A stretch of 64,000 bases of DNA, from positions 310,001 to 374,000 of the forward strand of contig NZ_JACHEF010000002.1 of assembly GCF_014207355.1 (NCBI RefSeq), read 5' to 3'. Made by a program: the position numbers and the translations under genes. Shown in pieces: positions 1 to 64,000 of the stretch. The DNA is from Mesorhizobium sangaii (GTDB lineage: Bacteria; Pseudomonadota; Alphaproteobacteria; Rhizobiales; Rhizobiaceae). The notes under the pieces were generated by a model, which worked only from the letters and a program-made list of their open reading frames with translations, made no database searches and was not told the DNA's origin. Numbering within the stretch: the first letter of the stretch is position 1; each line of letters opens with the position of its first letter.

Positions 1-24
1 GCAGTGGTTTCAACGCGGCCATGG

Positions 25-1017
25 CTACCTCTCCCTGCGGCTGATCAGGACGCGGGCCGCCAGCACGATGATCAGGATGGCGCCATTGGCGGCCACCTGC
101 CAGTCGGGCGGAATGTGCATGAAGGTGAGCAGCGGCGAGGCGGCCAGCGCCAGCGTAAGCGCGCCGATCACCGCGCCGATCGGCGACACCCGGCCACCGA
201 CGAATTCGCCGCCGCCGAGGATGACGCCGGCAATCGCCAGCAGCGTGTAGCCATTGCCGATATTGGCATCGGCCGAGGTGGTGATGCCTATCAGCGCCAT
301 GCCGGACAGCACGCCGAACAGGCCGGCCAGCGCAAACAGCACGATCTTGGTCTTGAGCAGCGACCAGCCGGCACGGCCGAGCGCGGCCGGATTGCCGCCG
401 GAACCGCGCAGGATCACGCCGTAGGAGGTGCGCATCAGCCCGAAATGGACAATGAGGCCGATCAGCAGCGCGGCGATGATCGGGAACGGCACGAGAGGCG
501 GCTTGAACGCCATGAACGCCAGCAGCCAGTCCGGCGCCTTGCCGCCGGGTTTGGGCAGGACGAGAATGGCCAGCCCCTGCCAGACGAAGCTCATGCCGAG
601 TGTCACCACGATCGAGGGCAGGTTGCGCAGATGGATCAGCGCGCCGAGCAAGGCATAGACACCGATCGAGCCGAGCAGGATCAAGACACCGATCAGCGGC
701 GCGTCCTTCAGCCAGGTCGCGGTCACGCAGCCGACAAAGCCGACGAAGGTTCCGATCGACAGGTCGAGCTCGTTGCCGGCGATGACGAACATCTGCGCGA
801 TCGTCGCCAGGGCGATCGGGATCGCCAGGTTCAGCATCAGGCTGAAGCCGAAATAGCTGATGGCGCGCGGATTGAGCCAGGCGATGGCGAGAAGAACCAG
901 CGCCAGCGACAGCGCCGGCAACAACCCACGCAGCAGGCGGGCGCGTGCCAGCGCGCCACGCTCGGCGGAACTCTTGGTGGTGGCTTCTAGGCTGGCGGCC
1001 GTCATCTCACGCCGCAT
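25..1017 (-). CDS. Sugar ABC transporter permease (RbsC/BPD_transp_2 type)
   Basis: Inner-membrane permease of a carbohydrate ABC importer, about 330 aa, close to the usual RbsC length. The protein is almost wholly hydrophobic, with about 8-10 membrane segments, and has the family-typical stretch [16 protein letters not shown] near residue 85 and [20 protein letters not shown] near the C-terminus. It follows the ATPase gene on the same strand: the ATPase stop (1007-1009) lies inside the first codons here, so the two are translationally coupled. I took the ATG at 1017; an ATG at 1005, just after the ATPase stop, is also possible. Substrate is unknown. It completes a three-gene importer with the ATPase and binding protein. 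Confidence 0.9.
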
Positions 1018-2476
1018 CGCCAAACGAGGACTGGATGATCTTCTCTTCGGTCAATTCATCGCGGCCCAGATTGGCGACGATGCGGCCGTTCTTGAAGACA
1101 TAGATGTGGTCGCAATTGTCGAGCTCTTCGGTTTCCGTGGTGTACCAGAGGAAGGTGCGGCCTCGGCGGGCCTCTTCCTGTACGAGGTCATAGACCTCCA
1201 GTTTGGTGCCGATATCGACGCCCCGCATCGGATCGTCCATCAGCACGATCTGCGCGTCCGAGCCAAGCGCCCGGGCAAACAGCGCCTTCTGCTGGTTGCC
1301 GCCCGACAGCGAGAAGATGTTGTTGTTCATGTCCGGCGTGCGGATGCCGATCTTCTTTTGCCAGATTGCAGCAAGCTCGGCCTCGCGCTGCGGCGAGATC
1401 AACAGGCCGTTGCGCAAACGCGCCAGCGAACGGATACCGATATTCTGCGCAATCGACCATTGCGGGAAGATGCCATCCGACTGCCGGTCGCCGGCCACCA
1501 GCGCCACCGGCGCGGTGACCTCAATGCCGGCCTTGGCGCGCGATGCAGCAGCGAAGATCGCCAGCAACAGGTCGGTCTGGCCGTGGCCAGCCAGACCGGC
1601 AAGGCCGATGATCTCGCCGGCACGGGCGACAAGGTCGGTGCCGTCCTTCTGCACGGCGGGTCGCGCCCGCACCCGCAGCGGGCTAGCCCCCGGTTTGGCG
1701 GCGGCGACCTGCGCCGCGATCTTCTGGCGCGCTTCCGCCCCGCCCATCGCCGTCACCAGCCGGTCGCGGTCGAAGGCACCCGCTGCGTCGGCGACAACCA
1801 CCTTGCCGTCGCGCATCACCACGATGCGGTCGGCATTCCGCAGCACTTCGCCCAGCACATGCGAGATCAGGATGCAGCTTTTGCCGCCGGCGACGAAGCG
1901 GCGCACGAAGGCCAGCAACTGTCCGGCGGTGTGCGCGTCGAGCGACGATGTCGGCTCGTCAAGGATGACGAGGTCGAGCCGGTCCTGCGTGACCGTGAAG
2001 GCGCGCGCCACCTCCACCATCTGGCGCCGGCCGATCGACAGGTCGCCGACGATGTCAGACGCCGAGATGCTATGACCGGGAAATATCTCGTCGAGCTTGG
2101 CGGCGATCAGATCCGCTGCCTTGCGCCGCCAGCCGAAGCCGCGCAGCGACGCATGGTTGATGCGCGTGTTTTCGGCGACGCTGAGATTGGGACACAACGA
2201 CAGTTCCTGGAAGACGCAGCGTATGCCCAGCTGCTGCGCCCGCGACACCGAGTAATTGTCCTCGATGCCGCCATGCACGCCAATCTGGCCGCTGTCGGGC
2301 ACCAGCGTGCCCGCCACCATGTGCATCAGCGTCGACTTGCCGGCGCCATTGTGGCCGACGAGCCCGACGCATTCGCCGGGGCCAACGTGGAAATCCACGC
2401 CGCCCAGCGCGCGAACGGCGCCGAAATGTTTTTCGGCGCCGTTCAGTCTGATGATGTCAGCGTTCCCTGCAACCAT
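1007..2476 (-). CDS. Sugar ABC transporter ATP-binding protein (RbsA-like, two ABC domains)
   Basis: Cytoplasmic ATPase of the importer, 489 aa. Two tandem ABC domains are visible. The first has Walker [10 protein letters not shown] (residues 41-49), signature LSIGRRQ and Walker [13 protein letters not shown]. The second has the degenerate P-loop region ([11 protein letters not shown]) usual for RbsA-type C-terminal domains, with signature [15 protein letters not shown]. The reading frame stays open upstream to 2905, but that part lies inside the binding-protein gene in another frame and looks non-coding, so the ATG at 2476, about 50 bp after the binding-protein stop, is the likely start. Its 3' end overlaps the permease start. 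Confidence 0.92.
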
Positions 2477-2525
2477 GCTCAACGATATCCGCTCGACGAT
2501 ACGGACGGCAACGCTTCTCCGACAC

Positions 2526-3539
2526 TCACTTGATATTGGCTTTGATGGCCGCGATCGCATCCTCTTGCGTGTACTCGTGGCTGGCGACGCCACCCTTGAC
2601 GATCTTCGGCAGCTCGGCCTCGAAATCGTCCTGGGTGAAGGCCAGATACGGCACCAAGAGATCGTGCGGGATGTCGGTGCGGCCGTCGAGCACCTGTTGC
2701 GCCACCCAGAAGGCGAGCGACGACACGCCCGGCGCGATCGACGCCGACCAGGTCTTGTAGCCGTCCTTGTCCTTCTGTTCCTTCCACCACTGCAACTCAT
2801 CCTGGCGATTGCCCATGATGATGGTCGGGCGCGGCTTGCCGGCGGCGGCGAAGGCCTGCGCCGCGCCATAGCCGTCACCGCCCTGGTCGACGATGCCGAC
2901 GACATCGGGCAGCGACGGCAGGATGGTCGCGACCGCCTTCTGCGCCGTGGTCTGGTCCCAGTCGCCGGTCACCGAACCGACGATCTTGAACTCGGGATGG
3001 GCAGCGACACCTTCAAGTATCCCGGCATGGATGGCGTCATCGATCGAGGTGCCGGCAAGGCCGCGGATTTCCAGCAGATTGCCGCCCTTGGGCTGGAACT
3101 TGGCCATCTGCTCGACTTCCTGCTTGCCCATGTCCTTGAAGTCGACGACGACTCGATAGGCGCAAGGTTCGGTGACGGTGCCGTCGAAGGAGACGACGGT
3201 GATGCCGGCGTCACACGCCTGCTTGATGGCGCCGTTGAGCGCGTCCGGCGAAGCGGCGTTGATGACGATCGCGTCATAGCCCTGCAGGATCAGGTTCTGC
3301 ACCTGGGCCGCCTGCGTCGGCACTTCCTTGTCGGCGGTGGTGAAGATATCGGCCGCGCCGACGACCTTGTCGGCGACCGCCTTCTTGGTGACGATGCCAT
3401 AGCTGTCGAGCATCGCCTGCCGCCACGAATTGCCGGCATAGTTGTTGGAGAAGGCGATCTTCTTGCCACTGGTGTCGGCAAGTGCGGTGCCCGAGGCGAG
3501 CATCGCCGCCAGAGCGCCCAAGACAAACAGTTTCTTCAT
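2526..3539 (-). CDS. Sugar ABC transporter periplasmic substrate-binding protein
   Basis: Periplasmic receptor of the importer, 337 aa. The N-terminus [17 protein letters not shown] followed by ALAD is a classic Sec signal peptide with a cleavage site near residue 21. The rest matches the RbsB/Peripla_BP_4 fold: [15 protein letters not shown] at the mature start, [20 protein letters not shown] and the ...[20 protein letters not shown] region. The start at 3539 is fixed by the signal peptide and by a GGGAGG ribosome site 8 bases upstream. It is the first gene of the importer after the SMP-30 gene and is followed by the ATPase and permease. Ligand unknown; a sugar or sugar acid is inferred from family and neighbour. 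Confidence 0.92.
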
Positions 3540-3633
3540 GTCGTAATCCTCCCAGATGTCTACTGCTGCAGTTCCTGCCGGTTTTGACCCCGGCCTCGCT
3601 CCCAATCTGATTTGAGCACGGACGGTCCCGAAC

Positions 3634-4524
3634 TCAAAACAGTCTCAATCCCGGCACGCGCACACGGAGCCGGTACAGCGACGTCGATGCGGCGATGTAG
3701 AGGCTCCTCAGATCGTCGTCGCCGAAGGTAAAATTCGCGCAGTCTTCCGGCGTGCGGATGACCCCCAGAATGGCACCCGACGCGTCGAAGACATGGATGC
3801 CGCCGGGGCCGGTGCAGTAGACATTGCCGCGGCTGTCGATCTTCATGCCGTCCGGCGCTCCCGGCCCGTCGCCTTCGGTCACCGCCCACACCGCACCGCC
3901 GTTGAGGTCGCCATCCGCCTCGACGCCGAACACCCTGATATGTCCGCGTTCGGTGTCGTTGATGAACACCCGCGACTCGTCCAGCGAGAAGCAAAGTCCG
4001 TTCGGCTGCACGAAATCGTCGGCCAGCAATGTCAGCCGGGCGCCGTCGCCGTCGATGCGGTAGACGCCCTGGAAAGACAATTCCTGCGGCCGCGGCACGC
4101 CGTAGAATTCCACCCTGCCATAGCCCGGATCGGTGAAGTAGATCGAGCCGCCGGTGGCAACGACGATATCGTTGGGGCTGTTGAGCTGCTTGTCCTGGAA
4201 GTGTGTGGCAAGCACGGTCACGCTGCCATTGGGCTCGGCGCGGGTCACCCGGCTCGTCGCGTGCTCGCAGGTGACCAACCGTCCCTGGCGATCCAGCGTA
4301 TTGCCATTGGCCTTGTGGCTCGGCTCGCGAAACAGTTCGATCTCGCCTGCGGCACTGCGGCGGTACATGCGGCTTTCCGGAATGTCGGAGAAAACCAACC
4401 ACTTCTCATAGGGATGCCACACCGGCCCTTCGAGGAAACCGAAGCCGCTCGCCAGCGTTTCGATCGTCGCATCGCCGATGACGTCGTCGAAGCCGGAATG
4501 GCGAGCTCGCGCCGACACCGACAT
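3634..4524 (-). CDS. SMP-30/gluconolactonase/LRE family protein
   Basis: About 296 aa, a six-bladed beta-propeller of the SMP-30 (regucalcin-like) family, which typically hydrolyses sugar lactones using one bound divalent metal. Family features are the N-terminal LASGFGFLEGPVWHP with the metal-ligand Glu, the central NSPNDIVVATGGSIYFTDPGYG with the Asn-Asp pair, and PNGLCFSLDESRVFINDT. The ATG at 4524 directly follows an in-frame GTG that could also serve. It is cotranscribed with the sugar importer (95 bp to the binding protein), suggesting the imported compound is an aldose or is oxidised to a lactone, but the actual substrate cannot be read from sequence. Confidence 0.88.
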   Translation of the reverse strand: MSVSARARHSGFDDVIGDATIETLASGFGFLEGPVWHPYEKWLVFSDIPESRMYRRSAAGEIELFREPSHKANGNTLDRQGRLVTCEHATSRVTRAEPNGSVTVLATHFQDKQLNSPNDIVVATGGSIYFTDPGYGRVEFYGVPRPQELSFQGVYRIDGDGARLTLLADDFVQPNGLCFSLDESRVFINDTERGHIRVFGVEADGDLNGGAVWAVTEGDGPGAPDGMKIDSRGNVYCTGPGGIHVFDASGAILGVIRTPEDCANFTFGDDDLRSLYIAASTSLYRLRVRVPGLRLF

Positions 4525-4662
4525 CACAGGTGCCCGGCGGCGCGAACAGCCGTGCGAATCCGCATGGCGACGAATGGCATGAGCGCTTCCCGATACGTTT
4601 TCTTATTGGGGATCGAAGGTAGTTGCGCCACCGGCGTGGCGATACGGGTCAAAGCGCACGCC

Positions 4663-4684
4663 CGACTGTGCATTTGCACAGTCG
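4663..4684. promoter_or_regulatory. 22-bp palindrome, candidate operator
   Basis: Perfect 10-bp inverted repeat CGACTGTGCA / TGCACAGTCG separated by two bases, in the intergenic gap upstream of the lactonase-sugar importer operon and downstream of the response regulator gene. A two-base loop is too short for a normal terminator hairpin, so a dimeric protein-binding site is more likely. It lies about 140 bp upstream of the lactonase start. The binding protein is unknown; the adjacent LuxR-type regulator is one candidate. Confidence 0.55.
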
Positions 4685-4688
4685 CGCT

Positions 4689-4733
4689 CGAGCAATTCCA
4701 GCAAAAGTGTCAAACGGTCTTCCGAACCGCTCG
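4689..4733. repeat. Short rhizobial intergenic repeat (CAATTCC/AAACGG family)
   Basis: Contains AGCAATTCCAGCAAAAGTGT followed by CAAACGGTCTTCCGAACCGC. The same word order recurs in other gaps of this window (near 30600, and in part at 34964 and 45043), so this is a dispersed intergenic repeat and not a gene-specific site. Confidence 0.55.
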
Positions 4734-4741
4734 GGCTGCAA

Positions 4742-5476
4742 TCAGTGATCGGGCGACGCCTGCGCCAGCCAGGCGTCGAGCCGGTCCTGCTCGCGGCGCA
4801 GCGCGTCGATGTTGATCAGGCCGCGCGCCATGGCCAGATAGATCGCCCGCGTCCGCGAGTTGAACACGGATGCATCGCCGGCGCCGTCCTCCGCCGGCAT
4901 GATACCGAGCTTGTCGTAGACGTGCTTGATACGGCTCTGCGCGCCGCGGATCGACAGGCCCCGGCGTGCCGCGATTGCCCGGTCCGTCAGGCCGAGCGCG
5001 ATGTCGATCAGGCTTTCATATTCGCCGTCGGTGATGCCCTCGAACTTGTCCTGGACGCGGTGCTGGATGCCGCGGATCTCGCGGTCGATGATGCAGTGGC
5101 CCTCGCGGAAAACACCGCGCAAGGCCGAGCGCATGCCTTCCTCCGTTGCCGATTTCAGCACATAGCCATAGACCGAGCCCGGCGGCACGATACGCGCCAC
5201 GCCGCGCACATAGGCCTCGTCGGCGAAATTCGACCAGAACAGGATGTGCGTGCCGGCGCGGCGGTTCCAGATCGCCCTGGCAACCTCGATCCCTGTCGCC
5301 TTCGGCATCTGCAGGTCGAGCACGACATGCGGCGGTTCGCGCTCGGCGGCCAGGTTGATGGCGTCCTCGCCGTCGCTCGCTTCGATCACCTCGACGTCGC
5401 CGGGCCACAATTGCTCGACGGTGCGCCGCGCGAAGGTGCGGTGCAGCCCGTCATTTTCGGCGATCATCACAAGCAT
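4742..5476 (-). CDS. Two-component response regulator, receiver plus LuxR-like HTH
   Basis: 244 aa. The N-terminal receiver domain has acidic residues in the AEND motif (residues 6-9), the phosphoacceptor Asp-54 in VVLDLQMPKATG and the conserved Lys in YGYVLKSA. The C-terminus carries a LuxR/NarL-type helix-turn-helix (GLTDRAIAARRGLSIRGAQS). The linker between the domains, about 40-50 residues, is longer than in typical NarL proteins. The ATG at 5476 overlaps the stop codon of the kinase gene by one base (TGATG), so the pair is translationally coupled. Targets are unknown; both flanking carbohydrate operons are candidates. Confidence 0.88.
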   Translation of the reverse strand: MLVMIAENDGLHRTFARRTVEQLWPGDVEVIEASDGEDAINLAAEREPPHVVLDLQMPKATGIEVARAIWNRRAGTHILFWSNFADEAYVRGVARIVPPGSVYGYVLKSATEEGMRSALRGVFREGHCIIDREIRGIQHRVQDKFEGITDGEYESLIDIALGLTDRAIAARRGLSIRGAQSRIKHVYDKLGIMPAEDGAGDASVFNSRTRAIYLAMARGLINIDALRREQDRLDAWLAQASPDH

Positions 5477-6762
5477 CACATGGTCTCCGACTCGGCGAGC
5501 TGGCCGGACGCCGCTGCAGCCGCCGCAACCGGCAACTCCCGCGACGGCTGGCGGTCGATCTCGACGACGACACGGGTGCCGCCGTTTTTGCGGCCAGCCT
5601 GCCCGATGCGCAGCCGCGCCCCGATCAGCGCGGCGCGCGTATGCATGTGGCCAATGCCGCCATGGGCGGCCGGATCGATGGTGCCGCAGCCCTGGCCGTC
5701 ATCGGTGACGATCACCCGCAGCACGCTTGCGGTCGACGCCAGCAGCACATCGATGCGGCGCGGCGCGGCGTGGCGAACCGCATTGTTGATGGCTTCCTGC
5801 ACGATCCGGTAGAGCGCCGTGCGGACGGGCTCCGGCAGGCTGTCGGCGCCGCCGTCGCTGGTGTCGGCGATGCGCACGGCAATCGGCGGCTTGGCTCTGG
5901 CGACGCTGCGGTTGAGATGTGCTTCGACAGCATCGCGCAAGCCGAACAGTTCAAGCACGCTCGGCCGCATGTCGTCGACGATGTGGCGCAGTTCCGTCAG
6001 GCAGCCGGCGACTTCCTGCTCGAGGTCGGCAAGCTGCGCCGCCCGCGCCACGCCCTGGCCTCGCAGGGCCGAAAGCTGGCGTGCGATGCGGGCGAGGTCG
6101 GCAAGCGTCTGGTCATGCAGGTCCATCGCCATGCGCCGGCGTTCGCGCTCCATGCCCTCGGTCAACTGCGAGGCGCCGACGCGCAGCAATTCGACGCGGT
6201 TGCGGGCCTCCGTCTCGGCAAGCATGGCGCGGCGCGCCTCCTCGGTCTGGATCAGCGCAAAGATATAAGGCGCGATCAGGTCCGCGCATTGCTGGGCGAC
6301 CGCGACATCGGCAAGCGTGTAGCATCCGACCTCGTGCCGGCTTATGTTCAGCGCCCCGATGATGCCGCCGCGCGCCCTGAGCGGCACGACGATGCGGCTG
6401 CGCAGCCTGGCGGCGAAGATCGGTCCGTCAATGGCCGTGGCGAAATGGAAGCGCTCGTCGCGCAGCGCGTCGTCGGAGAGCAGATAAGCCACCTCGCCCC
6501 ACAGCACCGAGCGAATCGGGCTGACTTCGGTCGGCAGCGGATGCTGGGCAAGCTCGCTCCAGCTGGTGTGGAAGCCGGCTTCATAACAGGCATGCCTGCG
6601 CCCATCATGCGACAGCACCGCCAGATCCATATGGTCGTGTGGAATGAGCGTGCCGATCTCGATGGCCGTGGCGCGAAACGCCGTGCCGGGATCGATATGG
6701 CCGGCAAGCGCCGCCGAAATCGCCAGCAACCGGTCGATCAGGACCAGGGACACCTCCGGCAT
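5476..6762 (-). CDS. GAF-domain sensor histidine kinase (NarL-partner HisKA_3 type)
   Basis: 428 aa with no obvious membrane segment, so probably a soluble sensor. The N-terminal half (about 10-190) resembles a GAF domain. The HisKA_3 phosphorylation box is MAMDLHDQTLADLARIARQL with the phospho-His near 215. The ATPase domain has IVQEAINNAVRHA (N box) and TDDGQGCG with GIGHMHTRAALIGARLRIG (G boxes). This kinase class partners NarL/LuxR-type regulators, as here. The start at 6762 has GGGAGG upstream. The ligand of the GAF domain is not deducible. The gene is divergent from the glucoamylase operon across a 152-bp shared region. Confidence 0.9.
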   Translation of the reverse strand: MPEVSLVLIDRLLAISAALAGHIDPGTAFRATAIEIGTLIPHDHMDLAVLSHDGRRHACYEAGFHTSWSELAQHPLPTEVSPIRSVLWGEVAYLLSDDALRDERFHFATAIDGPIFAARLRSRIVVPLRARGGIIGALNISRHEVGCYTLADVAVAQQCADLIAPYIFALIQTEEARRAMLAETEARNRVELLRVGASQLTEGMERERRRMAMDLHDQTLADLARIARQLSALRGQGVARAAQLADLEQEVAGCLTELRHIVDDMRPSVLELFGLRDAVEAHLNRSVARAKPPIAVRIADTSDGGADSLPEPVRTALYRIVQEAINNAVRHAAPRRIDVLLASTASVLRVIVTDDGQGCGTIDPAAHGGIGHMHTRAALIGARLRIGQAGRKNGGTRVVVEIDRQPSRELPVAAAAAASGQLAESETM

Positions 6763-6914
6763 GGCTTCGCGATCCTCCCGTGCCTGGAATAGTGGACGCT
6801 ACGCGGCGCCGCTGTCAACGAGGGCGCCATTGGCGGTGGCGATCAACTTGCGGTGCAATGATTGAAAAAGGTTCGCGTCCTGGTCTAGGGAAAGGGCCAG
6901 GAGATCGCAACAGA

Positions 6915-9347
6915 ATGCCAGTGACGCCAAACGTTGCTCCGGGCGCCCCGGGAATTCCGGCGCGCTGGACATCAAGCGCCAAGAGTGGCGTCGGAACGTC
7001 CCTTTCGCCAAGCGGCCGGATCTGGTTCACGATCAGCCACGGCATCCTCAACGAGATCTACTACCCGCACCTCGACAGCGCCTGCACGCGCGACCTTGGC
7101 CTGATCGTCACCGGCCCCGACGGCTATTTCTCCGAAGAAAAGCGCAATGCCGCGCACTCCATCGAACCCTTCGAGGACGGCGTGCCGGCCTACAAGCTGG
7201 TCAACACAGCTGCCGATGGCGCCTACAAGATCGAAAAGCGCATCCTTGCCGACCCGGCACGGCCCGCCTTGCTGCAGGAAATTACCTTCACAGCGCTCCA
7301 GGGTGCCGACGGCGACCATCGCGTCTACGCCTTGCTGGCGCCGCATCTCGTCAATGCCGGCATGGGCAATACCGCCTGGGTCGGTGACCACAAGGGAAAA
7401 CCTGTGCTGTTCGCCTCGGGGCGCGGCACCTACCTGGCACTGGCCTCGTCACTGCCCTGGCGAACCGGTGCGGCCGGCTATGTCGGCGTCTCCGACGGCT
7501 GGCAGCAGCTCCACAATACCGGCGAACTCGATCCAGCTTGCCTGCGGGCCGAGGACGGCAATGTCGCGCTGACCGGCGAGATCGGCTTTACCGCTTCCAA
7601 GACAACGGCCTTGCTGGCGCTGGGGTTTGGCTCGACATCCGACGAGGCGGCCGAAAATGCCTTCGCCAGCCTGAAGCAAGGCTTTGAGCCCGCCGCCAAA
7701 TCCTACGTCGAGAGATGGCGAAAGTGGCAAAAGAGCCTGCTGGCGCTGGACCGGCATGGCGAATCCGGGATCAACTTCTATCGCGTCTCGACCGCGGTGC
7801 TGGCGACCCACCGGTCGATCGCGATACCGGGTGCGGCGGTCGCCAGCCTGTCGATTCCGTGGGGCTTCGACAAGGGTGACGACGACCTCGGCGGCTACCA
7901 TCTGGTTTGGCCGCGCGATCTGGTCGAGACGGCCGGTGGTTTTCTCGCCGCCGGCGACGCCGCGTCGGCCCTGCAAATCCTCGACTACCTCAGCTCCATC
8001 CAGCAGCCGGACGGCCACTGGCCGCAGAACGCCTGGCTCGACGGGTCGGCCTATTGGCCAGGCATCCAGATGGACGAATGCGCCTTCCCGTTGCTGCTAG
8101 CCGATGCGCTGCATCGCGCAGGACACCTGCCGCGCGCCAAGCTGCTCGCCTTCCAGCCGATGATCGAGCGCGCCGCCGGCTATGTCGTGCGCAACGGGCC
8201 CGTCACCGGCGAGGACCGCTGGGAAGAGGATGCCGGCTACAGCCCGTTCACGCTTGCCGTCGAGATCGCGGCACTGCTTGCCGCGGCCGACCTGCTCGAC
8301 GCCTGCGGCAAGCAAGATGCCGCGACCTATCTGCGCGAGACGGCCGATGTCTGGAACGACCAGGTCGAGCGCTGGACCTATGTCACCGGCACGGCACCCT
8401 GCAGGCAAGCCGGCGTCGGCGGCTATTACGTGCGCATCGCGCCGCCCGACAGCGCCGAGGCCGGTTCGCCGAAGGACGGCTATGTCCCGATCAAGAACCG
8501 GCCGCCCGGCGATACCGACCAGCCGGCCGAGGCGATCGTCAGCCCGGACGCGCTGGCGCTCGTCCGCTTCGGCCTGCGGGCAGCCGACGATCAGCGTATC
8601 GTCGACACAGTCACGATCATCGATGCGCAATTGCGCTGCGACCTGCCGCAGGGGCCGCTCTGGTACCGCTACAATGGCGATGGCTATGGCGAGCATGAGG
8701 ATGGCGCGCCCTTCGACGGCACCGGCCAGGGCCGGCCTTGGCCGTTGCTCGCCGGCGAACGTGCCCATTACGAGCTTGCAGCCGGACGCAAGGACCGAGC
8801 GGTGGACCTGCTGGCGGCACTTGAAGGCTCGGCCGGGCTGGGTGGCCTGCTGCCCGAACAGGCCTGGGACGGCGCCGACATGGCCGAGCGCGAACTGCTG
8901 CACGGTCGCCCCTCGGGCAGCGCCATGCCGCTGGTCTGGGCGCATTCGGAGCATATCAAGCTGTTGCGCTCGGTGCGCGACGGCACGGTCTTCGACATGC
9001 CGCCGCAAGGCGTCAAGCGCTACATTGAGGACAAGACCGTATCGCCGTTCAGGACATGGCGCTTCAACAACAAGATCCGCACGCTGCCGGCCGGCAAGAC
9101 GCTGCGCGTCGAGCTGCTGGCCCAGGCGACTGTGCGCTGGAGCAGCGACAATTGGGCGACCGCCGTCGACACCCCGACAGTGGAGAACGCCTTCGGCATC
9201 CATCTTGTCGATCTGCCCACGGCCAGCCTCCCCTGCGGAAGCTCGCTGATCTTCACTTTTTTCTGGCCCGGAGCCGGCGATTGGGAGAATGTCGACTTCT
9301 CCGTCATATCAGGCGATCAGGATAGCCAATCGATCCTTCCTCGATAA
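6915..9347 (+). CDS. Glycoside hydrolase family 15 glucoamylase/glucodextranase-like
   Basis: About 810 aa. An N-terminal glucodextranase-N-like beta domain (roughly 1-270; SGRIWFTISHGILNEIYYPH) precedes the (alpha/alpha)6 GH15 catalytic domain with GYHLVWPRDLVETAGG near 328, DGHWPQNAWLDGSAYW, and EDRWEEDAGYSPFTLAVEIA near 433, which holds the likely catalytic Glu. A C-terminal beta domain (FRTWRFNNKIRTLPAGK onward) follows. No signal peptide is visible, so it probably acts in the cytoplasm, releasing glucose from an alpha-glucan, glucodextrin or possibly trehalose. The ATG at 6915 was chosen because it has AGGAGA upstream and residues before it look non-coding. First gene of an operon with gnd, zwf and glucokinase. 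Confidence 0.9.
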   Translation: MPVTPNVAPGAPGIPARWTSSAKSGVGTSLSPSGRIWFTISHGILNEIYYPHLDSACTRDLGLIVTGPDGYFSEEKRNAAHSIEPFEDGVPAYKLVNTAADGAYKIEKRILADPARPALLQEITFTALQGADGDHRVYALLAPHLVNAGMGNTAWVGDHKGKPVLFASGRGTYLALASSLPWRTGAAGYVGVSDGWQQLHNTGELDPACLRAEDGNVALTGEIGFTASKTTALLALGFGSTSDEAAENAFASLKQGFEPAAKSYVERWRKWQKSLLALDRHGESGINFYRVSTAVLATHRSIAIPGAAVASLSIPWGFDKGDDDLGGYHLVWPRDLVETAGGFLAAGDAASALQILDYLSSIQQPDGHWPQNAWLDGSAYWPGIQMDECAFPLLLADALHRAGHLPRAKLLAFQPMIERAAGYVVRNGPVTGEDRWEEDAGYSPFTLAVEIAALLAAADLLDACGKQDAATYLRETADVWNDQVERWTYVTGTAPCRQAGVGGYYVRIAPPDSAEAGSPKDGYVPIKNRPPGDTDQPAEAIVSPDALALVRFGLRAADDQRIVDTVTIIDAQLRCDLPQGPLWYRYNGDGYGEHEDGAPFDGTGQGRPWPLLAGERAHYELAAGRKDRAVDLLAALEGSAGLGGLLPEQAWDGADMAERELLHGRPSGSAMPLVWAHSEHIKLLRSVRDGTVFDMPPQGVKRYIEDKTVSPFRTWRFNNKIRTLPAGKTLRVELLAQATVRWSSDNWATAVDTPTVENAFGIHLVDLPTASLPCGSSLIFTFFWPGAGDWENVDFSVISGDQDSQSILPR

Positions 9348-9380
9348 ATCCAGTAATCTCCAGGAAACAGGGACGAAACC

Positions 9381-10394
9381 ATGCAGATCGGAATGATGGG
9401 ATTGGGCCGGATGGGCGCCAACATGGTCCGGCGCCTGATGCGCGACGGCCACGAATGCGTCGTCTACGACATCAACGCGGCCAGCGTCGCCGCCCTGGTG
9501 ACCGACGGCGCGTCAGGGGCGGCATCCATGGAAGAATTCGTCGGCAAGCTGACCAAGCCGCGCTGCGTCTGGCTGATGCTGCCGGCGGCGATCACCGGCA
9601 AGATCATCGATCAGGTGGCCGCCCTGATGGAACCCGGCGACATTATCATCGACGGCGGCAATTCCTACTATCACGACGCCGTCGACCAGGCCGCGAAACT
9701 GGCCGCCAAGGGCATCCATCTTGTCGATGTCGGCACCAGCGGCGGCGTCTGGGGACTTGAGCGTGGCTATTGCCTGATGATCGGCGGTCCCGACGTGGCG
9801 GTGCAGCACCTTGATTCGATCTTTGCCACGCTGGCGCCCGGTGCCGATGCCGGTTCCAATCCGCCCAAGGATGCCGGGACCGCACCCTTTGGCTATCTGC
9901 ATTGCGGACCGAGCGGTGCCGGCCACTTCGTCAAGATGGTGCACAACGGCATCGAGTATGGCGTGATGGCCGCCTATGCCGAAGGCATGAACATCCTGAA
10001 GTCGGCCAATGCCGGCAAGCGGCAACGAACGGCGGACGCCGAGACCAGCCCCCTGGAAAACCCGCAATACTACCAGTTCGATGTCGACCTGCCTCAAGTG
10101 GCCGAGGTTTGGCGGCATGGCAGCGTCATCGGCTCCTGGTTGCTCGATCTCACCGCGGGCGCGCTGAAAAGTGATCCGGACCTCGCGAATTTCGGCGGCC
10201 GCGTCTCGGATTCCGGCGAAGGCCGCTGGACGCTGAAGGCGGCGATCGACACCGGTGTGCCGGCGCCGGTTCTGTCCTCGGCGCTGTTTGACCGCTTCTC
10301 CTCGCAAGGCGAATCCGAATTCGCCGACAAGCTGCTTTCGGCAATGCGTTATGCCTTTGGCGGCCATGTCGAAAAGCCGAAGTCCGGCTCGTGA
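9381..10394 (+). CDS. gnd: 6-phosphogluconate dehydrogenase, decarboxylating (short GntZ/YqeC type)
   Basis: Converts 6-phosphogluconate to ribulose 5-phosphate with CO2 release. 337 aa is the short, usually NAD-preferring form (the NADP-dependent Gnd is about 470 aa). The N-terminal Rossmann motif is [16 protein letters not shown]; the substrate loop is [20 protein letters not shown], and the catalytic Lys lies in [13 protein letters not shown] near 184. The start is ATG with AGGAAACAGGGAC upstream, 33 bp after the glucoamylase stop. The stop TGA overlaps the zone of zwf initiation. Placement beside zwf matches its role in the oxidative pentose phosphate pathway. Confidence 0.93.
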
Positions 10395-10417
10395 CGGCGG
10401 CAAGGGGAGACACGCCG

Positions 10418-11794
10418 ATGAGCCCGGAACGGTCCGACACGCTGGTGCTCTTCGGAGCCACCGGCGACCTCGCCCACAAGAAGATATTTCCAGCCCTTTA
10501 CCAGATGGTGGCCAAGGGCACGCTCACCGAACCGGTGATCGGCGTGGCGTTCGACGCCTGGGACCTCAAGCAATTGCAGGCGCGCGCCCACGACGGCATC
10601 GTCAATGCGCTCGGCAAGATCGACGAAAAATTGTTCGCCAAGTTCGCCTCCCTGCTGCGCTATGTCAGCGGGGACTATCGCGATCCGGCGACGTTCGAAA
10701 AACTGAAAACTGCGCTCGGCACCGCCCAGCGGCCGCTGCACTACATGGCGGTGCCGCCGACCATGTTCGAAACCGTCGTCCAGGGACTGGAGCAATCGGG
10801 CACCGCGCATGGCGCGCGGCTGATGGTGGAAAAGCCCTTCGGGCACGATCTGCAATCGGCGCGCTGGTTGAACCGTGTCCTGCATCTGGTGTTCGACGAA
10901 CCGTCGATCTTCCGCATCGACCACTATCTCGGCAAGGAAGCGATCCAGAACCTGCTCTATTTCCGCTTCGCCAATTCCTTTCTGGAACCGATCTGGAACC
11001 GCAATTTCGTCGAGAGTGTGCAGATCACCATGGCTGAGGATTTCGGCGTCGAGGGGCGTGGCCGCTTCTATGACAATGTCGGGTGCATCAGGGACGTCAT
11101 CGAGAACCATCTGCTCAACATCCTGTTGCTGCTTGCCATGGAGCCACCCGTCGGCCGTTCCGCCGACGATTTGATCGACGAGAAGGTGCAGGTGCTGCGG
11201 GCGATCCGCACCTTGGCGAAAGACGACGTCGTGCGTGGTCAGTTCACCGGCTATCTCGCCGAACCCGGTGTGGCGCCGAACTCACCGGTCGAGACCTTTG
11301 CGGCGGTGCGTTTCTTCGTCGACACCTGGCGCTGGCAGGACGTGCCGTTCTTCATCCGCGCCGGCAAGAACATGCCCGTGCATGTCACCGAAGTGGTGGT
11401 GCGGCTGAAGCGCCCGCCGCTCGACGTCTTCGATCCGATCAAGCCGGCCGACCAGAACTACGTCCGCTTCCGCATCGATCCGCAAGTGGTGATCGCCATC
11501 GGCGCCCAGCGCAAGGCGGCGGGCGACGACATGATCGGCGAACAGGTCGAGCTGACGGCGCTCGACGACAGCAAGAGCGACATGCCGCCCTATGAGCGGC
11601 TGATCGGCGATGCCATGAACGGCAACGGCCAGCTGTTCACCCGCCAGGACGCCAGCGAGCTGGCCTGGCGCATCGTCGGCCCGGTGCTCGGCGACACCAC
11701 GCCGCCGCACCTTTATGAACCGCTCACATGGGGTCCGGCGGACGTGATGGCTGGGTTCGGGCCGCCCAATGGCTGGATCGATCCGGTAAAGTGA
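10418..11794 (+). CDS. zwf: Glucose-6-phosphate 1-dehydrogenase
   Basis: Oxidises glucose 6-phosphate to 6-phosphogluconolactone. 458 aa, slightly shorter than typical Zwf (about 490). The coenzyme fingerprint [19 protein letters not shown] is at the N-terminus and the active-site signature [20 protein letters not shown] starts near 166. I chose ATG 10418 because AGGGGAGA lies 7 bases upstream; an in-frame GTG at 10391 overlaps the gnd stop and would add nine residues. No pgl (6-phosphogluconolactonase) gene is present in this operon, so lactone hydrolysis must be spontaneous or encoded elsewhere. Confidence 0.95.
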
Positions 11795-11808
11795 GTGGAG
11801 GTGACGCG

Positions 11809-12513
11809 ATGGCCAAGGCGGTGAAGCAACCGGCATCGGAACCTGAGAAGATCGTGCTTGCGATCGATATTGGCGGCTCGCATGTCAAGATTCTCAGCAG
11901 CGCCGGCGGCACGGAGCGCCGCGCCGACTCCGGGCCCGGCCTGACGCCGCAGCAGATGACCGATGCGGTGAAGAAGCTTGCCGAGGGCTTGTCCTACGAC
12001 GTCATCTCGATGGGCTACCCCGGCCCGGTCACCCACAACAGGCCGCTCACCGACCCTGCCAATCTCGGCAAGGGTTGGGCCGGCTACGATTTCACCGCGC
12101 AATTCGGCAAGCCGGTGAAGGTGGTCAACGACGCGCTGATGCAGGCCATTGGCAGCTATGAAGGCGGCCGCATGCTGTTCATCGGGTTGGGAACCGGCCT
12201 CGGTGCAGCGATGATCGTCGACAATGTCGCCCAGCCTATGGAACTCGCCCATCTTCCCTACAAGAACGGCAAGAGCTTCGAGGACTATGTCGGCGAACGC
12301 GGCCTGGAAAAGCGCGGCAAGAAGAGATGGCGCAAATATGTCTTCGACGTCGTCGACCGGCTCCGCGCCGCCATGCAGCCCGACTATGTCGTCATTGGCG
12401 GCGGCAATGTCGACAAGCTCGATGAATTGCCCGCCGACAGCCGTCGCGGCGACAACACGCGCGCCTTCGAAGGCGGATTTCGTTTGTGGCGCGACAAGGC
12501 GCTGATAGTTTGA
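11809..12513 (+). CDS. ROK-family glucokinase (polyphosphate-glucokinase-like)
   Basis: 234 aa. The phosphate motif LAIDIGGSHVKILSS is at the N-terminus and a second motif IGLGTGLGAAM near 130. The region ELAHLPYKNGKSFEDYVGER aligns with polyphosphate glucokinases (PpgK) and lacks the CxCGxxGCxE zinc motif of classical ROK kinases. Likely phosphorylates glucose with polyphosphate and/or ATP; the donor cannot be settled from sequence. GGAGG lies 7 bases before the ATG at 11809, and the gene starts 14 bp after the zwf stop. As the last gene of the operon it would feed glucose released by the GH15 enzyme into zwf and gnd. Confidence 0.82.
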   Translation: MAKAVKQPASEPEKIVLAIDIGGSHVKILSSAGGTERRADSGPGLTPQQMTDAVKKLAEGLSYDVISMGYPGPVTHNRPLTDPANLGKGWAGYDFTAQFGKPVKVVNDALMQAIGSYEGGRMLFIGLGTGLGAAMIVDNVAQPMELAHLPYKNGKSFEDYVGERGLEKRGKKRWRKYVFDVVDRLRAAMQPDYVVIGGGNVDKLDELPADSRRGDNTRAFEGGFRLWRDKALIV

Positions 12514-12728
12514 TATTGTTATTGTTTAATATAGTTGTTCAAAATAACGTGTGCCGCGGCATCAAGTCATTGCGCTGCGCAGATTTGCCGACTAGGAATT
12601 CCGCGCCACAACAACGCTGCCCATCCCGTGGATGCACAAAGGACGCCGCAGCATTTTGATCTTGCGCATGATCCTTTCCGGGAATCGAATCCGATTTTCA
12701 GGTCATTCGCTTTAGACGGAGGAATAGA

Positions 12729-13190
12729 TTGACCGACGATAGCAACAGCGCCCGTAAAGACATCGACCTGCTCGAGCTGACGGCTCACATCGTGTCGGCT
12801 TATGTCGAGAAGAACCGCCTGCCCGCTTCTGGTCTGGCCGATCTCATCGCCAGCGTCAGCACTTCGATAAGCGGGCTCGGCCAGCCGGCGGTCCCGGTGG
12901 CGGCACCGCTGGTCCCGGCGGTCAACCCCAGGAAATCGGTGACGCCGGATTTCATCATCTGCCTTGAAGACGGCAAGAAGTTCAAATCCCTGAAGCGTCA
13001 CCTCGGCGTGCATTTCGGCCTGACGCCGGACGCCTACCGCGCCAAATGGGGCTTGCCAGCGGACTATCCCATGGTCGCCCCCAACTATGCCGCATCGCGT
13101 TCGCTGCTGGCGAAGTCGATCGGCCTCGGCCGCAAGGCCGCCGAGGTCGTGCCCGCCAAGGGCAGAGGCAGGAAGAAGGCCTCGGCCTGA
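12729..13190 (+). CDS. mucR: MucR/Ros-family transcriptional regulator with altered zinc finger
   Basis: 153 aa DNA-binding protein of the Ros/MucR family, which in rhizobia and relatives controls exopolysaccharide, motility and host interaction genes. The single prokaryotic zinc-finger region reads FIICLEDGKKFKSLKRHLGV followed by HFGLTPDAYRAKWGL. The first Cys is present, but the position of the second Cys is Asp (CLED instead of CxxC). Start is TTG at 12729, fixed by GGAGGA five bases upstream and by lack of another plausible start. It stands alone behind a 215-bp AT-richer upstream region and is followed by a terminator at 13233. Confidence 0.88.
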   Translation: MTDDSNSARKDIDLLELTAHIVSAYVEKNRLPASGLADLIASVSTSISGLGQPAVPVAAPLVPAVNPRKSVTPDFIICLEDGKKFKSLKRHLGVHFGLTPDAYRAKWGLPADYPMVAPNYAASRSLLAKSIGLGRKAAEVVPAKGRGRKKASA

Positions 13191-13232
13191 GCAATTCGGT
13201 CCTGAGCCAACACTTAGGACGACTGGAACAGA

Positions 13233-13272
13233 AGCCTGCCGGCGAATCCGCCTTGGCAGGCTCAATGTTTTT
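13233..13272 (+). terminator. Rho-independent terminator after mucR
   Basis: Stem AGCCTGCC / GGCAGGCT with an inner GGCG/CGCC extension, followed by CAATGTTTTTG. It lies 42 bp after the mucR stop and before the aminotransferase start, so it separates the two units. Confidence 0.6.
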
Positions 13273-13312
13273 GTGGCTTGGATGAACCGGACGGGTTCTT
13301 TGGGGGGAAGCC

Positions 13313-14413
13313 ATGAACTACACCAGGATGGTGATCGAGAAAGAAGCGCCGGAAGAATACGGTTACGACCGGATCCGCTACAACCTCTCTGAAAGTTCGA
13401 TCGCCGACCAGAAACTCTCCGACATCGGCCTGTCCTTGCCCGATCTCACGCTTTTCTACGGCGAGCATCGCGGCGACAAGGAGTTGCGCGCGCTGATTGC
13501 CGCGCAGGACGCCGGCATCTCGCCCGATGATGTGCTGGTCACCGCCGGTGCCGCCGGGGCGCTGTTCATCATCTCGACCTCGCTGTTGTCGAAGAGCGAT
13601 CATTTGGTCGTCATCAGGCCCAACTACGCCACCAACATCGAGACCCCTAGGGCGATCGGCTGCGCCATCAGCTTTGTCGACCTGGCCTTCGACGACGGCT
13701 TCGCCGTCGATGTCGGCCAGGTGGCGGCGGCGATCCAGCCGAACACCAGGCTGATCAGCGTCACCTGCCCGCACAATCCGACCGGCACGATGATGGGCCG
13801 GGCCGAACTCGACGCGCTGGTCGCCCTCGCGGAAAGCAGGAACTGTCATTTGCTGGTCGACGAGACCTATCGCGACCTCTCCTATGGCAAGCGCCTGCCG
13901 TCGGCTGCATCGCTGAGCCGGAAGGCGATCAGCGTCTCGTCGCTGTCCAAGGCCTTCGGCATTCCCGGCATCCGCATCGGCTGGCTGATCACCAGGGATG
14001 CGGAACTTCAGGAGAAATTCCTCGCCGCCAAGGAGCAGATCGGCATCTGCGGCAGCGTCATCGACGAAGGCATCGCGCGCGGCATGCTGCAGCGCCGGGA
14101 CGCGTTCCTGGCGACGCTGCTGCCCGAAATGGCCAGGCGCCGCGACATCGTCCAGGCCTGGATCGACCGTGAGCCGCTGGTCGACTGGGTACGGCCTGAA
14201 GGCGGTGTCGTCGGCTTCCCGCGCCTGAACGTCGATCCCGGCTTCGACCTCGACCGGTTCTATGTGAACCTGCTGGAAAGCCATGGCGCCTATGTCGGAC
14301 CCGGCCATTGGTTCGAAATGCCGAAGCGCTTCTTCCGCGTCGGTTTTGGCTGGCCGACGGAAGCCGAGTTGAGGAGCGGCCTCGACGCCATCTCCGCGGC
14401 GCTCAGGCAATAA
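13313..14413 (+). CDS. PLP-dependent aminotransferase, class I/II fold
   Basis: 366 aa, fold-type I aminotransferase. Visible are the glycine-rich GAAGALFIISTSLL cofactor loop, the CPHNPTGTMMG motif (residues around 155), LLVDETYRDLSYG with the cofactor Asp, and the PLP-binding Lys in VSSLSKAFGIPGIRIGW near 211, followed by the substrate Arg region near the C-terminus. The substrate is not evident; capreomycidine-synthase-like and aspartate/valine-type enzymes share this layout. GGGGGGAAGCC precedes the ATG. It sits between mucR and an MFS exporter gene, which starts 162 bp later. Confidence 0.85.
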   Translation: MNYTRMVIEKEAPEEYGYDRIRYNLSESSIADQKLSDIGLSLPDLTLFYGEHRGDKELRALIAAQDAGISPDDVLVTAGAAGALFIISTSLLSKSDHLVVIRPNYATNIETPRAIGCAISFVDLAFDDGFAVDVGQVAAAIQPNTRLISVTCPHNPTGTMMGRAELDALVALAESRNCHLLVDETYRDLSYGKRLPSAASLSRKAISVSSLSKAFGIPGIRIGWLITRDAELQEKFLAAKEQIGICGSVIDEGIARGMLQRRDAFLATLLPEMARRRDIVQAWIDREPLVDWVRPEGGVVGFPRLNVDPGFDLDRFYVNLLESHGAYVGPGHWFEMPKRFFRVGFGWPTEAELRSGLDAISAALRQ

Positions 14414-14575
14414 CATCCTCGTGCAATCAACAGAAACAGGGTGAAATTTCGTTGATCCAGCGCTGATTTTGGCGCACATCGCGCTGCGAACTTTGTTAGA
14501 AGTTCCCTTGGCCGGAACAGCGCCCATCCGGGAAGTGCCCCGCCGGCCGATGCCATCGCAACGGGGCCTCGATCC

Positions 14576-15814
14576 ATGACTGCCGCACAAACCCTGCCGG
14601 ACCAGCGCTATGCCGCGTTCCGCCACGGCTCCTTCCTGAGCTATTGGGCGGCGCGTTTCCTCACCACCTTCGCCACCATGATCGTGTCGGTCGCGGTCGG
14701 CTGGCAGATGTATGACCTGACGCGGGATCCCCTCGATCTCGGCCTGGTCGGCATCGTCCAGTTCCTGCCGTCGCTGTTGCTGGTGCTGGTCACCGGTGTC
14801 GTCGCCGACCGCTTCGGCCGTCGCTTGATCATGGCGCTGGCGGTGGTGGTTGAGGCGATCTGCGCGCTGACGCTGCTGTTCCTGACCCTGCATGGCATCA
14901 GCGGACCGCTGCCGATCTTCGTCGTGCTCGCCATGTTCGGCGTCGCCCGCGCCTTCTTCGGCCCGGCCTCGGCCTCGCTGTTCGCCAATCTGGTGCCGCC
15001 GGAGGATTTCGCCAACGCCATCGCCTGGAATTCGTCGGCCTGGCAGACGGCGACCATCGTCGGCCCGGTCGCCGGCGGCCTGCTGTATGGCGTGTCGGCG
15101 GAAGTCGCCTATGGCACCGCCGCCGTGCTTATGCTTGCGTCCGGGTTGCTGATCTTCACCATCCCGAAGCCCGCGCAACGCACCGAGACCGAGAAGCCGA
15201 CGCTGCAGAACCTTTTCGGTGGGTTCAGCTATATCTGGAGCGAGAAGATCGTTCTGGGCGCCATCTCGCTCGATCTGTTCGCCGTGCTTTTGTCTGGCGC
15301 CTCGGCGCTGTTGCCGATCTACGCGCGCGACATCCTCCAGCTCGGCCCCTGGGGCCTAGGCTTGCTACGTTCGGCGCCGGGCGTCGGCGCCATCTTCGTC
15401 GCCATCTGGTTGGCCGGCCATCCGATCCGCAACCATGCGGGGCTGATCATGCTCGGCTTCGTTGCAGCGTTCGGCGCCTTCACTGTGCTGTTCGGCCTGT
15501 CGACCATCACCTGGCTGTCGATCGCAGCGCTCGCCTTCCTTGGCGCTACCGACATGTTCAGCGTCTATATCAGGGAGACCTTGATCCAGCTGTGGACGCC
15601 CGACCATGTTCGCGGCCGCGTCAACGCCGTCAACCAGGTCTTCGTCGGCGCCTCCAACGAGGTCGGCGAATTCCGCGCCGGCACGATGGCGGCGTTGATC
15701 GGCACGGTGCCTGCGGTCGTGGTCGGCGGCGTCGGCGCGATCGCGGTCGCGGGGCTGTGGATGGTGCTGTTCCCGCAATTGCGCAAGGTGCGCCACCTCA
15801 ACGGCCGAAACTGA
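14576..15814 (+). CDS. MFS transporter (EntS/MFS_3-like exporter)
   Basis: 412 aa, 12 predicted membrane segments. The family loop DRFGRRLIMALAVVVE after segment 2 and the AFFGPASASLFANLVPPEDF stretch are typical of the MFS_3 group that includes the enterobactin exporter EntS and macrolide effluxers. The end is a short hydrophilic tail (LRKVRHLNGRN). The ATG at 14576 has no strong Shine-Dalgarno. It is convergent with the amidotransferase gene, with only 3 bp between the two stops. Substrate unknown. Confidence 0.88.
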   Translation: MTAAQTLPDQRYAAFRHGSFLSYWAARFLTTFATMIVSVAVGWQMYDLTRDPLDLGLVGIVQFLPSLLLVLVTGVVADRFGRRLIMALAVVVEAICALTLLFLTLHGISGPLPIFVVLAMFGVARAFFGPASASLFANLVPPEDFANAIAWNSSAWQTATIVGPVAGGLLYGVSAEVAYGTAAVLMLASGLLIFTIPKPAQRTETEKPTLQNLFGGFSYIWSEKIVLGAISLDLFAVLLSGASALLPIYARDILQLGPWGLGLLRSAPGVGAIFVAIWLAGHPIRNHAGLIMLGFVAAFGAFTVLFGLSTITWLSIAALAFLGATDMFSVYIRETLIQLWTPDHVRGRVNAVNQVFVGASNEVGEFRAGTMAALIGTVPAVVVGGVGAIAVAGLWMVLFPQLRKVRHLNGRN

Positions 15815-15817
15815 CGT

Positions 15818-16534
15818 CTACCGCAGCGCCGGCTTGCCGAAGATCATCCGCAGGAATTCATCCAGCCAGCGCTTGAGATACATGTCCCAGATCAGCCGGC
15901 CGCCGAGATGATCGCGGCCGGGCTGCGCCCCGGGCAACTCGAAGCGATGCGCGCCGCGCACCACCCAGCGCTGCATCATCGCCCTGGTCAACTCGCCATG
16001 GAACTGGATGCCCCAGGCATTGTCGCCATAGCGGAAGGCCTGGTTGGGATAGGTCTCGGCCGTCGCCAGCAGCGTCGCGTCCCTGGGCAGTGAAAAGCCC
16101 TCGCGGTGGAACTGATAGACCATCTCCGGCCAATGCATCAGGGTTTTGCCGGCTTCGGTCGCCTTCAGCGGATACCAGCCGATCTCGACCAGCCCTTCGC
16201 CGTGACCCTCGACCTTGCCGCCGAGATGGTTGACGAGCATCTGCGCACCAAGGCAGATGCCAAGGCACGGCCGGTTCTCCTTGAGCGGTATTTCCAGCCA
16301 GGCGGTCTCGCGACGAACGAACTCGTCCTCGTCATTGGCGCTCATCGGACCGCCGAACACCACAGTGCCGGCGTGGCCCTCCAGCGTTCCCGGCAAGGTA
16401 TCGCCGAGCGGCGGGCGCCGAATGTCGAGCTCGAAGCCCTCTTCCAGGAGCATGTGGCCGACGCGTCCGGGGCTCGAATTCTCCTGATGCAGCACGATCA
16501 GGATCTTTGGCTTCGAACTCGTTTGGCGCGGCAT
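15818..16534 (-). CDS. Class I glutamine amidotransferase-like protein
   Basis: 238 aa. The nucleophile elbow is CLGICLGAQMLVNHLGG, and the catalytic His lies in AWGIQFHGELT near 170. The N-terminus KILIVLHQENSSPGRVGHML resembles GMP-synthase-like stand-alone amidotransferases. The start at 16534 (MPRQTSSKPK) was chosen because the upstream open frame is low-complexity and lies inside the TerB gene. It is 17 bp downstream of the TerB gene and so probably the last gene of the hem-Mic60-hemY transcript. The acceptor of ammonia, if any, is unknown. Confidence 0.82.
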   Translation of the reverse strand: MPRQTSSKPKILIVLHQENSSPGRVGHMLLEEGFELDIRRPPLGDTLPGTLEGHAGTVVFGGPMSANDEDEFVRRETAWLEIPLKENRPCLGICLGAQMLVNHLGGKVEGHGEGLVEIGWYPLKATEAGKTLMHWPEMVYQFHREGFSLPRDATLLATAETYPNQAFRYGDNAWGIQFHGELTRAMMQRWVVRGAHRFELPGAQPGRDHLGGRLIWDMYLKRWLDEFLRMIFGKPALR

Positions 16535-16551
16535 GGGCAGGCGAAATCCGT

Positions 16552-17031
16552 CTATTCGTCGCTCGATGTTCCGGTGGCGTCGGGTGCCTGCTCCGCCGCC
16601 TTGCGGCGCGCCTCGATGCGGTCGCGGCGTTCGACGCCGATCAGCTCGGCGACGCGCCAGACCGTGTTGTCCTCGAGCTCGTGCAGTTCGCCATCGGCGT
16701 AGACGATCTCCCACATCAGGCCGATGAAGGCCTTACGCGCCTCGGCATCGAGATGGCGCTTCAAGACACTGGTGAAGGCATAGAGATCGATCGCCTCATT
16801 GTCGGCCTGCTCGCCGGCGGCGGCGAGCGCTTCGAGCTCGGCGCCGCTGATCGAGTAGCTCTGGGCCAGCACCGCCTTGAACCGCTCCCACTCGACATCC
16901 TGGCGCACGCCATCGGCATTCATGACGTGATAGAGGAGCGCCGAAGCCGCGACGCGCGGATCGTCGGTGCTGGCATGCGTGCCGGCGCCGGCCGGCAAAT
17001 CCCTCAGAAATGACAGAACACGTTCAAACAT
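16552..17031 (-). CDS. TerB-family (tellurite-resistance-like) protein
   Basis: 159 aa, all-helical TerB-like domain over most of the length: ASALLYHVMNADGVRQDVEW and GLMWEIVYADGELHELEDNT are the paired acidic helix motifs that bind metal in TerB proteins. A charged C-terminal tail follows. Start at 17031 (MFERVLSFLRD) has GGGGA upstream. It lies 36 bp after hemY on the same strand. Function in this context is not established; TerB-like domains are linked to stress responses at the envelope, but no ter operon is present here. Confidence 0.8.
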   Translation of the reverse strand: MFERVLSFLRDLPAGAGTHASTDDPRVAASALLYHVMNADGVRQDVEWERFKAVLAQSYSISGAELEALAAAGEQADNEAIDLYAFTSVLKRHLDAEARKAFIGLMWEIVYADGELHELEDNTVWRVAELIGVERRDRIEARRKAAEQAPDATGTSSDE

Positions 17032-17067
17032 ATTCCATTCCCCAACGGCCCTCACGGCCGGCCCAAC

Positions 17068-18669
17068 TCAAAACAACCGAAACCGGCGCGGCGACTTTTC
17101 CGCTTCCTCGTCGGGATCGACGCCGGGATCGTCCGGCAGGCGCGCATGCTCCTCGGCCGGCTCGACGGCTTCGGCGTTGGCCGGCACCTCGGCGAAGGCG
17201 GCGGCCGTGATCGGCCGAACCTGATCTTCCTCGCGGCCTTCAGCCTCCTTGCCCGCAGAAATTTCGCCGCCGGCGTCATCGATCACCTCGACCGGCCTCT
17301 CGCTCACCGACTTTGCCAGCGCTTCGATGACCGGCACGGGGGCGGCCGATGCATCATCATGGCTGTCGATCAGCTGGCCGAGTCGCTCCATCGGCGCACG
17401 CCACTCGAAGGCGTCGAGCCGGCCGGTGACCGGCGATACCGGCGCCCAGCGCTCCGAAACGACGCCGTCGGCGACCCAAGCCGGATCGCGCGGCGCCCGA
17501 ACCGCCCTGGACAAAAGCTGCCGCACCTTGCCCTGGTCGCCGGTATCGGCCTCCTCGATGTCGGCCAATAGCAGATAGGCACCCTCGCGGCGGTCCATCC
17601 TGATCGCCGCCTCGGCCTCGCGGCGGGCGGTCGAAAAATCCAGTGCGTCAAGTGCTGCGCGCGCCACCGTCATCGACGACTCGGCGTGGTTCTTCTTCAT
17701 CTCCTGCAGCTTCTTCGCCCGGTTGAGGCGGTCGAGCACCGCATCGCCCGGCCGTGCATGTGTATAGAGCTCGGCAATCTCAGGATGCGGCTCGGCCCTC
17801 CACGCCGTCTCGAGGATTTTCGAGCCCTTGCGCACGTCGTTCTGCTTGAACAGCGCGGCCGCGGCGACGACAGCGGCGGGGACGAAATCCGGCCGCAGCC
17901 GGTTGGCCTCGATCGCCGCGGTTCTGGCGGCAGTCGGATCGCTACCGGCAAGCGCTTGCGCCTTGGCGGTCAACAGCACGGCACGGCGGCGGTTGGCGGC
18001 ATCGCGTTCGATCTGCCGTGTGGACTTCTGCGCGTCGACGAGTTTCAGCGCCCCGTCCCAGTCGCCGCGCGCGGTCAATTCTTCCAGTGTCGATTCGGCT
18101 GCCCAGGCCAGTTGCGGCGCCATAACGGCGGCGCGGCCGGCATAGTGCCTGGCGGCGTTGCGGTCGCCGAGCCGTTCGGCTTCGAGATAGAGCCCGCGCA
18201 GGCCGAGCAGCCGCATTTCGGGATCGTCGAGCATGCTCTCGAATTTCTGCCGCGCGCCTTCATGATCACCTTCGAGCAGCGACGCCTGCGCCTCGAGCAG
18301 ATGAATCAGCGGCTCCTGGTCGGAACGGATCAGCTTGGCCGCTTCCTTGGTTTTCTTCCGAGCCAGCGCGCCGTCACCGGCGCCGGCGGCGATCATGCCG
18401 GTCGACAGCGCCTGATAGCCACGGTCGCGGCGGCGCACGCGGAAATAACGCGAAATGGTGTAGGGGCTGTTCCACAGCGACTTGACCAGCCACCAGAAGA
18501 TCATCACCGCGGCGACGACGGCAACGACGGCCACCGCCGCCACCATCAGGCTGACCTGGTACTGGTAGCCGCTGAAAGTGACGACCATGTCGCCCGGCCG
18601 GTCGGCTAGCCAGGCAAAGCCCAGTCCGAGCGCGAAAACGACGATGAGGAAGGCCAAGAGGCGGATCAT
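17068..18669 (-). CDS. hemY: HemY-type membrane protein with HemY_N domain
   Basis: 533 aa. Two N-terminal membrane segments (about 3-21 and 40-62: LLAFLIVVFALGLGFAWLA and VAAVAVVAVVAAVMIFWWLV) form the HemY_N domain, followed by TPR-like helical repeats to about 430 and an acidic, low-complexity C-terminal tail rich in Glu and Pro. Proteobacterial HemY of this type is conserved beside hemCD but is not the coproporphyrinogen oxidase also called HemY; its role is unclear, possibly scaffolding. ATG at 18669 is 10 bp after the stop of the Mic60-like gene, so they are cotranscribed. Confidence 0.88.
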   Translation of the reverse strand: MIRLLAFLIVVFALGLGFAWLADRPGDMVVTFSGYQYQVSLMVAAVAVVAVVAAVMIFWWLVKSLWNSPYTISRYFRVRRRDRGYQALSTGMIAAGAGDGALARKKTKEAAKLIRSDQEPLIHLLEAQASLLEGDHEGARQKFESMLDDPEMRLLGLRGLYLEAERLGDRNAARHYAGRAAVMAPQLAWAAESTLEELTARGDWDGALKLVDAQKSTRQIERDAANRRRAVLLTAKAQALAGSDPTAARTAAIEANRLRPDFVPAAVVAAAALFKQNDVRKGSKILETAWRAEPHPEIAELYTHARPGDAVLDRLNRAKKLQEMKKNHAESSMTVARAALDALDFSTARREAEAAIRMDRREGAYLLLADIEEADTGDQGKVRQLLSRAVRAPRDPAWVADGVVSERWAPVSPVTGRLDAFEWRAPMERLGQLIDSHDDASAAPVPVIEALAKSVSERPVEVIDDAGGEISAGKEAEGREEDQVRPITAAAFAEVPANAEAVEPAEEHARLPDDPGVDPDEEAEKSPRRFRLF

Positions 18670-18679
18670 GGTGTTGCCC

Positions 18680-20161
18680 TCATGCCTTCATCGCGCCGGA
18701 GATCAGCGCGTCGACCTGTGTTTCGACCTCGATGCGTGCTTTCAGTTTGCCGGCAAAGTCCGCGCCGGCGGCCTTCACCGCTTCGGGCAGCGTGCCATAC
18801 TCGCTGAGCGCCTTGGCATAGTCGCCCTGGTTGACGGCCACCTCCATGCGCGCGACGGTTTCCGGTGCGCCGGCACCTTCGACGGCGCCGATCGGTCGGA
18901 CCTTGACCAGCGATTCGGCGCTCGACAAAAGGTTCTGCAGGAAACCGGCATTCTCATCGACAGGCGTCGCGGCGGCGACCATGGCATTGGCCGCGGCATC
19001 CGCTTGCGATGCGATCTCCGCGCGGGTCGGCACGCCTTTTTCAGCATAGGCGCGCAGTGTCGCAAGCTGCGGCGCATCCGGCGAGATCGCGGCAAAGGTT
19101 TCGAGTTCGGCCGAGAATGGCGCGCCACGGTCGAGCGCGGACTTGAGCGCCGACGCGGCGATGGCGAGCGCGATCTTCGGCTGTCCCGCCGCTGCCTCGA
19201 CCTTGCCGGAAAGCTGCGACACCGACTGCTCGAGTGTGGTGAGCCGGCCCTCCAGCGCCGTCGTTGCTTCGCCGGCTGACTTTGCCTGCGCGTCGAGACC
19301 AGCCAGCTTTTCGTTGAGCGGTCCGAGATCGACCGGCGCCGTGCCGCCGGCCTTGCCAAGGGCGGCGACCGCGGTTTCGATCTGCTTGACCTTGTCGCCA
19401 AGCGCTGCAAGCCCGGCCGTGTCGCCCGCTCCACCGGATTCGACCGCCGACTTCAAAGCCGCGACATCCGTCTTGACCTGATCCAGCGCCGACGACAGGC
19501 CGTCGACCTTGGCAGATGCGTCGGTGTTGCCACCCGTTTCCTTCAGGCCGTCGATTTCGCTCTTCAGCGCGGCGATCTCGCTGTTGACGCCGTCGAGCGA
19601 TACACCGGAACCGGATCCCGGCGCGCCCAGCAGCTTGGCATATTGCAATCCACCCGCGCCGACCAGCGCGATGACACCACCAATGATGCCTGCGGCGATG
19701 CCATTGAGTCCGCCACGCTTTGCCGTTGGTGTTGGCGCCATTCTGTCGTCCCGTGTCTCGGTTCTTGCCTTGCTGTCGTCAGCCTGGGCGCGCTTCGCCG
19801 ATGCATCCTCGAAATTGTAGTCGAAGGCTTTGGTTTTGCTGGCCGGCGCATCGGACGCTCCGGGGTAGGCAGATTCAGCTTCGCTGGCGCCCTTGGCTGC
19901 CGCTTCTTCGGCCGCCGCTGGCTGCTCCGGTGCGGCCGGGGCGTCGGCATGCTCCCAGGGCTCGAGATCGGTCTGGTCGGCATGCACCGGTTCTTCGGGA
20001 ATCTCGGCTTGCGAGACAGCCTCCTCTGGTGTCTCCTCGGTGCCGGCCTGTGGCTTGGCGGCGTCCTCGTCGGCGATGCGCGAGACCGCGACGGGCTCGA
20101 GATCGATGGTCACCGGCTCGCGGCGGCCTTTCGAGTGTCGCATCTTCGGCGTCTTGACCAT
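18680..20161 (-). CDS. Mitofilin/Mic60-like inner-membrane protein (alphaproteobacterial)
   Basis: 493 aa. An acidic, low-complexity N-terminal cytoplasmic region (1-150) is followed by one membrane helix (GIAAGIIGGVIALVGAGGLQ), then a long Ala/Leu/Lys coiled-coil (about 190-330) and a C-terminal helical mitofilin-like domain with VAVNQGDYAKALSEYGTLPE. This layout, and position between hemD and hemY, matches the alphaproteobacterial homologues of mitochondrial Mic60 that shape inner-membrane invaginations. Start at 20161 (MVKTPKMRHSKGRR); an internal ATG six codons later is possible. A 111-bp gap separates it from hemD upstream. Confidence 0.83.
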   Translation of the reverse strand: MVKTPKMRHSKGRREPVTIDLEPVAVSRIADEDAAKPQAGTEETPEEAVSQAEIPEEPVHADQTDLEPWEHADAPAAPEQPAAAEEAAAKGASEAESAYPGASDAPASKTKAFDYNFEDASAKRAQADDSKARTETRDDRMAPTPTAKRGGLNGIAAGIIGGVIALVGAGGLQYAKLLGAPGSGSGVSLDGVNSEIAALKSEIDGLKETGGNTDASAKVDGLSSALDQVKTDVAALKSAVESGGAGDTAGLAALGDKVKQIETAVAALGKAGGTAPVDLGPLNEKLAGLDAQAKSAGEATTALEGRLTTLEQSVSQLSGKVEAAAGQPKIALAIAASALKSALDRGAPFSAELETFAAISPDAPQLATLRAYAEKGVPTRAEIASQADAAANAMVAAATPVDENAGFLQNLLSSAESLVKVRPIGAVEGAGAPETVARMEVAVNQGDYAKALSEYGTLPEAVKAAGADFAGKLKARIEVETQVDALISGAMKA

Positions 20162-20272
20162 GCTTGGGCTCCGCACAATTCGCTTCGTCTCAACGCCTGG
20201 CGGCGCATGATGGTTCAGAAAATGGTCTAGCACATCACCAAGCGGTGAAAAGGGGCGGTGTGATGACGCGGC

Positions 20273-20989
20273 TCAGGGCCGCGCCCGCAAAAGTGCCAGC
20301 AGCGTTTCCTCGTCGGGCTGCGCGGCAATGCGGATTCTTTCATTGGCAGTGCCGTCAAGCACTGCCGCAATGCGCGTGGAGAGGGCAAAAAACCTTGTCT
20401 TTTCAAAGAGCCCTTGCAGCGCGGGCCGTCTAATCAGGACCTGCATCGCGGCGGCGGCCTTGGCTGAATAGAGCAGCACCGCATCGGCGGATTGGCCGGA
20501 CAGGCGTTCGAGGATGGCTTCGTCAGAATAACCCACCGCAAGCGTGTCATAGGTCTCGACGGCATGGACCCGGACACCTTCCGCCCTCAGCCTGAGTTCG
20601 AACACCGGAAAGCGCACGCGTCCGCAGAGATAGACAATAACCTTCCCCGAAAAATGCCCGGCAAGACTGTCGGCAAGCGCCTCGGCATCGCCCGGGCCTT
20701 CGCTGACCGACGAGAACCCCGCTTTGCGCGCGGCTTCCGCTGTCCTTGTTCCCACGGCATGGCAGGGCAGACCGGCAAGCGCCGCGATGAGTTCCCTGGA
20801 AGCAAGCCGCACGGCATTGGCGCTGGTGATGGCCACCGCGATGGCATAGCCTGGAATCAGTCCGGCATCGACCGGCAACGCCGCCGTTTCGGTCAGGGGC
20901 AGAAGGATCGGCTGGAACCCCGTCTCCTGAAGCCGCTGTGCCGTGCGCGAGGCGCCCAGTTCCGGTCTCGTCACCAGGACGCGAAGCAT
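20273..20989 (-). CDS. hemD: Uroporphyrinogen-III synthase
   Basis: Closes and isomerises hydroxymethylbilane to uroporphyrinogen III in the cytoplasm. 238 aa, two alternating Rossmann-like lobes; recognisable segments are VLVTRPELGASRTAQRL at the N-terminus, AITSANAVRLASREL near 80 and LLYSAKAAAAMQVLIRR near 170. Sequence conservation in this family is low, so the assignment leans on these motifs and on position: the ATG at 20989 is one base from the hemC stop (20991). The long open frame upstream of this ATG overlaps hemC and is discounted. Confidence 0.88.
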   Translation of the reverse strand: MLRVLVTRPELGASRTAQRLQETGFQPILLPLTETAALPVDAGLIPGYAIAVAITSANAVRLASRELIAALAGLPCHAVGTRTAEAARKAGFSSVSEGPGDAEALADSLAGHFSGKVIVYLCGRVRFPVFELRLRAEGVRVHAVETYDTLAVGYSDEAILERLSGQSADAVLLYSAKAAAAMQVLIRRPALQGLFEKTRFFALSTRIAAVLDGTANERIRIAAQPDEETLLALLRARP

Positions 20990-20990
20990 T

Positions 20991-21917
20991 TCAGAGCCAG
21001 CCGTCGAAGAACTTTTCGCCGGCCTTGGCCCGCACCGTCCGGGCGGCTTCCTGGCCGATGCGGGCAGCATCCTGTGCCGGCCCCTGCAGCTCGACCGTGT
21101 GCGACTGTGTGCCGTCGGGCGAGATGATCAACCCGGCGAAAGACAGCGTTCCGGCCTCGATCGCCGCATAGCCGGCGATCGGCGTGCGACAGGAGCCATC
21201 GAGCGCCGCCAGAAAGGCGCGCTCGCAGGCGAGCGCCTGGCCCGTCGGCGCATCATGGATGGCCGCCAGCATCTTTTCGACATCGCCATCGCCGATGCGG
21301 GTTTCGATGCAGATCGCGCCTTGTCCCGGCGCCGGCGGGAAGATGGCGAGCGGCATCAGGTCGGTGACGACGTGATCGAGCCCGAGCCGCTTCAGCCCGG
21401 CATAGGCCAGGATGGTGCCGGCGGCGACGCCTTCATCTAGCTTGCGCAGGCGCGTCTGCACATTGCCGCGGAACATCACCACGTCGAGATCCGGCCGCAT
21501 CCGCCGGATCAGCGCCTGCCGCCGCAGCGACGACGAGCCGACCTTCGCCCCGTGCGGCAGGTCGGCAATGGTCTTCGCCGCCTTGCCGATAAAGGCGTCG
21601 CGCGCGTCCTCGCGCGGCAGGAAGGCGCTGAGTTCCAGGCCGTCCGGCAATTGCGTCGGCATGTCCTTCGACGAATGCACGGCGATGTCGATCCGGCTGG
21701 CCAGCAGTGCCTCCTCGATCTCCTTGGTGAACAGGCCCTTGCCGCCGGCCTCCGACAGCGGCCGGTCCTGGATGCGATCGCCGCTGGTCGAGATGACGAC
21801 GATCTCGAACGCCTCCGCCGGCATGCCATGCGCGGCCATCAGCCGCGCCTGCGTTTCATGCGCCTGTGCCAGCGCCAGCGGGCTGCCGCGTGTTCCGATT
21901 CTCAAGATTGTTTGCAT
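20991..21917 (-). CDS. hemC: Porphobilinogen deaminase (hydroxymethylbilane synthase)
   Basis: Polymerises four porphobilinogen units to hydroxymethylbilane. 308 aa, normal length. N-terminal [17 protein letters not shown], active-site loop [15 protein letters not shown] with the catalytic Asp, and [20 protein letters not shown] with substrate-binding arginines. The dipyrromethane-cofactor Cys is expected in the segment [15 protein letters not shown] near 240, where Cys is present. ATG at 21917. First gene of the hemC-hemD-Mic60-hemY unit and divergent from tsaD over 100 bp, an arrangement common in alphaproteobacteria. Confidence 0.96.
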
Positions 21918-22017
21918 GGCGTGCGGTCCGTGATAACCCCCGGGCAGACCGAGGCCTTTCCGGGCTTTCTCCTAATGGGGAAAGCGCTGACAGACAATCT
22001 CTAGGGACAGCGACGAA

Positions 22018-23106
22018 TTGATCCGCGTTCTGGGCATTGAGACGAGTTGTGACGAGACCGCCGCCAGCGTCGTGGCGCTGGACGGTGACGCTGCGCCAAA
22101 AATCCTGTCCAACATCGTGCTCAGCCAGATCGAGGAGCATGCCGCCTTTGGCGGCGTCGTGCCCGAGATCGCGGCGCGCGCCCATGTCGAGGCGCTGGAC
22201 GGCATCGTCGAGGCGGCTCTTGCCGATTCGGGCACAGCATTAGCCGATATCGATGCTATCGCCGCCACGGCGGGCCCCGGTCTGGTCGGCGGGCTGATTG
22301 TCGGGCTGATGACCGCCAAGGCGATCGCCGCGGCGGCGAACAAGCCGCTGATCGCCATCAACCACCTCGAAGGCCACGCCTTGACCGCAAGGCTGACCGA
22401 CGGGCTCGATTTTCCCTATCTGCTGCTGCTGGTCTCCGGTGGCCACACGCAGATCCTCGCCGTGCGCGGCGTCGGCGACTATCAGCGCTGGGCAACCACC
22501 ATCGACGATGCGCTCGGCGAAGCCTTCGACAAGACCGCCAAGATGCTCGGCCTGCCCTATCCCGGCGGACCGAATGTCGAAAAGGCCGCCCAAACCGGCG
22601 ATGCGTCGCGCTTTGCCTTTCCGCGCCCGATGAAGGGCTCGGCCCAGCCTGACTTCTCCTTTTCCGGCCTCAAGACCGCCGTACGCCAGGCAGCGACAGC
22701 CATCGCGCCGCTGAGCGACCAGGATGTCGCCGACATCTGCGCCTCGTTCCAGGCAGCGGTGGCCGATGCGCTGGCCGACCGTGTCGCACGTGCGCTGGCG
22801 CGCTTCCGCGAGACATTTCCCGGCACCAAGAATCCCGCCCTGGTGGTTGCCGGCGGTGTTGCCGCGAACCGCACCATCAAGGCGACGCTGGAGCGGCAGT
22901 GCGACGAGGCCGGTTTCACCTTCGTCGCGCCACCGCTCAAACTGTGCACCGACAACGCGGCGATGATCGCCTGGGCCGGCATCGAACGGTTGCGCGAAGG
23001 CATGGCTGAAGAAAACGGCTTCGACTTCGTGCCGCGCTCGCGCTGGCCACTGGACAGCATCTCGACGCCGATGGTCGGTTCCGGCCGGCGCGGAGCCAAG
23101 GCATGA
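22018..23106 (+). CDS. tsaD: tRNA N6-adenosine threonylcarbamoyltransferase
   Basis: Transfers threonylcarbamoyl to A37 of ANN-decoding tRNAs, with TsaB and TsaE (not in this window). 362 aa. N-terminal [16 protein letters not shown], the metal-binding HxxxH motif in [10 protein letters not shown] near 115, [11 protein letters not shown] nucleotide loop and the C-terminal [13 protein letters not shown] with a metal-ligand Asp. Start is TTG at 22018: the frame begins with the conserved first strand there, preceded by AGGGACAG. The stop overlaps the gpsA start (ATGA), so the genes are coupled. Confidence 0.95.
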
Positions 23107-24134
23107 ATGGCCGGGAGATGAACCGCCAAGCCATGGAAAAACCGGGCAAAAGCGGCTGGCGCGTCAGCGTGCTTGGCGGCGGCGCTTGGGGCACGGCGCT
23201 GGCGCTGGCCATGCTGCGCGCCGGCCATTCGGTGCGGTTGTTCGGGCGCGACCCGGAAACCGTCGCGGCGATCGGTCGCGGCGAGAACCCGCGCTATCTG
23301 CCTGGCATCGCCATCGGGCCCGGCATCGAGGCGACAAGCGACATCAAGACGGCACTCGCTGGCGCCGATTGTGTGCTGGCGGTGACGCCGGCGCAATCGC
23401 TGCGGGCGACGCTGGCGGCCGTGAAAGGCTACATGCCTGCCGACATCCCGCTCGTTCTCTGTGCCAAGGGCATCGAGCGCGACACCGGCGCCTTGCTGTC
23501 GGCGATCGTCGGCGAGATCCTGCCGCAAAATCCGGTCGCCGCCCTGTCGGGTCCAAGCTTCGCCACCGATGTCGCCCGGGGCCTGCCGACGGCGGTGGTC
23601 GTGGCCGCACGCGACGAGGCATTGGCCGCGGACCTCGCGGCCCGCTTTTCGGCGGAGAATCTGCGCTGCTATTCGAGCGACGACCTCATCGGCGTCGAGA
23701 TCGGCGGCGCCTTGAAGAACGTCTTCGCCATTGCCGCAGGTGCTGTCACCGGGGCCGGGCTCGGCGCCAGTGCCCAGGCCGCCATGGTGACGCGCGGCTT
23801 CGTCGAACTGCGGCGTATCGGTGCCGCCTTCGGTGCCAGGCCCGAAACGCTGATGGGCCTGTCCGGCCTTGGCGACCTTTTGCTCACCTGTTCGTCGACC
23901 CAATCGCGCAATTTCGCCTACGGGCTGGCGCTGGGGCAAGGCAAGCCGCTGGCCGGATTGGCGCTGGCAGAAGGCGTGCCGACGGCGGCGATCGCCGCCC
24001 GCATCGCCACCGAGCGCAACATCGACGCGCCGATCATCGCCGCCGTCGCGGCCATACTGGACGGCACCATCACCATCCGGCAGGCTGTGACGGCCTTGAT
24101 GACCCGGCCGCTGAAGACCGAAACCGACGATTGA
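23103..24134 (+). CDS. gpsA: Glycerol-3-phosphate dehydrogenase [NAD(P)+]
   Basis: Reduces dihydroxyacetone phosphate to glycerol 3-phosphate for phospholipid synthesis. 343 aa. The Rossmann motif [16 protein letters not shown] is near 22, [18 protein letters not shown] near 120, the substrate/catalytic segment [16 protein letters not shown] with the active Lys near 205, and [17 protein letters not shown]-terminal. ATG 23103 overlaps the tsaD stop; in-frame ATGs 6 and 10 codons later could also start the protein, since the first dozen residues are not conserved-looking. Confidence 0.95.
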
Positions 24135-24173
24135 TCCCCCACAACATCGATCCCACGACCAGGAGAAAGACCA

Positions 24174-24470
24174 ATGCTGTTTGCGTTGATTTGCAAGGAC
24201 AAGCCCGGGAGCCTGCAGGTACGCCTCGACACGCGACCCGAGCATGTCGCCTTTCTCGAAGGGTTGAACGGCGACAAGAAACTGGCTTTCGCCGGTCCGT
24301 TCCTGGACGCCGAAGGCAAGCCCGACGGCAGCCTCGTGGTCGTCGAGGCGCCGGACCTGGCCGGGGCACAGGCCTTGTCGGCCGCCGACCCGTACGCCAA
24401 GGCCGGGCTGTTCGAAAGCGTCGAAATCCGCCAGTGGAACTGGACGTTCAACAAGCCGGCGGCTAGTTAA
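24174..24470 (+). CDS. YciI family protein
   Basis: 98 aa, single small ferredoxin-like alpha/beta YciI domain: LFALICKDKPGSLQVRLDTR, the conserved His in RPEHVAFLEGL, and SLVVVEAPDLAGAQALSAAD followed by DPYAKAGLFESVEIRQWNW. YciI-like proteins have a conserved His-Asp pair but usually unknown substrates. AGGAGAAAGACC precedes the ATG. It is 39 bp after gpsA and before the EVE gene, likely in one transcript. Confidence 0.9.
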   Translation: MLFALICKDKPGSLQVRLDTRPEHVAFLEGLNGDKKLAFAGPFLDAEGKPDGSLVVVEAPDLAGAQALSAADPYAKAGLFESVEIRQWNWTFNKPAAS

Positions 24471-24512
24471 ATCCGGTCGCTGGCGCATGACCCGCAACGA
24501 GGAGCAAAAGAA

Positions 24513-24938
24513 ATGAACTACTGGCTGTTCAAATCCGAACCCTCGGTCTTCTCCTTCGAGGCGCTGAAGGCGAAGGGCAAGGCCGGCACGCAATGGGATG
24601 GCGTGCGCAATTATGCCGCGCGCAACAACATGAAGGCGATGCAGATCGGCGATCTCGGCTTCTTCTACCATTCCAACGAGGGGCTGAATGTGGTCGGCAT
24701 CGCCGAAGTCTGCGCGCTTGCCCATCCCGACACCACGACCGACGACCCGCGCTGGGAATGCGTCGACATCCGTGCCTTCAAGGACGTGCCGAACCCGCCG
24801 ACGCTGGAAGAGGTCAAGGCCAATCCCAAGCTTGCCGAAATGGCGCTGGTGCGGCTCGGGCGGCTTTCCGTGCAGCCGGTGACGCCGGCCGAATGGAAGG
24901 AAGTCTGCCGCATGGGCGGCCTGACACCCGCTCCGTGA
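24513..24938 (+). CDS. EVE domain-containing protein (thymocyte nuclear protein 1-like)
   Basis: 141 aa, essentially a single EVE domain of the PUA-like superfamily, which in eukaryotes and bacteria binds modified bases. Diagnostic segments are MNYWLFKSEPSVFSFEAL, TQWDGVRNYAARNNMKAM, GDLGFFYHSNEGLNVVGIAE and the C-terminal PVTPAEWKEVC. Preceded by GAGGAGCAAAAGAA. The final codons overlap the start of the downstream methyltransferase (GTGA), indicating translational coupling. The ligand here is unknown. Confidence 0.92.
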   Translation: MNYWLFKSEPSVFSFEALKAKGKAGTQWDGVRNYAARNNMKAMQIGDLGFFYHSNEGLNVVGIAEVCALAHPDTTTDDPRWECVDIRAFKDVPNPPTLEEVKANPKLAEMALVRLGRLSVQPVTPAEWKEVCRMGGLTPAP

Positions 24939-25591
24939 CGGCACTCACGCCAGACAGCGCGAAACAATTCATCCTCGACAACACGGCGCTGATGACGCCG
25001 CCGCATGTGCCGGAAATCCTGCTTCATCTTGCCGATGAGGCGCATGATTTGTGGCAGCGGACGGAGGATGAGCTGGTCGAGATCGGCCTGCCCCCGCCCT
25101 TCTGGGCCTTTGCCTGGGCCGGCGGCCAGGGCCTTGCCCGCTACATCATCGACAATCCGGGTACAGTTCGGGGAAAGCGCGTGCTCGACTTCGCTTCCGG
25201 CTCCGGCCTTGTCGCCATTGCCGCTGCCAAGGCCGGTGCCGCCAAGGTGATCGCAACCGACATCGATCCGTTTTGCGCCACCGCGATCCGCCTCAATGCG
25301 CAGGCCAACGATGTCGGGATCGAGTTCCTCGGCACGGATTGCATCGGTACCGATGCGGGCTGGGACGTGATCCTGGCCGGCGATGTTTTCTACGACAATT
25401 CCTTCGCCAACCGGCTGATGCCGTGGTTCGCGACGCTGAAGGCGCGCGGTGCCGATATCCTGGTCGGCGATCCCGGCCGGTCGTATATGCCGAAGGCGGG
25501 ACTGGAACCGCTGGCGGTCTATGAAGTGGCCGTCACCCGGGCATTGGAGGATTCCCTGGTCAAGCGCACCACCGTCTGGCGGTTTGCTTGA
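24935..25591 (+). CDS. Class I SAM methyltransferase (ETFB-lysine/NNT1-like)
   Basis: 218 aa. Motif I VLDFASGSGLVAIAAAKAGA near 85, motif II ATDIDPFCATAIRLNAQAN, and DVILAGDVFYDNSFANRL matching the Asp-x-x-Tyr/Phe motif of the methyltransferase-16 group (ETFB lysine methyltransferase and Nnt1). Preceded by the family helix LPPPFWAFAWAGGQGLARYI. Start GTG at 24935 overlaps the EVE stop; the longer open frame upstream lies in the EVE gene and is rejected. The target, a protein lysine or small molecule, is not deducible. Confidence 0.86.
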   Translation: MTALTPDSAKQFILDNTALMTPPHVPEILLHLADEAHDLWQRTEDELVEIGLPPPFWAFAWAGGQGLARYIIDNPGTVRGKRVLDFASGSGLVAIAAAKAGAAKVIATDIDPFCATAIRLNAQANDVGIEFLGTDCIGTDAGWDVILAGDVFYDNSFANRLMPWFATLKARGADILVGDPGRSYMPKAGLEPLAVYEVAVTRALEDSLVKRTTVWRFA

Positions 25592-25641
25592 CGCCATGGC
25601 TGAACAGGCGTTCCATCAGATCGGCATCGAAGGGGGAACTC

Positions 25642-26058
25642 ATGGATTTTGAAGCAGTGAACTGGCTGGCGGTGATCGCCGCCGCCATCGTCGCATGGTT
25701 GTTCGGCGCCGCCTGGTACATGGGCCTGAGCAAGCCGTGGCTGAAGGCCGCCAGGATTGATTCGGCAACAATGAAGAAATCGCCGCTGCCCTTCGTCATC
25801 AGCTTCATCGCCGAACTGATCATGGCCTACATCATGGCCCTGGTGGTCGGCGCGATGACCGGCGGCGAGCCGTCATTGCTCGCCGGACTTGTCTTCGGCT
25901 TCGTGCTTTGGCTGGGCTTCGTCGCCACGACGCTTTCGGTCAACCATCGCTATCAGGATTTCGGCTGGGACCTGACCCTCATCGACGGCGGCCACTGGCT
26001 CGGCGTGCTGCTGATCATCGGCGTGGTAATCGGCTGGTTCGGCGCGGCAGCAGGCTGA
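25642..26058 (+). CDS. DUF1761 family membrane protein
   Basis: 138 aa with four hydrophobic segments (about 7-27, 50-72, 78-96 and 114-132). Pattern VNWLAVIAAAIVAWLFGAAW with PLPFVISFIAELIMAYIMA matches DUF1761, small proteins of unknown function. AGGGGGA lies just upstream of the ATG at 25642. It follows the methyltransferase by 50 bp and is convergent with the LysR gene (16 bp gap). Confidence 0.85.
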   Translation: MDFEAVNWLAVIAAAIVAWLFGAAWYMGLSKPWLKAARIDSATMKKSPLPFVISFIAELIMAYIMALVVGAMTGGEPSLLAGLVFGFVLWLGFVATTLSVNHRYQDFGWDLTLIDGGHWLGVLLIIGVVIGWFGAAAG

Positions 26059-26074
26059 TGACCTGCCGCGATCG

Positions 26075-26995
26075 TCAGGTCCGCGTCCTGGCGACTTCCT
26101 CGAGTATCCATTCGCGAAAGGCGACGATGCGCGGATCGTCGGCCGTACTCTCGGGATAGACCAGGAAATAGGCGAACTCGGCTCCCACCCGCAGGCCGAG
26201 TTCAAAAGGCTGCACCAGCCTGCCTTCGGAGAGGTCGTTTGCCACCATGGCGAAATCGGCGAGCGCGACGGCATTGCCCTCGATCGCCGCCTGAACGGCG
26301 TCGGTGGAGTTCCTGAACACGATGGTCCGGCTGTCGTCGAAATCGTTGATGCCGGCCGCCGCCATCCACATCCGCCAGTTCGGCCATGTCACGCCCTGTC
26401 GCGCCCATTCGATATGGGCAAGCGTGTGGTTGAAGAGGTCACGCGGCTCGCGCAGCGGCGGACCGGACGTCAGCAGGCCCGGGCTGCACACCGGGATGAT
26501 GATGTTGTCGAACAGGCGATGGGCGCGGAGGCCCGGGTACTTCCCGACGCCGAACCGGATGCCGACATCGACGTCGTCGAGGTCGAAATCCCGCACCTCG
26601 TAGGCGATGTCGAACCTGAGCTCGATATTGGGCTGATGCCTGCGAAAATCGTCGACGCGCCGCATCAGCCATTTTGACGCGAACTGCGCGTCGAGCGTTA
26701 CCTTCAGCAGTGTCGTACCGCGCGTCAGCTTGCGCGCCCGCGAGACGGCCCGGCCAAGCAGGTCGAGTGCATCGATCGAGGCCTCGAACAGCACCGTGCC
26801 CGCCGCCGTCAGCCGGATGGTGCGGCTGGTGCGCGTGAACAGCACGATGCCCAGCTGATCCTCGATTTCCTTGATCTGATGGCTGACCGCAGCCGGCGTC
26901 AGGCCGAGTTCGTCGGCGGCACGGGTGAAGTTGAGGTGCCTGGCGGCGGCTTCCAGCGTCCTCAGCGCTCGCGTTCCAGGCAGCAGGCGGGACAT
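26075..26995 (-). CDS. LysR-family transcriptional regulator (GcvA-like)
   Basis: 306 aa. N-terminal winged HTH LRTLEAAARHLNFTRAADEL followed by TPAAVSHQIKEIEDQLG, then a LysR substrate-binding domain with LTRGTTLLKVTLDAQFASKW and the typical GIRFGVGKYPGL. This resembles the GcvA branch. It is transcribed divergently from the DUF1127 gene at 27126; the 130-bp AT-rich region between them probably holds both promoters and the LysR site. Inducer unknown. Confidence 0.92.
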   Translation of the reverse strand: MSRLLPGTRALRTLEAAARHLNFTRAADELGLTPAAVSHQIKEIEDQLGIVLFTRTSRTIRLTAAGTVLFEASIDALDLLGRAVSRARKLTRGTTLLKVTLDAQFASKWLMRRVDDFRRHQPNIELRFDIAYEVRDFDLDDVDVGIRFGVGKYPGLRAHRLFDNIIIPVCSPGLLTSGPPLREPRDLFNHTLAHIEWARQGVTWPNWRMWMAAAGINDFDDSRTIVFRNSTDAVQAAIEGNAVALADFAMVANDLSEGRLVQPFELGLRVGAEFAYFLVYPESTADDPRIVAFREWILEEVARTRT

Positions 26996-27125
26996 GCTAT
27001 CCTCAAATAAAACTTGATAATCTCGAAAGAACTACTCGTTTCTCATTTAAATTTCAATACGGCATCATGCATCCATCGCAACACCATCAAACCGGATTTG
27101 ATATCCGGATGAAACGGATCACGCC

Positions 27126-27389
27126 ATGTCCCACATTGTTTTGAATGAGCCGGTATCCACGCCGGCCTGGCTTAGGGCGGTGCTTGACTGGTTTCGCCAT
27201 GCCAGGGTCGCCATACGCCTCGCCCGCCACGATATCGTCCACCAGGACGTCGAGAACCTCACCGATCGCCATCTGCGCGACATCGGCGCCGAGCGCCGCG
27301 ACGTCGCCCGCGCCATGGACAGGGAGCTTGGCCGGCTGGGCCTGCTCGACATCGGCTGGCAGAAGCCAGGCGGGCGATTAGGGGAGTAA
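27126..27389 (+). CDS. DUF1127 small protein
   Basis: 87 aa. The C-terminal half contains the DUF1127 motif (NLTDRHLRDIGAERRDVARA), an arginine-rich helical module found in many alphaproteobacterial small proteins, some of which bind RNA or influence phosphate and RNA metabolism. The N-terminal part carries a basic amphipathic helix (WLRAVLDWFRHARVAIRLAR). It is divergent from a LysR regulator and immediately followed by the CCCTACTG repeat zone. The precise function is unknown. Confidence 0.82.
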   Translation: MSHIVLNEPVSTPAWLRAVLDWFRHARVAIRLARHDIVHQDVENLTDRHLRDIGAERRDVARAMDRELGRLGLLDIGWQKPGGRLGE

Positions 27390-27394
27390 GGGAA

Positions 27395-27520
27395 TAGGGC
27401 AGTAATGCAGTAGGGGTTTAAGACGGCACCGACACATATGCCCTACTGCCCTACTGCCCTACTGCCCTACTGCCCTACTGCCCTACTGCCCTACTGCCCT
27501 ACTGTCCTACTTACCTAACT
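27395..27520. repeat. CCCTACTG octamer tandem array with inverted partner
   Basis: Eight perfect head-to-tail copies of CCCTACTG occupy 27441-27504, followed by two decayed units (TCCTACTT, ACCTAACT) to 27520. At 27395-27415 the sequence TAGGGCAGTAATGCAGTAGG is an inverted version of the array (19 of 21 bases complementary), so the transcript could fold into a long hairpin. The zone lies between the convergent DUF1127 and L,D-transpeptidase genes; the last decayed unit includes the stop codon of the latter. Confidence 0.9.
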
Positions 27521-28107
27521 ACCCTCATCACCGTCTTGTCCGACAGCAGCGGCAGCAGCCGCGCCATCGTGCGTGCGGTCACCGCGACGCACCCTTGGGT
27601 CGGCGTGAAGCCGGGCCGCGCCAGATGGAAGAAGATGGCGCTGCCGCGCCCACGCCGGCGCGGCGCCAGGTTCCAGTCGAGCACCAGGCAGGCGTCATAG
27701 AGGCGGTCGTCGCGCCGCATGCGTTCGTGGCTGGCGCCATAGGGAATCTTGACCGGCCTGTTATAGTTGCGGTCGTCAGGCACCTCGCACCAGCCCAGAT
27801 CAGGCCCGATTGGCGTCATCGCCAAACGGGTTTTGCGGCCGCTGGAGAACTGATCTCCCCGGAAATAGCCCGACAGGATTCGCATCGGGGCAAGCGGCGT
27901 GGCGCCGTCGCCTTCACGCTTGTCGGCCGAGATGCCGCCCCGCCCCAGCGCACAGGCAAACACCGTTCTGCCGGCCTGCAGCAGGCCCTGGCTCGGGTTC
28001 CCGGGCCTCGCCCGCACAGTCAGAACGCGCAGCCCTTTTCGCAAATTTGCGCCGGCTGCATTGCGATCGCGTTTTTTCTTGTATGATCGTGCCACGGAAC
28101 AAATCAC
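27511..28107 (-). CDS. L,D-transpeptidase (YkuD) family protein
   Basis: 198 aa. The catalytic motif is FFHLARPGFTPTQGCVAV near 160-177, with the conserved His and nucleophile Cys, matching the HxxxGxxxTxGC pattern of this YkuD subgroup. Such enzymes form 3-3 crosslinks or attach proteins to peptidoglycan. No clear signal peptide is present with the GTG at 28107, though the N-terminus is basic; a downstream start is possible. The stop lies in the decayed end of the octamer array. Divergent from the CenR-like regulator with only 84 bp between. Confidence 0.8.
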   Translation of the reverse strand: MICSVARSYKKKRDRNAAGANLRKGLRVLTVRARPGNPSQGLLQAGRTVFACALGRGGISADKREGDGATPLAPMRILSGYFRGDQFSSGRKTRLAMTPIGPDLGWCEVPDDRNYNRPVKIPYGASHERMRRDDRLYDACLVLDWNLAPRRRGRGSAIFFHLARPGFTPTQGCVAVTARTMARLLPLLSDKTVMRVVR

Positions 28108-28191
28108 TGTGATCGGCTGTTGTGCCGGTCAGCTTCCGCATAAAGAGACAGCGGTCAACTGAATTTTCTTTTCAAAACAACGGATTGATCC

Positions 28192-28875
28192 ATGACTTCA
28201 CGCACCATTCTAATCGTCGACGACGATGACGACCTGCGCGGCACTCTGGTCGAGCAATTGTCCCTCTACGAGGAATTCGACGTGCTGCAGGAATCGACTG
28301 CGGCAAAAGGCGTCGCCACCGCGCGCGGCGGCCTCATCGATCTGCTCATCATGGATGTCGGGCTGCCCGACATGGATGGCCGCGAGGCCGTCAAGATCCT
28401 GCGCAAGGGCGGCTACAAGGCGCCCATCATCATGCTGACCGGCCACGACACCGATTCCGATACGATCCTTGGTCTCGAGGCCGGCGCCAACGACTATGTG
28501 ACGAAGCCGTTCCGCTTCGCCGTGCTGCTGGCGCGCATCCGTGCGCAATTGCGCCAGCATGAGCAGAGCGAGGACGCCACCTTCTCGGTCGGGCCCTACA
28601 CCTTCAAGCCCAGCCAGAAACTGCTGATCGACCCGCGTGGCGGCAAGGTGCGGCTGACGGAGAAGGAGGCCTCGATCATCAAATATCTCTATCGCGCCGA
28701 CCAGAAGGTGGTGACGCGCGACGTGCTGCTCGAGGAGGTGTGGGGCTACAATTCCGGCGTCACCACGCACACGCTGGAAACCCATGTCTACCGGCTGCGC
28801 CAGAAGATCGAGCGCGATCCTTCCAATGCGGAAATTCTTGTGACAGAAAGCGGTGGCTACAAGCTGGTTCCTTAA
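28192..28875 (+). CDS. cenR: OmpR-family response regulator (CenR-like)
   Basis: 227 aa. Receiver with the acidic DDDDD cluster (residues 10-14), phosphoacceptor Asp-55 in LLIMDVGLPDMDGR, the conserved Thr in IIMLTGHD and Lys in NDYVTKPFR. The winged-helix C-terminus has LTEKEASIIKYLYRADQKVV and THTLETHVYRLRQKIERDP. The sequence resembles CenR, an envelope-linked essential regulator of alphaproteobacteria, as far as memory allows; the symbol is a best match, not proven. No kinase gene is adjacent. Divergence from an L,D-transpeptidase gene fits an envelope role. Confidence 0.8.
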   Translation: MTSRTILIVDDDDDLRGTLVEQLSLYEEFDVLQESTAAKGVATARGGLIDLLIMDVGLPDMDGREAVKILRKGGYKAPIIMLTGHDTDSDTILGLEAGANDYVTKPFRFAVLLARIRAQLRQHEQSEDATFSVGPYTFKPSQKLLIDPRGGKVRLTEKEASIIKYLYRADQKVVTRDVLLEEVWGYNSGVTTHTLETHVYRLRQKIERDPSNAEILVTESGGYKLVP

Positions 28876-28994
28876 ACATTTCATTATCCAATGAGCGGCC
28901 GGGCGGGGCCGCATTCGGGTACGATCCAGTTGGAGGGGGTTGTGGATCGTATCGCAGGGGAGGGAATGGACTGACCGTTCGGGGACACAGCTAG

Positions 28995-29450
28995 ATGGCG
29001 TTGGATGACGACATTCGCATCCTGTCCGCCGTGGGGCTCTTCGAGGGCTTCACGCAGGAACAATTGCGTCTGCTCGCCTTCGGCGCCGAGAACACAATAC
29101 TGCTTGCCAACCACAAGCTTTACCGCGAGGACGACGAGGCGGATTCCGCCTATGTCGTGGTCAGCGGGCGCATCGTGCTCTATCGAGAGCAGAATGGCGA
29201 ACGCATCCCGATACGCACGGTCGGCCCCGGCACGATCCTGAGCGAACTGGCATTGATCGCAGACAGCAATCGGCTGACCAGCGCGTCAGCCGAAATCGAT
29301 TCGGAAGTGATACGGCTCAGCCGCAAGATGTTCCGCCGCATCCTCGAAGAATATCCGGAAATCGCGGTGAATCTCCACCAGCGTATCTCCGAGGAATTTC
29401 AGGCACTGATCCGCCGCATCGAGGAACTGGCGCCACGCTTCTCTGGCTAG
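28995..29450 (+). CDS. Stand-alone cyclic nucleotide-binding domain protein
   Basis: 151 aa, a Crp-like cNMP-binding beta-roll without a DNA-binding domain. Conserved elements are ILSAVGLFEGFTQEQLRLLA, DSAYVVVSGRIVLYRE, and GTILSELALIADSNRLTSAS, which is the phosphate-binding cassette with Glu present but the usual Arg near it replaced or shifted. A C-terminal helix (RISEEFQALIRRIEELAPR) ends the protein. It follows the CenR-like gene by 119 bp. Ligand binding and partner are unknown. Confidence 0.82.
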   Translation: MALDDDIRILSAVGLFEGFTQEQLRLLAFGAENTILLANHKLYREDDEADSAYVVVSGRIVLYREQNGERIPIRTVGPGTILSELALIADSNRLTSASAEIDSEVIRLSRKMFRRILEEYPEIAVNLHQRISEEFQALIRRIEELAPRFSG

Positions 29451-29517
29451 TGGCAGCGATAGTTGGTCATCCCGCTGCCCGGACCTTGGGGGGGTGAGGT
29501 CTGGCCGCGACCCAGCT

Positions 29518-30324
29518 CTAATCGAGATCGAACCGCGCGATGACCGGCACATGGTCCGACGGCCGCTCCCAGCCGCGCGCCAGACGCAGGATCTCGTAGC
29601 CGGCAAAATGAGGCACCAGGTTTGGCGAAGACCAGACGTGATCGAGCCGTCGGCCACGGTCCGAGGCCTGCCAGTCCTGCGCGCGATAGCTCCACCAGGT
29701 GTAGAGCTTCTGCTCCTGCGGAATATTGAGCCGCATCAGGTCGACCCAGTTGCCGGCCAGCCGCATCGCCTCGAAGCTTTCCGTCTCGACCGGCGTGTGG
29801 CTGACCACGTTGAGCAACTGCTTGTGCGACCAGACGTCGTGTTCGAGCGGGGCGATGTTGAGGTCGCCGACCAGGACCGAGCCTGACACCTCGTCATGTT
29901 CGGCACGGATGGCATTCATCTCGGCAACGAAATCGAGCTTGTGCTTGAACTTCCTGTTGATGACAGGATCCGGTTCGTCGCCGCCCGCCGGAACGTAGAA
30001 ATTATGCAACAGGATGGCCTTGCCGCCGGCCCGCACTGTCACCGACAGGTGCCGGCTGTCCTCGATCTCGCAGAAGCGGCGCCTTTCGACCACCTCGATG
30101 GGCCGCCGCGCCACCGTGGCGACACCGTGGTAGCCCTTCTGGCCGTGGAAGGCGATGTGCTCGTAGCCGAGCTTACGGAACGCCTTTTCGGGAAACAATT
30201 CGTCCGGAACTTTGGTCTCCTGCAGGCAGAGCACATCCGGCGCATGCTCGACAAGCAGGCGTTCGACGATCGGCATGCGCAGGCGAACGGAATTGATGTT
30301 CCAGGTGGCAATGGAAAAGGGCAT
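29518..30324 (-). CDS. xthA: Exodeoxyribonuclease III
   Basis: Mg-dependent AP endonuclease and 3'-5' exonuclease in base-excision repair. 268 aa, standard length. Motifs of the endonuclease/exonuclease/phosphatase fold: ATWNINSVRLRMPIVERLL, CLQETKVPDELFP with the metal-binding Glu, NFYVPAGGDEPD, LVGDLNIAPLEHDVW with Asp/Asn, and the terminal SDHVPVIARFDLD with the catalytic His. ATG at 30324. Convergent with the cNMP-binding gene. Confidence 0.95.
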   Translation of the reverse strand: MPFSIATWNINSVRLRMPIVERLLVEHAPDVLCLQETKVPDELFPEKAFRKLGYEHIAFHGQKGYHGVATVARRPIEVVERRRFCEIEDSRHLSVTVRAGGKAILLHNFYVPAGGDEPDPVINRKFKHKLDFVAEMNAIRAEHDEVSGSVLVGDLNIAPLEHDVWSHKQLLNVVSHTPVETESFEAMRLAGNWVDLMRLNIPQEQKLYTWWSYRAQDWQASDRGRRLDHVWSSPNLVPHFAGYEILRLARGWERPSDHVPVIARFDLD

Positions 30325-30502
30325 TCGGCAATCCAGGACAGCGTATGGCCAGCCAGAACCAACGGGCCCTGGCGGGCAAGACGCCTTTTGACGGAGTCAG
30401 TCCGGGAAACTGCCAGCCGCAAGCCGCAAAGACAAGCCGGCCCCCGCCCGGCGAGGCGCGACCCAGGGCTTTCCACAGCTATTGACGCGATTGGTCCTGG
30501 GA

Positions 30503-30627
30503 CGGTTCATCGTTTCACAGAAACGCAGAACCGCTCTATCTCTTTGTTTTAACGCAATTCCCCAGGGAAAGCGCTACGCGCTTTTCCCGGGAAAACCGTT
30601 TCACACTTTCCTGGATTTGCTCTACCG
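30503..30627. repeat. Composite rhizobial intergenic repeat with hairpin
   Basis: Contains AGAACCGCTCTATCTC, ACGCAATTCCCCAGGG, then a hairpin GGGAAAGCGC-TAC-GCGCTTTTCCC (30564-30587) and AAACCGTTTCACACTTTCCT. The same words occur at 4689, 34964 and 45043. It sits directly after the lolA stop on the minus strand, so the hairpin may also terminate or stabilise the lolA transcript. Confidence 0.6.
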
Positions 30628-31317
30628 CGCCCTGGTGTTGACTTCGCGATTCGCACTGTAGTCGATGGCGAAGGTGTCGGCGGCGAAGCTGACGCCTTCC
30701 TTGACGTTGAAGATCATCACCGTCGTGTCCTTGCCCTGTGCGTCGGTGATCGTCCACTGACGCAGCTCGTAGGATTTGGGATCGAACATCATCGTGATCT
30801 TCGAATTGCCGAACACCGATTTGTCGGCGAGCTGGATGGTGGTGAGGTCGTCTTCCTGCTTGACACTTTTGACGCGGTCGCCGGAGAGATCGATCTTGTC
30901 GTCGAGCAGCAGCTTCAGCGGCGTCTTCGACAGCGGATAGAGATCGGAGGTGTTAAGCCTCTTGTTCAGGATGACCACGGACTTGCCGTCTGAAATGACC
31001 CGGAAATTTGACGCGCCGTCATAGTTGAAGCGGATCTTGCCCGGCCGTTCGAGGAAGAACTTGCCGCCGGTCTGCTCGCCCTTGGGGCCGAACTGCACGA
31101 ATTCGCCGCTCATCGATTTGACCGAGGAAAAATGGTCGGCGATCTTCTGTGCGGCCGGCGGCACGGCCGCCTGCGCCGAAGCCAGCAGCTGGAAGCCGGG
31201 CATCACGTTGAAGGCTGCCGCCCCTGCAAACGCCAGGCCGAGCCCGAGCAAGTGGCGCCGGGTGGGAGCAAAACTGCGGAGCGCTGAAGGATCGTTTTTC
31301 ATGTCGGTCACTCTCAT
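30622..31317 (-). CDS. lolA: Outer-membrane lipoprotein carrier protein LolA-like
   Basis: 231 aa. The N-terminus has a twin-arginine-like signal (TRRHLLGLGLAFAGAAA) before the LolA fold, whose segments FSSVKSMSGEFVQFGPKGEQ, GKIRFNYDGASNFRVISDG, LYPLSKTPLKLLL and YELRQWTITDAQG are typical. LolA shuttles lipoproteins through the periplasm to the outer membrane. Start at 31317 has AGGAA a few bases upstream; a second ATG five codons later is possible. It is 131 bp downstream of ftsK in the same direction, a conserved ftsK-lolA pairing. Confidence 0.9.
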   Translation of the reverse strand: MRVTDMKNDPSALRSFAPTRRHLLGLGLAFAGAAAFNVMPGFQLLASAQAAVPPAAQKIADHFSSVKSMSGEFVQFGPKGEQTGGKFFLERPGKIRFNYDGASNFRVISDGKSVVILNKRLNTSDLYPLSKTPLKLLLDDKIDLSGDRVKSVKQEDDLTTIQLADKSVFGNSKITMMFDPKSYELRQWTITDAQGKDTTVMIFNVKEGVSFAADTFAIDYSANREVNTRAR

Positions 31318-31448
31318 CTGATTCCTGAGTTGCTCTAGTGCTTGGACCCCCAGTTGGGCTGAAGTTTGGCGAGTCAGACGCGCCTCATTCGCTTCAACGC
31401 CCTGAACGGTTCAAGGTTGCGAGACAGGAGATATCACAAGGGTCACGG

Positions 31449-34127
31449 TCAGAACTTGTCCTCTTCGGTCGGCACCAGGATCTCGCGCTTGCCGGCATGG
31501 TTGGCCGGGCCGACGATCCCCTCCTTCTCCATTTTCTCGATGATCGAGGCGGCGCGGTTGTAGCCGATGCCCAGCCGGCGCTGGATGTAGCTGGTGGAAG
31601 CCTTGCCGTCGCGCAGCACCACGGAAACCGCCTGATCGTAAGGATCATCGGAATCCTCGAAATTGCTGTTGCCGCCGCCACCGCCCGAACCGCCCTTGCC
31701 CGACGGCTCGTCGTCGTCCTCGCCATCGTCCTCGGTGATGGCATCGAGATACTCCGGCACGCCCTGCAGCTTCAGATGCGCGACGATCTTCTCGACCTCT
31801 TCATCGGCGACGAACGGGCCGTGCACGCGCTGGATACGGCCGCCGCCGGCCATGTAGAGCATGTCGCCCATCCCGAGCAGCTGCTCGGCGCCCTGCTCGC
31901 CCAAGATGGTGCGGCTGTCGATCTTCGACGTCACCTGGAAGGAGATGCGTGTCGGGAAATTGGCCTTGATGGTGCCGGTGATGACGTCGACCGACGGGCG
32001 CTGTGTCGCCATGATGACATGGATGCCGGCGGCGCGCGCCATCTGCGCCAGGCGTTGCACCGCACCTTCGATGTCCTTGCCGGCGACCATCATCAGGTCG
32101 GCCATCTCGTCGATGATGACGACGATATAGGGCATCGGCTCGAGGTCCAGATTCTCCGTCTCGTAGATCGCCTCGCCGGTCTGGCGGTCGAAACCGGTCT
32201 GCACGGTGCGCGAGATCTTTTCGCCCTTCTTGTCGGCTTGCTGCACACGGGCGTTGAAACCATCGATGTTGCGCACGCCGACCTTCGACATCTTGCGGTA
32301 GCGGTCCTCCATCTCGCGCACAGTCCATTTCAGCGCCACCACCGCCTTCTTCGGATCGGTGACCACCGGCGTGAGCAGATGCGGAATACCGTCATAGACC
32401 GACAGTTCCAGCATTTTCGGATCGATCATGATCAGCCGGCAATCCTGCGGCGTCAGCCGGTAGAGCAGCGACAGGATCATGGTGTTGATGGCGACGGACT
32501 TGCCCGAGCCGGTGGTGCCGGCGACCAGCACGTGCGGCATCTTGGCGATGTCGACGATGACCGCCTCGCCATTGATGGTCTTGCCCAGCGCCAGCGCCAG
32601 CTTGGCCTTCGTCGTTTCGAAGTCGCGGCTGGCCAGGATCTCCCGGAGATAGACGGTTTCGCGCTTGGCGTTCGGCAGTTCGATGCCGATGGCGTTGCGG
32701 CCGGGCACCACGGCGACGCGGCAAGCGATGGCGCTCATCGAGCGGGCGATGTCGTCGGACAGGCCGATGACGCGCGACGATTTGATGCCGGGCGCCGGTT
32801 CGAGCTCGTAGAGCGTGACGACGGGACCGGGGCGGACGGCGATGATCTCGCCCTTGACGCCGAAATCCTCCAGCACGCCCTCGAGCAGGCGGGCATTTTG
32901 TTCCAGCGCGTCCTTGGACAGGCTGGCATCGCGCACCACGTTCTTCGGTTCGGACAGGAAATGCAGCGACGGCATCTCGAATTTTTCCGAGCCGATCAGC
33001 GATGTCTGCGCCTCGCGCTGGACACGGGCGCCCGGAGCCGGACGCGGCGCCGGCGCCTCGACGCGGGTGGCGGCATCGGAGCGGAATTGCTGCACCCTGC
33101 CCGTCGGCGCCGAACGGCGTTGCACGACGGGCTCATCGTCGAAATCGGCATCTTCGCCATTGTCGAAGCGATCGCCGAAGACATCGTCATCATCCGGATC
33201 GACCGAAATGCTGCGGTCATTGACCATGGCGGCGAAGAATTCGGGCTCGACGCGGGCGCGGCCATCCGGGCTCATCCGCGATTCCGCGAACTCGGCCGAT
33301 TCGACCCGTTCGGCGGCGCGCCGCCAGCCGCTCGCGCGCGGCTCCATCTCCGGCTCATACTCCTCCCGCTCCTGCCTGCGGCGCACGGCGCGGCGGTGCA
33401 TCCAGGCGCGCAGCGACAGCCACCAGTGGGTGATGGCGCCAAGCGCCAGAATGCCTTCGTCGCCTTCATCCTCGTCATTGTCGAACAAGAGGTCGTCCTC
33501 GCGCGGATCGGCGGCAGGCTCGTCCTCCATCACGGCGAAGCCGTTCTTGCGTCCGATCAGCGCCGAACCGTGGGCAAAGAGCCACAGCGCGGGTGCGGCC
33601 AGCAAGAAGGCGATGATGCTGGCGAACAGCCCGGTCGGATAGCCGCCGATGACAACCCCGGGGATCTTCAGCACCATGTCGCCGAACACGCCGCCGAGGC
33701 CGGTGGGCAGCGGCCAGGTCTTGGGCGGCACCACGCAGCCGGCCATTGCCGCGGCGAGCAGGGCGAAGCCGAACCACGAAAGCCCGCGCCTGGGCAGCCT
33801 GTCGACGCCGCGCGCGGAAAACAGCAGGAAGCCCCAGATCACGGTCGGAGCCAGGGCCGCGACGGCGGCAAGGCCGAAGAACTGCATGGCAAGGTCGGAG
33901 AATACAGCACCCGCATAGCCCATGGCGTTGGTGACGGTGTTGTTCGTCGCGTGCGAGAAGCTCGGATCGGCGACATTCCAGGTGGCAAGGCTGGCGACGC
34001 CGAAGGCGGCCAGCACGAACAGTCCGGCGCCGACCAGCCGCCCGACCTGGCGCCGCGCGAACGCCTGGATGCCGTGCCCCGTATCGGCCAGCGCGAGCGG
34101 TGCTGAAGCCCCTGAACGCATGCTCAT
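31449..34127 (-). CDS. ftsK: DNA translocase FtsK
   Basis: 892 aa. Four N-terminal membrane helices (to about 190) anchor it at the septum; an acidic and Arg/Pro-rich linker (190-400) follows. The motor has [20 protein letters not shown], Walker [21 protein letters not shown] near 535, Walker [15 protein letters not shown] and the sensor [20 protein letters not shown]. The C-terminal gamma winged helix ([20 protein letters not shown]) would read orientation motifs and contact XerD. It pumps chromosome termini at division. An in-frame ATG two codons later (34121) has the better-spaced ribosome site. Confidence 0.97.
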
Positions 34128-34335
34128 CCCCGTCTGTCATTGCTTCGCGCGGGTGCGTGGCGCACTCCGGCAGATTCGGGTCTCAGACTATCGGCGGGAA
34201 GGTTAAGGGCGCATTAACTATAAGAAGTTGAGATGATCAAACCTCGTTACCGCCGGTTGAGCCGCTAGCTGCCCAGGGGAGCGACCTGAGAACGGGCCGT
34301 GACGTCGCCGCAGGGCCGCCATTGTGGGTAGAGGC

Positions 34336-34707
34336 ATGCAATCTGTCATCCTTCGCGTGGCGGTTCTTGGCTGGGCAGGGCTCAGTCTCCTGCTCGCTTT
34401 GCACTGGTTTGTCGAACTCGGCATGGTGGGCTTCCCGGATGGCTACGTGACGCCCTTTGCAAGAGCGACCGGCCCGCTGCTGCACACCCTCGCCACCGCC
34501 TGTCTGATGCAGGGCGTGTATTTTCTGTACAGGGGTCTTTTCGGCAAGGGATTGGGATTGCTGGGGCTCGGCCTGCAGATTTTGATCGCGGCCGTCCTGA
34601 CGGTGGCGCCTGTGCTGATTGTCAGGAATTGCCCTCATTCCCAGACATGCAGCAGCGCCTATGAGGCGCTGACAAACACCATGATGGACGACGGCGCCGG
34701 CGGATAG
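34336..34707 (+). CDS. Hypothetical small membrane protein
   Basis: 123 aa, not recognised. Three hydrophobic helices (about 4-28, 45-68 and 76-98: VILRVAVLGWAGLSLLLALH, LLHTLATACLMQGVYFLY, LGLQILIAAVLTVAPVLIV) and a C-terminal soluble tail with a Cys pair (RNCPHSQTC). ATG at 34336 is preferred over the GTG four codons upstream. It is divergent from ftsK and stands alone. Codon and composition look coding, and the hydropathy pattern is regular, but I cannot name a family. Confidence 0.6.
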   Translation: MQSVILRVAVLGWAGLSLLLALHWFVELGMVGFPDGYVTPFARATGPLLHTLATACLMQGVYFLYRGLFGKGLGLLGLGLQILIAAVLTVAPVLIVRNCPHSQTCSSAYEALTNTMMDDGAGG

Positions 34708-34893
34708 AGTTGCCGCCGGAACGGTTTGTCGGGAGATCCTGCTCAATCCCTGTCCACACGCAGCCTCGCAGGGTGCACAGGGCACGCCATAGTTTGGCAG
34801 AAAAGATCGAACCTCGGCTCGATCAAGACGCCTGTCGGTTGGCGCCGCCAAGCGTCTGCAGGGTCGCACAGAACTCGGCGTGGTACCAAAAAA

Positions 34894-34918
34894 GAGGCCC
34901 GGAACGTGTCCGGGCCTC
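34894..34918 (-). terminator. Rho-independent terminator, amtB side
   Basis: Perfect 10-bp stem GAGGCCCGGA / TCCGGGCCTC with loop ACGTG. Read on the minus strand it is followed by TTTTTTGG, the U-tract of an intrinsic terminator. It is about 150 bp beyond the amtB stop and closes the glnK-amtB transcript. Confidence 0.75.
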
Positions 34919-34963
34919 AATGCGTGACCTCCTTTCGGGAGCGTCACGACGGGATCTTTCGAG

Positions 34964-35007
34964 GCAATTCCAGGAAAAGCGGCTGCGGTTTTCCGTTCGG
35001 AATTGCG
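34964..35007. repeat. Intergenic hairpin repeat (GCAATTCC...GGAATTGC)
   Basis: GCAATTCCAGGAAAAGCGG opens and TTCCGTTCGGAATTGC closes this inverted repeat. The word CAATTCCAGGAAAAG is shared with the repeats at 4689 and 30503, marking it as a member of the same dispersed family. Confidence 0.55.
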
Positions 35008-35019
35008 TAGGCAGATAAG

Positions 35020-35051
35020 GGGGCCGGCGGGAGGAGGGTTCCGCCGGCCCC
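35020..35051 (-). terminator. GC-rich hairpin just after amtB
   Basis: Perfect 11-bp stem GGGGCCGGCGG / CCGCCGGCCCC with a 10-base loop, 16 bp past the amtB stop. It lacks a U-tract on the minus strand, so it may be a 3'-end stabilising hairpin or pause site, with the true terminator at 34894. Confidence 0.5.
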
Positions 35052-35066
35052 TTGGCTAAGCTGGCC

Positions 35067-36422
35067 TTACGGCACCACTTCGCCATGCTGGGAGATGTCG
35101 AGGCCCTCGACCTCTTCCTGGGTCGTCGGACGCAGGCCGACCAGCGCCTTGACGATGTAGAGGATCACGAAGGTGGCGATGCCCGTCCACACGATGGTGA
35201 CGGCGACGCCGTAGATCTGCTTGCCGAGCGAAGCACCCGACGACAGGCTGTTGATCGCCGGATCGGCGAGCACGCCGGTGAGCAGGGCGCCGATGATGCC
35301 GCCGACGCCGTGCACGCCGAACGCATCGAGCGAGTCGTCATAGCCGAACATATGCTTGACCTTGACCGCCGAGAGGTAGCAGACGACGCCGGCGACGATG
35401 CCGACGATGAAGGCGCCGGTCGGGTTGACGAAGCCGGAAGCCGGCGTCACCGCCACCAGGCCGGCGACGGCACCCGAGATGATGCCGAGCACGGAGGGCT
35501 TCTTGGCGACGATCCATTCGGCGAACATCCAGGCCAGCGCCGCCGCTGCGGTGGCAACCTGGGTGTTGAGCATGGCGGCACCGGCGAGGCCGTCGGCAGC
35601 CAGTTCCGAACCGGCGTTGAAGCCGAACCAGCCGACCCACAGCAGCGAAGCACCGATCACCGAGTAGACCAGGTTGTGCGGCGCCATGTTGGTGGTGCCG
35701 TAGCCTTCGCGCTTGCCGAGAACCAGGGCGCAGACCAGACCGGCGACACCGGCGTTGATGTGGACGACCGTACCGCCGGCGAAGTCGAGCACGCCAGCCG
35801 TGCCGAGGAAGCCGCCACCCCAGACCCAATGCGCGATCGGCACGTAGACGACCAGAAGCCACAGAGCCATGAAGATCAGCAGCGCCGAGAATTTGAAGCG
35901 TTCGGCGAAGGCGCCGGCAATCAGCGCCGGGGTGATGATGGCGAAGGTCATCTGGAACATCGAGAAGACGAATTCAGGAATGTTCGCGACGCCCGGCAGC
36001 CACAGCGAGGCAGTGGTGATGCCGTGATGGAAGAATTTCGAGGTGCCGCCGAGATAGGCATTCATCCCGCCGCCGTCGGAGAAGGCCAGCGAATAGCCGA
36101 ACATGAACCACAGCACCGTCACCAGGCAGGTGATGGCAAAGCTCTGCATGATGGTGGCGAGCACGTTCTTCTTGCGCACCATGCCCCCGTAAAACAGCGC
36201 CAGGCCCGGAATGGTCATCATCAGCACCAGCGCCGTCGAGGTCAGCATCCAGGCGGTGTTGCCGGTGTCGAGCACCGGGGTGGGGGCGGCAGCCGGCGCA
36301 GCCGCGGCTGCGGCGGGAGCCGCTTCCTGCGCGAAGGCGGCGACCGTGCCCAATGCTGCGAGAGCGAGCGAGCCCAAAAGGGCGGCACGTCCCGTCGTCT
36401 TCAAGGTGGAAGGAATATTCAT
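35067..36422 (-). CDS. amtB: Ammonium transporter AmtB
   Basis: Trimeric inner-membrane NH4+/NH3 channel. 451 aa: a cleavable signal-like N-terminus with a long Ala/Pro stretch (to about 50), then 11 membrane helices. Family motifs are GNTAWMLTSTALVLMMTIPG, PGLALFYGGMVRKKNVL, DFAGGTVVHINAGVAGLV with the first pore His, and AFGVHGVGGIIGALLTGV with the second pore His. Start ATG 36422 has GGAGAG five bases upstream. It lies 31 bp after glnK, the classic nitrogen-regulated pair. Confidence 0.97.
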   Translation of the reverse strand: MNIPSTLKTTGRAALLGSLALAALGTVAAFAQEAAPAAAAAAPAAAPTPVLDTGNTAWMLTSTALVLMMTIPGLALFYGGMVRKKNVLATIMQSFAITCLVTVLWFMFGYSLAFSDGGGMNAYLGGTSKFFHHGITTASLWLPGVANIPEFVFSMFQMTFAIITPALIAGAFAERFKFSALLIFMALWLLVVYVPIAHWVWGGGFLGTAGVLDFAGGTVVHINAGVAGLVCALVLGKREGYGTTNMAPHNLVYSVIGASLLWVGWFGFNAGSELAADGLAGAAMLNTQVATAAAALAWMFAEWIVAKKPSVLGIISGAVAGLVAVTPASGFVNPTGAFIVGIVAGVVCYLSAVKVKHMFGYDDSLDAFGVHGVGGIIGALLTGVLADPAINSLSSGASLGKQIYGVAVTIVWTGIATFVILYIVKALVGLRPTTQEEVEGLDISQHGEVVP

Positions 36423-36453
36423 TGAACTCTCCATTGGAATACGTGTTCGCCGC

Positions 36454-36798
<345 letters not shown>

Positions 36799-36874
36799 TC
36801 ACCCTTTGCTGTTGCGGTCCCCCGCGTTTGCACGACTTCACCGAACCCAAAGAGCCGGAGAGTGCCCACGAGGA

Positions 36875-36890
36875 TTCAAGCTCCGTGCCA
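36875..36890 (-). promoter_or_regulatory. Sigma-54 (-24/-12) promoter of glnK-amtB
   Basis: On the minus strand the sequence is TGGCACGGAGCTTGAA. It matches the -24/-12 consensus TGGCACR-N4-TTGCW at all fixed positions but one (TTGAA for TTGCA), with exact spacing, 83 bp upstream of the glnK ATG. This is the promoter type expected for NtrC-activated glnK-amtB genes. Confidence 0.75.
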
Positions 36891-37009
36891 ATTGCCGAAG
36901 CAGGGTGTTAACCTGTTGTAAACAAAGGAATTGAGGCCGCTTGAGCGACGACGTGCCCGCAACGGCGGCACATCACTTGCTTAAAAATTAGGCAATTTTC
37001 TCAAAATGC

Positions 37010-37885
37010 CTACTCTGCAGGCGATCGCTTGAGACGGATCAGCCCTTCCTGCACAACCGAGGCGATCAGCGTGCCGTCGCGGGCAAACAGCGAGCCGCGC
37101 GTAAAGCCGCGCGACCCCTGTGTCGACGGGCTGTCTTGCGTATAAAGCATCCAGTCGTCGAGCGCATGGCTGCGATGGAACCACATGGCGTGATCGAGGC
37201 TCGCCGCCTGGATATCGCGATCGAAAATGGCGCGGCCATGAGCGAAGGTCGATGTGTCGAGCAGCGTCATGTCGGAAAGATAGGCCAGCACCGCCGCCTG
37301 AGTGGCGCGATCCGCCGGAACCGGACCGGTCGTGCGGATCCAGATGTTCTGCTTCGGCTCCAGCTTTTCGCGGCTGGTGTAGTGCTTCAGCATCACCGGC
37401 TTCATCTCGATCGGCCGGTCTCGCTCCCAGTAGCGCTTGATGCCTTCGGGCACCGCCTCGCCGAACTTGCCCAGCAATTCGCGCTGCGACAGCAATGTGT
37501 CTGGCCCCGGGACGTCCTGCGGCATCGGCACCTGGTGTTCGAGGCCGACCTCATCCTGCTGGAACGAGGCTTCCAGCGAAAAGATCGCCTGGCCGTGCTG
37601 GATCGCCACCACGCGGCGCGTGGTGAAGGACCCGCCGTCGCGGATCCGGTCGACCTCGTAGACGATCGGCACCTTGGTGTCGCCGGGCCGCATGAAATAG
37701 CCGTGCAGCGAATGCACGTGGCGATCGGGGTCGACGGTCCGCTGTGCCGCCACCAGCGCCTGGGCGATGGTCTGTCCGCCGAAGACGCGCTGCCAGTCGA
37801 GCAAGGGGCTGCGACCACGATACAGATTGTGTTCCAGCTTCTCGAGGTCGAGAATGTCGAGAAGCTCGTCCATGGCAGCCGTCAT
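37010..37885 (-). CDS. tesB: Acyl-CoA thioesterase II
   Basis: Hydrolyses medium and long-chain acyl-CoA to free acid. 291 aa, a double hot-dog fold: N-terminal LYRGRSPLLDWQRVFGGQTI followed by VDPDRHVHSLHGYFMRPGD (first hot dog), and C-terminal AAVLAYLSDMTLLDTSTFAH with SLDHAMWFHR containing the Asp of the Asp-Thr-Gln triad. ATG 37885 (MTAAMDELLDILDLEKLE) is chosen over the open upstream frame. It is divergent from the UbiH-type gene across 100 bp. Confidence 0.95.
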   Translation of the reverse strand: MTAAMDELLDILDLEKLEHNLYRGRSPLLDWQRVFGGQTIAQALVAAQRTVDPDRHVHSLHGYFMRPGDTKVPIVYEVDRIRDGGSFTTRRVVAIQHGQAIFSLEASFQQDEVGLEHQVPMPQDVPGPDTLLSQRELLGKFGEAVPEGIKRYWERDRPIEMKPVMLKHYTSREKLEPKQNIWIRTTGPVPADRATQAAVLAYLSDMTLLDTSTFAHGRAIFDRDIQAASLDHAMWFHRSHALDDWMLYTQDSPSTQGSRGFTRGSLFARDGTLIASVVQEGLIRLKRSPAE

Positions 37886-37985
37886 ATTTTCGCACCCTTG
37901 CCGCAGAAGTGTTATGGCGGTTTCCGACAGGACGGACAGGCAGTCAAGGGCGCAAGACCCGGTCGGCGTGCAAGGAGCGAAGAAG

Positions 37986-39263
37986 ATGGAACGCAAGACC
38001 GACGCGAAAACCAGATCAAGCGCGACAACAAGGTCTGGGCTCGACGTTCTGGTCGCTGGCGCCGGCTATGTCGGCTTGGCCAGCGCCGTCTCGCTGAAGC
38101 AGGCGCGTCCGGGCCTCGCCATCGCGCTGGTCGATGCCGCGCCCGCCGGCGCCTGGCAAAGGGATGGCCGCGCTTCGGCCATCGCCGCCGCCGCCTGCCG
38201 GATGCTCGACCAGCTCGGCGTGTGGGCCGAGATCGCGCCGCAGGCCCAGGCGATCACCGAGATGATCATCACCGATTCGCGCACCTCGGATCCGGTGCGT
38301 CCGGTCTTCCTGACCTTCGACGGCGAGGTCGCACCGGGCGAACCCTTTGCGCACATGGTCGCCAACCGGGTGCTGAACGGCGCCTTGCGGGCCAGCGCCG
38401 AGAAACTCGGCATCGACATCATCGAAGGCGTTGCCGTGCAGGGTTTTGAGACCAACGGCGCAGGCATCACCGTGCATCTTGCCGACGGCGCGACGCTGAA
38501 GGCTCGCCTGCTGATTGCCGCCGACGGCGTCAACTCGAAGTTGCGCGACATGGCCGGCATCAAGACGGTGAGGTGGGAATATGGCCAGTCCGGCATCGTC
38601 TGTACGGTAGCGCATGAACGCCCGCACAATGGCCGCGCGGAGGAACATTTCCTGCCGGCCGGCCCGTTTGCCACGCTGCCGCTCAAGCCCGGCGAGGACG
38701 GCACCAACCGTTCGTCGATCGTCTGGGTCGAGCGCACGCCCGATGCCGAGAAGCTGGTTGCCGGTGACGATCTCGTCTTCGAGCACGAACTCGAACAGCG
38801 TTTCAGCCTGAAGCTTGGCGAGATCCGCGTCGCGGACACGCCGCGCGCTTGGCCGCTCGGCCTGACCATCGCGCGTGCCTTCGTCGCGCCGCGCATAGCG
38901 CTCGCCGGGGATGCCGCCCATGGCATCCACCCGATCGCCGGCCAAGGCCTCAATCTCGGCTTCAAGGATGTCGCCGCTCTGGCCGAAGTGATCGTCGAGG
39001 CCGACCGCCTCGGCCAGGACATCGGCGCGCTCGACGTGCTCGAACGCTACCAGCAGTGGCGTCGCTTCGACACCGTGCAGATGGGCATCACCACGGACGT
39101 GCTGAACCGGCTGTTTTCCAACGACATCGGCCCGCTGCGCACTGTCCGTGATATCGGGCTCGGTCTGGTCGAGCGCATGCCGCGCCTGAAGGAGTTTTTT
39201 ATCCGTCAGGCGTCTGGACTGTCCACCAGCACGCCAAGACTGCTGAAAGGCGAGGCGATCTGA
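37986..39263 (+). CDS. UbiH/UbiF/VisC-type FAD-dependent ubiquinone biosynthesis hydroxylase
   Basis: 425 aa class A flavoprotein monooxygenase. FAD fingerprint VLVAGAGYVGLASAVSLKQA near 22, the central RLLIAADGVNSKLRDMAGI (DG motif), and GDAAHGIHPIAGQGLNLGFK near 310. Family members hydroxylate the ubiquinone ring; which carbon is modified (UbiH, UbiF, UbiL) cannot be read from motifs alone. AAGGAG lies 8 bases before the ATG at 37986. Its 3' end is followed by an inverted-repeat element at 39278. Confidence 0.9.
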   Translation: MERKTDAKTRSSATTRSGLDVLVAGAGYVGLASAVSLKQARPGLAIALVDAAPAGAWQRDGRASAIAAAACRMLDQLGVWAEIAPQAQAITEMIITDSRTSDPVRPVFLTFDGEVAPGEPFAHMVANRVLNGALRASAEKLGIDIIEGVAVQGFETNGAGITVHLADGATLKARLLIAADGVNSKLRDMAGIKTVRWEYGQSGIVCTVAHERPHNGRAEEHFLPAGPFATLPLKPGEDGTNRSSIVWVERTPDAEKLVAGDDLVFEHELEQRFSLKLGEIRVADTPRAWPLGLTIARAFVAPRIALAGDAAHGIHPIAGQGLNLGFKDVAALAEVIVEADRLGQDIGALDVLERYQQWRRFDTVQMGITTDVLNRLFSNDIGPLRTVRDIGLGLVERMPRLKEFFIRQASGLSTSTPRLLKGEAI

Positions 39264-39277
39264 CACGACGTACCAGC

Positions 39278-39326
39278 GTGTGTTCAGGTTCAGGTCAGGC
39301 CGACCCTCATCTGAACGTCAGCACAC
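39278..39326. repeat. Short inverted-repeat element related to 48622 element
   Basis: Imperfect arms GTGTGTTCAGGTTCAG and CTGAACGTCAGCACAC flank a short centre that starts with GTCAGGCCGA. The words TTCAGGTCAGGCCGA also occur at the left end of the 144-bp element at 48622, so this looks like an internally deleted relative. It fills the gap between two convergent genes and touches the stop at 39327. Confidence 0.55.
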
Positions 39327-39854
39327 CTAATTGACTTCGAAGCCGAGCTTCTGCCGCAGCCGCAATATGCGCTGGTCGGCGATCTCAAGGCGTTTCTCAC
39401 CGCCTTGCGCGGCCCGGTTGATCATCTGCAGCAGATCGTTTCGCTCGGCCACATCGAGCCGTTCGCGCAGGAACGGCGCCAGCTTGTCGATGACGATCGT
39501 GGCGTCGTCGATCTGTGACGCGGCCCACTTGGCGTAGATCACCGCCTCGTCGGTCTTCTTCTTGTCGGCGATCTCGGAAATCACCGCGCGAATGACAGCC
39601 TCGCGTTTCGGCAGCACGGGCCCATCCTCGGAAACGATGGCGGTGATCAGCGTCGCCGCCGCCACCACCGGATCGTCGATCGCTGTCAGCGGCGACAGGG
39701 CCGCCTGCTTGCGCAGTTTCTTGCGGCGCACGGAGCCCTGGACCCGACCGATGACATCGGCAACGTCACGCGCCGCCTCGTTCATCGCCTTCATCCGGTA
39801 CCACCAGAACGCCGCCGCGCCCAACGCGCCAAGGATAGCAATCAGGAAAGGCAT
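39327..39854 (-). CDS. Hypothetical TerB-like membrane-anchored protein
   Basis: 175 aa. One N-terminal membrane helix (FLIAILGALGAAAFWWYRM) is followed by a helical soluble domain with VVAAATLITAIVSEDGPVLP and KREAVIRAVISEIADKKKTD, reminiscent of DjlA/TerB-type helices but too divergent to be sure. ATG at 39854 is favoured because residues upstream are not conserved-looking. It is convergent with the UbiH-type gene and precedes the YCII gene operon on the same strand. Confidence 0.7.
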   Translation of the reverse strand: MPFLIAILGALGAAAFWWYRMKAMNEAARDVADVIGRVQGSVRRKKLRKQAALSPLTAIDDPVVAAATLITAIVSEDGPVLPKREAVIRAVISEIADKKKTDEAVIYAKWAASQIDDATIVIDKLAPFLRERLDVAERNDLLQMINRAAQGGEKRLEIADQRILRLRQKLGFEVN

Positions 39855-39989
39855 GCCGAATCCCCCAAAATCCCGGCGACGATAGGAGAACTCCTGCCTT
39901 GCTTCAACGCGCAAAAATTGCGCACGAAATGAAACCACGTTTGCTCAACCGAACGTCCCGATCCAAATGGCCGCAACGCATGGCAGGCA

Positions 39990-40346
39990 TCATGACCCCG
40001 GTATGTCGTAGATGGCGCGGACCTCGATCCTGCCGAGTTCGGCCAACGGAATGCCCGCGGCAATGTCCAGCGCCTCGTCGAGATCCTTTGCCTCGACCAT
40101 CACGAAGCCGAGCAACTGCTCCTTGGTTTCAGTGAAGGGCCCATCGGTGACCAGCCGCTTGCCCTGGCGCCGGCGCACGGTTTTGGCTGACGTCACCGAT
40201 TGCAGCGCCTCGGCGACGATCAGCAAGCCTTTCTCCTCAAGCGATCGGTCATAGGCCAGCGAATCGGCGTTGAGCTTGGCCGACCCTGCCGGGGTCAGCG
40301 CATGAAGATCCTTTTCCTCGCCATAGACCAGGCAGACATATTTCAT
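39990..40346 (-). CDS. YCII/DGPF-domain protein
   Basis: 118 aa. YCII-related fold with the hallmark LVTDGPFTETKEQLLGFVMV (DGPF motif) near 68, N-terminal KYVCLVYGEEKDLHAL and the C-terminal IPLAELGRIEVRAI. DGPF proteins often accompany ECF sigma factors, but none is present here. The ATG at 40346 overlaps the stop of the upstream small membrane protein (ATGA), and AAGGGAG lies within that gene. Confidence 0.88.
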   Translation of the reverse strand: MKYVCLVYGEEKDLHALTPAGSAKLNADSLAYDRSLEEKGLLIVAEALQSVTSAKTVRRRQGKRLVTDGPFTETKEQLLGFVMVEAKDLDEALDIAAGIPLAELGRIEVRAIYDIPGS

Positions 40347-40558
40347 TTCGAGCTCCCTTGCTGTGTCGAGGCGACGAGCGTGTCGGCCCGGTCCTTGCCC
40401 GCCGCCGCATGGTCGAGAATGCACACCGCAACCCCGATGATGGCAACCGCCGCCAGAAACCGGCCGAACGCCGGCGCGGGCTGGTGCATCCAGTCGGCCT
40501 CCCGTCCGCCGGCTCCGTGGCCGGCCTTCTTCCAATGCGCACAAAACAGCATATCCAT
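40343..40558 (-). CDS. Small single-span membrane protein
   Basis: 71 aa, not recognised. A basic, His/Trp-containing N-terminus (FCAHWKKAGHGAGGREADWM) precedes one helix (FGRFLAAVAIIGVAVCIL), then a charged tail. GGAGG is 5 bases before the ATG at 40558, and the stop overlaps the YCII gene start, which supports translation. It is divergent from the OsmC gene over 244 bp. Confidence 0.6.
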   Translation of the reverse strand: MDMLFCAHWKKAGHGAGGREADWMHQPAPAFGRFLAAVAIIGVAVCILDHAAAGKDRADTLVASTQQGSSK

Positions 40559-40802
40559 GCGATCCTCCATCCGGCCATCACTTGCGTGGCCGCCCGCAGG
40601 ACGGGCGAGGCGGATCGAAGTCGACATTTTTGCACGCGCATTTTTCAAAAAAAGAATCGAAGCCACCGCCGTCGTGGTCCAAAGAGCGCAGTGGCCTTCG
40701 CGTCTGCGCGCGCTATAGTTGACCGGACGCCGGCCCCAACCCCGATCGCAAGCCCGGCAACCCGCGCCACGACAACCCACCACGACAACCAAGGAGGAAT
40801 TC

Positions 40803-41228
40803 ATGGACCGCACCGCAAACGCCGTCTGGAAAGGCAATCTGAAGGAGGGCAAGGGCACGCTCGATACGCAGAGCGGGACCCTGAAGGGCACGCCCTATTC
40901 GTTCAAGGCGCGCTTCGAGGACGAGAGCGGCAAATCCGGCACCAATCCGGAAGAGCTGATCGCCGCGGCACACGCCGGCTGCTACGCCATGCAGTTTTCG
41001 CATTTCCTGGCCGAAAACGGCACGCCCGCCGCCGAACTCGACGCCAAGGCGGTGGTGACGCTGGTTCCCGGCACCGGCATCACCGGCAGCGCCCTTACCG
41101 TGGTCGGCAAGGTGCCGGGCATCGATGCGGCCAAGTTCAAGGAGCTGGCCGAGAAGGCCAAGGCCGAATGCCCGGTCTCCAAGGCACTCGGCGCCATAAA
41201 AGTGTCGCTAGACGCCAGGCTTGGGTGA
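40803..41228 (+). CDS. OsmC-family peroxiredoxin
   Basis: 141 aa Ohr/OsmC fold, OsmC branch. N-terminal AVWKGNLKEGKGTLDTQSG, the first reactive Cys in AAAHAGCYAMQFSHFLAEN near 60 and the second in AKAECPVSKALGAIKVSLD near 125. Such proteins reduce organic hydroperoxides using dihydrolipoamide. AAGGAGGAATTC precedes the ATG. A terminator at 41248 follows. With ohr at 57268 it is one of two OsmC-superfamily genes in the window, and the only intact one. Confidence 0.92.
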   Translation: MDRTANAVWKGNLKEGKGTLDTQSGTLKGTPYSFKARFEDESGKSGTNPEELIAAAHAGCYAMQFSHFLAENGTPAAELDAKAVVTLVPGTGITGSALTVVGKVPGIDAAKFKELAEKAKAECPVSKALGAIKVSLDARLG

Positions 41229-41247
41229 GAGCTCGGGTTCGATACAG

Positions 41248-41274
41248 AAACGCCGGCTCAAGGGCCGGCGTTTT
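41248..41274 (+). terminator. Terminator after osmC-like gene
   Basis: Stem AAACGCCGGC / GCCGGCGTTT with a 6-base loop, followed by TTGCATTTT. It lies 19 bp after the OsmC stop. Confidence 0.75.
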
Positions 41275-41316
41275 GCATTTTGTAGAAGCATCTTTCGCAA
41301 CGCCGGCGCCGGGTCA

Positions 41317-41467
41317 CCCCCCTCTGCCCTACCGGGCATCTCCCCCTCATGAGGGGGAGATTGGCAGCTTTGCCGTCCTGCCTCATTCAGCGTCGGAGAT
41401 TGGCGAAAGTCGAGGTGACGTCCAATCTCCCCCAAGAGGGGGAGATGTCCGGCAGGACAGAGGGGGG
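41317..41467. repeat. Palindromic element type D, copy 1 (about 150 bp)
   Basis: The left end CCCCCCTCTGCCCTACCGGG and right end TCCGGCAGGACAGAGGGGGG are inverted repeats. Each arm contains its own hairpin (ATCTCCCCCTC...GAGGGGGAGAT). The centre reads GGCAGC...CGTCGGAGATTGGCGAAAG. Two more copies lie at 42168 and 55591. No coding capacity; probably a MITE-like or attenuator repeat. This copy lies between the OsmC gene and yceH. Confidence 0.85.
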
Positions 41468-41496
41468 CGCTGTCCCGCCAGCGTCTCGAATGATTG

Positions 41497-42132
41497 TTAG
41501 CGGCCTTCGCCGGTCAGCGCCTCGATGAGGGCGCGCAGCCTCGCAACTTCTGCCTCGAGGGCGCTGACGCGTTCCTCGAGAGCTGAAGTGCCCGACGGCG
41601 CCTGGTGCACGGCGACGGCCGCGATCTGCACCGCGCCGCTCAGCAGATGCATAAAACGCTCCTCGCGCTGGCCGGGGCCACGCTCGATCAGAACCACCAG
41701 CGGCGGCCTGCGGCCGATCAGCAGATCGAGGTCGGTGCGGAGCGCCTCGATCGACGAAAACCGCGCCATGCGCTCGGCTCGCGCCAGCAATTCATGCGCC
41801 GTCTGCGCGCCGCGCAACAGCATCAGGCCGATCAGCGCGATCTGCGCCGAGGTGAGCGAAAAGCGCTGCGCCACCTGATGCTCGTAGCGCTCGACGCGCG
41901 AGGCGAAGACCTGCCGGACCAGGCCCTTCTGCTCCAACTGGCTCAGCGCCCGCCTGACCTCGACAAGTTCGACCGCCATCACCGGCTCGCGCGCCGTCTT
42001 CTGGTTGGCCGCGGCATGCGCGCCGTTGAGCGTCAGCGGATAGACATCCGGCGTCAGCTCCTTCTTCTCGATCAGGCAGCCGAGCACGCGCGCCTCGACA
42101 GGGGAGAGAATGGGAAGGTCGGTATCTGTCAT
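41497..42132 (-). CDS. YceH family protein (DUF480)
   Basis: 211 aa, two winged-helix domains of the YceH/DUF480 family: LSPVEARVLGCLIEKKELTP with PDVYPLTLNGAHAAANQKTA, then LSQLEQKGLVRQVFASRVER and the second repeat from SLTSAQIALIGLMLLRGAQT. A C-terminal coiled coil (LEERVSALEAEVARLRALIE) ends it. Function unknown, likely DNA-binding. ATG at 42132; the open frame upstream runs into repeat copy 2. The gene is bracketed by two copies of repeat D. Confidence 0.9.
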   Translation of the reverse strand: MTDTDLPILSPVEARVLGCLIEKKELTPDVYPLTLNGAHAAANQKTAREPVMAVELVEVRRALSQLEQKGLVRQVFASRVERYEHQVAQRFSLTSAQIALIGLMLLRGAQTAHELLARAERMARFSSIEALRTDLDLLIGRRPPLVVLIERGPGQREERFMHLLSGAVQIAAVAVHQAPSGTSALEERVSALEAEVARLRALIEALTGEGR

Positions 42133-42167
42133 GGCGTCGCTATCCTTCTGAGGCCGGCGGGACAGCA

Positions 42168-42321
42168 CCCCCTCTGTCCTGCCGGACATCTCCCCCGCAA
42201 GGGGGAGATCGGCAGCTTTAGCGCGGTCAGACCATTCTCGCAAAGTTGGAAATTAGCGAAAGCCGGGATGACGGCCAATCTCCCCCCTTGCGGGGAAGAT
42301 GTCCGGCAGGACAGAGGGGGG
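42168..42321. repeat. Palindromic element type D, copy 2
   Basis: 154 bp with ends CCCCCTCTGTCCTGCCGGAC and GTCCGGCAGGACAGAGGGGG, which are perfect inverted repeats over the outer 20 bases, and internal hairpins (ATCTCCCCC...GGGGGAGAT). It sits between the yceH start and the sdhB stop, so it could act as a terminator or attenuator for the sdhB transcript. Confidence 0.88.
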
Positions 42322-42362
42322 TGGGAAGGATCGCAACGGCTGAGGTGATTTCCCCACTAAAA

Positions 42363-43142
42363 CTACACCCTTCTCTCCACCATCATCTTCTTGATCTCGG
42401 CGATCGCCTTGGCCGGGTTGAGGCCCTTGGGGCAGGTCTGCGCGCAGTTCATGATGGTGTGGCAGCGATAGAGCCGGAACGGGTCTTCGAGATTGTCGAG
42501 CCGCTCGCCCTGGGCTTCGTCACGGGAATCGATCAGCCAGCGATAGGCCTGCAGCAGCGTTGCCGGGCCGAGATAGCGGTCGCCGTTCCACCAGTAGCTC
42601 GGGCAGGAGGTCGAGCAGCAGGCGCACAGGATGCACTCGTAGAGGCCATCCAGCTTCTCACGCTCCTCGTGGCTCTGCAGCCATTCCTTGGCCGGCTCCG
42701 GCGATACCGTCTTCAGCCACGGCTGGATCGAGGCGTGCTGGGCATAGAAATTGGTGAGGTCGGGCACCAGGTCCTTGACCACTTGCATATGCGGCAGTGG
42801 GTATACCTTGACGGCGCCGGAAATGTCGTCGCAGCCTTTGGTGCAGGCGAGTGTGTTGGAGCCGTCGATGTTCATGGCACAGGAGCCGCAGATGCCCTCG
42901 CGGCAAGAGCGGCGCAAGGTCAGCGTCGGATCGATCTTGTTCTTGATCCAGAGCAGTGCGTCGAGCACCATCGGCCCGCAATCGTCCATGTCGACGAAAT
43001 AGCTGTCGATGCGCGGGTTCTCGTCATCGTCCGGCGACCAGCGGTAGATGCGGTACTCGCGCAGATTGGTGGCGCCTTCCGGCTTCGGCCAGGTCTTGCC
43101 CTGCTGGACCTTCGAGTTCTTGGGGAGCGTAAGTTCGACCAT
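42363..43142 (-). CDS. sdhB: Succinate dehydrogenase iron-sulfur subunit
   Basis: 259 aa, the electron-transfer subunit of respiratory complex II. The 2Fe-2S domain has [20 protein letters not shown] near 80; the 4Fe-4S and 3Fe-4S ligands lie in [20 protein letters not shown] and [22 protein letters not shown] at 43142 with AGGCAC upstream. It does not follow sdhA directly: a sulfatase-fold gene, relics and a DUF3052 gene lie between. The first codons have a decayed duplicate at 45231-45296. It may now need its own promoter in the 97-bp gap upstream. Confidence 0.97.
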
Positions 43143-43239
43143 TGGCGTGCCTCTGAACGTGACCTTTTAATCGGCTTCTGGGTGCCAAATCAAGGCGCTA
43201 TCTGGCATCGAACACTTGCCGCCGGTGTGCACCCTGGCA

Positions 43240-44880
43240 TTAATGCGGCTCAGCCTCGGACGCCGCGGCCGTCCGTGCCGGTTTCAGCTGCCAGAATGAT
43301 CTGACGAGCACATCCTCGGCATGGATCGCGTCATCGAACTGGCCCTGTCCAAGTGCCTGGACCAGCGTCGGTCGATCCCCAAGCAGCGAAACGCCAAGGG
43401 CAGCCTGGTCATTTGGGAGCGGCACGCCTAGCGCCTCCAGAATGGAGGGAAATACGTCAATCGTGCCCGAAAGCCCGGTATACGCCTTGGAGGGAATGCC
43501 ATCGCCCGACAGGGAGAAAAAATTGCGCCGTTTAAACGTGTTCAGGCGATCCGTCACCGTGCTCGGCGCGCTGAGGTGGTCACTTTGCAACGCCACAACG
43601 GTGTTCCTCATCAGACCTTCGGCCTCGGCTTTGTGGATGAAGTCTGCGACCAGCATGTTGGTGCATTTCACGGCATGGAGAATATTGGGGGCTTGTGGGG
43701 AAAGTCCTGTCTTGCCGATACATTTGTCAGTCAGGTAGCCATCCGGCGCATGCCCACCACTGACGGCGATCGTCAGCGAGACCGGTTTGCCGTCTCGGTT
43801 CGCGCGCCGCAAAACGTCGAAGCTCATGTCCAGAACCTGGGCGTCATCGGCGCCAAAAGAGCTGCCACGCCCACCGACGGCGGCCACCACTTCGGATCCC
43901 CCAAACAGCGATGAATAGCCATGGGTGGAATAGAATTCTCCCTGACCGGTGAAGCCGAGCGGCCAACCGGAAATGAAGTTCTGCTGATAGCCTCGCGCCT
44001 TCAGAACATCGCCCAGGCAGGTCAGGCCTGGCAGGAATTGCGAATTCTCCTCCATGTACTGGCGCGTTGTGAAATACGTTATTAGCAGCGGCGTTCCACA
44101 GTTGGCGGCGACCATCCCGGAGATGGAGTTGTTGGTGTAGGCAAGTTGCACCATGTTGGTCGCCGAAACGCCACGCCTGTCGAATTCGCGCAGCGGGCCC
44201 GTGACGTCGCCGAACTCCGCCTCGTTCATGTAGGTGCGCTCGGCACTCTCGATGAAAATATGAATGAGGTTCCTTGGCGCGACGGTCTCCGACGCTGTTC
44301 CGGCCGGTTTTGTCAAAGAGGTGATATCGACGAACCGCTTGGACAGGAAATCATGCAGCGGGTTGAGATGGATCGCAGCCGCGATCGGGCGCGTCAGCAT
44401 CGGGTTTGCCGCCAGGAAGAACGCCATCAAGGCAACGTCCAATCTTCGTGTCAGCGTGCCGCGCGCCTTCAGTGCGCCAAGGCCGAAAAGAACGACCAAA
44501 ATGACCAGTATCGTGCTTCCCGTATTCACCAGACATTCGAGAACGACACCGGGCGTGAGAACTCCGGCGTCGACATGCATGAACATCGCGCCCCAATCGA
44601 AATAGCCGAAAACACTTTCGACGTAGACATAGAAAAGGAAGAGAAAACAAGGAATAAGCGACAAGTAGGCGCTGAACCACCTGCTTGTTGGCTGATCCGT
44701 CCTGACCCCTTGGAGGCGATCCAGCAAGAGAAGCGAGCACAGAGCGCCCAGGCCAAGGACCGCCAGCAGCCTTTTCTCCTGAAGATAAACCAGCGACACG
44801 AGCCAGGTGAGCGACCCCACTGTCGCGACGCTGACCAATGATCCAATTGGCCAGCAACGAATAGCATGAAATCCGCGCAT
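43240..44880 (-). CDS. Membrane sulfatase/phosphoglycerol-transferase-like protein
   Basis: 546 aa. Five or so N-terminal membrane helices (to about 160) are followed by a sulfatase/alkaline-phosphatase-fold domain with NLIHIFIESAERTYMNEAEF (metal site region), the AYTNNSISGMVAANCGTPLL nucleophile region, ISGWPLGFTGQGEFYSTHGY, and VALQSDHLSAPSTVTDRL with metal-ligand Asp-His. It resembles the LtaS/MdoB group that transfers phosphoglycerol to envelope glycans; in rhizobia a cyclic-glucan substrate is plausible but unproven. ATG at 44880; an in-frame GTG three codons earlier is possible. Its surroundings look less GC-rich than the sdh genes, suggesting acquisition. Confidence 0.8.
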   Translation of the reverse strand: MRGFHAIRCWPIGSLVSVATVGSLTWLVSLVYLQEKRLLAVLGLGALCSLLLLDRLQGVRTDQPTSRWFSAYLSLIPCFLFLFYVYVESVFGYFDWGAMFMHVDAGVLTPGVVLECLVNTGSTILVILVVLFGLGALKARGTLTRRLDVALMAFFLAANPMLTRPIAAAIHLNPLHDFLSKRFVDITSLTKPAGTASETVAPRNLIHIFIESAERTYMNEAEFGDVTGPLREFDRRGVSATNMVQLAYTNNSISGMVAANCGTPLLITYFTTRQYMEENSQFLPGLTCLGDVLKARGYQQNFISGWPLGFTGQGEFYSTHGYSSLFGGSEVVAAVGGRGSSFGADDAQVLDMSFDVLRRANRDGKPVSLTIAVSGGHAPDGYLTDKCIGKTGLSPQAPNILHAVKCTNMLVADFIHKAEAEGLMRNTVVALQSDHLSAPSTVTDRLNTFKRRNFFSLSGDGIPSKAYTGLSGTIDVFPSILEALGVPLPNDQAALGVSLLGDRPTLVQALGQGQFDDAIHAEDVLVRSFWQLKPARTAAASEAEPH

Positions 44881-45000
44881 ACTTCGCACTCGATCGACGA
44901 TTTCCGAAGTGGATATCGAGAATCACTTAAAGCTATACTAAGGCAATGCTGATGAGTGCAAATATCAAACGGCCAGTTACTTTCGAGATCGCTAATATAC

Positions 45001-45079
45001 GTCGCTCAAAAGTGACCTCGGTTTTGGGCGAACGGCGTGCATGAGCGGTTCGACGTTTCCGTGAAACGGTGAACCGCTC
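45001..45079. repeat. Two adjacent short intergenic repeats
   Basis: GTCGCTCAAAAGTGACCTCG with GTTTTGGGCGAACGG (45001-45042) belongs to the same family as the tandem pair at 60838. Next, GAGCGGTTC...GAACCGCTC (45043-45079) encloses a nested GTTTC/GAAAC hairpin and shares words with the repeat at 30503. They sit directly downstream of the DUF3052 relic and upstream of the sulfatase-like gene. Confidence 0.6.
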
Positions 45080-45230
45080 TAAGCGCATTGTTGTGAGAGA
45101 TGGACGGCCTCGTATTTCAGGCGAGCGCCGAAATTCTCGATCAGACGGGCCAGCCGGTCGATCTGTGCAAAGTCGACAGCGCCAGCCATATCGCAGAGGT
45201 CATCGAAAAGCGCGATAGAGACCGTGCGCC
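45079..45230 (-). pseudogene. DUF3052-like gene fragment
   Basis: On the minus strand this reads TVSIALFDDLCDMAGAVDFA then QIDRLARLIENFGARLKYEA, ending in a TAG at 45079-45081. It aligns with residues 25 to 70 of the intact DUF3052 protein encoded just upstream (TAAFIALPSELDELADAVAF, NVDRLADWSDIAGTTQKYDA). No start codon and no N-terminal or full C-terminal region remain, so it is a relic of a second, diverged copy, fused behind the sdhB relic. Confidence 0.75.
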
Positions 45231-45296
45231 ATCCGGCTTCGGTCAGGTTTTGCCTTGCTGGATCTTCGAATTCTTGGGGAGCGTCAGTTCAACCGT
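45231..45296 (-). pseudogene. sdhB 5'-end relic
   Basis: Minus-strand translation gives [16 protein letters not shown], a stop, then PKPDG. The intact SdhB starts [20 protein letters not shown]. The start codon has become ACG and the Trp codon TGA. Nucleotide identity to 43075-43142 is high over about 65 bases. The relic touches the stop of the DUF3052 gene exactly where a functional sdhB would begin (TAATG-type overlap), marking the ancestral sdhB position. Confidence 0.88.
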
Positions 45297-45733
45297 TACC
45301 TGCGGTCTTTTCGGATGACGAGCTTCAGCCCGGACCAGATTTCATTGACGGCGGCGACTTTCACATCGACCAGGTCGCGCTTCAGCGCCTCGGCGCGAAC
45401 AACACCCTCGGTGACGTCGCTGGCCACCTTCGATGCCTTCTTCGGCCAGGACACCCAGACCATGCCGTCGCGCTTGATCGCCGCCTCGACGTCGCCGAGG
45501 CGATCCTCGATCTCGGCACGCTGTCGGGTGAAGGCATGGACCGCATCGTATTTTTGGGTCGTTCCCGCAATGTCAGACCAATCGGCCAGCCGGTCGACAT
45601 TGGCAAAGGCAACAGCATCGGCCAGCTCATCGAGTTCCGATGGCAGCGCGATGAAGGCGGCGGTCATCCCGTCCTTCAGGCCGAGCTTGGCCGGAAGGGG
45701 CGTAGCGGAATATCCCGAGGCCGCCAGCGCCAT
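45296..45733 (-). CDS. DUF3052 family protein
   Basis: 145 aa. N-terminal SGYSATPLPAKLGLKDGMTA and the central VWVSWPKKASKVASDVTEG followed by GLKLVIRKDRR at the end match DUF3052, small alpha/beta proteins of unknown function. ATG at 45733 is two bases after the sdhA stop, so it is expressed with sdhCDA. Ancestrally it overlapped the sdhB start. A diverged fragment of a second copy lies at 45079-45230. Confidence 0.85.
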   Translation of the reverse strand: MALAASGYSATPLPAKLGLKDGMTAAFIALPSELDELADAVAFANVDRLADWSDIAGTTQKYDAVHAFTRQRAEIEDRLGDVEAAIKRDGMVWVSWPKKASKVASDVTEGVVRAEALKRDLVDVKVAAVNEIWSGLKLVIRKDRR

Positions 45734-45735
45734 GG

Positions 45736-47574
45736 TCAATACACCCTGGCCTTCGGCGCGATCTTGGCGAGGCTGATGCCGCCGTCTTTTTCCGCCAGCA
45801 GCGGCTCGGTATGCACCGGCCGGTAGGACAGCGTCACCTTGCCGTCTTCACTGAGCCGGGCCAGCGTATGCTTGCGCCAGGCCGTGTCGTCGCGCGCCGA
45901 AAAATCTTCCCGCGCATGCGCGCCACGGCTCTCCTTGCGCGCCTCGGCGCTGTAGACCGTGGTGATGGCGTTGGCCATCAGGTTCTCCAGTTCCAGCGTC
46001 TCGACCAGGTCGGAGTTCCAGATCATCGAACGGTCGAACACTTTGATGTCCTTCAGTTCGGTCCAGATTTCCGAAATACGCTTGCAGCCATTCTCCAGCG
46101 ATTCCTGCGTGCGGAACACCGCCGCGTCTTCCTGCATCGCCCGCTGCATTTTTTCGCGCAAGCTTGCCGTCGGTGTCGAGCCGTTGGCGTGGCGGAGCCG
46201 ATCGAAGCGGCCCATGATCTTTTCGACAGAGGCTTCGTTGGGCGCCGGGATCGTCGACTTGCGGTCGATGACCTGGCCGGCCCGGATCGCGGCCGCGCGG
46301 CCGAACACCACCAGGTCGATCAGCGAGTTCGAACCCAGCCGGTTGGCGCCATGCACCGAGGCGCAGCCCGCTTCGCCGACCGCCATCAGCCCGGGCGACA
46401 CCTTGTCCGGGCTCCTCGGCGTCGGGTTGAGCACCTCGCCCCAGTAATTGGTCGGCACGCCGCCCATATTGTAGTGCACCGTCGGCAGCACCGGGATCGG
46501 CTCCTTGGTCAGGTCGACGCCGGCAAAGATCTTCGCCGATTCCGAAATGCCCGGCAGCCGCTCGTGCAGGACGGCCGGATCGAGATGGTCGAGGTGCAGG
46601 AAGATGTGGTCCTTCTTCGGGCCGACGCCGCGCCCTTCGCGGATCTCCAGCGTCATGCAGCGAGAGACGACGTCGCGCGAGGCAAGGTCTTTGGCCGACG
46701 GCGCGTAGCGCTCCATGAAGCGCTCGCCCTCGGAATTGACGAGATAGCCGCCCTCGCCGCGCGCGCCTTCGGTGATCAGGCAGCCGGCGCCATAGATGCC
46801 GGTCGGGTGGAACTGCACGAACTCCATGTCCTGCAGCGGGAAGCCGGCGCGTGCGGCCATGCCGCCGCCGTCGCCGGTGCAGGTGTGCGCCGAAGTCGCC
46901 GAGAAATAGGAGCGGCCATAGCCGCCGGTCGCCAGCACCACCATCTTGGCCGAGAAGCGGTGGATGGTGCCGTCGTCGAGGTTCCAGGCGACGACGCCGG
47001 TGCAGGTGCCGTCCGGCTCCATGATCAGGTCGAGCGCGAAATACTCGATGAAGAACTGCGCGTTGTTCTTCAGCGACTGGCCGTAGAGCGTGTGCAGGAT
47101 GGCGTGGCCGGTGCGGTCGGCGGCCGCGCAGGTGCGCTGCACCGGCGGGCCTTCGCCGTAGTTCATCATGTGGCCGCCGAACGGCCGCTGGTAGATCTTG
47201 CCCTCTTCGGTGCGCGAGAACGGCACGCCATAGTGCTCGAGCTCGTAGACCGCCGCCGGCGCTTCGCGCACCAGATATTCCATGGCGTCGACATCGCCCA
47301 GCCAGTCCGAGCCCTTGACGGTGTCGTACATATGCCACTGCCAGGAATCAGGCCCCATATTGGACAGCGAAGCGGCAATGCCGCCTTGCGCCGCCACCGT
47401 GTGCGAGCGGGTCGGGAACACCTTGGTGATGCAGGCGGTGCGCAGGCCCTGTTCGGCCATGCCGAGTGTGGCGCGCAGGCCGGCACCACCGGCGCCGACG
47501 ACCACGACGTCGAATTTGTGGTCGACATAGGTGTAAGCGGAACCGGTGTTGGCTCCTTTTGTGTCCTTGGCCAA
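45736..47574 (-). CDS. sdhA: Succinate dehydrogenase flavoprotein subunit
   Basis: 612 aa. Oxidises succinate to fumarate in the TCA cycle and complex II. FAD fold [20 protein letters not shown], covalent FAD His in [40 protein letters not shown] and [20 protein letters not shown]. Start is TTG at 47574, supported by GGAGG five bases upstream within the end of sdhD and by the conserved N-terminus. It is immediately downstream of sdhD. Confidence 0.97.
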
Positions 47575-47575
47575 C

Positions 47576-47971
47576 TCAGCCTCCGAATGTCAGCTTGAGC
47601 AGGGCGAAGATCGAGGCGACGCCGACCGCTATGGTGAAAAACGTATTGAGCGCGATAAGCGCCAGCTTCATGCCCTCGCCATGCACGTAGTCCTCGATGA
47701 TCACCTGCATGCCGAGCCGCATATGGATGACCCCCGAGATGAGCACCAGGGCCACCACCAGCGCCACGAGCGGATTGGCGAGTGCTGCCCGCACGTCCGC
47801 ATAGCCGGCGCCGTTGAGTGCGATCAGGAAACCGACGAAGAACAGCATCAGCGGGATGTTGGCGATGGCGGTGAGGCGCTGGCGCCAGAAATGCCCGGTG
47901 CCCTCGCGGGCGGAACCCAGGCCGCGGACTTTCGCCAGCGGCGTGCGCATATCGGTCTTTCCAGTGCTCAT
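47576..47971 (-). CDS. sdhD: Succinate dehydrogenase membrane anchor subunit
   Basis: 131 aa, three membrane helices (about 31-51, 60-84 and 104-127). N-terminal [20 protein letters not shown] with [19 protein letters not shown] is the alphaproteobacterial SdhD signature, and [20 protein letters not shown] contains the haem/quinone-region His and Asp-Tyr. ATG 47971 is 2 bp after the sdhC stop. It anchors SdhAB and binds ubiquinone with SdhC. Confidence 0.94.
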
Positions 47972-47973
47972 GA

Positions 47974-48378
47974 TCAGGCTCCCCGCGCCATATAGCCCGC
48001 GATCCAGATCAGCAGCGTGAGCAGGACCGAGCCGGCCAGCGTCGCCCAGGCGATCTTCGAGGCCGTGTGCTTCTCGAGGCCAGCGCCGGTATCCCATACC
48101 AGGTGGCGCACGCCACCGAGCATGTGGTGCATCAGCGCCCAGGTGTAGCCGAACAGGATCAGCCGGCCGAGCCAGGTGCCGAAGGCCCAGTTGACCCAGT
48201 CGAACGTCGCCTGTGAGCTTGCCGCCGCCATCAGCCATATGGCAACCAGCAGCGTACCGAAATAGAGCGCGCCGCCGGTGATGCGATGGATGATCGACAT
48301 CGTCATGGTGATCGGCGGCCGGTACACGGTCAGGTGCGGCGAAAGCGGTCTTGCGCGGGTGGCTGGTGATTTGCTCAT
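47974..48378 (-). CDS. sdhC: Succinate dehydrogenase cytochrome b556 subunit
   Basis: 134 aa, three membrane helices. [20 protein letters not shown] with [17 protein letters not shown] is the quinone-site signature, and the haem-ligand His lies in [20 protein letters not shown] 48378 has GGGGGAG upstream. First gene of the sdh unit; a palindrome lies about 140 bp upstream at 48515. Confidence 0.95.
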
Positions 48379-48514
48379 GGCTCCCCCAGTTCGGCGTCCC
48401 TGGAGCCTCAGGTGGAAATGCGGCATTGCCGCTTCCGGATGCGACTTCGGACAGCCGGTTTCTAATGCTCTTTTTGCACCGCGTCAAAGCCAGAAAACCG
48501 TTTCGAAAACGTAA

Positions 48515-48529
48515 TTTAGTCTGACTAAA
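48515..48529. promoter_or_regulatory. TTTAGTC-T-GACTAAA palindrome upstream of sdhCDA
   Basis: Perfect 7-bp inverted repeat around one T, in an AT-rich stretch (AACGTAATTTAGTC) about 137 bp before sdhC. It resembles the TTTAGAA-type boxes bound by the iron regulator Irr in rhizobia but does not match exactly. Complex II is iron-rich, so iron control is plausible. Confidence 0.5.
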
Positions 48530-48621
48530 AGGCAGGCGCGGGGCTTCAATCGATTAGGGGTGATTGGGCCAAAGCCGGCTCGCTATCGCTGCAGTGCAAC
48601 ATACCGGTCCGACATAGCCCT

Positions 48622-48765
48622 CAGGTGCATTGAGGTTCAGGTCAGGCCGAGTCGAAAACGAGGGCTTCCGAGAACCGGAGCGGAGCGTACTCTATGTACG
48701 TGAGCACCGGAAGCGCAGGAAGCCGCCGTTTGCAGGCCGGCCTCACCTGAATATCAATGCACCTG
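48622..48765. repeat. 144-bp inverted-repeat element (type C)
   Basis: Terminal 12-bp perfect inverted repeats CAGGTGCATTGA / TCAATGCACCTG extend imperfectly to about 25 bp (TTCAGGT/ACCTGAA, AGGCCG/CGGCCT). Inside, AAACGAGGGCTTCC and GGAAGCCGCCGTTT form a further inverted pair. No coding capacity. It lies one base from the stop of the MliC-like gene. The rest of the 388-bp gap (48379-48766) holds only the palindrome at 48515 and presumably the sdh promoter. Confidence 0.8.
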
Positions 48766-48766
48766 G

Positions 48767-49111
48767 TCAGCGCTTGCAGGTCACCGGCGTCGACCCAGCC
48801 TTCATCACCAGTGCTTCGCGACCATCGATCACAATCGCGTCATGCGCCTGCTGGTAACGGCTGTTCTGGTTGGCCGGCGAGGCCTGCAGATCCTCGCTGG
48901 TACCGTCGGACCCGAGAACATGCAGCGAGGTGCCGAGATTCTCGATGGTCATCCTGCCGCCATCGGCGCAATTGTAGGTCGCGGTGCGCGGCTGCGGCGC
49001 GGACACATCGGTGACGGCGGCTTTCGGAGCATTATTCTGCGGCACGCAGGCCATGGCGACCAGAAGCGGCGACAGGACAAGCGTCATCCGAAACGTCCGG
49101 CCTGGCGCCAT
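48767..49111 (-). CDS. MliC-like (C-type lysozyme inhibitor) lipoprotein
   Basis: 114 aa. The N-terminus has a hydrophobic signal ending in VLSPLLVAMACVPQ, an atypical but lipobox-like cleavage site at the Cys. The C-terminal beta domain begins TYNCADGGRMTIENLG and ends ALVMKAGSTPVTCKR, a Cys pair and glycine-Asp pattern like MliC/PliC inhibitors of host lysozyme. ATG 49111; an ATG eight codons later is possible. It is divergent from the secreted protein gene at 49362. Confidence 0.65.
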   Translation of the reverse strand: MAPGRTFRMTLVLSPLLVAMACVPQNNAPKAAVTDVSAPQPRTATYNCADGGRMTIENLGTSLHVLGSDGTSEDLQASPANQNSRYQQAHDAIVIDGREALVMKAGSTPVTCKR

Positions 49112-49361
49112 ATGCTTGTCCTCCCGCGCGGCAAACTGGCCACGATGCGTTGTTAAGATCAAGGTCATCCGACCGAACTGGACGCCGGCCGCGATGGTGC
49201 GGCCAAGCATGGCCGAAAGATGGCCGGCGGGTTTTCCACCCAGTCGGATATTAACCATGTTTACCGAGACATCGCCGCGAAACGCGCCGGCCTCTTAACA
49301 AAGGTTAAGAAAAGGTTAATTTCTGATTCGAGGAGGCTTTCCTCTAAACAAGGAGGACGCC

Positions 49362-49724
49362 ATGCGTTCGAACTCGGGAAGAATGCGCCTTGTGGCGCTC
49401 ATCGTGGCGGCTTGCCTCGTTGGCCTGGCAGCGCCAGCGCTTGCTGGCGCACGTCACCAGGACCGCGTCTACGCCGATTCGTTCGGCAATCTCGTCATCG
49501 ACAGCGCCGCCGGCTACAAGCGCATCCTGGTCGGCGAAGGCAAATTGGCCAAGCAGCTGTCCGACTACACCAGCGCCGGCCAGCCCAAGGTGATCTACGA
49601 GAATGAATCGGACGAAATCACCGGCTCCGGCGATTGCTACCGGCCGCCGGTGTTCGTGAAGGGCCGCAGCTATATGTACGGGCTTCCCGACGGCGAGATG
49701 CCCGAGCTCAGCCCCTGCCGTTGA
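49362..49724 (+). CDS. Hypothetical secreted protein
   Basis: 120 aa, not recognised. A strong signal peptide (MRLVALIVAACLVGLAAPAL, cleavage after ALA) leads to a 90-aa mature domain with ADSFGNLVIDSAAGYKRILV, a GDCYRPPVFVKGRSYMYGLP segment and a terminal Cys, so one disulfide is likely. AAGGAGGACGCC precedes the ATG. The stop is 8 bp from the convergent diguanylate cyclase gene. Confidence 0.7.
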   Translation: MRSNSGRMRLVALIVAACLVGLAAPALAGARHQDRVYADSFGNLVIDSAAGYKRILVGEGKLAKQLSDYTSAGQPKVIYENESDEITGSGDCYRPPVFVKGRSYMYGLPDGEMPELSPCR

Positions 49725-49731
49725 TTCGGAT

Positions 49732-50928
49732 CTAACCAGCGCTGGCTGCAACCTCTCGTCCGCCGGCCGGCCCGGCGGAGACACGCACGCAATCGCGCCC
49801 GGCATTCTTCGCCTGATAGAGTGCCTGGTCGGCGCGTCGCATCAGACCGGCAAAATCCTCGCTCGGGTGAAGTTCTGCGACGCCAAAGCTCGCCGTGCAG
49901 CGATTGTCCACCGGCAGTCCGTCGATGGGCAGCGCGCCGAAGGCGTTGCGCGTGCCCTCCGCGAACAGCCGGGCGGCGGCAAGGTTGGTTCCCGGCAGGA
50001 TGATGGCGAACTCCTCGCCGCCGATGCGGCCGGCGACATGGTGGCTGGCGGCGGCCTCGCGCAGGAAGCCGGCGAAGGTCTCGATCACCCGGTCGCCGGA
50101 CGCATGGCCGAAACTGTCGTTGACACTCTTGAAATGATCGAGGTCGGCGATGACCAGTGCGACCGGTACGCCTTGCCGCACCGCGCCCAGCACTGCCAGC
50201 TCCGCGTGGCGGGTGAAGCCGCCGCGGTTGAGCAGGCGCGAAAGCGTGTCCGTCTCCGACCTCGACGTCACCTCGGCGAGCACGTCGCGCACCAGAATGG
50301 CCAGTATCAGCAGCGCCAGCGCCAGGCCAAAGACGGTGCCGAGCGACTGCGACACCAGCGCGTAGTTGCTTTGCAGATAGGCCTGCGGGTTGGCGCCCCA
50401 ACCGCCGAGCGCATGCGCGATGAACGGCTTTGAGGCAAACTGCAGCCCGCTGGCCGCCAGCACCGCCATCAGGATGCGGTCGAGACGGGCGTGCCTTTGC
50501 CTCGACGACCACACGATCACGAGACCGACGAACTGCATGACCGCATAGGGAAGCTGGTAGGCCATCATGCGGACCAGCGACTGGCGCGGCAGGTCCTGCA
50601 CGAAATACACCGCGACAGAGGTGGCGACGAGGAAGAACAGCATCTGCTTCCACGCCGGCGCCACGCCGTATTTGTGCGCCAGCCCGCCATTGAAGGCGAT
50701 GGTGGCGCCAAGGAACACCGCGAAGGCGGCAACGACCACCGGCCGCGCGTTGTCGAAGGCGGGAATGCTGAATTCGATGGCGAAATACACCATGCCCAGC
50801 AGATAGCCGAATGCCAGCCAGCGTGGCGCGACGCGGCCGGTCTCATGCAACGCGACCGCGATGAAGGAAGCCGCCAGCAGGCCGGCGACCGAAACATTGA
50901 TCAACAGGATGAAGTTCGCGCCGCTCAT
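49732..50928 (-). CDS. Membrane-bound diguanylate cyclase (GGDEF)
   Basis: 398 aa. About seven N-terminal membrane helices (to residue 220), then a GGDEF domain from DTLSRLLNRGGFTRHAELAV with the metal-binding DLDHFKSVNDSFGHASGD and the active-site loop RIGGEEFAI. The RxxD inhibitory site upstream of the loop is not evident. ATG 50928 (MSGANFILLINVSVAG). It makes c-di-GMP in response to an unknown membrane signal. It is adjacent to and paralogous with the cyclase at 51005. Confidence 0.92.
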   Translation of the reverse strand: MSGANFILLINVSVAGLLAASFIAVALHETGRVAPRWLAFGYLLGMVYFAIEFSIPAFDNARPVVVAAFAVFLGATIAFNGGLAHKYGVAPAWKQMLFFLVATSVAVYFVQDLPRQSLVRMMAYQLPYAVMQFVGLVIVWSSRQRHARLDRILMAVLAASGLQFASKPFIAHALGGWGANPQAYLQSNYALVSQSLGTVFGLALALLILAILVRDVLAEVTSRSETDTLSRLLNRGGFTRHAELAVLGAVRQGVPVALVIADLDHFKSVNDSFGHASGDRVIETFAGFLREAAASHHVAGRIGGEEFAIILPGTNLAAARLFAEGTRNAFGALPIDGLPVDNRCTASFGVAELHPSEDFAGLMRRADQALYQAKNAGRDCVRVSAGPAGGREVAASAG

Positions 50929-51004
50929 GTTCTTCCCGAACCCGCGCCGACAGCTAAGCATCGAGCGGCGAAGAAGACGTTAACGCTGGCGCGGCGGGGC
51001 GGGA

Positions 51005-52201
51005 TCAACCAACCTTGAGAGGCTCCGGCACGAACATTGTTTCCGGGCGCTCGTAGGACAGGCGCACGCTGTCGCGGCCATTCTTCTTGGCCTTGTAGAG
51101 CGCATCGTCGGCACGGCGCATCAGCGGCTCCAGCGCCTCGTCGCCGCTGCGGGCCGCCACCCCGAAACTGGCTGTCACCTTGGTGCCGGCAGGCAGCCCG
51201 TCGACCTGGCCGGCCGAATAGACCGTGCGCACGGCTTCGGCGAACAGCCGCGCGGCGGCGAGATCGCTCAACGGCAGCAACACGGCAAACTCCTCGCCGC
51301 CGATACGCCCGGCAACGCCGCGCGTCCCGGCGGCCAACCGAAGCTTGGCAGCAAAGTCGGCGATCACGCGATCGCCGGCCGCATGCCCATGTACGTCGTT
51401 GAGCGCCTTGAAGTGATCGAGGTCGGCCAGCACCAGGGCGACCGGGAAGCGGGCCGTGGCGCAGTGGCGCAACAGCTGCATGCCTCGTTCCTCGAAGCCG
51501 CGGCGATTGAGAAGACCCGAAAGCGGGTCGGTGTAGGTCTCGGTCTTCAGCGCCTTCATCACATCAAGTGCCGCAGCGGAGAACAGGCAGAGCGCAATGA
51601 GCAGCGACAGCAGTGCATGCGACAGCAGCGCGGTCGTCCAGTAGGACGAGGCATAGAAGCCGTCATAGCTGGTGAAGGGTCCGTGCGCGATGACGACGAC
51701 AAGGGTGCGCACGAAGAAGTTCAGGCCCGACAGCAGCGACAGCACGAACAGGATGTTTTCGGTCGGGCCATTGCGGCGCACCGGGCGCAGTTCGGCGGCG
51801 ACCAGAAGACTGATCCCGCCGAAAGCGAAATTCATCGCCAGGATGCGCCAGGTGAGATCCGGCGCGACGAACAGGAGCCAGCAAAACGACGCCAGGCCAC
51901 CGCCGGCCAGTACGCCGATCCCAACATAGGGCACCTTGCGGCCATAGCGGTGGATGATGGCGCTGGACAGGCAGCAACCGGCAACTGTGAAGCAGATATT
52001 CGACGTCAGCTTGGTCAGCTGCGTGCCGAAGGGCAAGGTGAAATATTGCAGCAGGAAGCCGACCGCCGAGAGACCGTAGCTGGTCGCCAGCACGGCGAGA
52101 TATGGGCGGTGGCGTTGATAGGACCATAGGACGAGGAAGGCCGCGCCGAGTGCCAGCGCGATCGTCGGATTGAGCAGCGCTATGAACAGGCCGGTGTCCA
52201 A
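51005..52201 (-). CDS. Membrane-bound diguanylate cyclase (GGDEF), paralogue
   Basis: 398 aa with the same design as its neighbour: six or seven N-terminal membrane helices, then DPLSGLLNRRGFEERGMQLL, DLDHFKALNDVHGHAAGDRV and RIGGEEFAVLL. The GGDEF halves share clear identity and the sensor halves much less, suggesting a tandem duplication with sensor divergence. Start is TTG at 52201 with AGGGGA 10 bases before; an alternative start is not obvious. It is 76 bp upstream of its paralogue on the same strand. Confidence 0.9.
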   Translation of the reverse strand: MDTGLFIALLNPTIALALGAAFLVLWSYQRHRPYLAVLATSYGLSAVGFLLQYFTLPFGTQLTKLTSNICFTVAGCCLSSAIIHRYGRKVPYVGIGVLAGGGLASFCWLLFVAPDLTWRILAMNFAFGGISLLVAAELRPVRRNGPTENILFVLSLLSGLNFFVRTLVVVIAHGPFTSYDGFYASSYWTTALLSHALLSLLIALCLFSAAALDVMKALKTETYTDPLSGLLNRRGFEERGMQLLRHCATARFPVALVLADLDHFKALNDVHGHAAGDRVIADFAAKLRLAAGTRGVAGRIGGEEFAVLLPLSDLAAARLFAEAVRTVYSAGQVDGLPAGTKVTASFGVAARSGDEALEPLMRRADDALYKAKKNGRDSVRLSYERPETMFVPEPLKVG

Positions 52202-52302
52202 AGGACTGTGATTTCCCCTCGCTTACGTCAGGGGAGACCTTAGGGCGCAAGCCCAAACAAGCAGTTAAGCGAAAGCTGAATATGCAACGGAGCGGATGAA
52301 AA

Positions 52303-52333
52303 AGACCCGGAGCCACACCGCGGTCCGGGGTCT
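52303..52333 (-). terminator. Terminator after leuC
   Basis: Minus-strand hairpin AGACCCCGGA...TCCGGGTCT (one bulged base) followed by TTTTTCATCC. It lies 31 bp past the leuC stop. Confidence 0.75.
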
Positions 52334-52363
52334 GGCATGCATTCCAAGCCGCAGGTTCCGGCG

Positions 52364-53773
<1,410 letters not shown>

Positions 53774-53854
53774 GTGCGTAAATCCGTCGATATGAGAATG
53801 GGAAGGAGCAGATGCCGGATCACCGGTCGGGCGAAACGACCTGGACAGGTCGGC

Positions 53855-53983
53855 CTAGGGTAGTCGGCTGGTCAGCGCGCCGGACACGCGCGCGGAGAAA
53901 CGCGACGGCAGGCGTTTTCTGTCCTGCAGCACGAACCCCTTATAGGCCGGATCGCCAAAAAGCTCTTCCATGGCGTGGCTCAT
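53855..53983 (-). CDS. Possible small protein upstream of leuC
   Basis: 42 aa (SHAMEELFGDPAYKGFVLQD, then basic RKRLPSRFSARVSGALTS). It has no recognised domain, no clear ribosome site and is not Leu-rich, so it does not look like a leucine attenuation leader. Residue composition is protein-like, but the reading could be chance in a 272-bp gap. Confidence 0.25.
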   Translation of the reverse strand: MSHAMEELFGDPAYKGFVLQDRKRLPSRFSARVSGALTSRLP

Positions 53984-54045
53984 ACCAATGTTTTGGCTTT
54001 TCGGCAATTGGAAGCTGCCGTCGCAGGACGTAGGTTGCTCGCCCC

Positions 54046-54681
54046 TCACATCACTTCAAAAACAAAGGTCTTCACCAACGCATCAGGCTCCGCGATCGCG
54101 TAGCAACGGAACCATGGGCTTTGCTCGACCGGCCGCCATGTCTTCGCCTGCTCCAGCTCGTCGAACACGGCCTGGAAGCGGCCGCTCGCAAAAACCTGGT
54201 CTCGCACGGTGAAGATGGCGTGGCCACCTTTCCGGGTGATGCGCACGAGTTCATGCAGGCTCGACGCCGGCGCATGGCTGATGGTGAAAACGCCCGTTGA
54301 GAAGAAGGCGCGGAAATGGCCATCCGGCCACGGCAACGGCCCGCCCAGCATCGCCTGTTTCAGCTCGCTGTAGGCATTGCGGCTGCCGGCGATTTTCAGC
54401 ATGTCGTCGGAGAGGTCGAGCCCGGCAATATCGCGGTAGCCCAGTGCCTGCAGCGACGGCCCTGACAGGCCGGTGCCGCAGCCGGCATCGAGCAGCGGCC
54501 CTTCGCCCGCCGGCACGTGGCGCGCCACCCAGGCGGTGATCAGGAAAGGCAGCAAATAACCAAGCGAAGCGGTCTCGCTGTCATAGGTCGCGGCCCATGC
54601 GGCATAGGCCTCGGCCAGAGCTTCCGGCGTGTCGGCGGTGTAGACGGAATCCAGCGCCGCATTGGCTTTGTCGACGATCAT
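54046..54681 (-). CDS. Class I SAM-dependent methyltransferase (UbiE-like)
   Basis: 211 aa. Motif I LLDAGCGTGLSGPSLQALG near 64, motif II IAGLDLSDDMLKIAGS, and FRAFFSTGVFTISHAPASSL with LVRITRKGGHAIFTVRDQVF as the post-motif strand. The protein resembles the WBSCR27-like group of class I methyltransferases. The N-terminal DTPEALAEAYAAWAATYDSE is also typical of that group. Substrate unknown. ATG 54681; 57 bp downstream of the ABC permease gene. Confidence 0.85.
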   Translation of the reverse strand: MIVDKANAALDSVYTADTPEALAEAYAAWAATYDSETASLGYLLPFLITAWVARHVPAGEGPLLDAGCGTGLSGPSLQALGYRDIAGLDLSDDMLKIAGSRNAYSELKQAMLGGPLPWPDGHFRAFFSTGVFTISHAPASSLHELVRITRKGGHAIFTVRDQVFASGRFQAVFDELEQAKTWRPVEQSPWFRCYAIAEPDALVKTFVFEVM

Positions 54682-54738
54682 GTGAGCTCCTCAACGAGAC
54701 ATGCCGACAAGGATCGTAGCGCCGCCTTCGCTCAAAAA

Positions 54739-55548
54739 CTATTCCTCGTGCTGGCGGCGCAACCGCCGTTCCAGCGCCCGCAAGGCCAGCGACAGGCCGA
54801 CGGTCAGGATGAGATAGATGTAGGCGACGATCGAATAGGTCTCGAAGAAGCGGAACGAGCCGGCGGCATAGACCTTGCCCATCTGCGTGATGTCGGCGAC
54901 GCCGAGCACCGAGACCAGCGAGGAATCCTTGACCAGGGCGACGAAATCATTGCCGAGCGGCGGCAAGATGGTGCGGATCGCCTGCGGAAACACGATCAGC
55001 CGGAAGCGTTGAGCGCGCGTCAGCCCGAGCGCCTTCGCGGCCTCGATCTGGCCCTTCTCGACGGCCTGGATGCCGGCGCGAAAGACCTCCGAGATGAACG
55101 CCGAATAGCCAATGGTCAGCGCCATGATGGCGCGCCACAAGAGCGACACGTCGCGCACCAGCAATTCGCCCACGAGGCCGGCATTCTGCAGCGGTGCGGT
55201 CAGGGCATTCCAGCCCGCGACGAAGGCCGGCGCGCCGACGAAGGCGATCCAGAACAACAGCACCAGGATCGGCACGCCGCGGATGATCTCGACATAGAAG
55301 CGGGCGATCTGGCGTAGCCAGCGCGAGCCAGACAACCCCATCAGCGCGATGCCGAGGCCAATGGCCGAAGCCAGCACGAAGGCGATCACGGTGACGAAGA
55401 CGGTGATGCCGATGCCCTTGGCGACGGTGGCAAAGACCTGGGCGTAGAGGTTGCTGGTGGCGACGAAGACGGCCACCACAATCGCGATGGCCACGGCCAC
55501 GACCAGCCACCAGGGGAAGTCGGATTTTGAGGTGGAAGGGGCCTGCAT
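54739..55548 (-). CDS. Polar amino-acid ABC transporter permease
   Basis: 269 aa, HisM/GlnP type with five or six membrane helices. Hallmarks are [20 protein letters not shown], the [19 protein letters not shown] segment and the ATPase-contact EAA loop [23 protein letters not shown] 55548. Its binding-protein gene lies 263 bp upstream, beyond a copy of repeat D. No ATPase gene is adjacent; the cognate ATPase must be elsewhere. Confidence 0.92.
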
Positions 55549-55590
55549 CAGGCGATGCCGGCGAAGCAGATGTCGGGACGTGCCAAGGCG

Positions 55591-55744
55591 CCCCCCTCTG
55601 TCCTGTCGGACATCTCCCCCTCAAACGGGGAGATTGGCAGCCTCGACCTCGCCGCCCATTTTTTGGCGTTGGAAACTGGCGAAAGCCAATGCGACATCCG
55701 ATCTCCCCCCTTGAGGGGGAGATGTCCGGCAGGACAGAGGGGGG
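55591..55744. repeat. Palindromic element type D, copy 3
   Basis: 154 bp with ends CCCCCCTCTGTCCTGTCGGA and TCCGGCAGGACAGAGGGGGG, internal hairpins ATCTCCCCCTC...GAGGGGGAGAT as in the copies at 41317 and 42168. Here it lies inside the binding protein to permease operon, where it could reduce read-through so that binding protein is made in excess. Confidence 0.88.
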
Positions 55745-55811
55745 TGTTCAAGCGCAGACTCAGCGCGAGGATTACCGCGCCATCAGTATGCAATGCGCTC
55801 AACAAGAGGGG

Positions 55812-56609
55812 TTACTGCCCCATTTTGTAATCAAGGAACCATTTCTTGTTGAGCGTGTCGAACGTGCCGTCGGCCTTGAGGGCCGCGATTGCCGCGTTGA
55901 CCGGCTTCACCAGATCGGAACCCTTCGGAAAGATAAAGCCGAAATCCTCGGTGCCGAGCGGCCCGCCGATCAGCTTCAGCTTGCCGTCGGAGGCATCGAC
56001 ATAGCCCTTGCCCGCGGTGCCGTCGGTCAGGACGACATCGACGTCGCCGGACTTCAACGCCTGCACCGTCGCACCAAAAGTCTCGAACAGTTTGATGCGC
56101 GGGTTCTGCTCATTGCCGTCGAGCACGCTGTAGACGGCGGTGTAGAAAGGCGTGGTGCCGGCCTGGGCGCCGATCAGCCCGTCCTTGAAGGCGCCGAAGG
56201 TCTTGGCGTCGGTGAAGCGGCTTTCGTCGCCGCGCACCAGCATGAACTGTTCCGAGCGCATATAGGGGTCGGAGAAATCGACCTTCTGCTTGCGGTCGTC
56301 CTTGATGGTGATGCCGGTCATGCCGATGTTGTACTGGTTGTCGGAAACCGCCTGGATCATCGCGTCCCAGGACGTGTTCTGGTACTCGACGGCGAGGTTC
56401 AGCCGCTTGGCGATCTCGTTCATCGCGTCATATTCCCAGCCGATCTGTTTTCCCGTCTTCGAATCGATGAACTGCAGCGGCGGATAGGCGTTCTCGGTCA
56501 CCACCACCACCTTCTTGCCGCCGAGATCGGGCAGAGCCTGCGCGAAGGCGGCAACGGGCGCAAGCATGAGGGCAAGTAGGCCGGCCAGCAGCAGTTTCGA
56601 TTTGGTCAT
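55812..56609 (-). CDS. Amino-acid ABC transporter substrate-binding protein
   Basis: 265 aa. Sec signal peptide KLLLAGLLALMLAPVAAFAQ, then the SBP_bac_3 fold: GKKVVVVTENAYPPLQFIDS, NIGMTGITIKDDRKQKVDFS, YMRSEQFMLVRGDESRF and the C-terminal LNKKWFLDYKMGQ. Periplasmic receptor for a polar or charged amino acid; ligand unknown. ATG 56609 is fixed by the signal peptide. First gene of the importer unit with the permease at 54739. Confidence 0.93.
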   Translation of the reverse strand: MTKSKLLLAGLLALMLAPVAAFAQALPDLGGKKVVVVTENAYPPLQFIDSKTGKQIGWEYDAMNEIAKRLNLAVEYQNTSWDAMIQAVSDNQYNIGMTGITIKDDRKQKVDFSDPYMRSEQFMLVRGDESRFTDAKTFGAFKDGLIGAQAGTTPFYTAVYSVLDGNEQNPRIKLFETFGATVQALKSGDVDVVLTDGTAGKGYVDASDGKLKLIGGPLGTEDFGFIFPKGSDLVKPVNAAIAALKADGTFDTLNKKWFLDYKMGQ

Positions 56610-56785
56610 GATACACTCCCCGGAAGTGAAAGCGCCCGGACATCGGCCGGGCTTGCAGGAAAATCCGGCGCCGACTTTAGCTTTCCGCAAGCGTCATGCA
56701 AGACGGTCCACTGCGTCGACGCATGTGAAAACGGAAACCAATACCTTCAATCCGGGGATTCCTGGACGATCCCAGCGGTGTCCCG

Positions 56786-57271
56786 TCAATCGGCGCTCGC
56801 TTCCCGCAAACCGTCGATCAGCCGTGTCAGGGAGTGATGCAGGGATTTCAATTCGTCGCCATCGAGCGGCGAATGACAACGCATCGCGGCCGACACCGCC
56901 TTGGCGCCCTCGCGCAGTGCTTGGCCCTGATATGTCGGTTCGACCAGCACCCGTCGTTCGTCGGCGGCATCGCGCCGGCGCGTGACCAGGCCGTTCGCTT
57001 CCAGGCGCTTGAGCAGCGGCGTCAGCGTTGCCGAATCGAGCCCCAGCGTGTCGCCCAGTTCGCCGACGGTGCGCGGTGCATGTTCCCACAGCGCCAGCAT
57101 GGTCAGATATTGCGGGTAGGTCAGGCCGAGCGGCTCGAGCAGCGGCCGGTAGAGTCGTGTCATCAGCCCGCTCGCCGAATAGAGCGCGAAGCACAGATGC
57201 TGGTCGAGCTTCGGTATCCCGGCGAAATCCGCCGGGATGTCCAGGTGCGAAGGGGTCGTTCTGGTGGTCAT
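56786..57271 (-). CDS. ohrR: Organic-hydroperoxide-sensing MarR repressor OhrR
   Basis: 161 aa MarR-family winged-helix dimer. The sensing Cys-27 lies in LDQHLCFALYSASGLMTRLY and the recognition region is LGDTLGLDSATLTPLLKRLE, with the wing RRRDAADERRVLVEPT. Oxidation of the Cys by organic hydroperoxides releases the ohr operator. ATG 57271 overlaps the ohr stop (ATGA), so the two are one operon. The neighbour ohr gene is frameshifted. Confidence 0.93.
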   Translation of the reverse strand: MTTRTTPSHLDIPADFAGIPKLDQHLCFALYSASGLMTRLYRPLLEPLGLTYPQYLTMLALWEHAPRTVGELGDTLGLDSATLTPLLKRLEANGLVTRRRDAADERRVLVEPTYQGQALREGAKAVSAAMRCHSPLDGDELKSLHHSLTRLIDGLREASAD

Positions 57272-57701
57272 GCTGCCTTTGCCGGAAGCGCCGTTGCCGA
57301 AAGCGCCACCTCGATGTTGCCCTTGACGGCATTGGAATAGGGGCAAACCTCATGCGCTGCCGATACAAGCGCTTCCGCCGCCGCCTGATCAAGACCTTTC
57401 GTCTCGGCCGCCAGCGAAACGCCGAGCAGGAAACCGCCCTGACCATTGGGATGCAGGCTGACATTGGCTGTCACCGAGACATCCTGCAGCGGCAGCTTCT
57501 GCTTGCCGGCGATGAAGCGCATGGCGCTTTCGAAGCAGGCGGCATAGCCAGCGGCGAAAAGCTGCTCGGGATGGTGGCGCCACCCTTGCCGCCAAGTTCC
57601 TTCGGCATGGCAAGGTCGAGGCTGAGCAGGCCATCGCTGCTCTGGACGTGGCCGGCGCGGCCGCCGACGGCGCGGGCCTGGGTGGAATACAATGCGGTCA
57701 T
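57268..57701 (-). pseudogene. ohr: Organic hydroperoxide resistance protein Ohr, frameshifted
   Basis: The N-terminal 45 residues (TALYSTQARAVGGRAGHVQS, DGLLSLDLAMPKELGGKGGA) read in one frame; the remainder (EQLFAAGYAACFESAMRFIA ... HEVCPYSNAVKGNIEVALS) reads in another. A missing single A at about 57571-57573 turns the conserved GGATNPEQL segment into an out-of-frame GGATIPSS. Both catalytic Cys (ACFE, VCPY) are otherwise intact. Restoring one base would give a normal 144-aa Ohr. Either a recent pseudogene or a sequencing error. ATG at 57701; ohrR follows with overlapping stop and start. Confidence 0.88.
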
Positions 57702-57721
57702 CTCGTGTCTCCATTTATTTT

Positions 57722-57745
57722 GTGCACGATTGTTTAGTACACGAT
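57722..57745 (-). promoter_or_regulatory. Candidate OhrR operator/promoter of ohr
   Basis: Direct repeat GTGCACGAT and GTACACGAT (8 of 9 identical) spaced 15 bp apart, immediately upstream of ohr in an AT-rich region with TATAAT-like ATATAATT next to it. OhrR-type boxes usually lie here and are AT-rich imperfect palindromes; this assignment is by position and repeat only. Confidence 0.4.
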
Positions 57746-57792
57746 ATAATTGGCGTCAATCGCAGATCCGCATGGATTCCTGCAAAACGAAA

Positions 57793-57814
57793 AAAGGCGG
57801 CCGAAGCCGCCTTT
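57793..57814 (-). terminator. Terminator after rplS
   Basis: Stem AAAGGCGGC / GCCGCCTTT with loop TTCG on the minus strand, followed by TTTCGTTTTGC. 20 bp beyond the rplS stop. Confidence 0.8.
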
Positions 57815-57834
57815 CTACATGCTTGTCGAAAAAC

Positions 57835-58380
57835 TTATTCGGCGGTCGCGGCTTCCGCGGCCTTGGCTGCCTCTGCCTCGGCGGCTGCCTTCTTCTCGGC
57901 TGCTTCCTTGGCGGCCGTCTCGACGGCCAGAGCCTCGGCGGCTGCAACCTTCTCGGCCTCGATGCGGGCCTTCTCGGCGTTCAGCGCATCGCGCTCGTCA
58001 TCGTTCAGCTTGCGGGCGCGCACGCCGGTGTTCTCCGAAATACGGGCCGACTTGCCGCGACGATCACGCAGATAGTAGAGCTTGGCGCGACGCACCTTGC
58101 CGCGGCGAACGATCTCGACGCCTTCGACCATCGGCGAATAGACCGGGAACACGCGCTCGACGCCTTCGCCGTAGGAGATCTTGCGGACGGTGAAATTTTC
58201 CTGGAAGCCGGAACCGGCGCGGGCGATGACGACGCCCTCATAGGCCTGGACGCGGGTGCGGGTGCCTTCGGTCACGCGGACCTGGACGCGCACGGTGTCG
58301 CCGGGCTGGAATTCGGGAAGCTTGCGCTTGGCTTCGATCTTGGCGGCCTGCTCGGCCTCGAGTTGACGGAGGATATCCAT
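57835..58380 (-). CDS. rplS: 50S ribosomal protein L19
   Basis: 181 aa against about 115-125 for most L19. The core (1-125) is standard: [40 protein letters not shown] and [20 protein letters not shown]. The extra 55 residues are an Ala/Glu/Lys helical tail ([20 protein letters not shown] and following), probably solvent-exposed. Rhizobial L19 often carries such tails. ATG 58380. It is separated from trmD by an oppositely oriented TauE/SafE gene. Confidence 0.96.
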
Positions 58381-58707
58381 CTCAAAAATCCACTTCTTGT
58401 TCTTCCGACAGCCAGAGCGTCCGACACTCGCCTTGCAGTTCCAATGACCGCTCGGCTATGCCCTTTATCGAAGACATCGGTGTCCAAGACATCGGGCAGG
58501 GGCGACTACACCGTCATTGTTGACGGGTCCGGCAGAATTTTTCTTGCCGGTACGGGCGGGCACATACAGCTATTTCAGCGCTTTGTCACGCCTGAACCCG
58601 AGTCTTTTTTGCCCGCATGGCATCATCATAAGCTTCCGGTGCCGGGTTGCGTCCACGTGCCAGGCTTCCTAAGCCGAGCGCAGCACAGTTTTCCGCGGCG
58701 GCCTTCC
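58381..58707. other. Intergenic region between divergent rplS and TauE/SafE genes
   Basis: 327 bp without a supported gene. It holds the rplS leader, a candidate minus-strand promoter at 58561-58589, and an inverted repeat CCGGCAGAA...TTCTTGCCGG (58529-58550). No ribosomal-protein leader structure could be identified by eye. Confidence 0.6.
58561..58589 (-). promoter_or_regulatory. Candidate promoter of rplS
   Basis: On the minus strand GTGACA, a 17-base spacer and TATGTG match sigma-70-type -35 and -10 boxes at the right spacing. The position is about 180 bp upstream of the rplS start, leaving a long leader. Weak evidence from hexamers only. Confidence 0.4.
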
Positions 58708-59460
58708 ATGTCCATCTTCGACGCCATCCTGCTTTTCCTGGCGGGCTTTCTGTCAGGCGCCGCCAATGCGGTCGCCGGTGGAGGCACCTTCATCACCTTC
58801 GGCGCCATGACATTGGTCGGCCTGCCGCCGATCGTTGCCAACGCCACCTCCTCGGTGACGCAGTTTCCCGGCTACATCACCTCGACGCTCGCCTACTGGG
58901 ATGACATCCGCCATTTCTGGCGTGGCGCATTGCTGCTCTGCCTGATCTCGGCGGTCGGCGCGCTGGCTGGCGCGCTGTTCCTGCTGGCGCTCGACAATCC
59001 GTCTTTCCGCGTCCTGGTGCCGTGGCTGCTGCTGGGCGCAACGGCCCTGTTTGCCGCCGGGCAGTGGCTGAAACCGGCGCCGAAGCCGGGGCACGAAGCG
59101 GCGGTGGGCACGCTGACCGGTTCATTGGCGCAGTTCATCACCGCCGTCTATGGCGGCTTCTTCGGCGCCGGCATGGGCGTCATGATGCTGGCGACGCTCG
59201 GCCTGACCCAAGCCGGCGACTACCACCGGCTGAACGCGCTGAAGAACATGCTGGCCATTGTCATCGCCGCGGTGGCGATCGTCGTCTTCGTCTCGGGCGG
59301 CGTTGTCGCCTGGCCGCAGGCGATCATCATGATCCCGGGTGGCGCGCTGGGCGGCTATGCCGGCGTCTGGATCGCCAAGCGCGTGCCGCAGAACGTGGTG
59401 CGCGGCTTCGTCGTCGCGGTCGGCCTGTTCCTCGCCTTCTACTACTTCAGCAAAGGCTGA
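58708..59460 (+). CDS. TauE/SafE family sulfite/organosulfonate exporter
   Basis: 250 aa, seven or eight membrane helices. Repeated motif [20 protein letters not shown] at the N-terminus and [20 protein letters not shown] in the second half, plus [20 protein letters not shown], are diagnostic. Exports or imports small anions across the inner membrane; substrate unknown. ATG 58708. It is convergent with trmD and their coding ends overlap by 19 bp, and it separates trmD from rplS. Confidence 0.9.
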
Positions 59461-60140
59461 GCGCCGGGCAGGTCCGGCCGCCGCTCTTTCGTCAGCGCCT
59501 CGGACTGAGCCCGCCGCCATGCGGCGATCTTCTTGTGATTGCCTGATATCAGCACTTCGGGAATCTCGCGCCCCTCAAATTCCTGCGGCCGCGTGTAGTG
59601 CGGATGTTCGAGCAGGCCGTTCTCGAAACTCTCCTCTTCGCCCGACACCGCGTTGCCCATGACGCCGGGCAACAGTCGCACCACCGCGTCGAGCAGCACA
59701 AGGGCCGCCGGCTCACCGCCCGAGAGGATGAAATCGCCGATCGAAACCTCTTCCAGTCCTCGCGCCTCGATCAGCCGCTGGTCGACGCCCTCGAAGCGGC
59801 CGCACAGGATCACAGCGCCCGGTCCGGCGGCGAGTTCGCGCACGCGCGCCTGCGTCAGCGGCCTGCCGCGTGGGCTCATCAGCAGCCGCGGCCGCAAATC
59901 GCCCTCCGGCGAAGCATGGTCGATGGCCCTGGCCAAAACATCGGCGCGCATCACCATGCCGGCACCGCCGCCGGCCGGCGTGTCGTCGACGGTGCGGTGG
60001 CGGTCGGTGGCGAAGTCGCGGATCTGGATCGCTTCCAGCGACCATGTGCCGCCTTCCAGCGCCCGGCCGGCCAGCGACAGGCCGAGCGCGCCCGGAAACA
60101 TCTCGGGATAAAGCGTCAGCACCGAGGCTTTGAACGTCAC
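59442..60140 (-). CDS. trmD: tRNA (guanine-37-N1)-methyltransferase
   Basis: 232 aa SPOUT enzyme that methylates G37 of tRNAs to prevent frameshifting. Motifs [40 protein letters not shown] (AdoMet region) and [20 protein letters not shown] with the knot loop. C-terminal [20 protein letters not shown] and NHKKIAAWR are conserved. The start overlaps the rimM stop by 4 bp. Its last 19 bp overlap the end of the TauE/SafE gene on the other strand. Confidence 0.97.
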
Positions 60141-60736
60141 CGGTTGCCCCCGGCGTCGCGCGGTCCACGCGGCCTACCCTTCGGGTCGAAGTCTTCCTCG
60201 CGCGGCGCATCGCCGTCCTCGTCCTCGACCAGCCCGGCCGCCGCCGGGTCGACGCGGACAAAGCCCTCGGCGATCGACACATCAGGCACGGCCGCCTGCG
60301 TGAACGGGATCAGCACACCCTTGCGTCCGCCCAATGTCACATCGAGAATGTCGCCGCCGCCGAAATTGTGCACGGCGACGACCTTGCCGATCGCGGCACC
60401 GGTATCATCCCGGACCTCCAGCCCGACCAGGTCGGCATGGTAGAATTCGTCCTCCTCGCCATCGTCGGGCAGCATCGAACGGTCGACGAACAGCTCGGTG
60501 CCGGCGAGCGCCTCGGCGGCGTTGCGGTCGGCAACACCCTTGAAGCGGACGACGACGACGGTGTTGGCGGGCCTGATGTCGATGATCTGGAAGGCGCGGC
60601 CGTCCCTGGCATAGAGCGGCCCATAATCGGCCAGCGCCAGCGGCTCACCGGTGAAGGTCTTCACCCGCAATTCGCCCTTGATGCCGTGGGCGGCGCCGAT
60701 CACGGCCATCTGGACGGGGTTCTGGGGCTTGCTCAT
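60137..60736 (-). CDS. rimM: Ribosome maturation factor RimM
   Basis: 199 aa. N-terminal beta-barrel ([20 protein letters not shown]), PRC-barrel C-terminal half with [19 protein letters not shown] and [20 protein letters not shown], then an acidic/basic tail ([19 protein letters not shown]) beyond the usual end. It assists 30S subunit maturation around S19. ATG 60736. rpsP, its usual upstream partner, is not in this window: repeats and xerC lie there. Confidence 0.93.
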
Positions 60737-60775
60737 GGCGTGACATCCTTTGGCTTTGCTCTAACGCTCCCCGAT

Positions 60776-60791
60776 TGTCATTTCAATGACA
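60776..60791. promoter_or_regulatory. TGTCATT-TC-AATGACA palindrome upstream of rimM
   Basis: 16-bp inverted repeat with 7-bp perfect arms, 40 bp upstream of the rimM ATG. On the minus strand it contains TTGAAA, with TAGAGC 17 bases further, a possible promoter, so the palindrome may be an operator over the -35 region. Confidence 0.4.
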
Positions 60792-60837
60792 TGGCTCTTC
60801 ACCGCTTCCTAACCCGGCTGTCGGAAAATGGCGGCTG

Positions 60838-60953
60838 ATGCATGTCGCCCAAAAGTGGGAACCGGTTTTGGGATGACGACGTGCATAAAGACAAATGCAG
60901 GTCGCCCAAAAGTGGAGCCCGATTTTGGGGACAACGGCATGCATGAAACAAAG
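60838..60953. repeat. Tandem pair of short intergenic repeats (GTCGCCCAAAAGTGG family)
   Basis: Two units of about 58 bp: GTCGCCCAAAAGTGGGAACC then GGTTTTGGG and GACGTGCAT; and GTCGCCCAAAAGTGGAGCCC then GATTTTGGGG and GGCATGCATG. A third, diverged unit is at 45001. Each has an inner CCCAAAA...TTTTGGG inverted pair. They fill the gap between rimM and xerC. Confidence 0.7.
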
Positions 60954-60967
60954 TTTGGAAGCACGCC

Positions 60968-61906
60968 ATGCAGGAATTCCTCATCCCAGCAAAACCCGAT
61001 CTCCAGGCGGCGCGTGAAAGCTGGCTCAAGATGCTGGCGCGCGAACGCCGGCTGTCGCCGGAGACCGTCGAGGCCTATGAGCGCGACACGCGGCAGTTCC
61101 TGCATTTCCTCACGGGCCATTGTGGCGGCTCGCCCGGCATTTCGGACATCGCCAATCTGCGCCCTGCCGATCTGCGCGGCTTCCTCGCCGCCCGCCGCAA
61201 CGCCGGCGCCGGCGCCCGCACGCTTGGCCGCGGCCTGGCCGGCATCCGTTCGCTGCTGCGGTTCCTCGAACGGCGTGGCCTCGTCAATGCGGCCGGTGCG
61301 GCAGCCTTGCGCGCGCCGCGCCAGCCCAAATCACTGCCCAAGCCACTGACGGCAAGCGATGCCAAGCATGTCGTTTCCGTCGAAGGCCAACTGGCGGAAG
61401 AGCCGTGGATCGCAGCCCGCAACGCCGCCGTGCTGACGCTGCTCTACGGCTCCGGCCTGCGCATTTCCGAGGCGCTCGGCCTCGCCGCTGCCGATCTGGC
61501 ATTGGCGACTGACACCGTGCTGCGCGTCACCGGCAAGGGCGGCAAGACGCGGCTGGTGCCGGTGCTGCCGGTGGCGCTGCGGGCGATCGCCGAATACCGC
61601 CGGCTCTGCCCCTATCATCTCGACCCGAAGGGCCTTTTGTTTCGCGGCGCGCGCGGCGGCCCGCTCAATCCGGCCATCGTCCAGCGCGACATGGCCAAGC
61701 TGCGCTCGGCGCTCAACCTGCCCGACACCGCGACGCCGCACGCGCTGCGCCATTCCTTCGCCACGCATCTGCTCGGCCGCGGTGGCGATTTGCGCACCAT
61801 CCAGGAACTCCTGGGTCACGCCAGCCTGTCGACGACGCAGATCTACACCGGCGTCGACACCGCGAGGCTGCTCGAAATCTACGAATCGGCGCATCCAAGG
61901 GCATGA
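60968..61906 (+). CDS. xerC: Tyrosine recombinase XerC
   Basis: 312 aa, resolves chromosome dimers at dif with XerD. N-terminal SAM-like domain (SWLKMLARERRLSPETVEAY) and catalytic domain with Arg in SGLRISEALGLAAAD near 163, Lys in GKGGKTRLVPVLP, HALRHSFATHLLGRGGDLRT (His-x-x-Arg near 258), HASLSTTQIYTGVDTARL with the nucleophile Tyr near 292. ATG 60968. The xerC branch is inferred from length and from the N-terminal domain; XerD is the alternative. It is divergent from rimM. Confidence 0.9.
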   Translation: MQEFLIPAKPDLQAARESWLKMLARERRLSPETVEAYERDTRQFLHFLTGHCGGSPGISDIANLRPADLRGFLAARRNAGAGARTLGRGLAGIRSLLRFLERRGLVNAAGAAALRAPRQPKSLPKPLTASDAKHVVSVEGQLAEEPWIAARNAAVLTLLYGSGLRISEALGLAAADLALATDTVLRVTGKGGKTRLVPVLPVALRAIAEYRRLCPYHLDPKGLLFRGARGGPLNPAIVQRDMAKLRSALNLPDTATPHALRHSFATHLLGRGGDLRTIQELLGHASLSTTQIYTGVDTARLLEIYESAHPRA

Positions 61907-61967
61907 ACCTTCAATTTTGCAGTGCCGGTTAACCGTTTTGCCGCTTTTTGGTTCTAGGACAAAGGCC

Positions 61968-63038
61968 ATGAAACGCGTCATCGCCATCGCCGACCGTGCA
62001 GCTTCCGTATCGCTGAAGCTGCTTGTCGCGCTCAATGTCCTGTTTTTCCTGTCGTTCCTTGCCGTCCTGCTGCTCGCGGCCGGCAGGGCGCATGCCGATA
62101 TCCCGACCTGCACCGGCGCCGACATGCTGTCTGCCCTGCAGAAAAGCGATCCGTCGGCCTATCAGAAGATCGAGACTGAAGCCGCGGCCACGCCGAACGG
62201 CAAGGGCCTGCTGTGGAAGCTGGAGAAACCGGGCGAACAACCGTCCTTCCTGTTCGGCACCATGCACATGACCGACCCGCGCGTCACCGCGCTGCCGCGG
62301 GCCGCGCAGGAGGCCTATGACGCCGCCGCCACCATCGTCATCGAAACCACCGACGTGCTCGACAAGCAACAGATGATGGCGGCGATGCTCAAAGAGCCGG
62401 ACCTGATGATGTTCACCGACTCCACGACGCTGTCGTCATTGCTGTCGCCCGACGATGCGGCGGCCATGAATGCCGCACTCGACGCGCGCGGCATCCCGCC
62501 GGCGACCGTCGCCAAGATGAAGCCGTGGATGCTTTCGGCCATGATGGCGCTTCCGGCTTGCGAACTCGCCCGCCAGTCCGGCGGCGCCCCGGTGCTCGAC
62601 GTCAAGCTGGCTGAAGGCGCCAAGGCCGCGGGCAAGCCGGTCGAGGGACTGGAAACGGCTGCCAGCCAGCTGCGCGCCATGGCCTCTTTGCCGCTGGCCT
62701 TTCACATGAAGGGGCTGGTCGACACGCTGAAGCTGGGCGACAAGGTCAACGACATCAACGAAACCATGATCGTTCTCTACCAGCGCGGCGACACCGGCAT
62801 GTTCTGGCCGCTGTTCCGCGCGGCCATGCCTGATGAGCAGGACGACCCCGCAGGCTATGCCGCGTTCGAGGAAACCATGATCACCAGCCGCAACAAGGTG
62901 ATGGTCGATCATGCCCAGCCGATCCTGGCCAGGGGCAATGCCTTCATGGCGGTCGGAGCCCTCCACCTTCCGGGTCCGGAGGGACTGGTCGAGGATTTCC
63001 GCAAGGCGGGCTACACTGTCACGGCCGTGGGGCTTTAA
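61968..63038 (+). CDS. TraB/GumN family protein
   Basis: 356 aa. N-terminal membrane anchor or signal (SVSLKLLVALNVLFFLSFLA), then the TraB/GumN (TIKI-like) domain: LLWKLEKPGEQPSFLFGTMH with the first GTMH motif, ETTDVLDKQQMMAAML and the C-terminal ARGNAFMAVGALHLPGPEG with the second His motif. The two histidine motifs are thought to bind metal in a protease-like fold. Likely periplasmic-facing. ATG 61968. The last 21 codons have a copy at 63603. Confidence 0.9.
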   Translation: MKRVIAIADRAASVSLKLLVALNVLFFLSFLAVLLLAAGRAHADIPTCTGADMLSALQKSDPSAYQKIETEAAATPNGKGLLWKLEKPGEQPSFLFGTMHMTDPRVTALPRAAQEAYDAAATIVIETTDVLDKQQMMAAMLKEPDLMMFTDSTTLSSLLSPDDAAAMNAALDARGIPPATVAKMKPWMLSAMMALPACELARQSGGAPVLDVKLAEGAKAAGKPVEGLETAASQLRAMASLPLAFHMKGLVDTLKLGDKVNDINETMIVLYQRGDTGMFWPLFRAAMPDEQDDPAGYAAFEETMITSRNKVMVDHAQPILARGNAFMAVGALHLPGPEGLVEDFRKAGYTVTAVGL

Positions 63039-63040
63039 CT

Positions 63041-63517
63041 CTACTTGATCAAAACCTGAGCCAGCATCGCCGGAACGATGATCCGATGAAACGGCTTGAC
63101 TACAGCGAGATAGGTCCGCCCAAGCAGGTTGTGCGTCTTCACGATCGTCGACGCAGCCACTTCCTGCCGGCCCGCGCCGAGGTCGTTCACCTCCACCAGG
63201 AGGCGGAAATCGAGATGCCGGTCGTCCAGGCCAAGGACGATCCTGCCGGGCGCCTGGCTGATGAGCGGAAAGATACCGACCCTGCCTTCCGGCAACACGT
63301 CACGTTCCAGCCCCGTTTTCAGCCCGAATGGCCTGACGGCGAGGTTGCGCAGCAGCATAAGCCAGCCGACCCATCGCGGTGTTCGCCCCAGGACACGTTC
63401 GGCCGCGCCAATTGCGGTCAGTGCAAGACCATCGGTTGTCAGCACGTATCGGTCGGCGAACTGAGCGCCGGCAAGAGCGCCCTCAGGATCGGGAAAAGTT
63501 TGTGCAGTGGGCATCAT
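63041..63517 (-). CDS. DUF2867 family protein
   Basis: 158 aa. FADRYVLTTDGLALTAIGAA, then GIFPLISQAPGRIVLGLDDR with LDFRLLVEVNDLG resemble DUF2867 (lipocalin-like or START-like folds of unknown function). ATG 63517 (MMPTAQTFPDPEG) is chosen; an ATG at 63550 is possible. It is convergent with the TraB/GumN gene (2-bp gap) and lies between that gene and the relic of its tail. Confidence 0.75.
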   Translation of the reverse strand: MMPTAQTFPDPEGALAGAQFADRYVLTTDGLALTAIGAAERVLGRTPRWVGWLMLLRNLAVRPFGLKTGLERDVLPEGRVGIFPLISQAPGRIVLGLDDRHLDFRLLVEVNDLGAGRQEVAASTIVKTHNLLGRTYLAVVKPFHRIIVPAMLAQVLIK

Positions 63518-63602
63518 AACCGGCAAATCCCTCGCAACCAACGATAGCATAGGTTGGTATGGCTCGCTGCGTGGCGAAACGCCGCCAGTCCGGTGGCGAC
63601 CC

Positions 63603-63665
63603 GGTCCCGAAGGCCTGGTCGAGGATTTCCGCAAAGCCGGCTATACTGTCACCGCTGTCAACTGA
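63603..63665 (+). pseudogene. Relic of the TraB/GumN gene 3' end
   Basis: Translates GPEGLVEDFRKAGYTVTAVN then stop; the intact gene ends GPEGLVEDFRKAGYTVTAVG followed by L. Nucleotide identity over about 60 bases, with synonymous changes, shows an old duplication. No upstream coding region is preserved. The DUF2867 gene now lies between parent and relic. Confidence 0.85.
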
Positions 63666-63794
63666 GTCGCCGCATGGTGGTGGAGGATCCGGGCGTCGCG
63701 TTTTCGGCGTTTTCCTCGACTAGTGTGAAACCCATTCGACGGAAACGCGTTGATGGCTGTTGTTTGATGTTTTTCATCCACGGAGGACACTTTT

Positions 63795-64000
63795 ATGGCG
63801 AACACACCGAATCCAAACGACCCGTTCAATTCGTCCACCAACGCTCCTCGCCCAAGCGGCGGTGGCAGCACCTGGCTGATTGTGCTGGTCGTCGTTATTC
63901 TGGCGGTTGTCGCGTATTATGTTTTCGGAAGAAGCGGCGGTGAGCATCCGGCACCTGCCGAGGCGCCGGCGGCCAGCACACCGGCACCTGCGCCGGCTCC
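63795..64000 (+). CDS. Hypothetical single-span membrane protein, 3' end outside window
   Basis: At least 68 aa, cut by the window end. A short polar N-terminus (ANTPNPNDPFNSSTNAPRPS), one membrane helix (TWLIVLVVVILAVVAYYVFG) and the beginning of an Ala/Pro-rich tail (PAPAEAPAASTPAPAPAP). GGAGGA is 7 bases before the ATG. No family recognised. Confidence 0.65.
   Translation, partial: MANTPNPNDPFNSSTNAPRPSGGGSTWLIVLVVVILAVVAYYVFGRSGGEHPAPAEAPAASTPAPAPA

Follow-up and report, generated by a model that had tools for sequence, protein, structure and literature searches.

How did sdhB of Mesorhizobium sangaii come to lie apart from the rest of its operon, and what is the DNA that now stands between them? 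The window, that is the whole stretch of 64,000 nucleotides that was analysed, carries the locus on its minus strand in the order sdhC, sdhD, sdhA, DUF3052 gene, sdhB relic, DUF3052 fragment, repeats, sulfatase-fold gene, sdhB and DUF480 gene. An earlier note had pointed out that a sulfatase-fold gene, repeats and relics separate sdhB from sdhCDA and the DUF3052 gene, and the gene order bears this out. All features described below are on the minus strand, except where no strand is assigned. Genomes of the genus are labelled with G-numbers, G000 being the window genome, and the sdh-locus regions fetched for comparison with L-numbers.

The native end of the operon is formed by sdhA (45736-47574), placed by its reading frame, gene order and nucleotide identity, and by an intact DUF3052 gene (45296-45739), which scores 22.8 bits against PF11253, for a cut-off of 22.7. 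In relatives that have DUF3052, sdhB is usually the next gene. Here the place is taken by a relic of the sdhB 5' end (45226-45297), which is 88% identical over 72 nt, ungapped, to 43072-43143. Its local score against sdhB is 99, far above the maximum of 22 among 200 shuffles, so that the two segments align as the earlier note had expected. The two changes claimed for it, of the start from ATG to ACG and of a Trp codon from TGG to an in-frame TGA, are both present. The relic follows directly on the DUF3052 stop, where relatives have an intact sdhB, and is therefore the former start of sdhB. The intact and native sdhB (42363-43142) is the sole copy in the genome at E <= 1e-60, and is followed by its native neighbour, the DUF480 gene (41497-42132), identified by gene order and nucleotide identity.

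Next to the relic is a fragment of a second DUF3052 gene (45085-45225), covering approximately codons 16-71 and truncated at both ends. This part of the earlier note also stands, in that the fragment aligns weakly yet above chance: its nucleotide local score of 46 exceeds that of all 200 shuffles (at most 30), and at the protein level E is 8.1e-4 for the window genome and 3.9e-4 for G048. Of the 146 genomes of the genus searched with the protein, these two and G144 alone gave a second DUF3052 match, that of G144 being weak and having three stops.

Beyond the fragment there is a hairpin (45043-45079) and an adjoining stretch (44990-45045), neither with an assigned strand. When a 411-nt query was searched against its own genome, 40 of 96 candidates were scored matches; one is the place itself and one is sdhB, and the remaining 38 fall on the hairpin or on the adjacent stretch down to about 44990, which are therefore dispersed repeats. 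The region upstream of the sulfatase-fold gene (44890-45027) is also conserved at 18 further copies from the fetched regions, with 72-85% over 62-161 nt, and the tail 3' of the gene (43158-43239) partly resembles the 3' flank of other copies. The tail is followed by a new sdhB leader (43143-43157), with AGAGG a few bases ahead of the ATG, which is common to G048. Among the 146 genomes, the full 97-nt spacer before sdhB was found only in G000 and G048. The leader pattern matched one of 297 genomes of the family, the window's own, in a sample with few genomes of the genus, G048 not among them. Rfam gave no match at the gathering score in 40000-48600. A pattern scan of 42000-45800 found two promoter-like sites (1.1 expected) and eight terminator-like sites (3.6 expected, sd 2.1); the 97-nt spacer before sdhB contains none of them.

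Gene order in the genus sets this arrangement in context. All 146 genomes have sdhB, and its region was fetched from 59 of the other 145, among them every bearer of the sulfatase-fold gene. The 59 are the top-scoring sdhB matches minus G138 and G087, plus G005; the other 86 genomes are outside the comparison of gene order. On contigs that extend far enough, the genes usually run sdhA-(DUF3052)-sdhB-DUF480-OsmC. Counting the window, 41 of the 60 loci are without the sulfatase-fold gene, 17 have it downstream of sdhB, and two have it upstream. The upstream position is seen together with the relic in the window genome and in M. sophorae ICMP 19535 (G048) only, so that the order of the window was not found in any relative without the relic.

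The interval between sdhA and sdhB is 438-448 nt, with DUF3052, in 44 of the 60 loci. DUF3052 is absent in 11, and in ten of these sdhA and sdhB are under 50 nt apart. A family search with PF11253, whose threshold left out even the gene of the window, matched one of 247 genomes and is therefore uninformative. The two genes lie further apart in G007, G089, G036, G048 and the window. G036 (M. norvegicum 10.2.2) was looked at closely on account of the roughly 1 kb that it has between DUF3052 and sdhB (L034:4057-5016). The insert is an unrelated ORF of around 300 aa without a match among the other fetched regions; a duplication was rejected, and at this locus the sdh operon has been opened independently, for a second time.

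Several smaller irregularities were seen at other loci. In G049, G109 and G050 (L050, L065 and L075) the gap between sdhA and sdhB is just 42-43 nt; in G049 and G050 it looks like fused DUF3052 ends forming a short ORF, and in G109 no more than the 3' end of DUF3052 is clear. A small ORF, lipoprotein-like by eye, lies between sdhA and DUF3052 or sdhB in G007, G089 and G126 (L045:4285-4620, L071:4295-4618 and L051:4718-5056); that of G007 has no Pfam match. The sdhB-DUF480 interval can hold other cargo, namely a GntR/aminotransferase-type regulator (L077:6120-8986), a DUF983 gene (L041:7538-7984) and a RlaP-family gene (L047:5834-6649).

Which of the parts is the newcomer? By nucleotide identity, the genome closest to the window for sdhD, both sdhA halves, DUF3052, whole sdhB and DUF480 is G048, after which come G021 and then G134 (level with G021 for the sdhA 3' half), and these last two genomes are without the sulfatase-fold gene. 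The ranking is less clean when the sdhB halves are taken singly, and for sdhC the nearest is G021, with G134 behind G059 and G029. A foreign sdhB was considered and rejected, the gene being native as a whole. The spacer between sdhB and DUF480 (42133-42362), which contains a dispersed repeat, shares homology (74-88%) with the corresponding spacer in genomes where the sulfatase-fold gene is missing, G021 and G134 included, part of this likeness being the dispersed repeat, which is also found in the spacers of the downstream-type G121 and G013. From the identity ranks and the spacer homology, it would most simply appear that sdhB and its downstream side are in their old place, and that the new DNA is upstream. 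The same spacer has a 38-nt inverted repeat (97%) at 42168-42320, and similar stretches occur in the spacers of many relatives.

The sulfatase-fold gene (43240-44889, intact) has a different history. Its tree, made from 20 copies with G013 left out because its frame is broken, groups the window and G048 copies with those of G005 and G084 (98/100) and not with G029/G036. In an rpoB tree of 30 genomes, which leaves 12 of its 27 inner branches unresolved and includes three partial rows, the window and G048 go with G021/G134 (81/85) and G005 is in a different clade. The conflict rests mainly on G005, because G084 shares a larger rpoB clade with the window. In a tree of sdhA and most of sdhB from 60 genomes, the upstream arrangement forms one clade (100/100) that adjoins G021/G134 (100/97); rpoB and the sdh flanks are the whole basis for the species relations used here. 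The same tree requires 14 changes for the downstream arrangement, at least 11 of them forced by well-supported branches, which is about as many as for shuffled labels (14.8 on average, with 184 of 500 shuffles as low as 14). The earlier claim that the gene was gained is therefore upheld: its presence is patchy, and its tree conflicts with those of rpoB and the flanks, which marks it as horizontally acquired.

These comparisons also bear on the idea that the gene lay downstream of sdhB in an ancestor, and that a tandem duplication of sdhB and the gene was followed by loss of the first sdhB and the second gene copy. Downstream is the commonest position in the genus, which is in favour of such an ancestor. 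Against it, the sister genomes G021 and G134 are without the gene, they resemble the window in the sdhB-DUF480 spacer (with the caveat of the shared dispersed repeat), the window copy groups with G005/G084 rather than G029/G036, and ahead of the window gene there is just one 18-nt match to DUF480 (E 0.001). On the spacer, the gene tree and the DUF480 scan, we rejected this descent as improbable.

The product of the gene is probably a membrane enzyme that decorates cell-envelope sugars. The N-terminal third is hydrophobic (by eye) and is followed by a PF00884 domain (E 2e-31, residues 206-489). The only NCBIfam matches are to two phosphoglycerol transferase I models, NF003000 and NF009027, with 166.5 and 165.9 bits, and the curated equivalog cut-offs of 574 and 572 bits are not reached. 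The protein has 549 aa, and the profiles 763 and 703. The only sequence match to a solved structure at E <= 0.001 is 3lxq (VP1736), with E 9.9e-7. The protein thus has in common with the phosphoglycerol transferase I OpgB/MdoB the PF00884 domain and its sole NCBIfam matches, and differs in its far lower score and shorter length; an OpgB-like role, with periplasmic glucans as the substrate, is what these matches suggest.

At E <= 1e-30 the gene was found in 20 of the 146 genomes of the genus and not in the other 126, which rules out a newcomer peculiar to the window genome. Seventeen of the bearers have it downstream of sdhB, two upstream, and one (G084) only elsewhere; G071 has a second copy elsewhere in the genome. 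Of the 297 genomes sampled from the family, 13 match at E <= 1e-60, the 11 outside the genus at 30-35% identity. Between species the gene is under purifying selection, with dN/dS of 0.19-0.28 in five pairs from different species; the higher values in the two closest pairs, 0.61 for G000-G048 (based on just 14 changes) and 0.45 for one G071 copy against the other, count against this reading. In G013 (M. erdmanii USDA 3471; L063) the gene is in two overlapping pieces, as by a frameshift.

Since the insert is flanked by direct repeats of 72 nt and its target gene is intact, one might suppose a site-specific mobile element that integrated at the sdhB 5' end and used the repeats as attachment sites. 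However, no integrase or transposase was found among the ORFs of the 2.1 kb insert, in which the sulfatase-fold ORF, the sole long coding one, was the only ORF scanned with profiles. The copies elsewhere in G071 and G084 match the repeat only by chance-level hits of 10-18 nt, and the DUF480 cases discussed below also disfavour such an element. With no recombinase in it, the element was rejected, and we give it hardly any credence.

The two carriers of the upstream arrangement differ little within it. Between G000 and G048 the block 45325-43072 has 19 differences in about 2254 sites and one 2-nt gap; the corresponding counts for whole genes are 47/1839 in sdhA, 28/444 in DUF3052 and 27/780 in sdhB. 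The block edges were chosen after seeing the mismatches, and a test on synonymous sites is independent of them: it gives 5/417 differences in the sulfatase-fold gene against 85/735 in sdhA, DUF3052 and sdhB together (p 2.2e-12), with dS of 0.012 in the gene and 0.10-0.19 in the flanking genes. This contrast shows that the block passed between the window lineage and M. sophorae after their split. There are no mismatches in 43264-43072 and five within 43071-43056, which is compatible with a right edge at the end of the 72-nt repeat (43072), with no closer fix.

How the block was first put together is less certain. We consider the best explanation, in which we have modest confidence, to be a one-sided insertion of a horizontally acquired segment with a later exchange. 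An acquired segment with the OpgB-like membrane gene would have inserted between DUF3052 and sdhB, in an ancestor of the window lineage or in a donor to that lineage. In the donor, the gene would already have entered the DUF3052 gene upstream of sdhB. The left joint would be illegitimate, falling inside the 5' end of the recipient sdhB (at about nt 61-72) and joining it to the incoming DUF3052 fragment; the right side would have been joined by homology in sdhB, so that a complete sdhB was kept and a dead stub of 72 nt remained. The block would later have passed between the window species and M. sophorae by homologous recombination. By inspection, the left joint connects sdhB nt ~61-72 to the DUF3052 fragment with a few shared bases, and the right side is in sdhB. 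A donor with the order DUF3052 fragment-gene-sdhB was not found in the 146 genomes of the genus or in the family sample of 297, which holds few of the genus. At nt 34 the intact sdhB has G and the relic A; G occurs in 14 of 60 sdhB genes, including those of the window, G048 and G005, and A is shared by the relic with G021, G134, G029 and G036. This pattern may be a weak hint that the intact sdhB has a donor-type start.

The earlier note had proposed a different origin, by tandem duplication of the DUF3052-sdhB segment. A deletion would then have fused the first sdhB copy (at nt ~72) to the second DUF3052 copy (at codon ~20), and the gene would have inserted into what was left of the latter. 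The remains fit this history: relic, DUF3052 fragment, (gene) and sdhB is the order to be expected of its remnant, both relics are oriented with the operon, and a duplication with deletion could leave the same joints. The duplication is thus possible and is not required. It needs three events, and searches of the 146 genomes found neither an intermediate nor a genome with two DUF3052-sdhB copies. Nor is the fragment clearly nearer to the DUF3052 of its own lineage. Among 49 DUF3052 genes ranked by local score, G029 comes first, G134 is 11th, G048 13th, G000 36th and G021 40th, which is not contrary to a duplication either, and site tests on the lineage of the fragment gave p 0.4-1. We therefore regard the tandem duplication as unlikely, while keeping it as an alternative. 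One-sided insertion fits best, since it reaches a partial sdhB copy in fewer steps, with a single transfer, and agrees with what is seen at the neighbouring DUF480 gene.

In 11 of the 17 genomes with the sulfatase-fold gene downstream of sdhB, a truncated 5' relic of DUF480 lies between sdhB and the gene, and an intact DUF480 follows the gene. This is the same signature, a truncated copy ahead and an intact copy behind, with another target gene. The longest of these relics extend to about nt 300-355, counted from codon 5. A relic was counted at a best E <= 1e-10, and any DUF480 match at all was present in 15 of the 17. G024, G027, G094 and G013 were not counted, their matches being few, short or in the spacer, and G018 and G121, both of the downstream type, gave no match. 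The relic is thus absent (two) or too weak (four) in six of the 17 cases, which speaks against one-sided insertion. A locus without the sulfatase-fold gene, that of G025, has a weak match to the DUF480 relic (E 5.5e-4). The DUF480 pattern may come from one old event that spread.

On the basis of these observations we tentatively suggest, as an idea that could well be wrong, that the surroundings of sdhB in Mesorhizobium are a recombination hotspot, in which the gene of an envelope-sugar enzyme is repeatedly gained and lost, its entries leaving in front of it a stub, truncated at the 3' end, of whichever gene comes next (sdhB or DUF480). If this is true, one-sided insertions that opened a core operon and spared the core gene can be read from the stubs. 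A core TCA operon has been opened here by the traffic of an accessory gene, with its essential gene intact, and the sequence relics are material for the study of one-sided recombination in nature. Envelope glucans matter in legume symbiosis, and the patchy OpgB-like gene may mark changing envelope glucans.

A literature search of titles and the starts of abstracts found no description of such a split of the sdh operon. The split adds one more case to a type of gene shuffling already known and is not a new system, because in related species the gene is found close by, at another position of the locus. The closest comparison is with the type VI secretion (T6SS) effector genes of Vibrio cholerae. 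Something akin to homology-facilitated illegitimate recombination is proposed there for gene displacement, with older genes retained, and a later spread of such blocks by homologous recombination is inferred (PMC5361080). The two cases have in common foreign genes and older remains alongside, and homology at one end with an illegitimate joint at the other, as proposed for Vibrio, is what the favoured explanation would imply for Mesorhizobium. They differ in that the Mesorhizobium insert has no known role in competition, and in that the target here is a core metabolic operon, in which the displaced gene is complete and only a 5' stub marks its old place.
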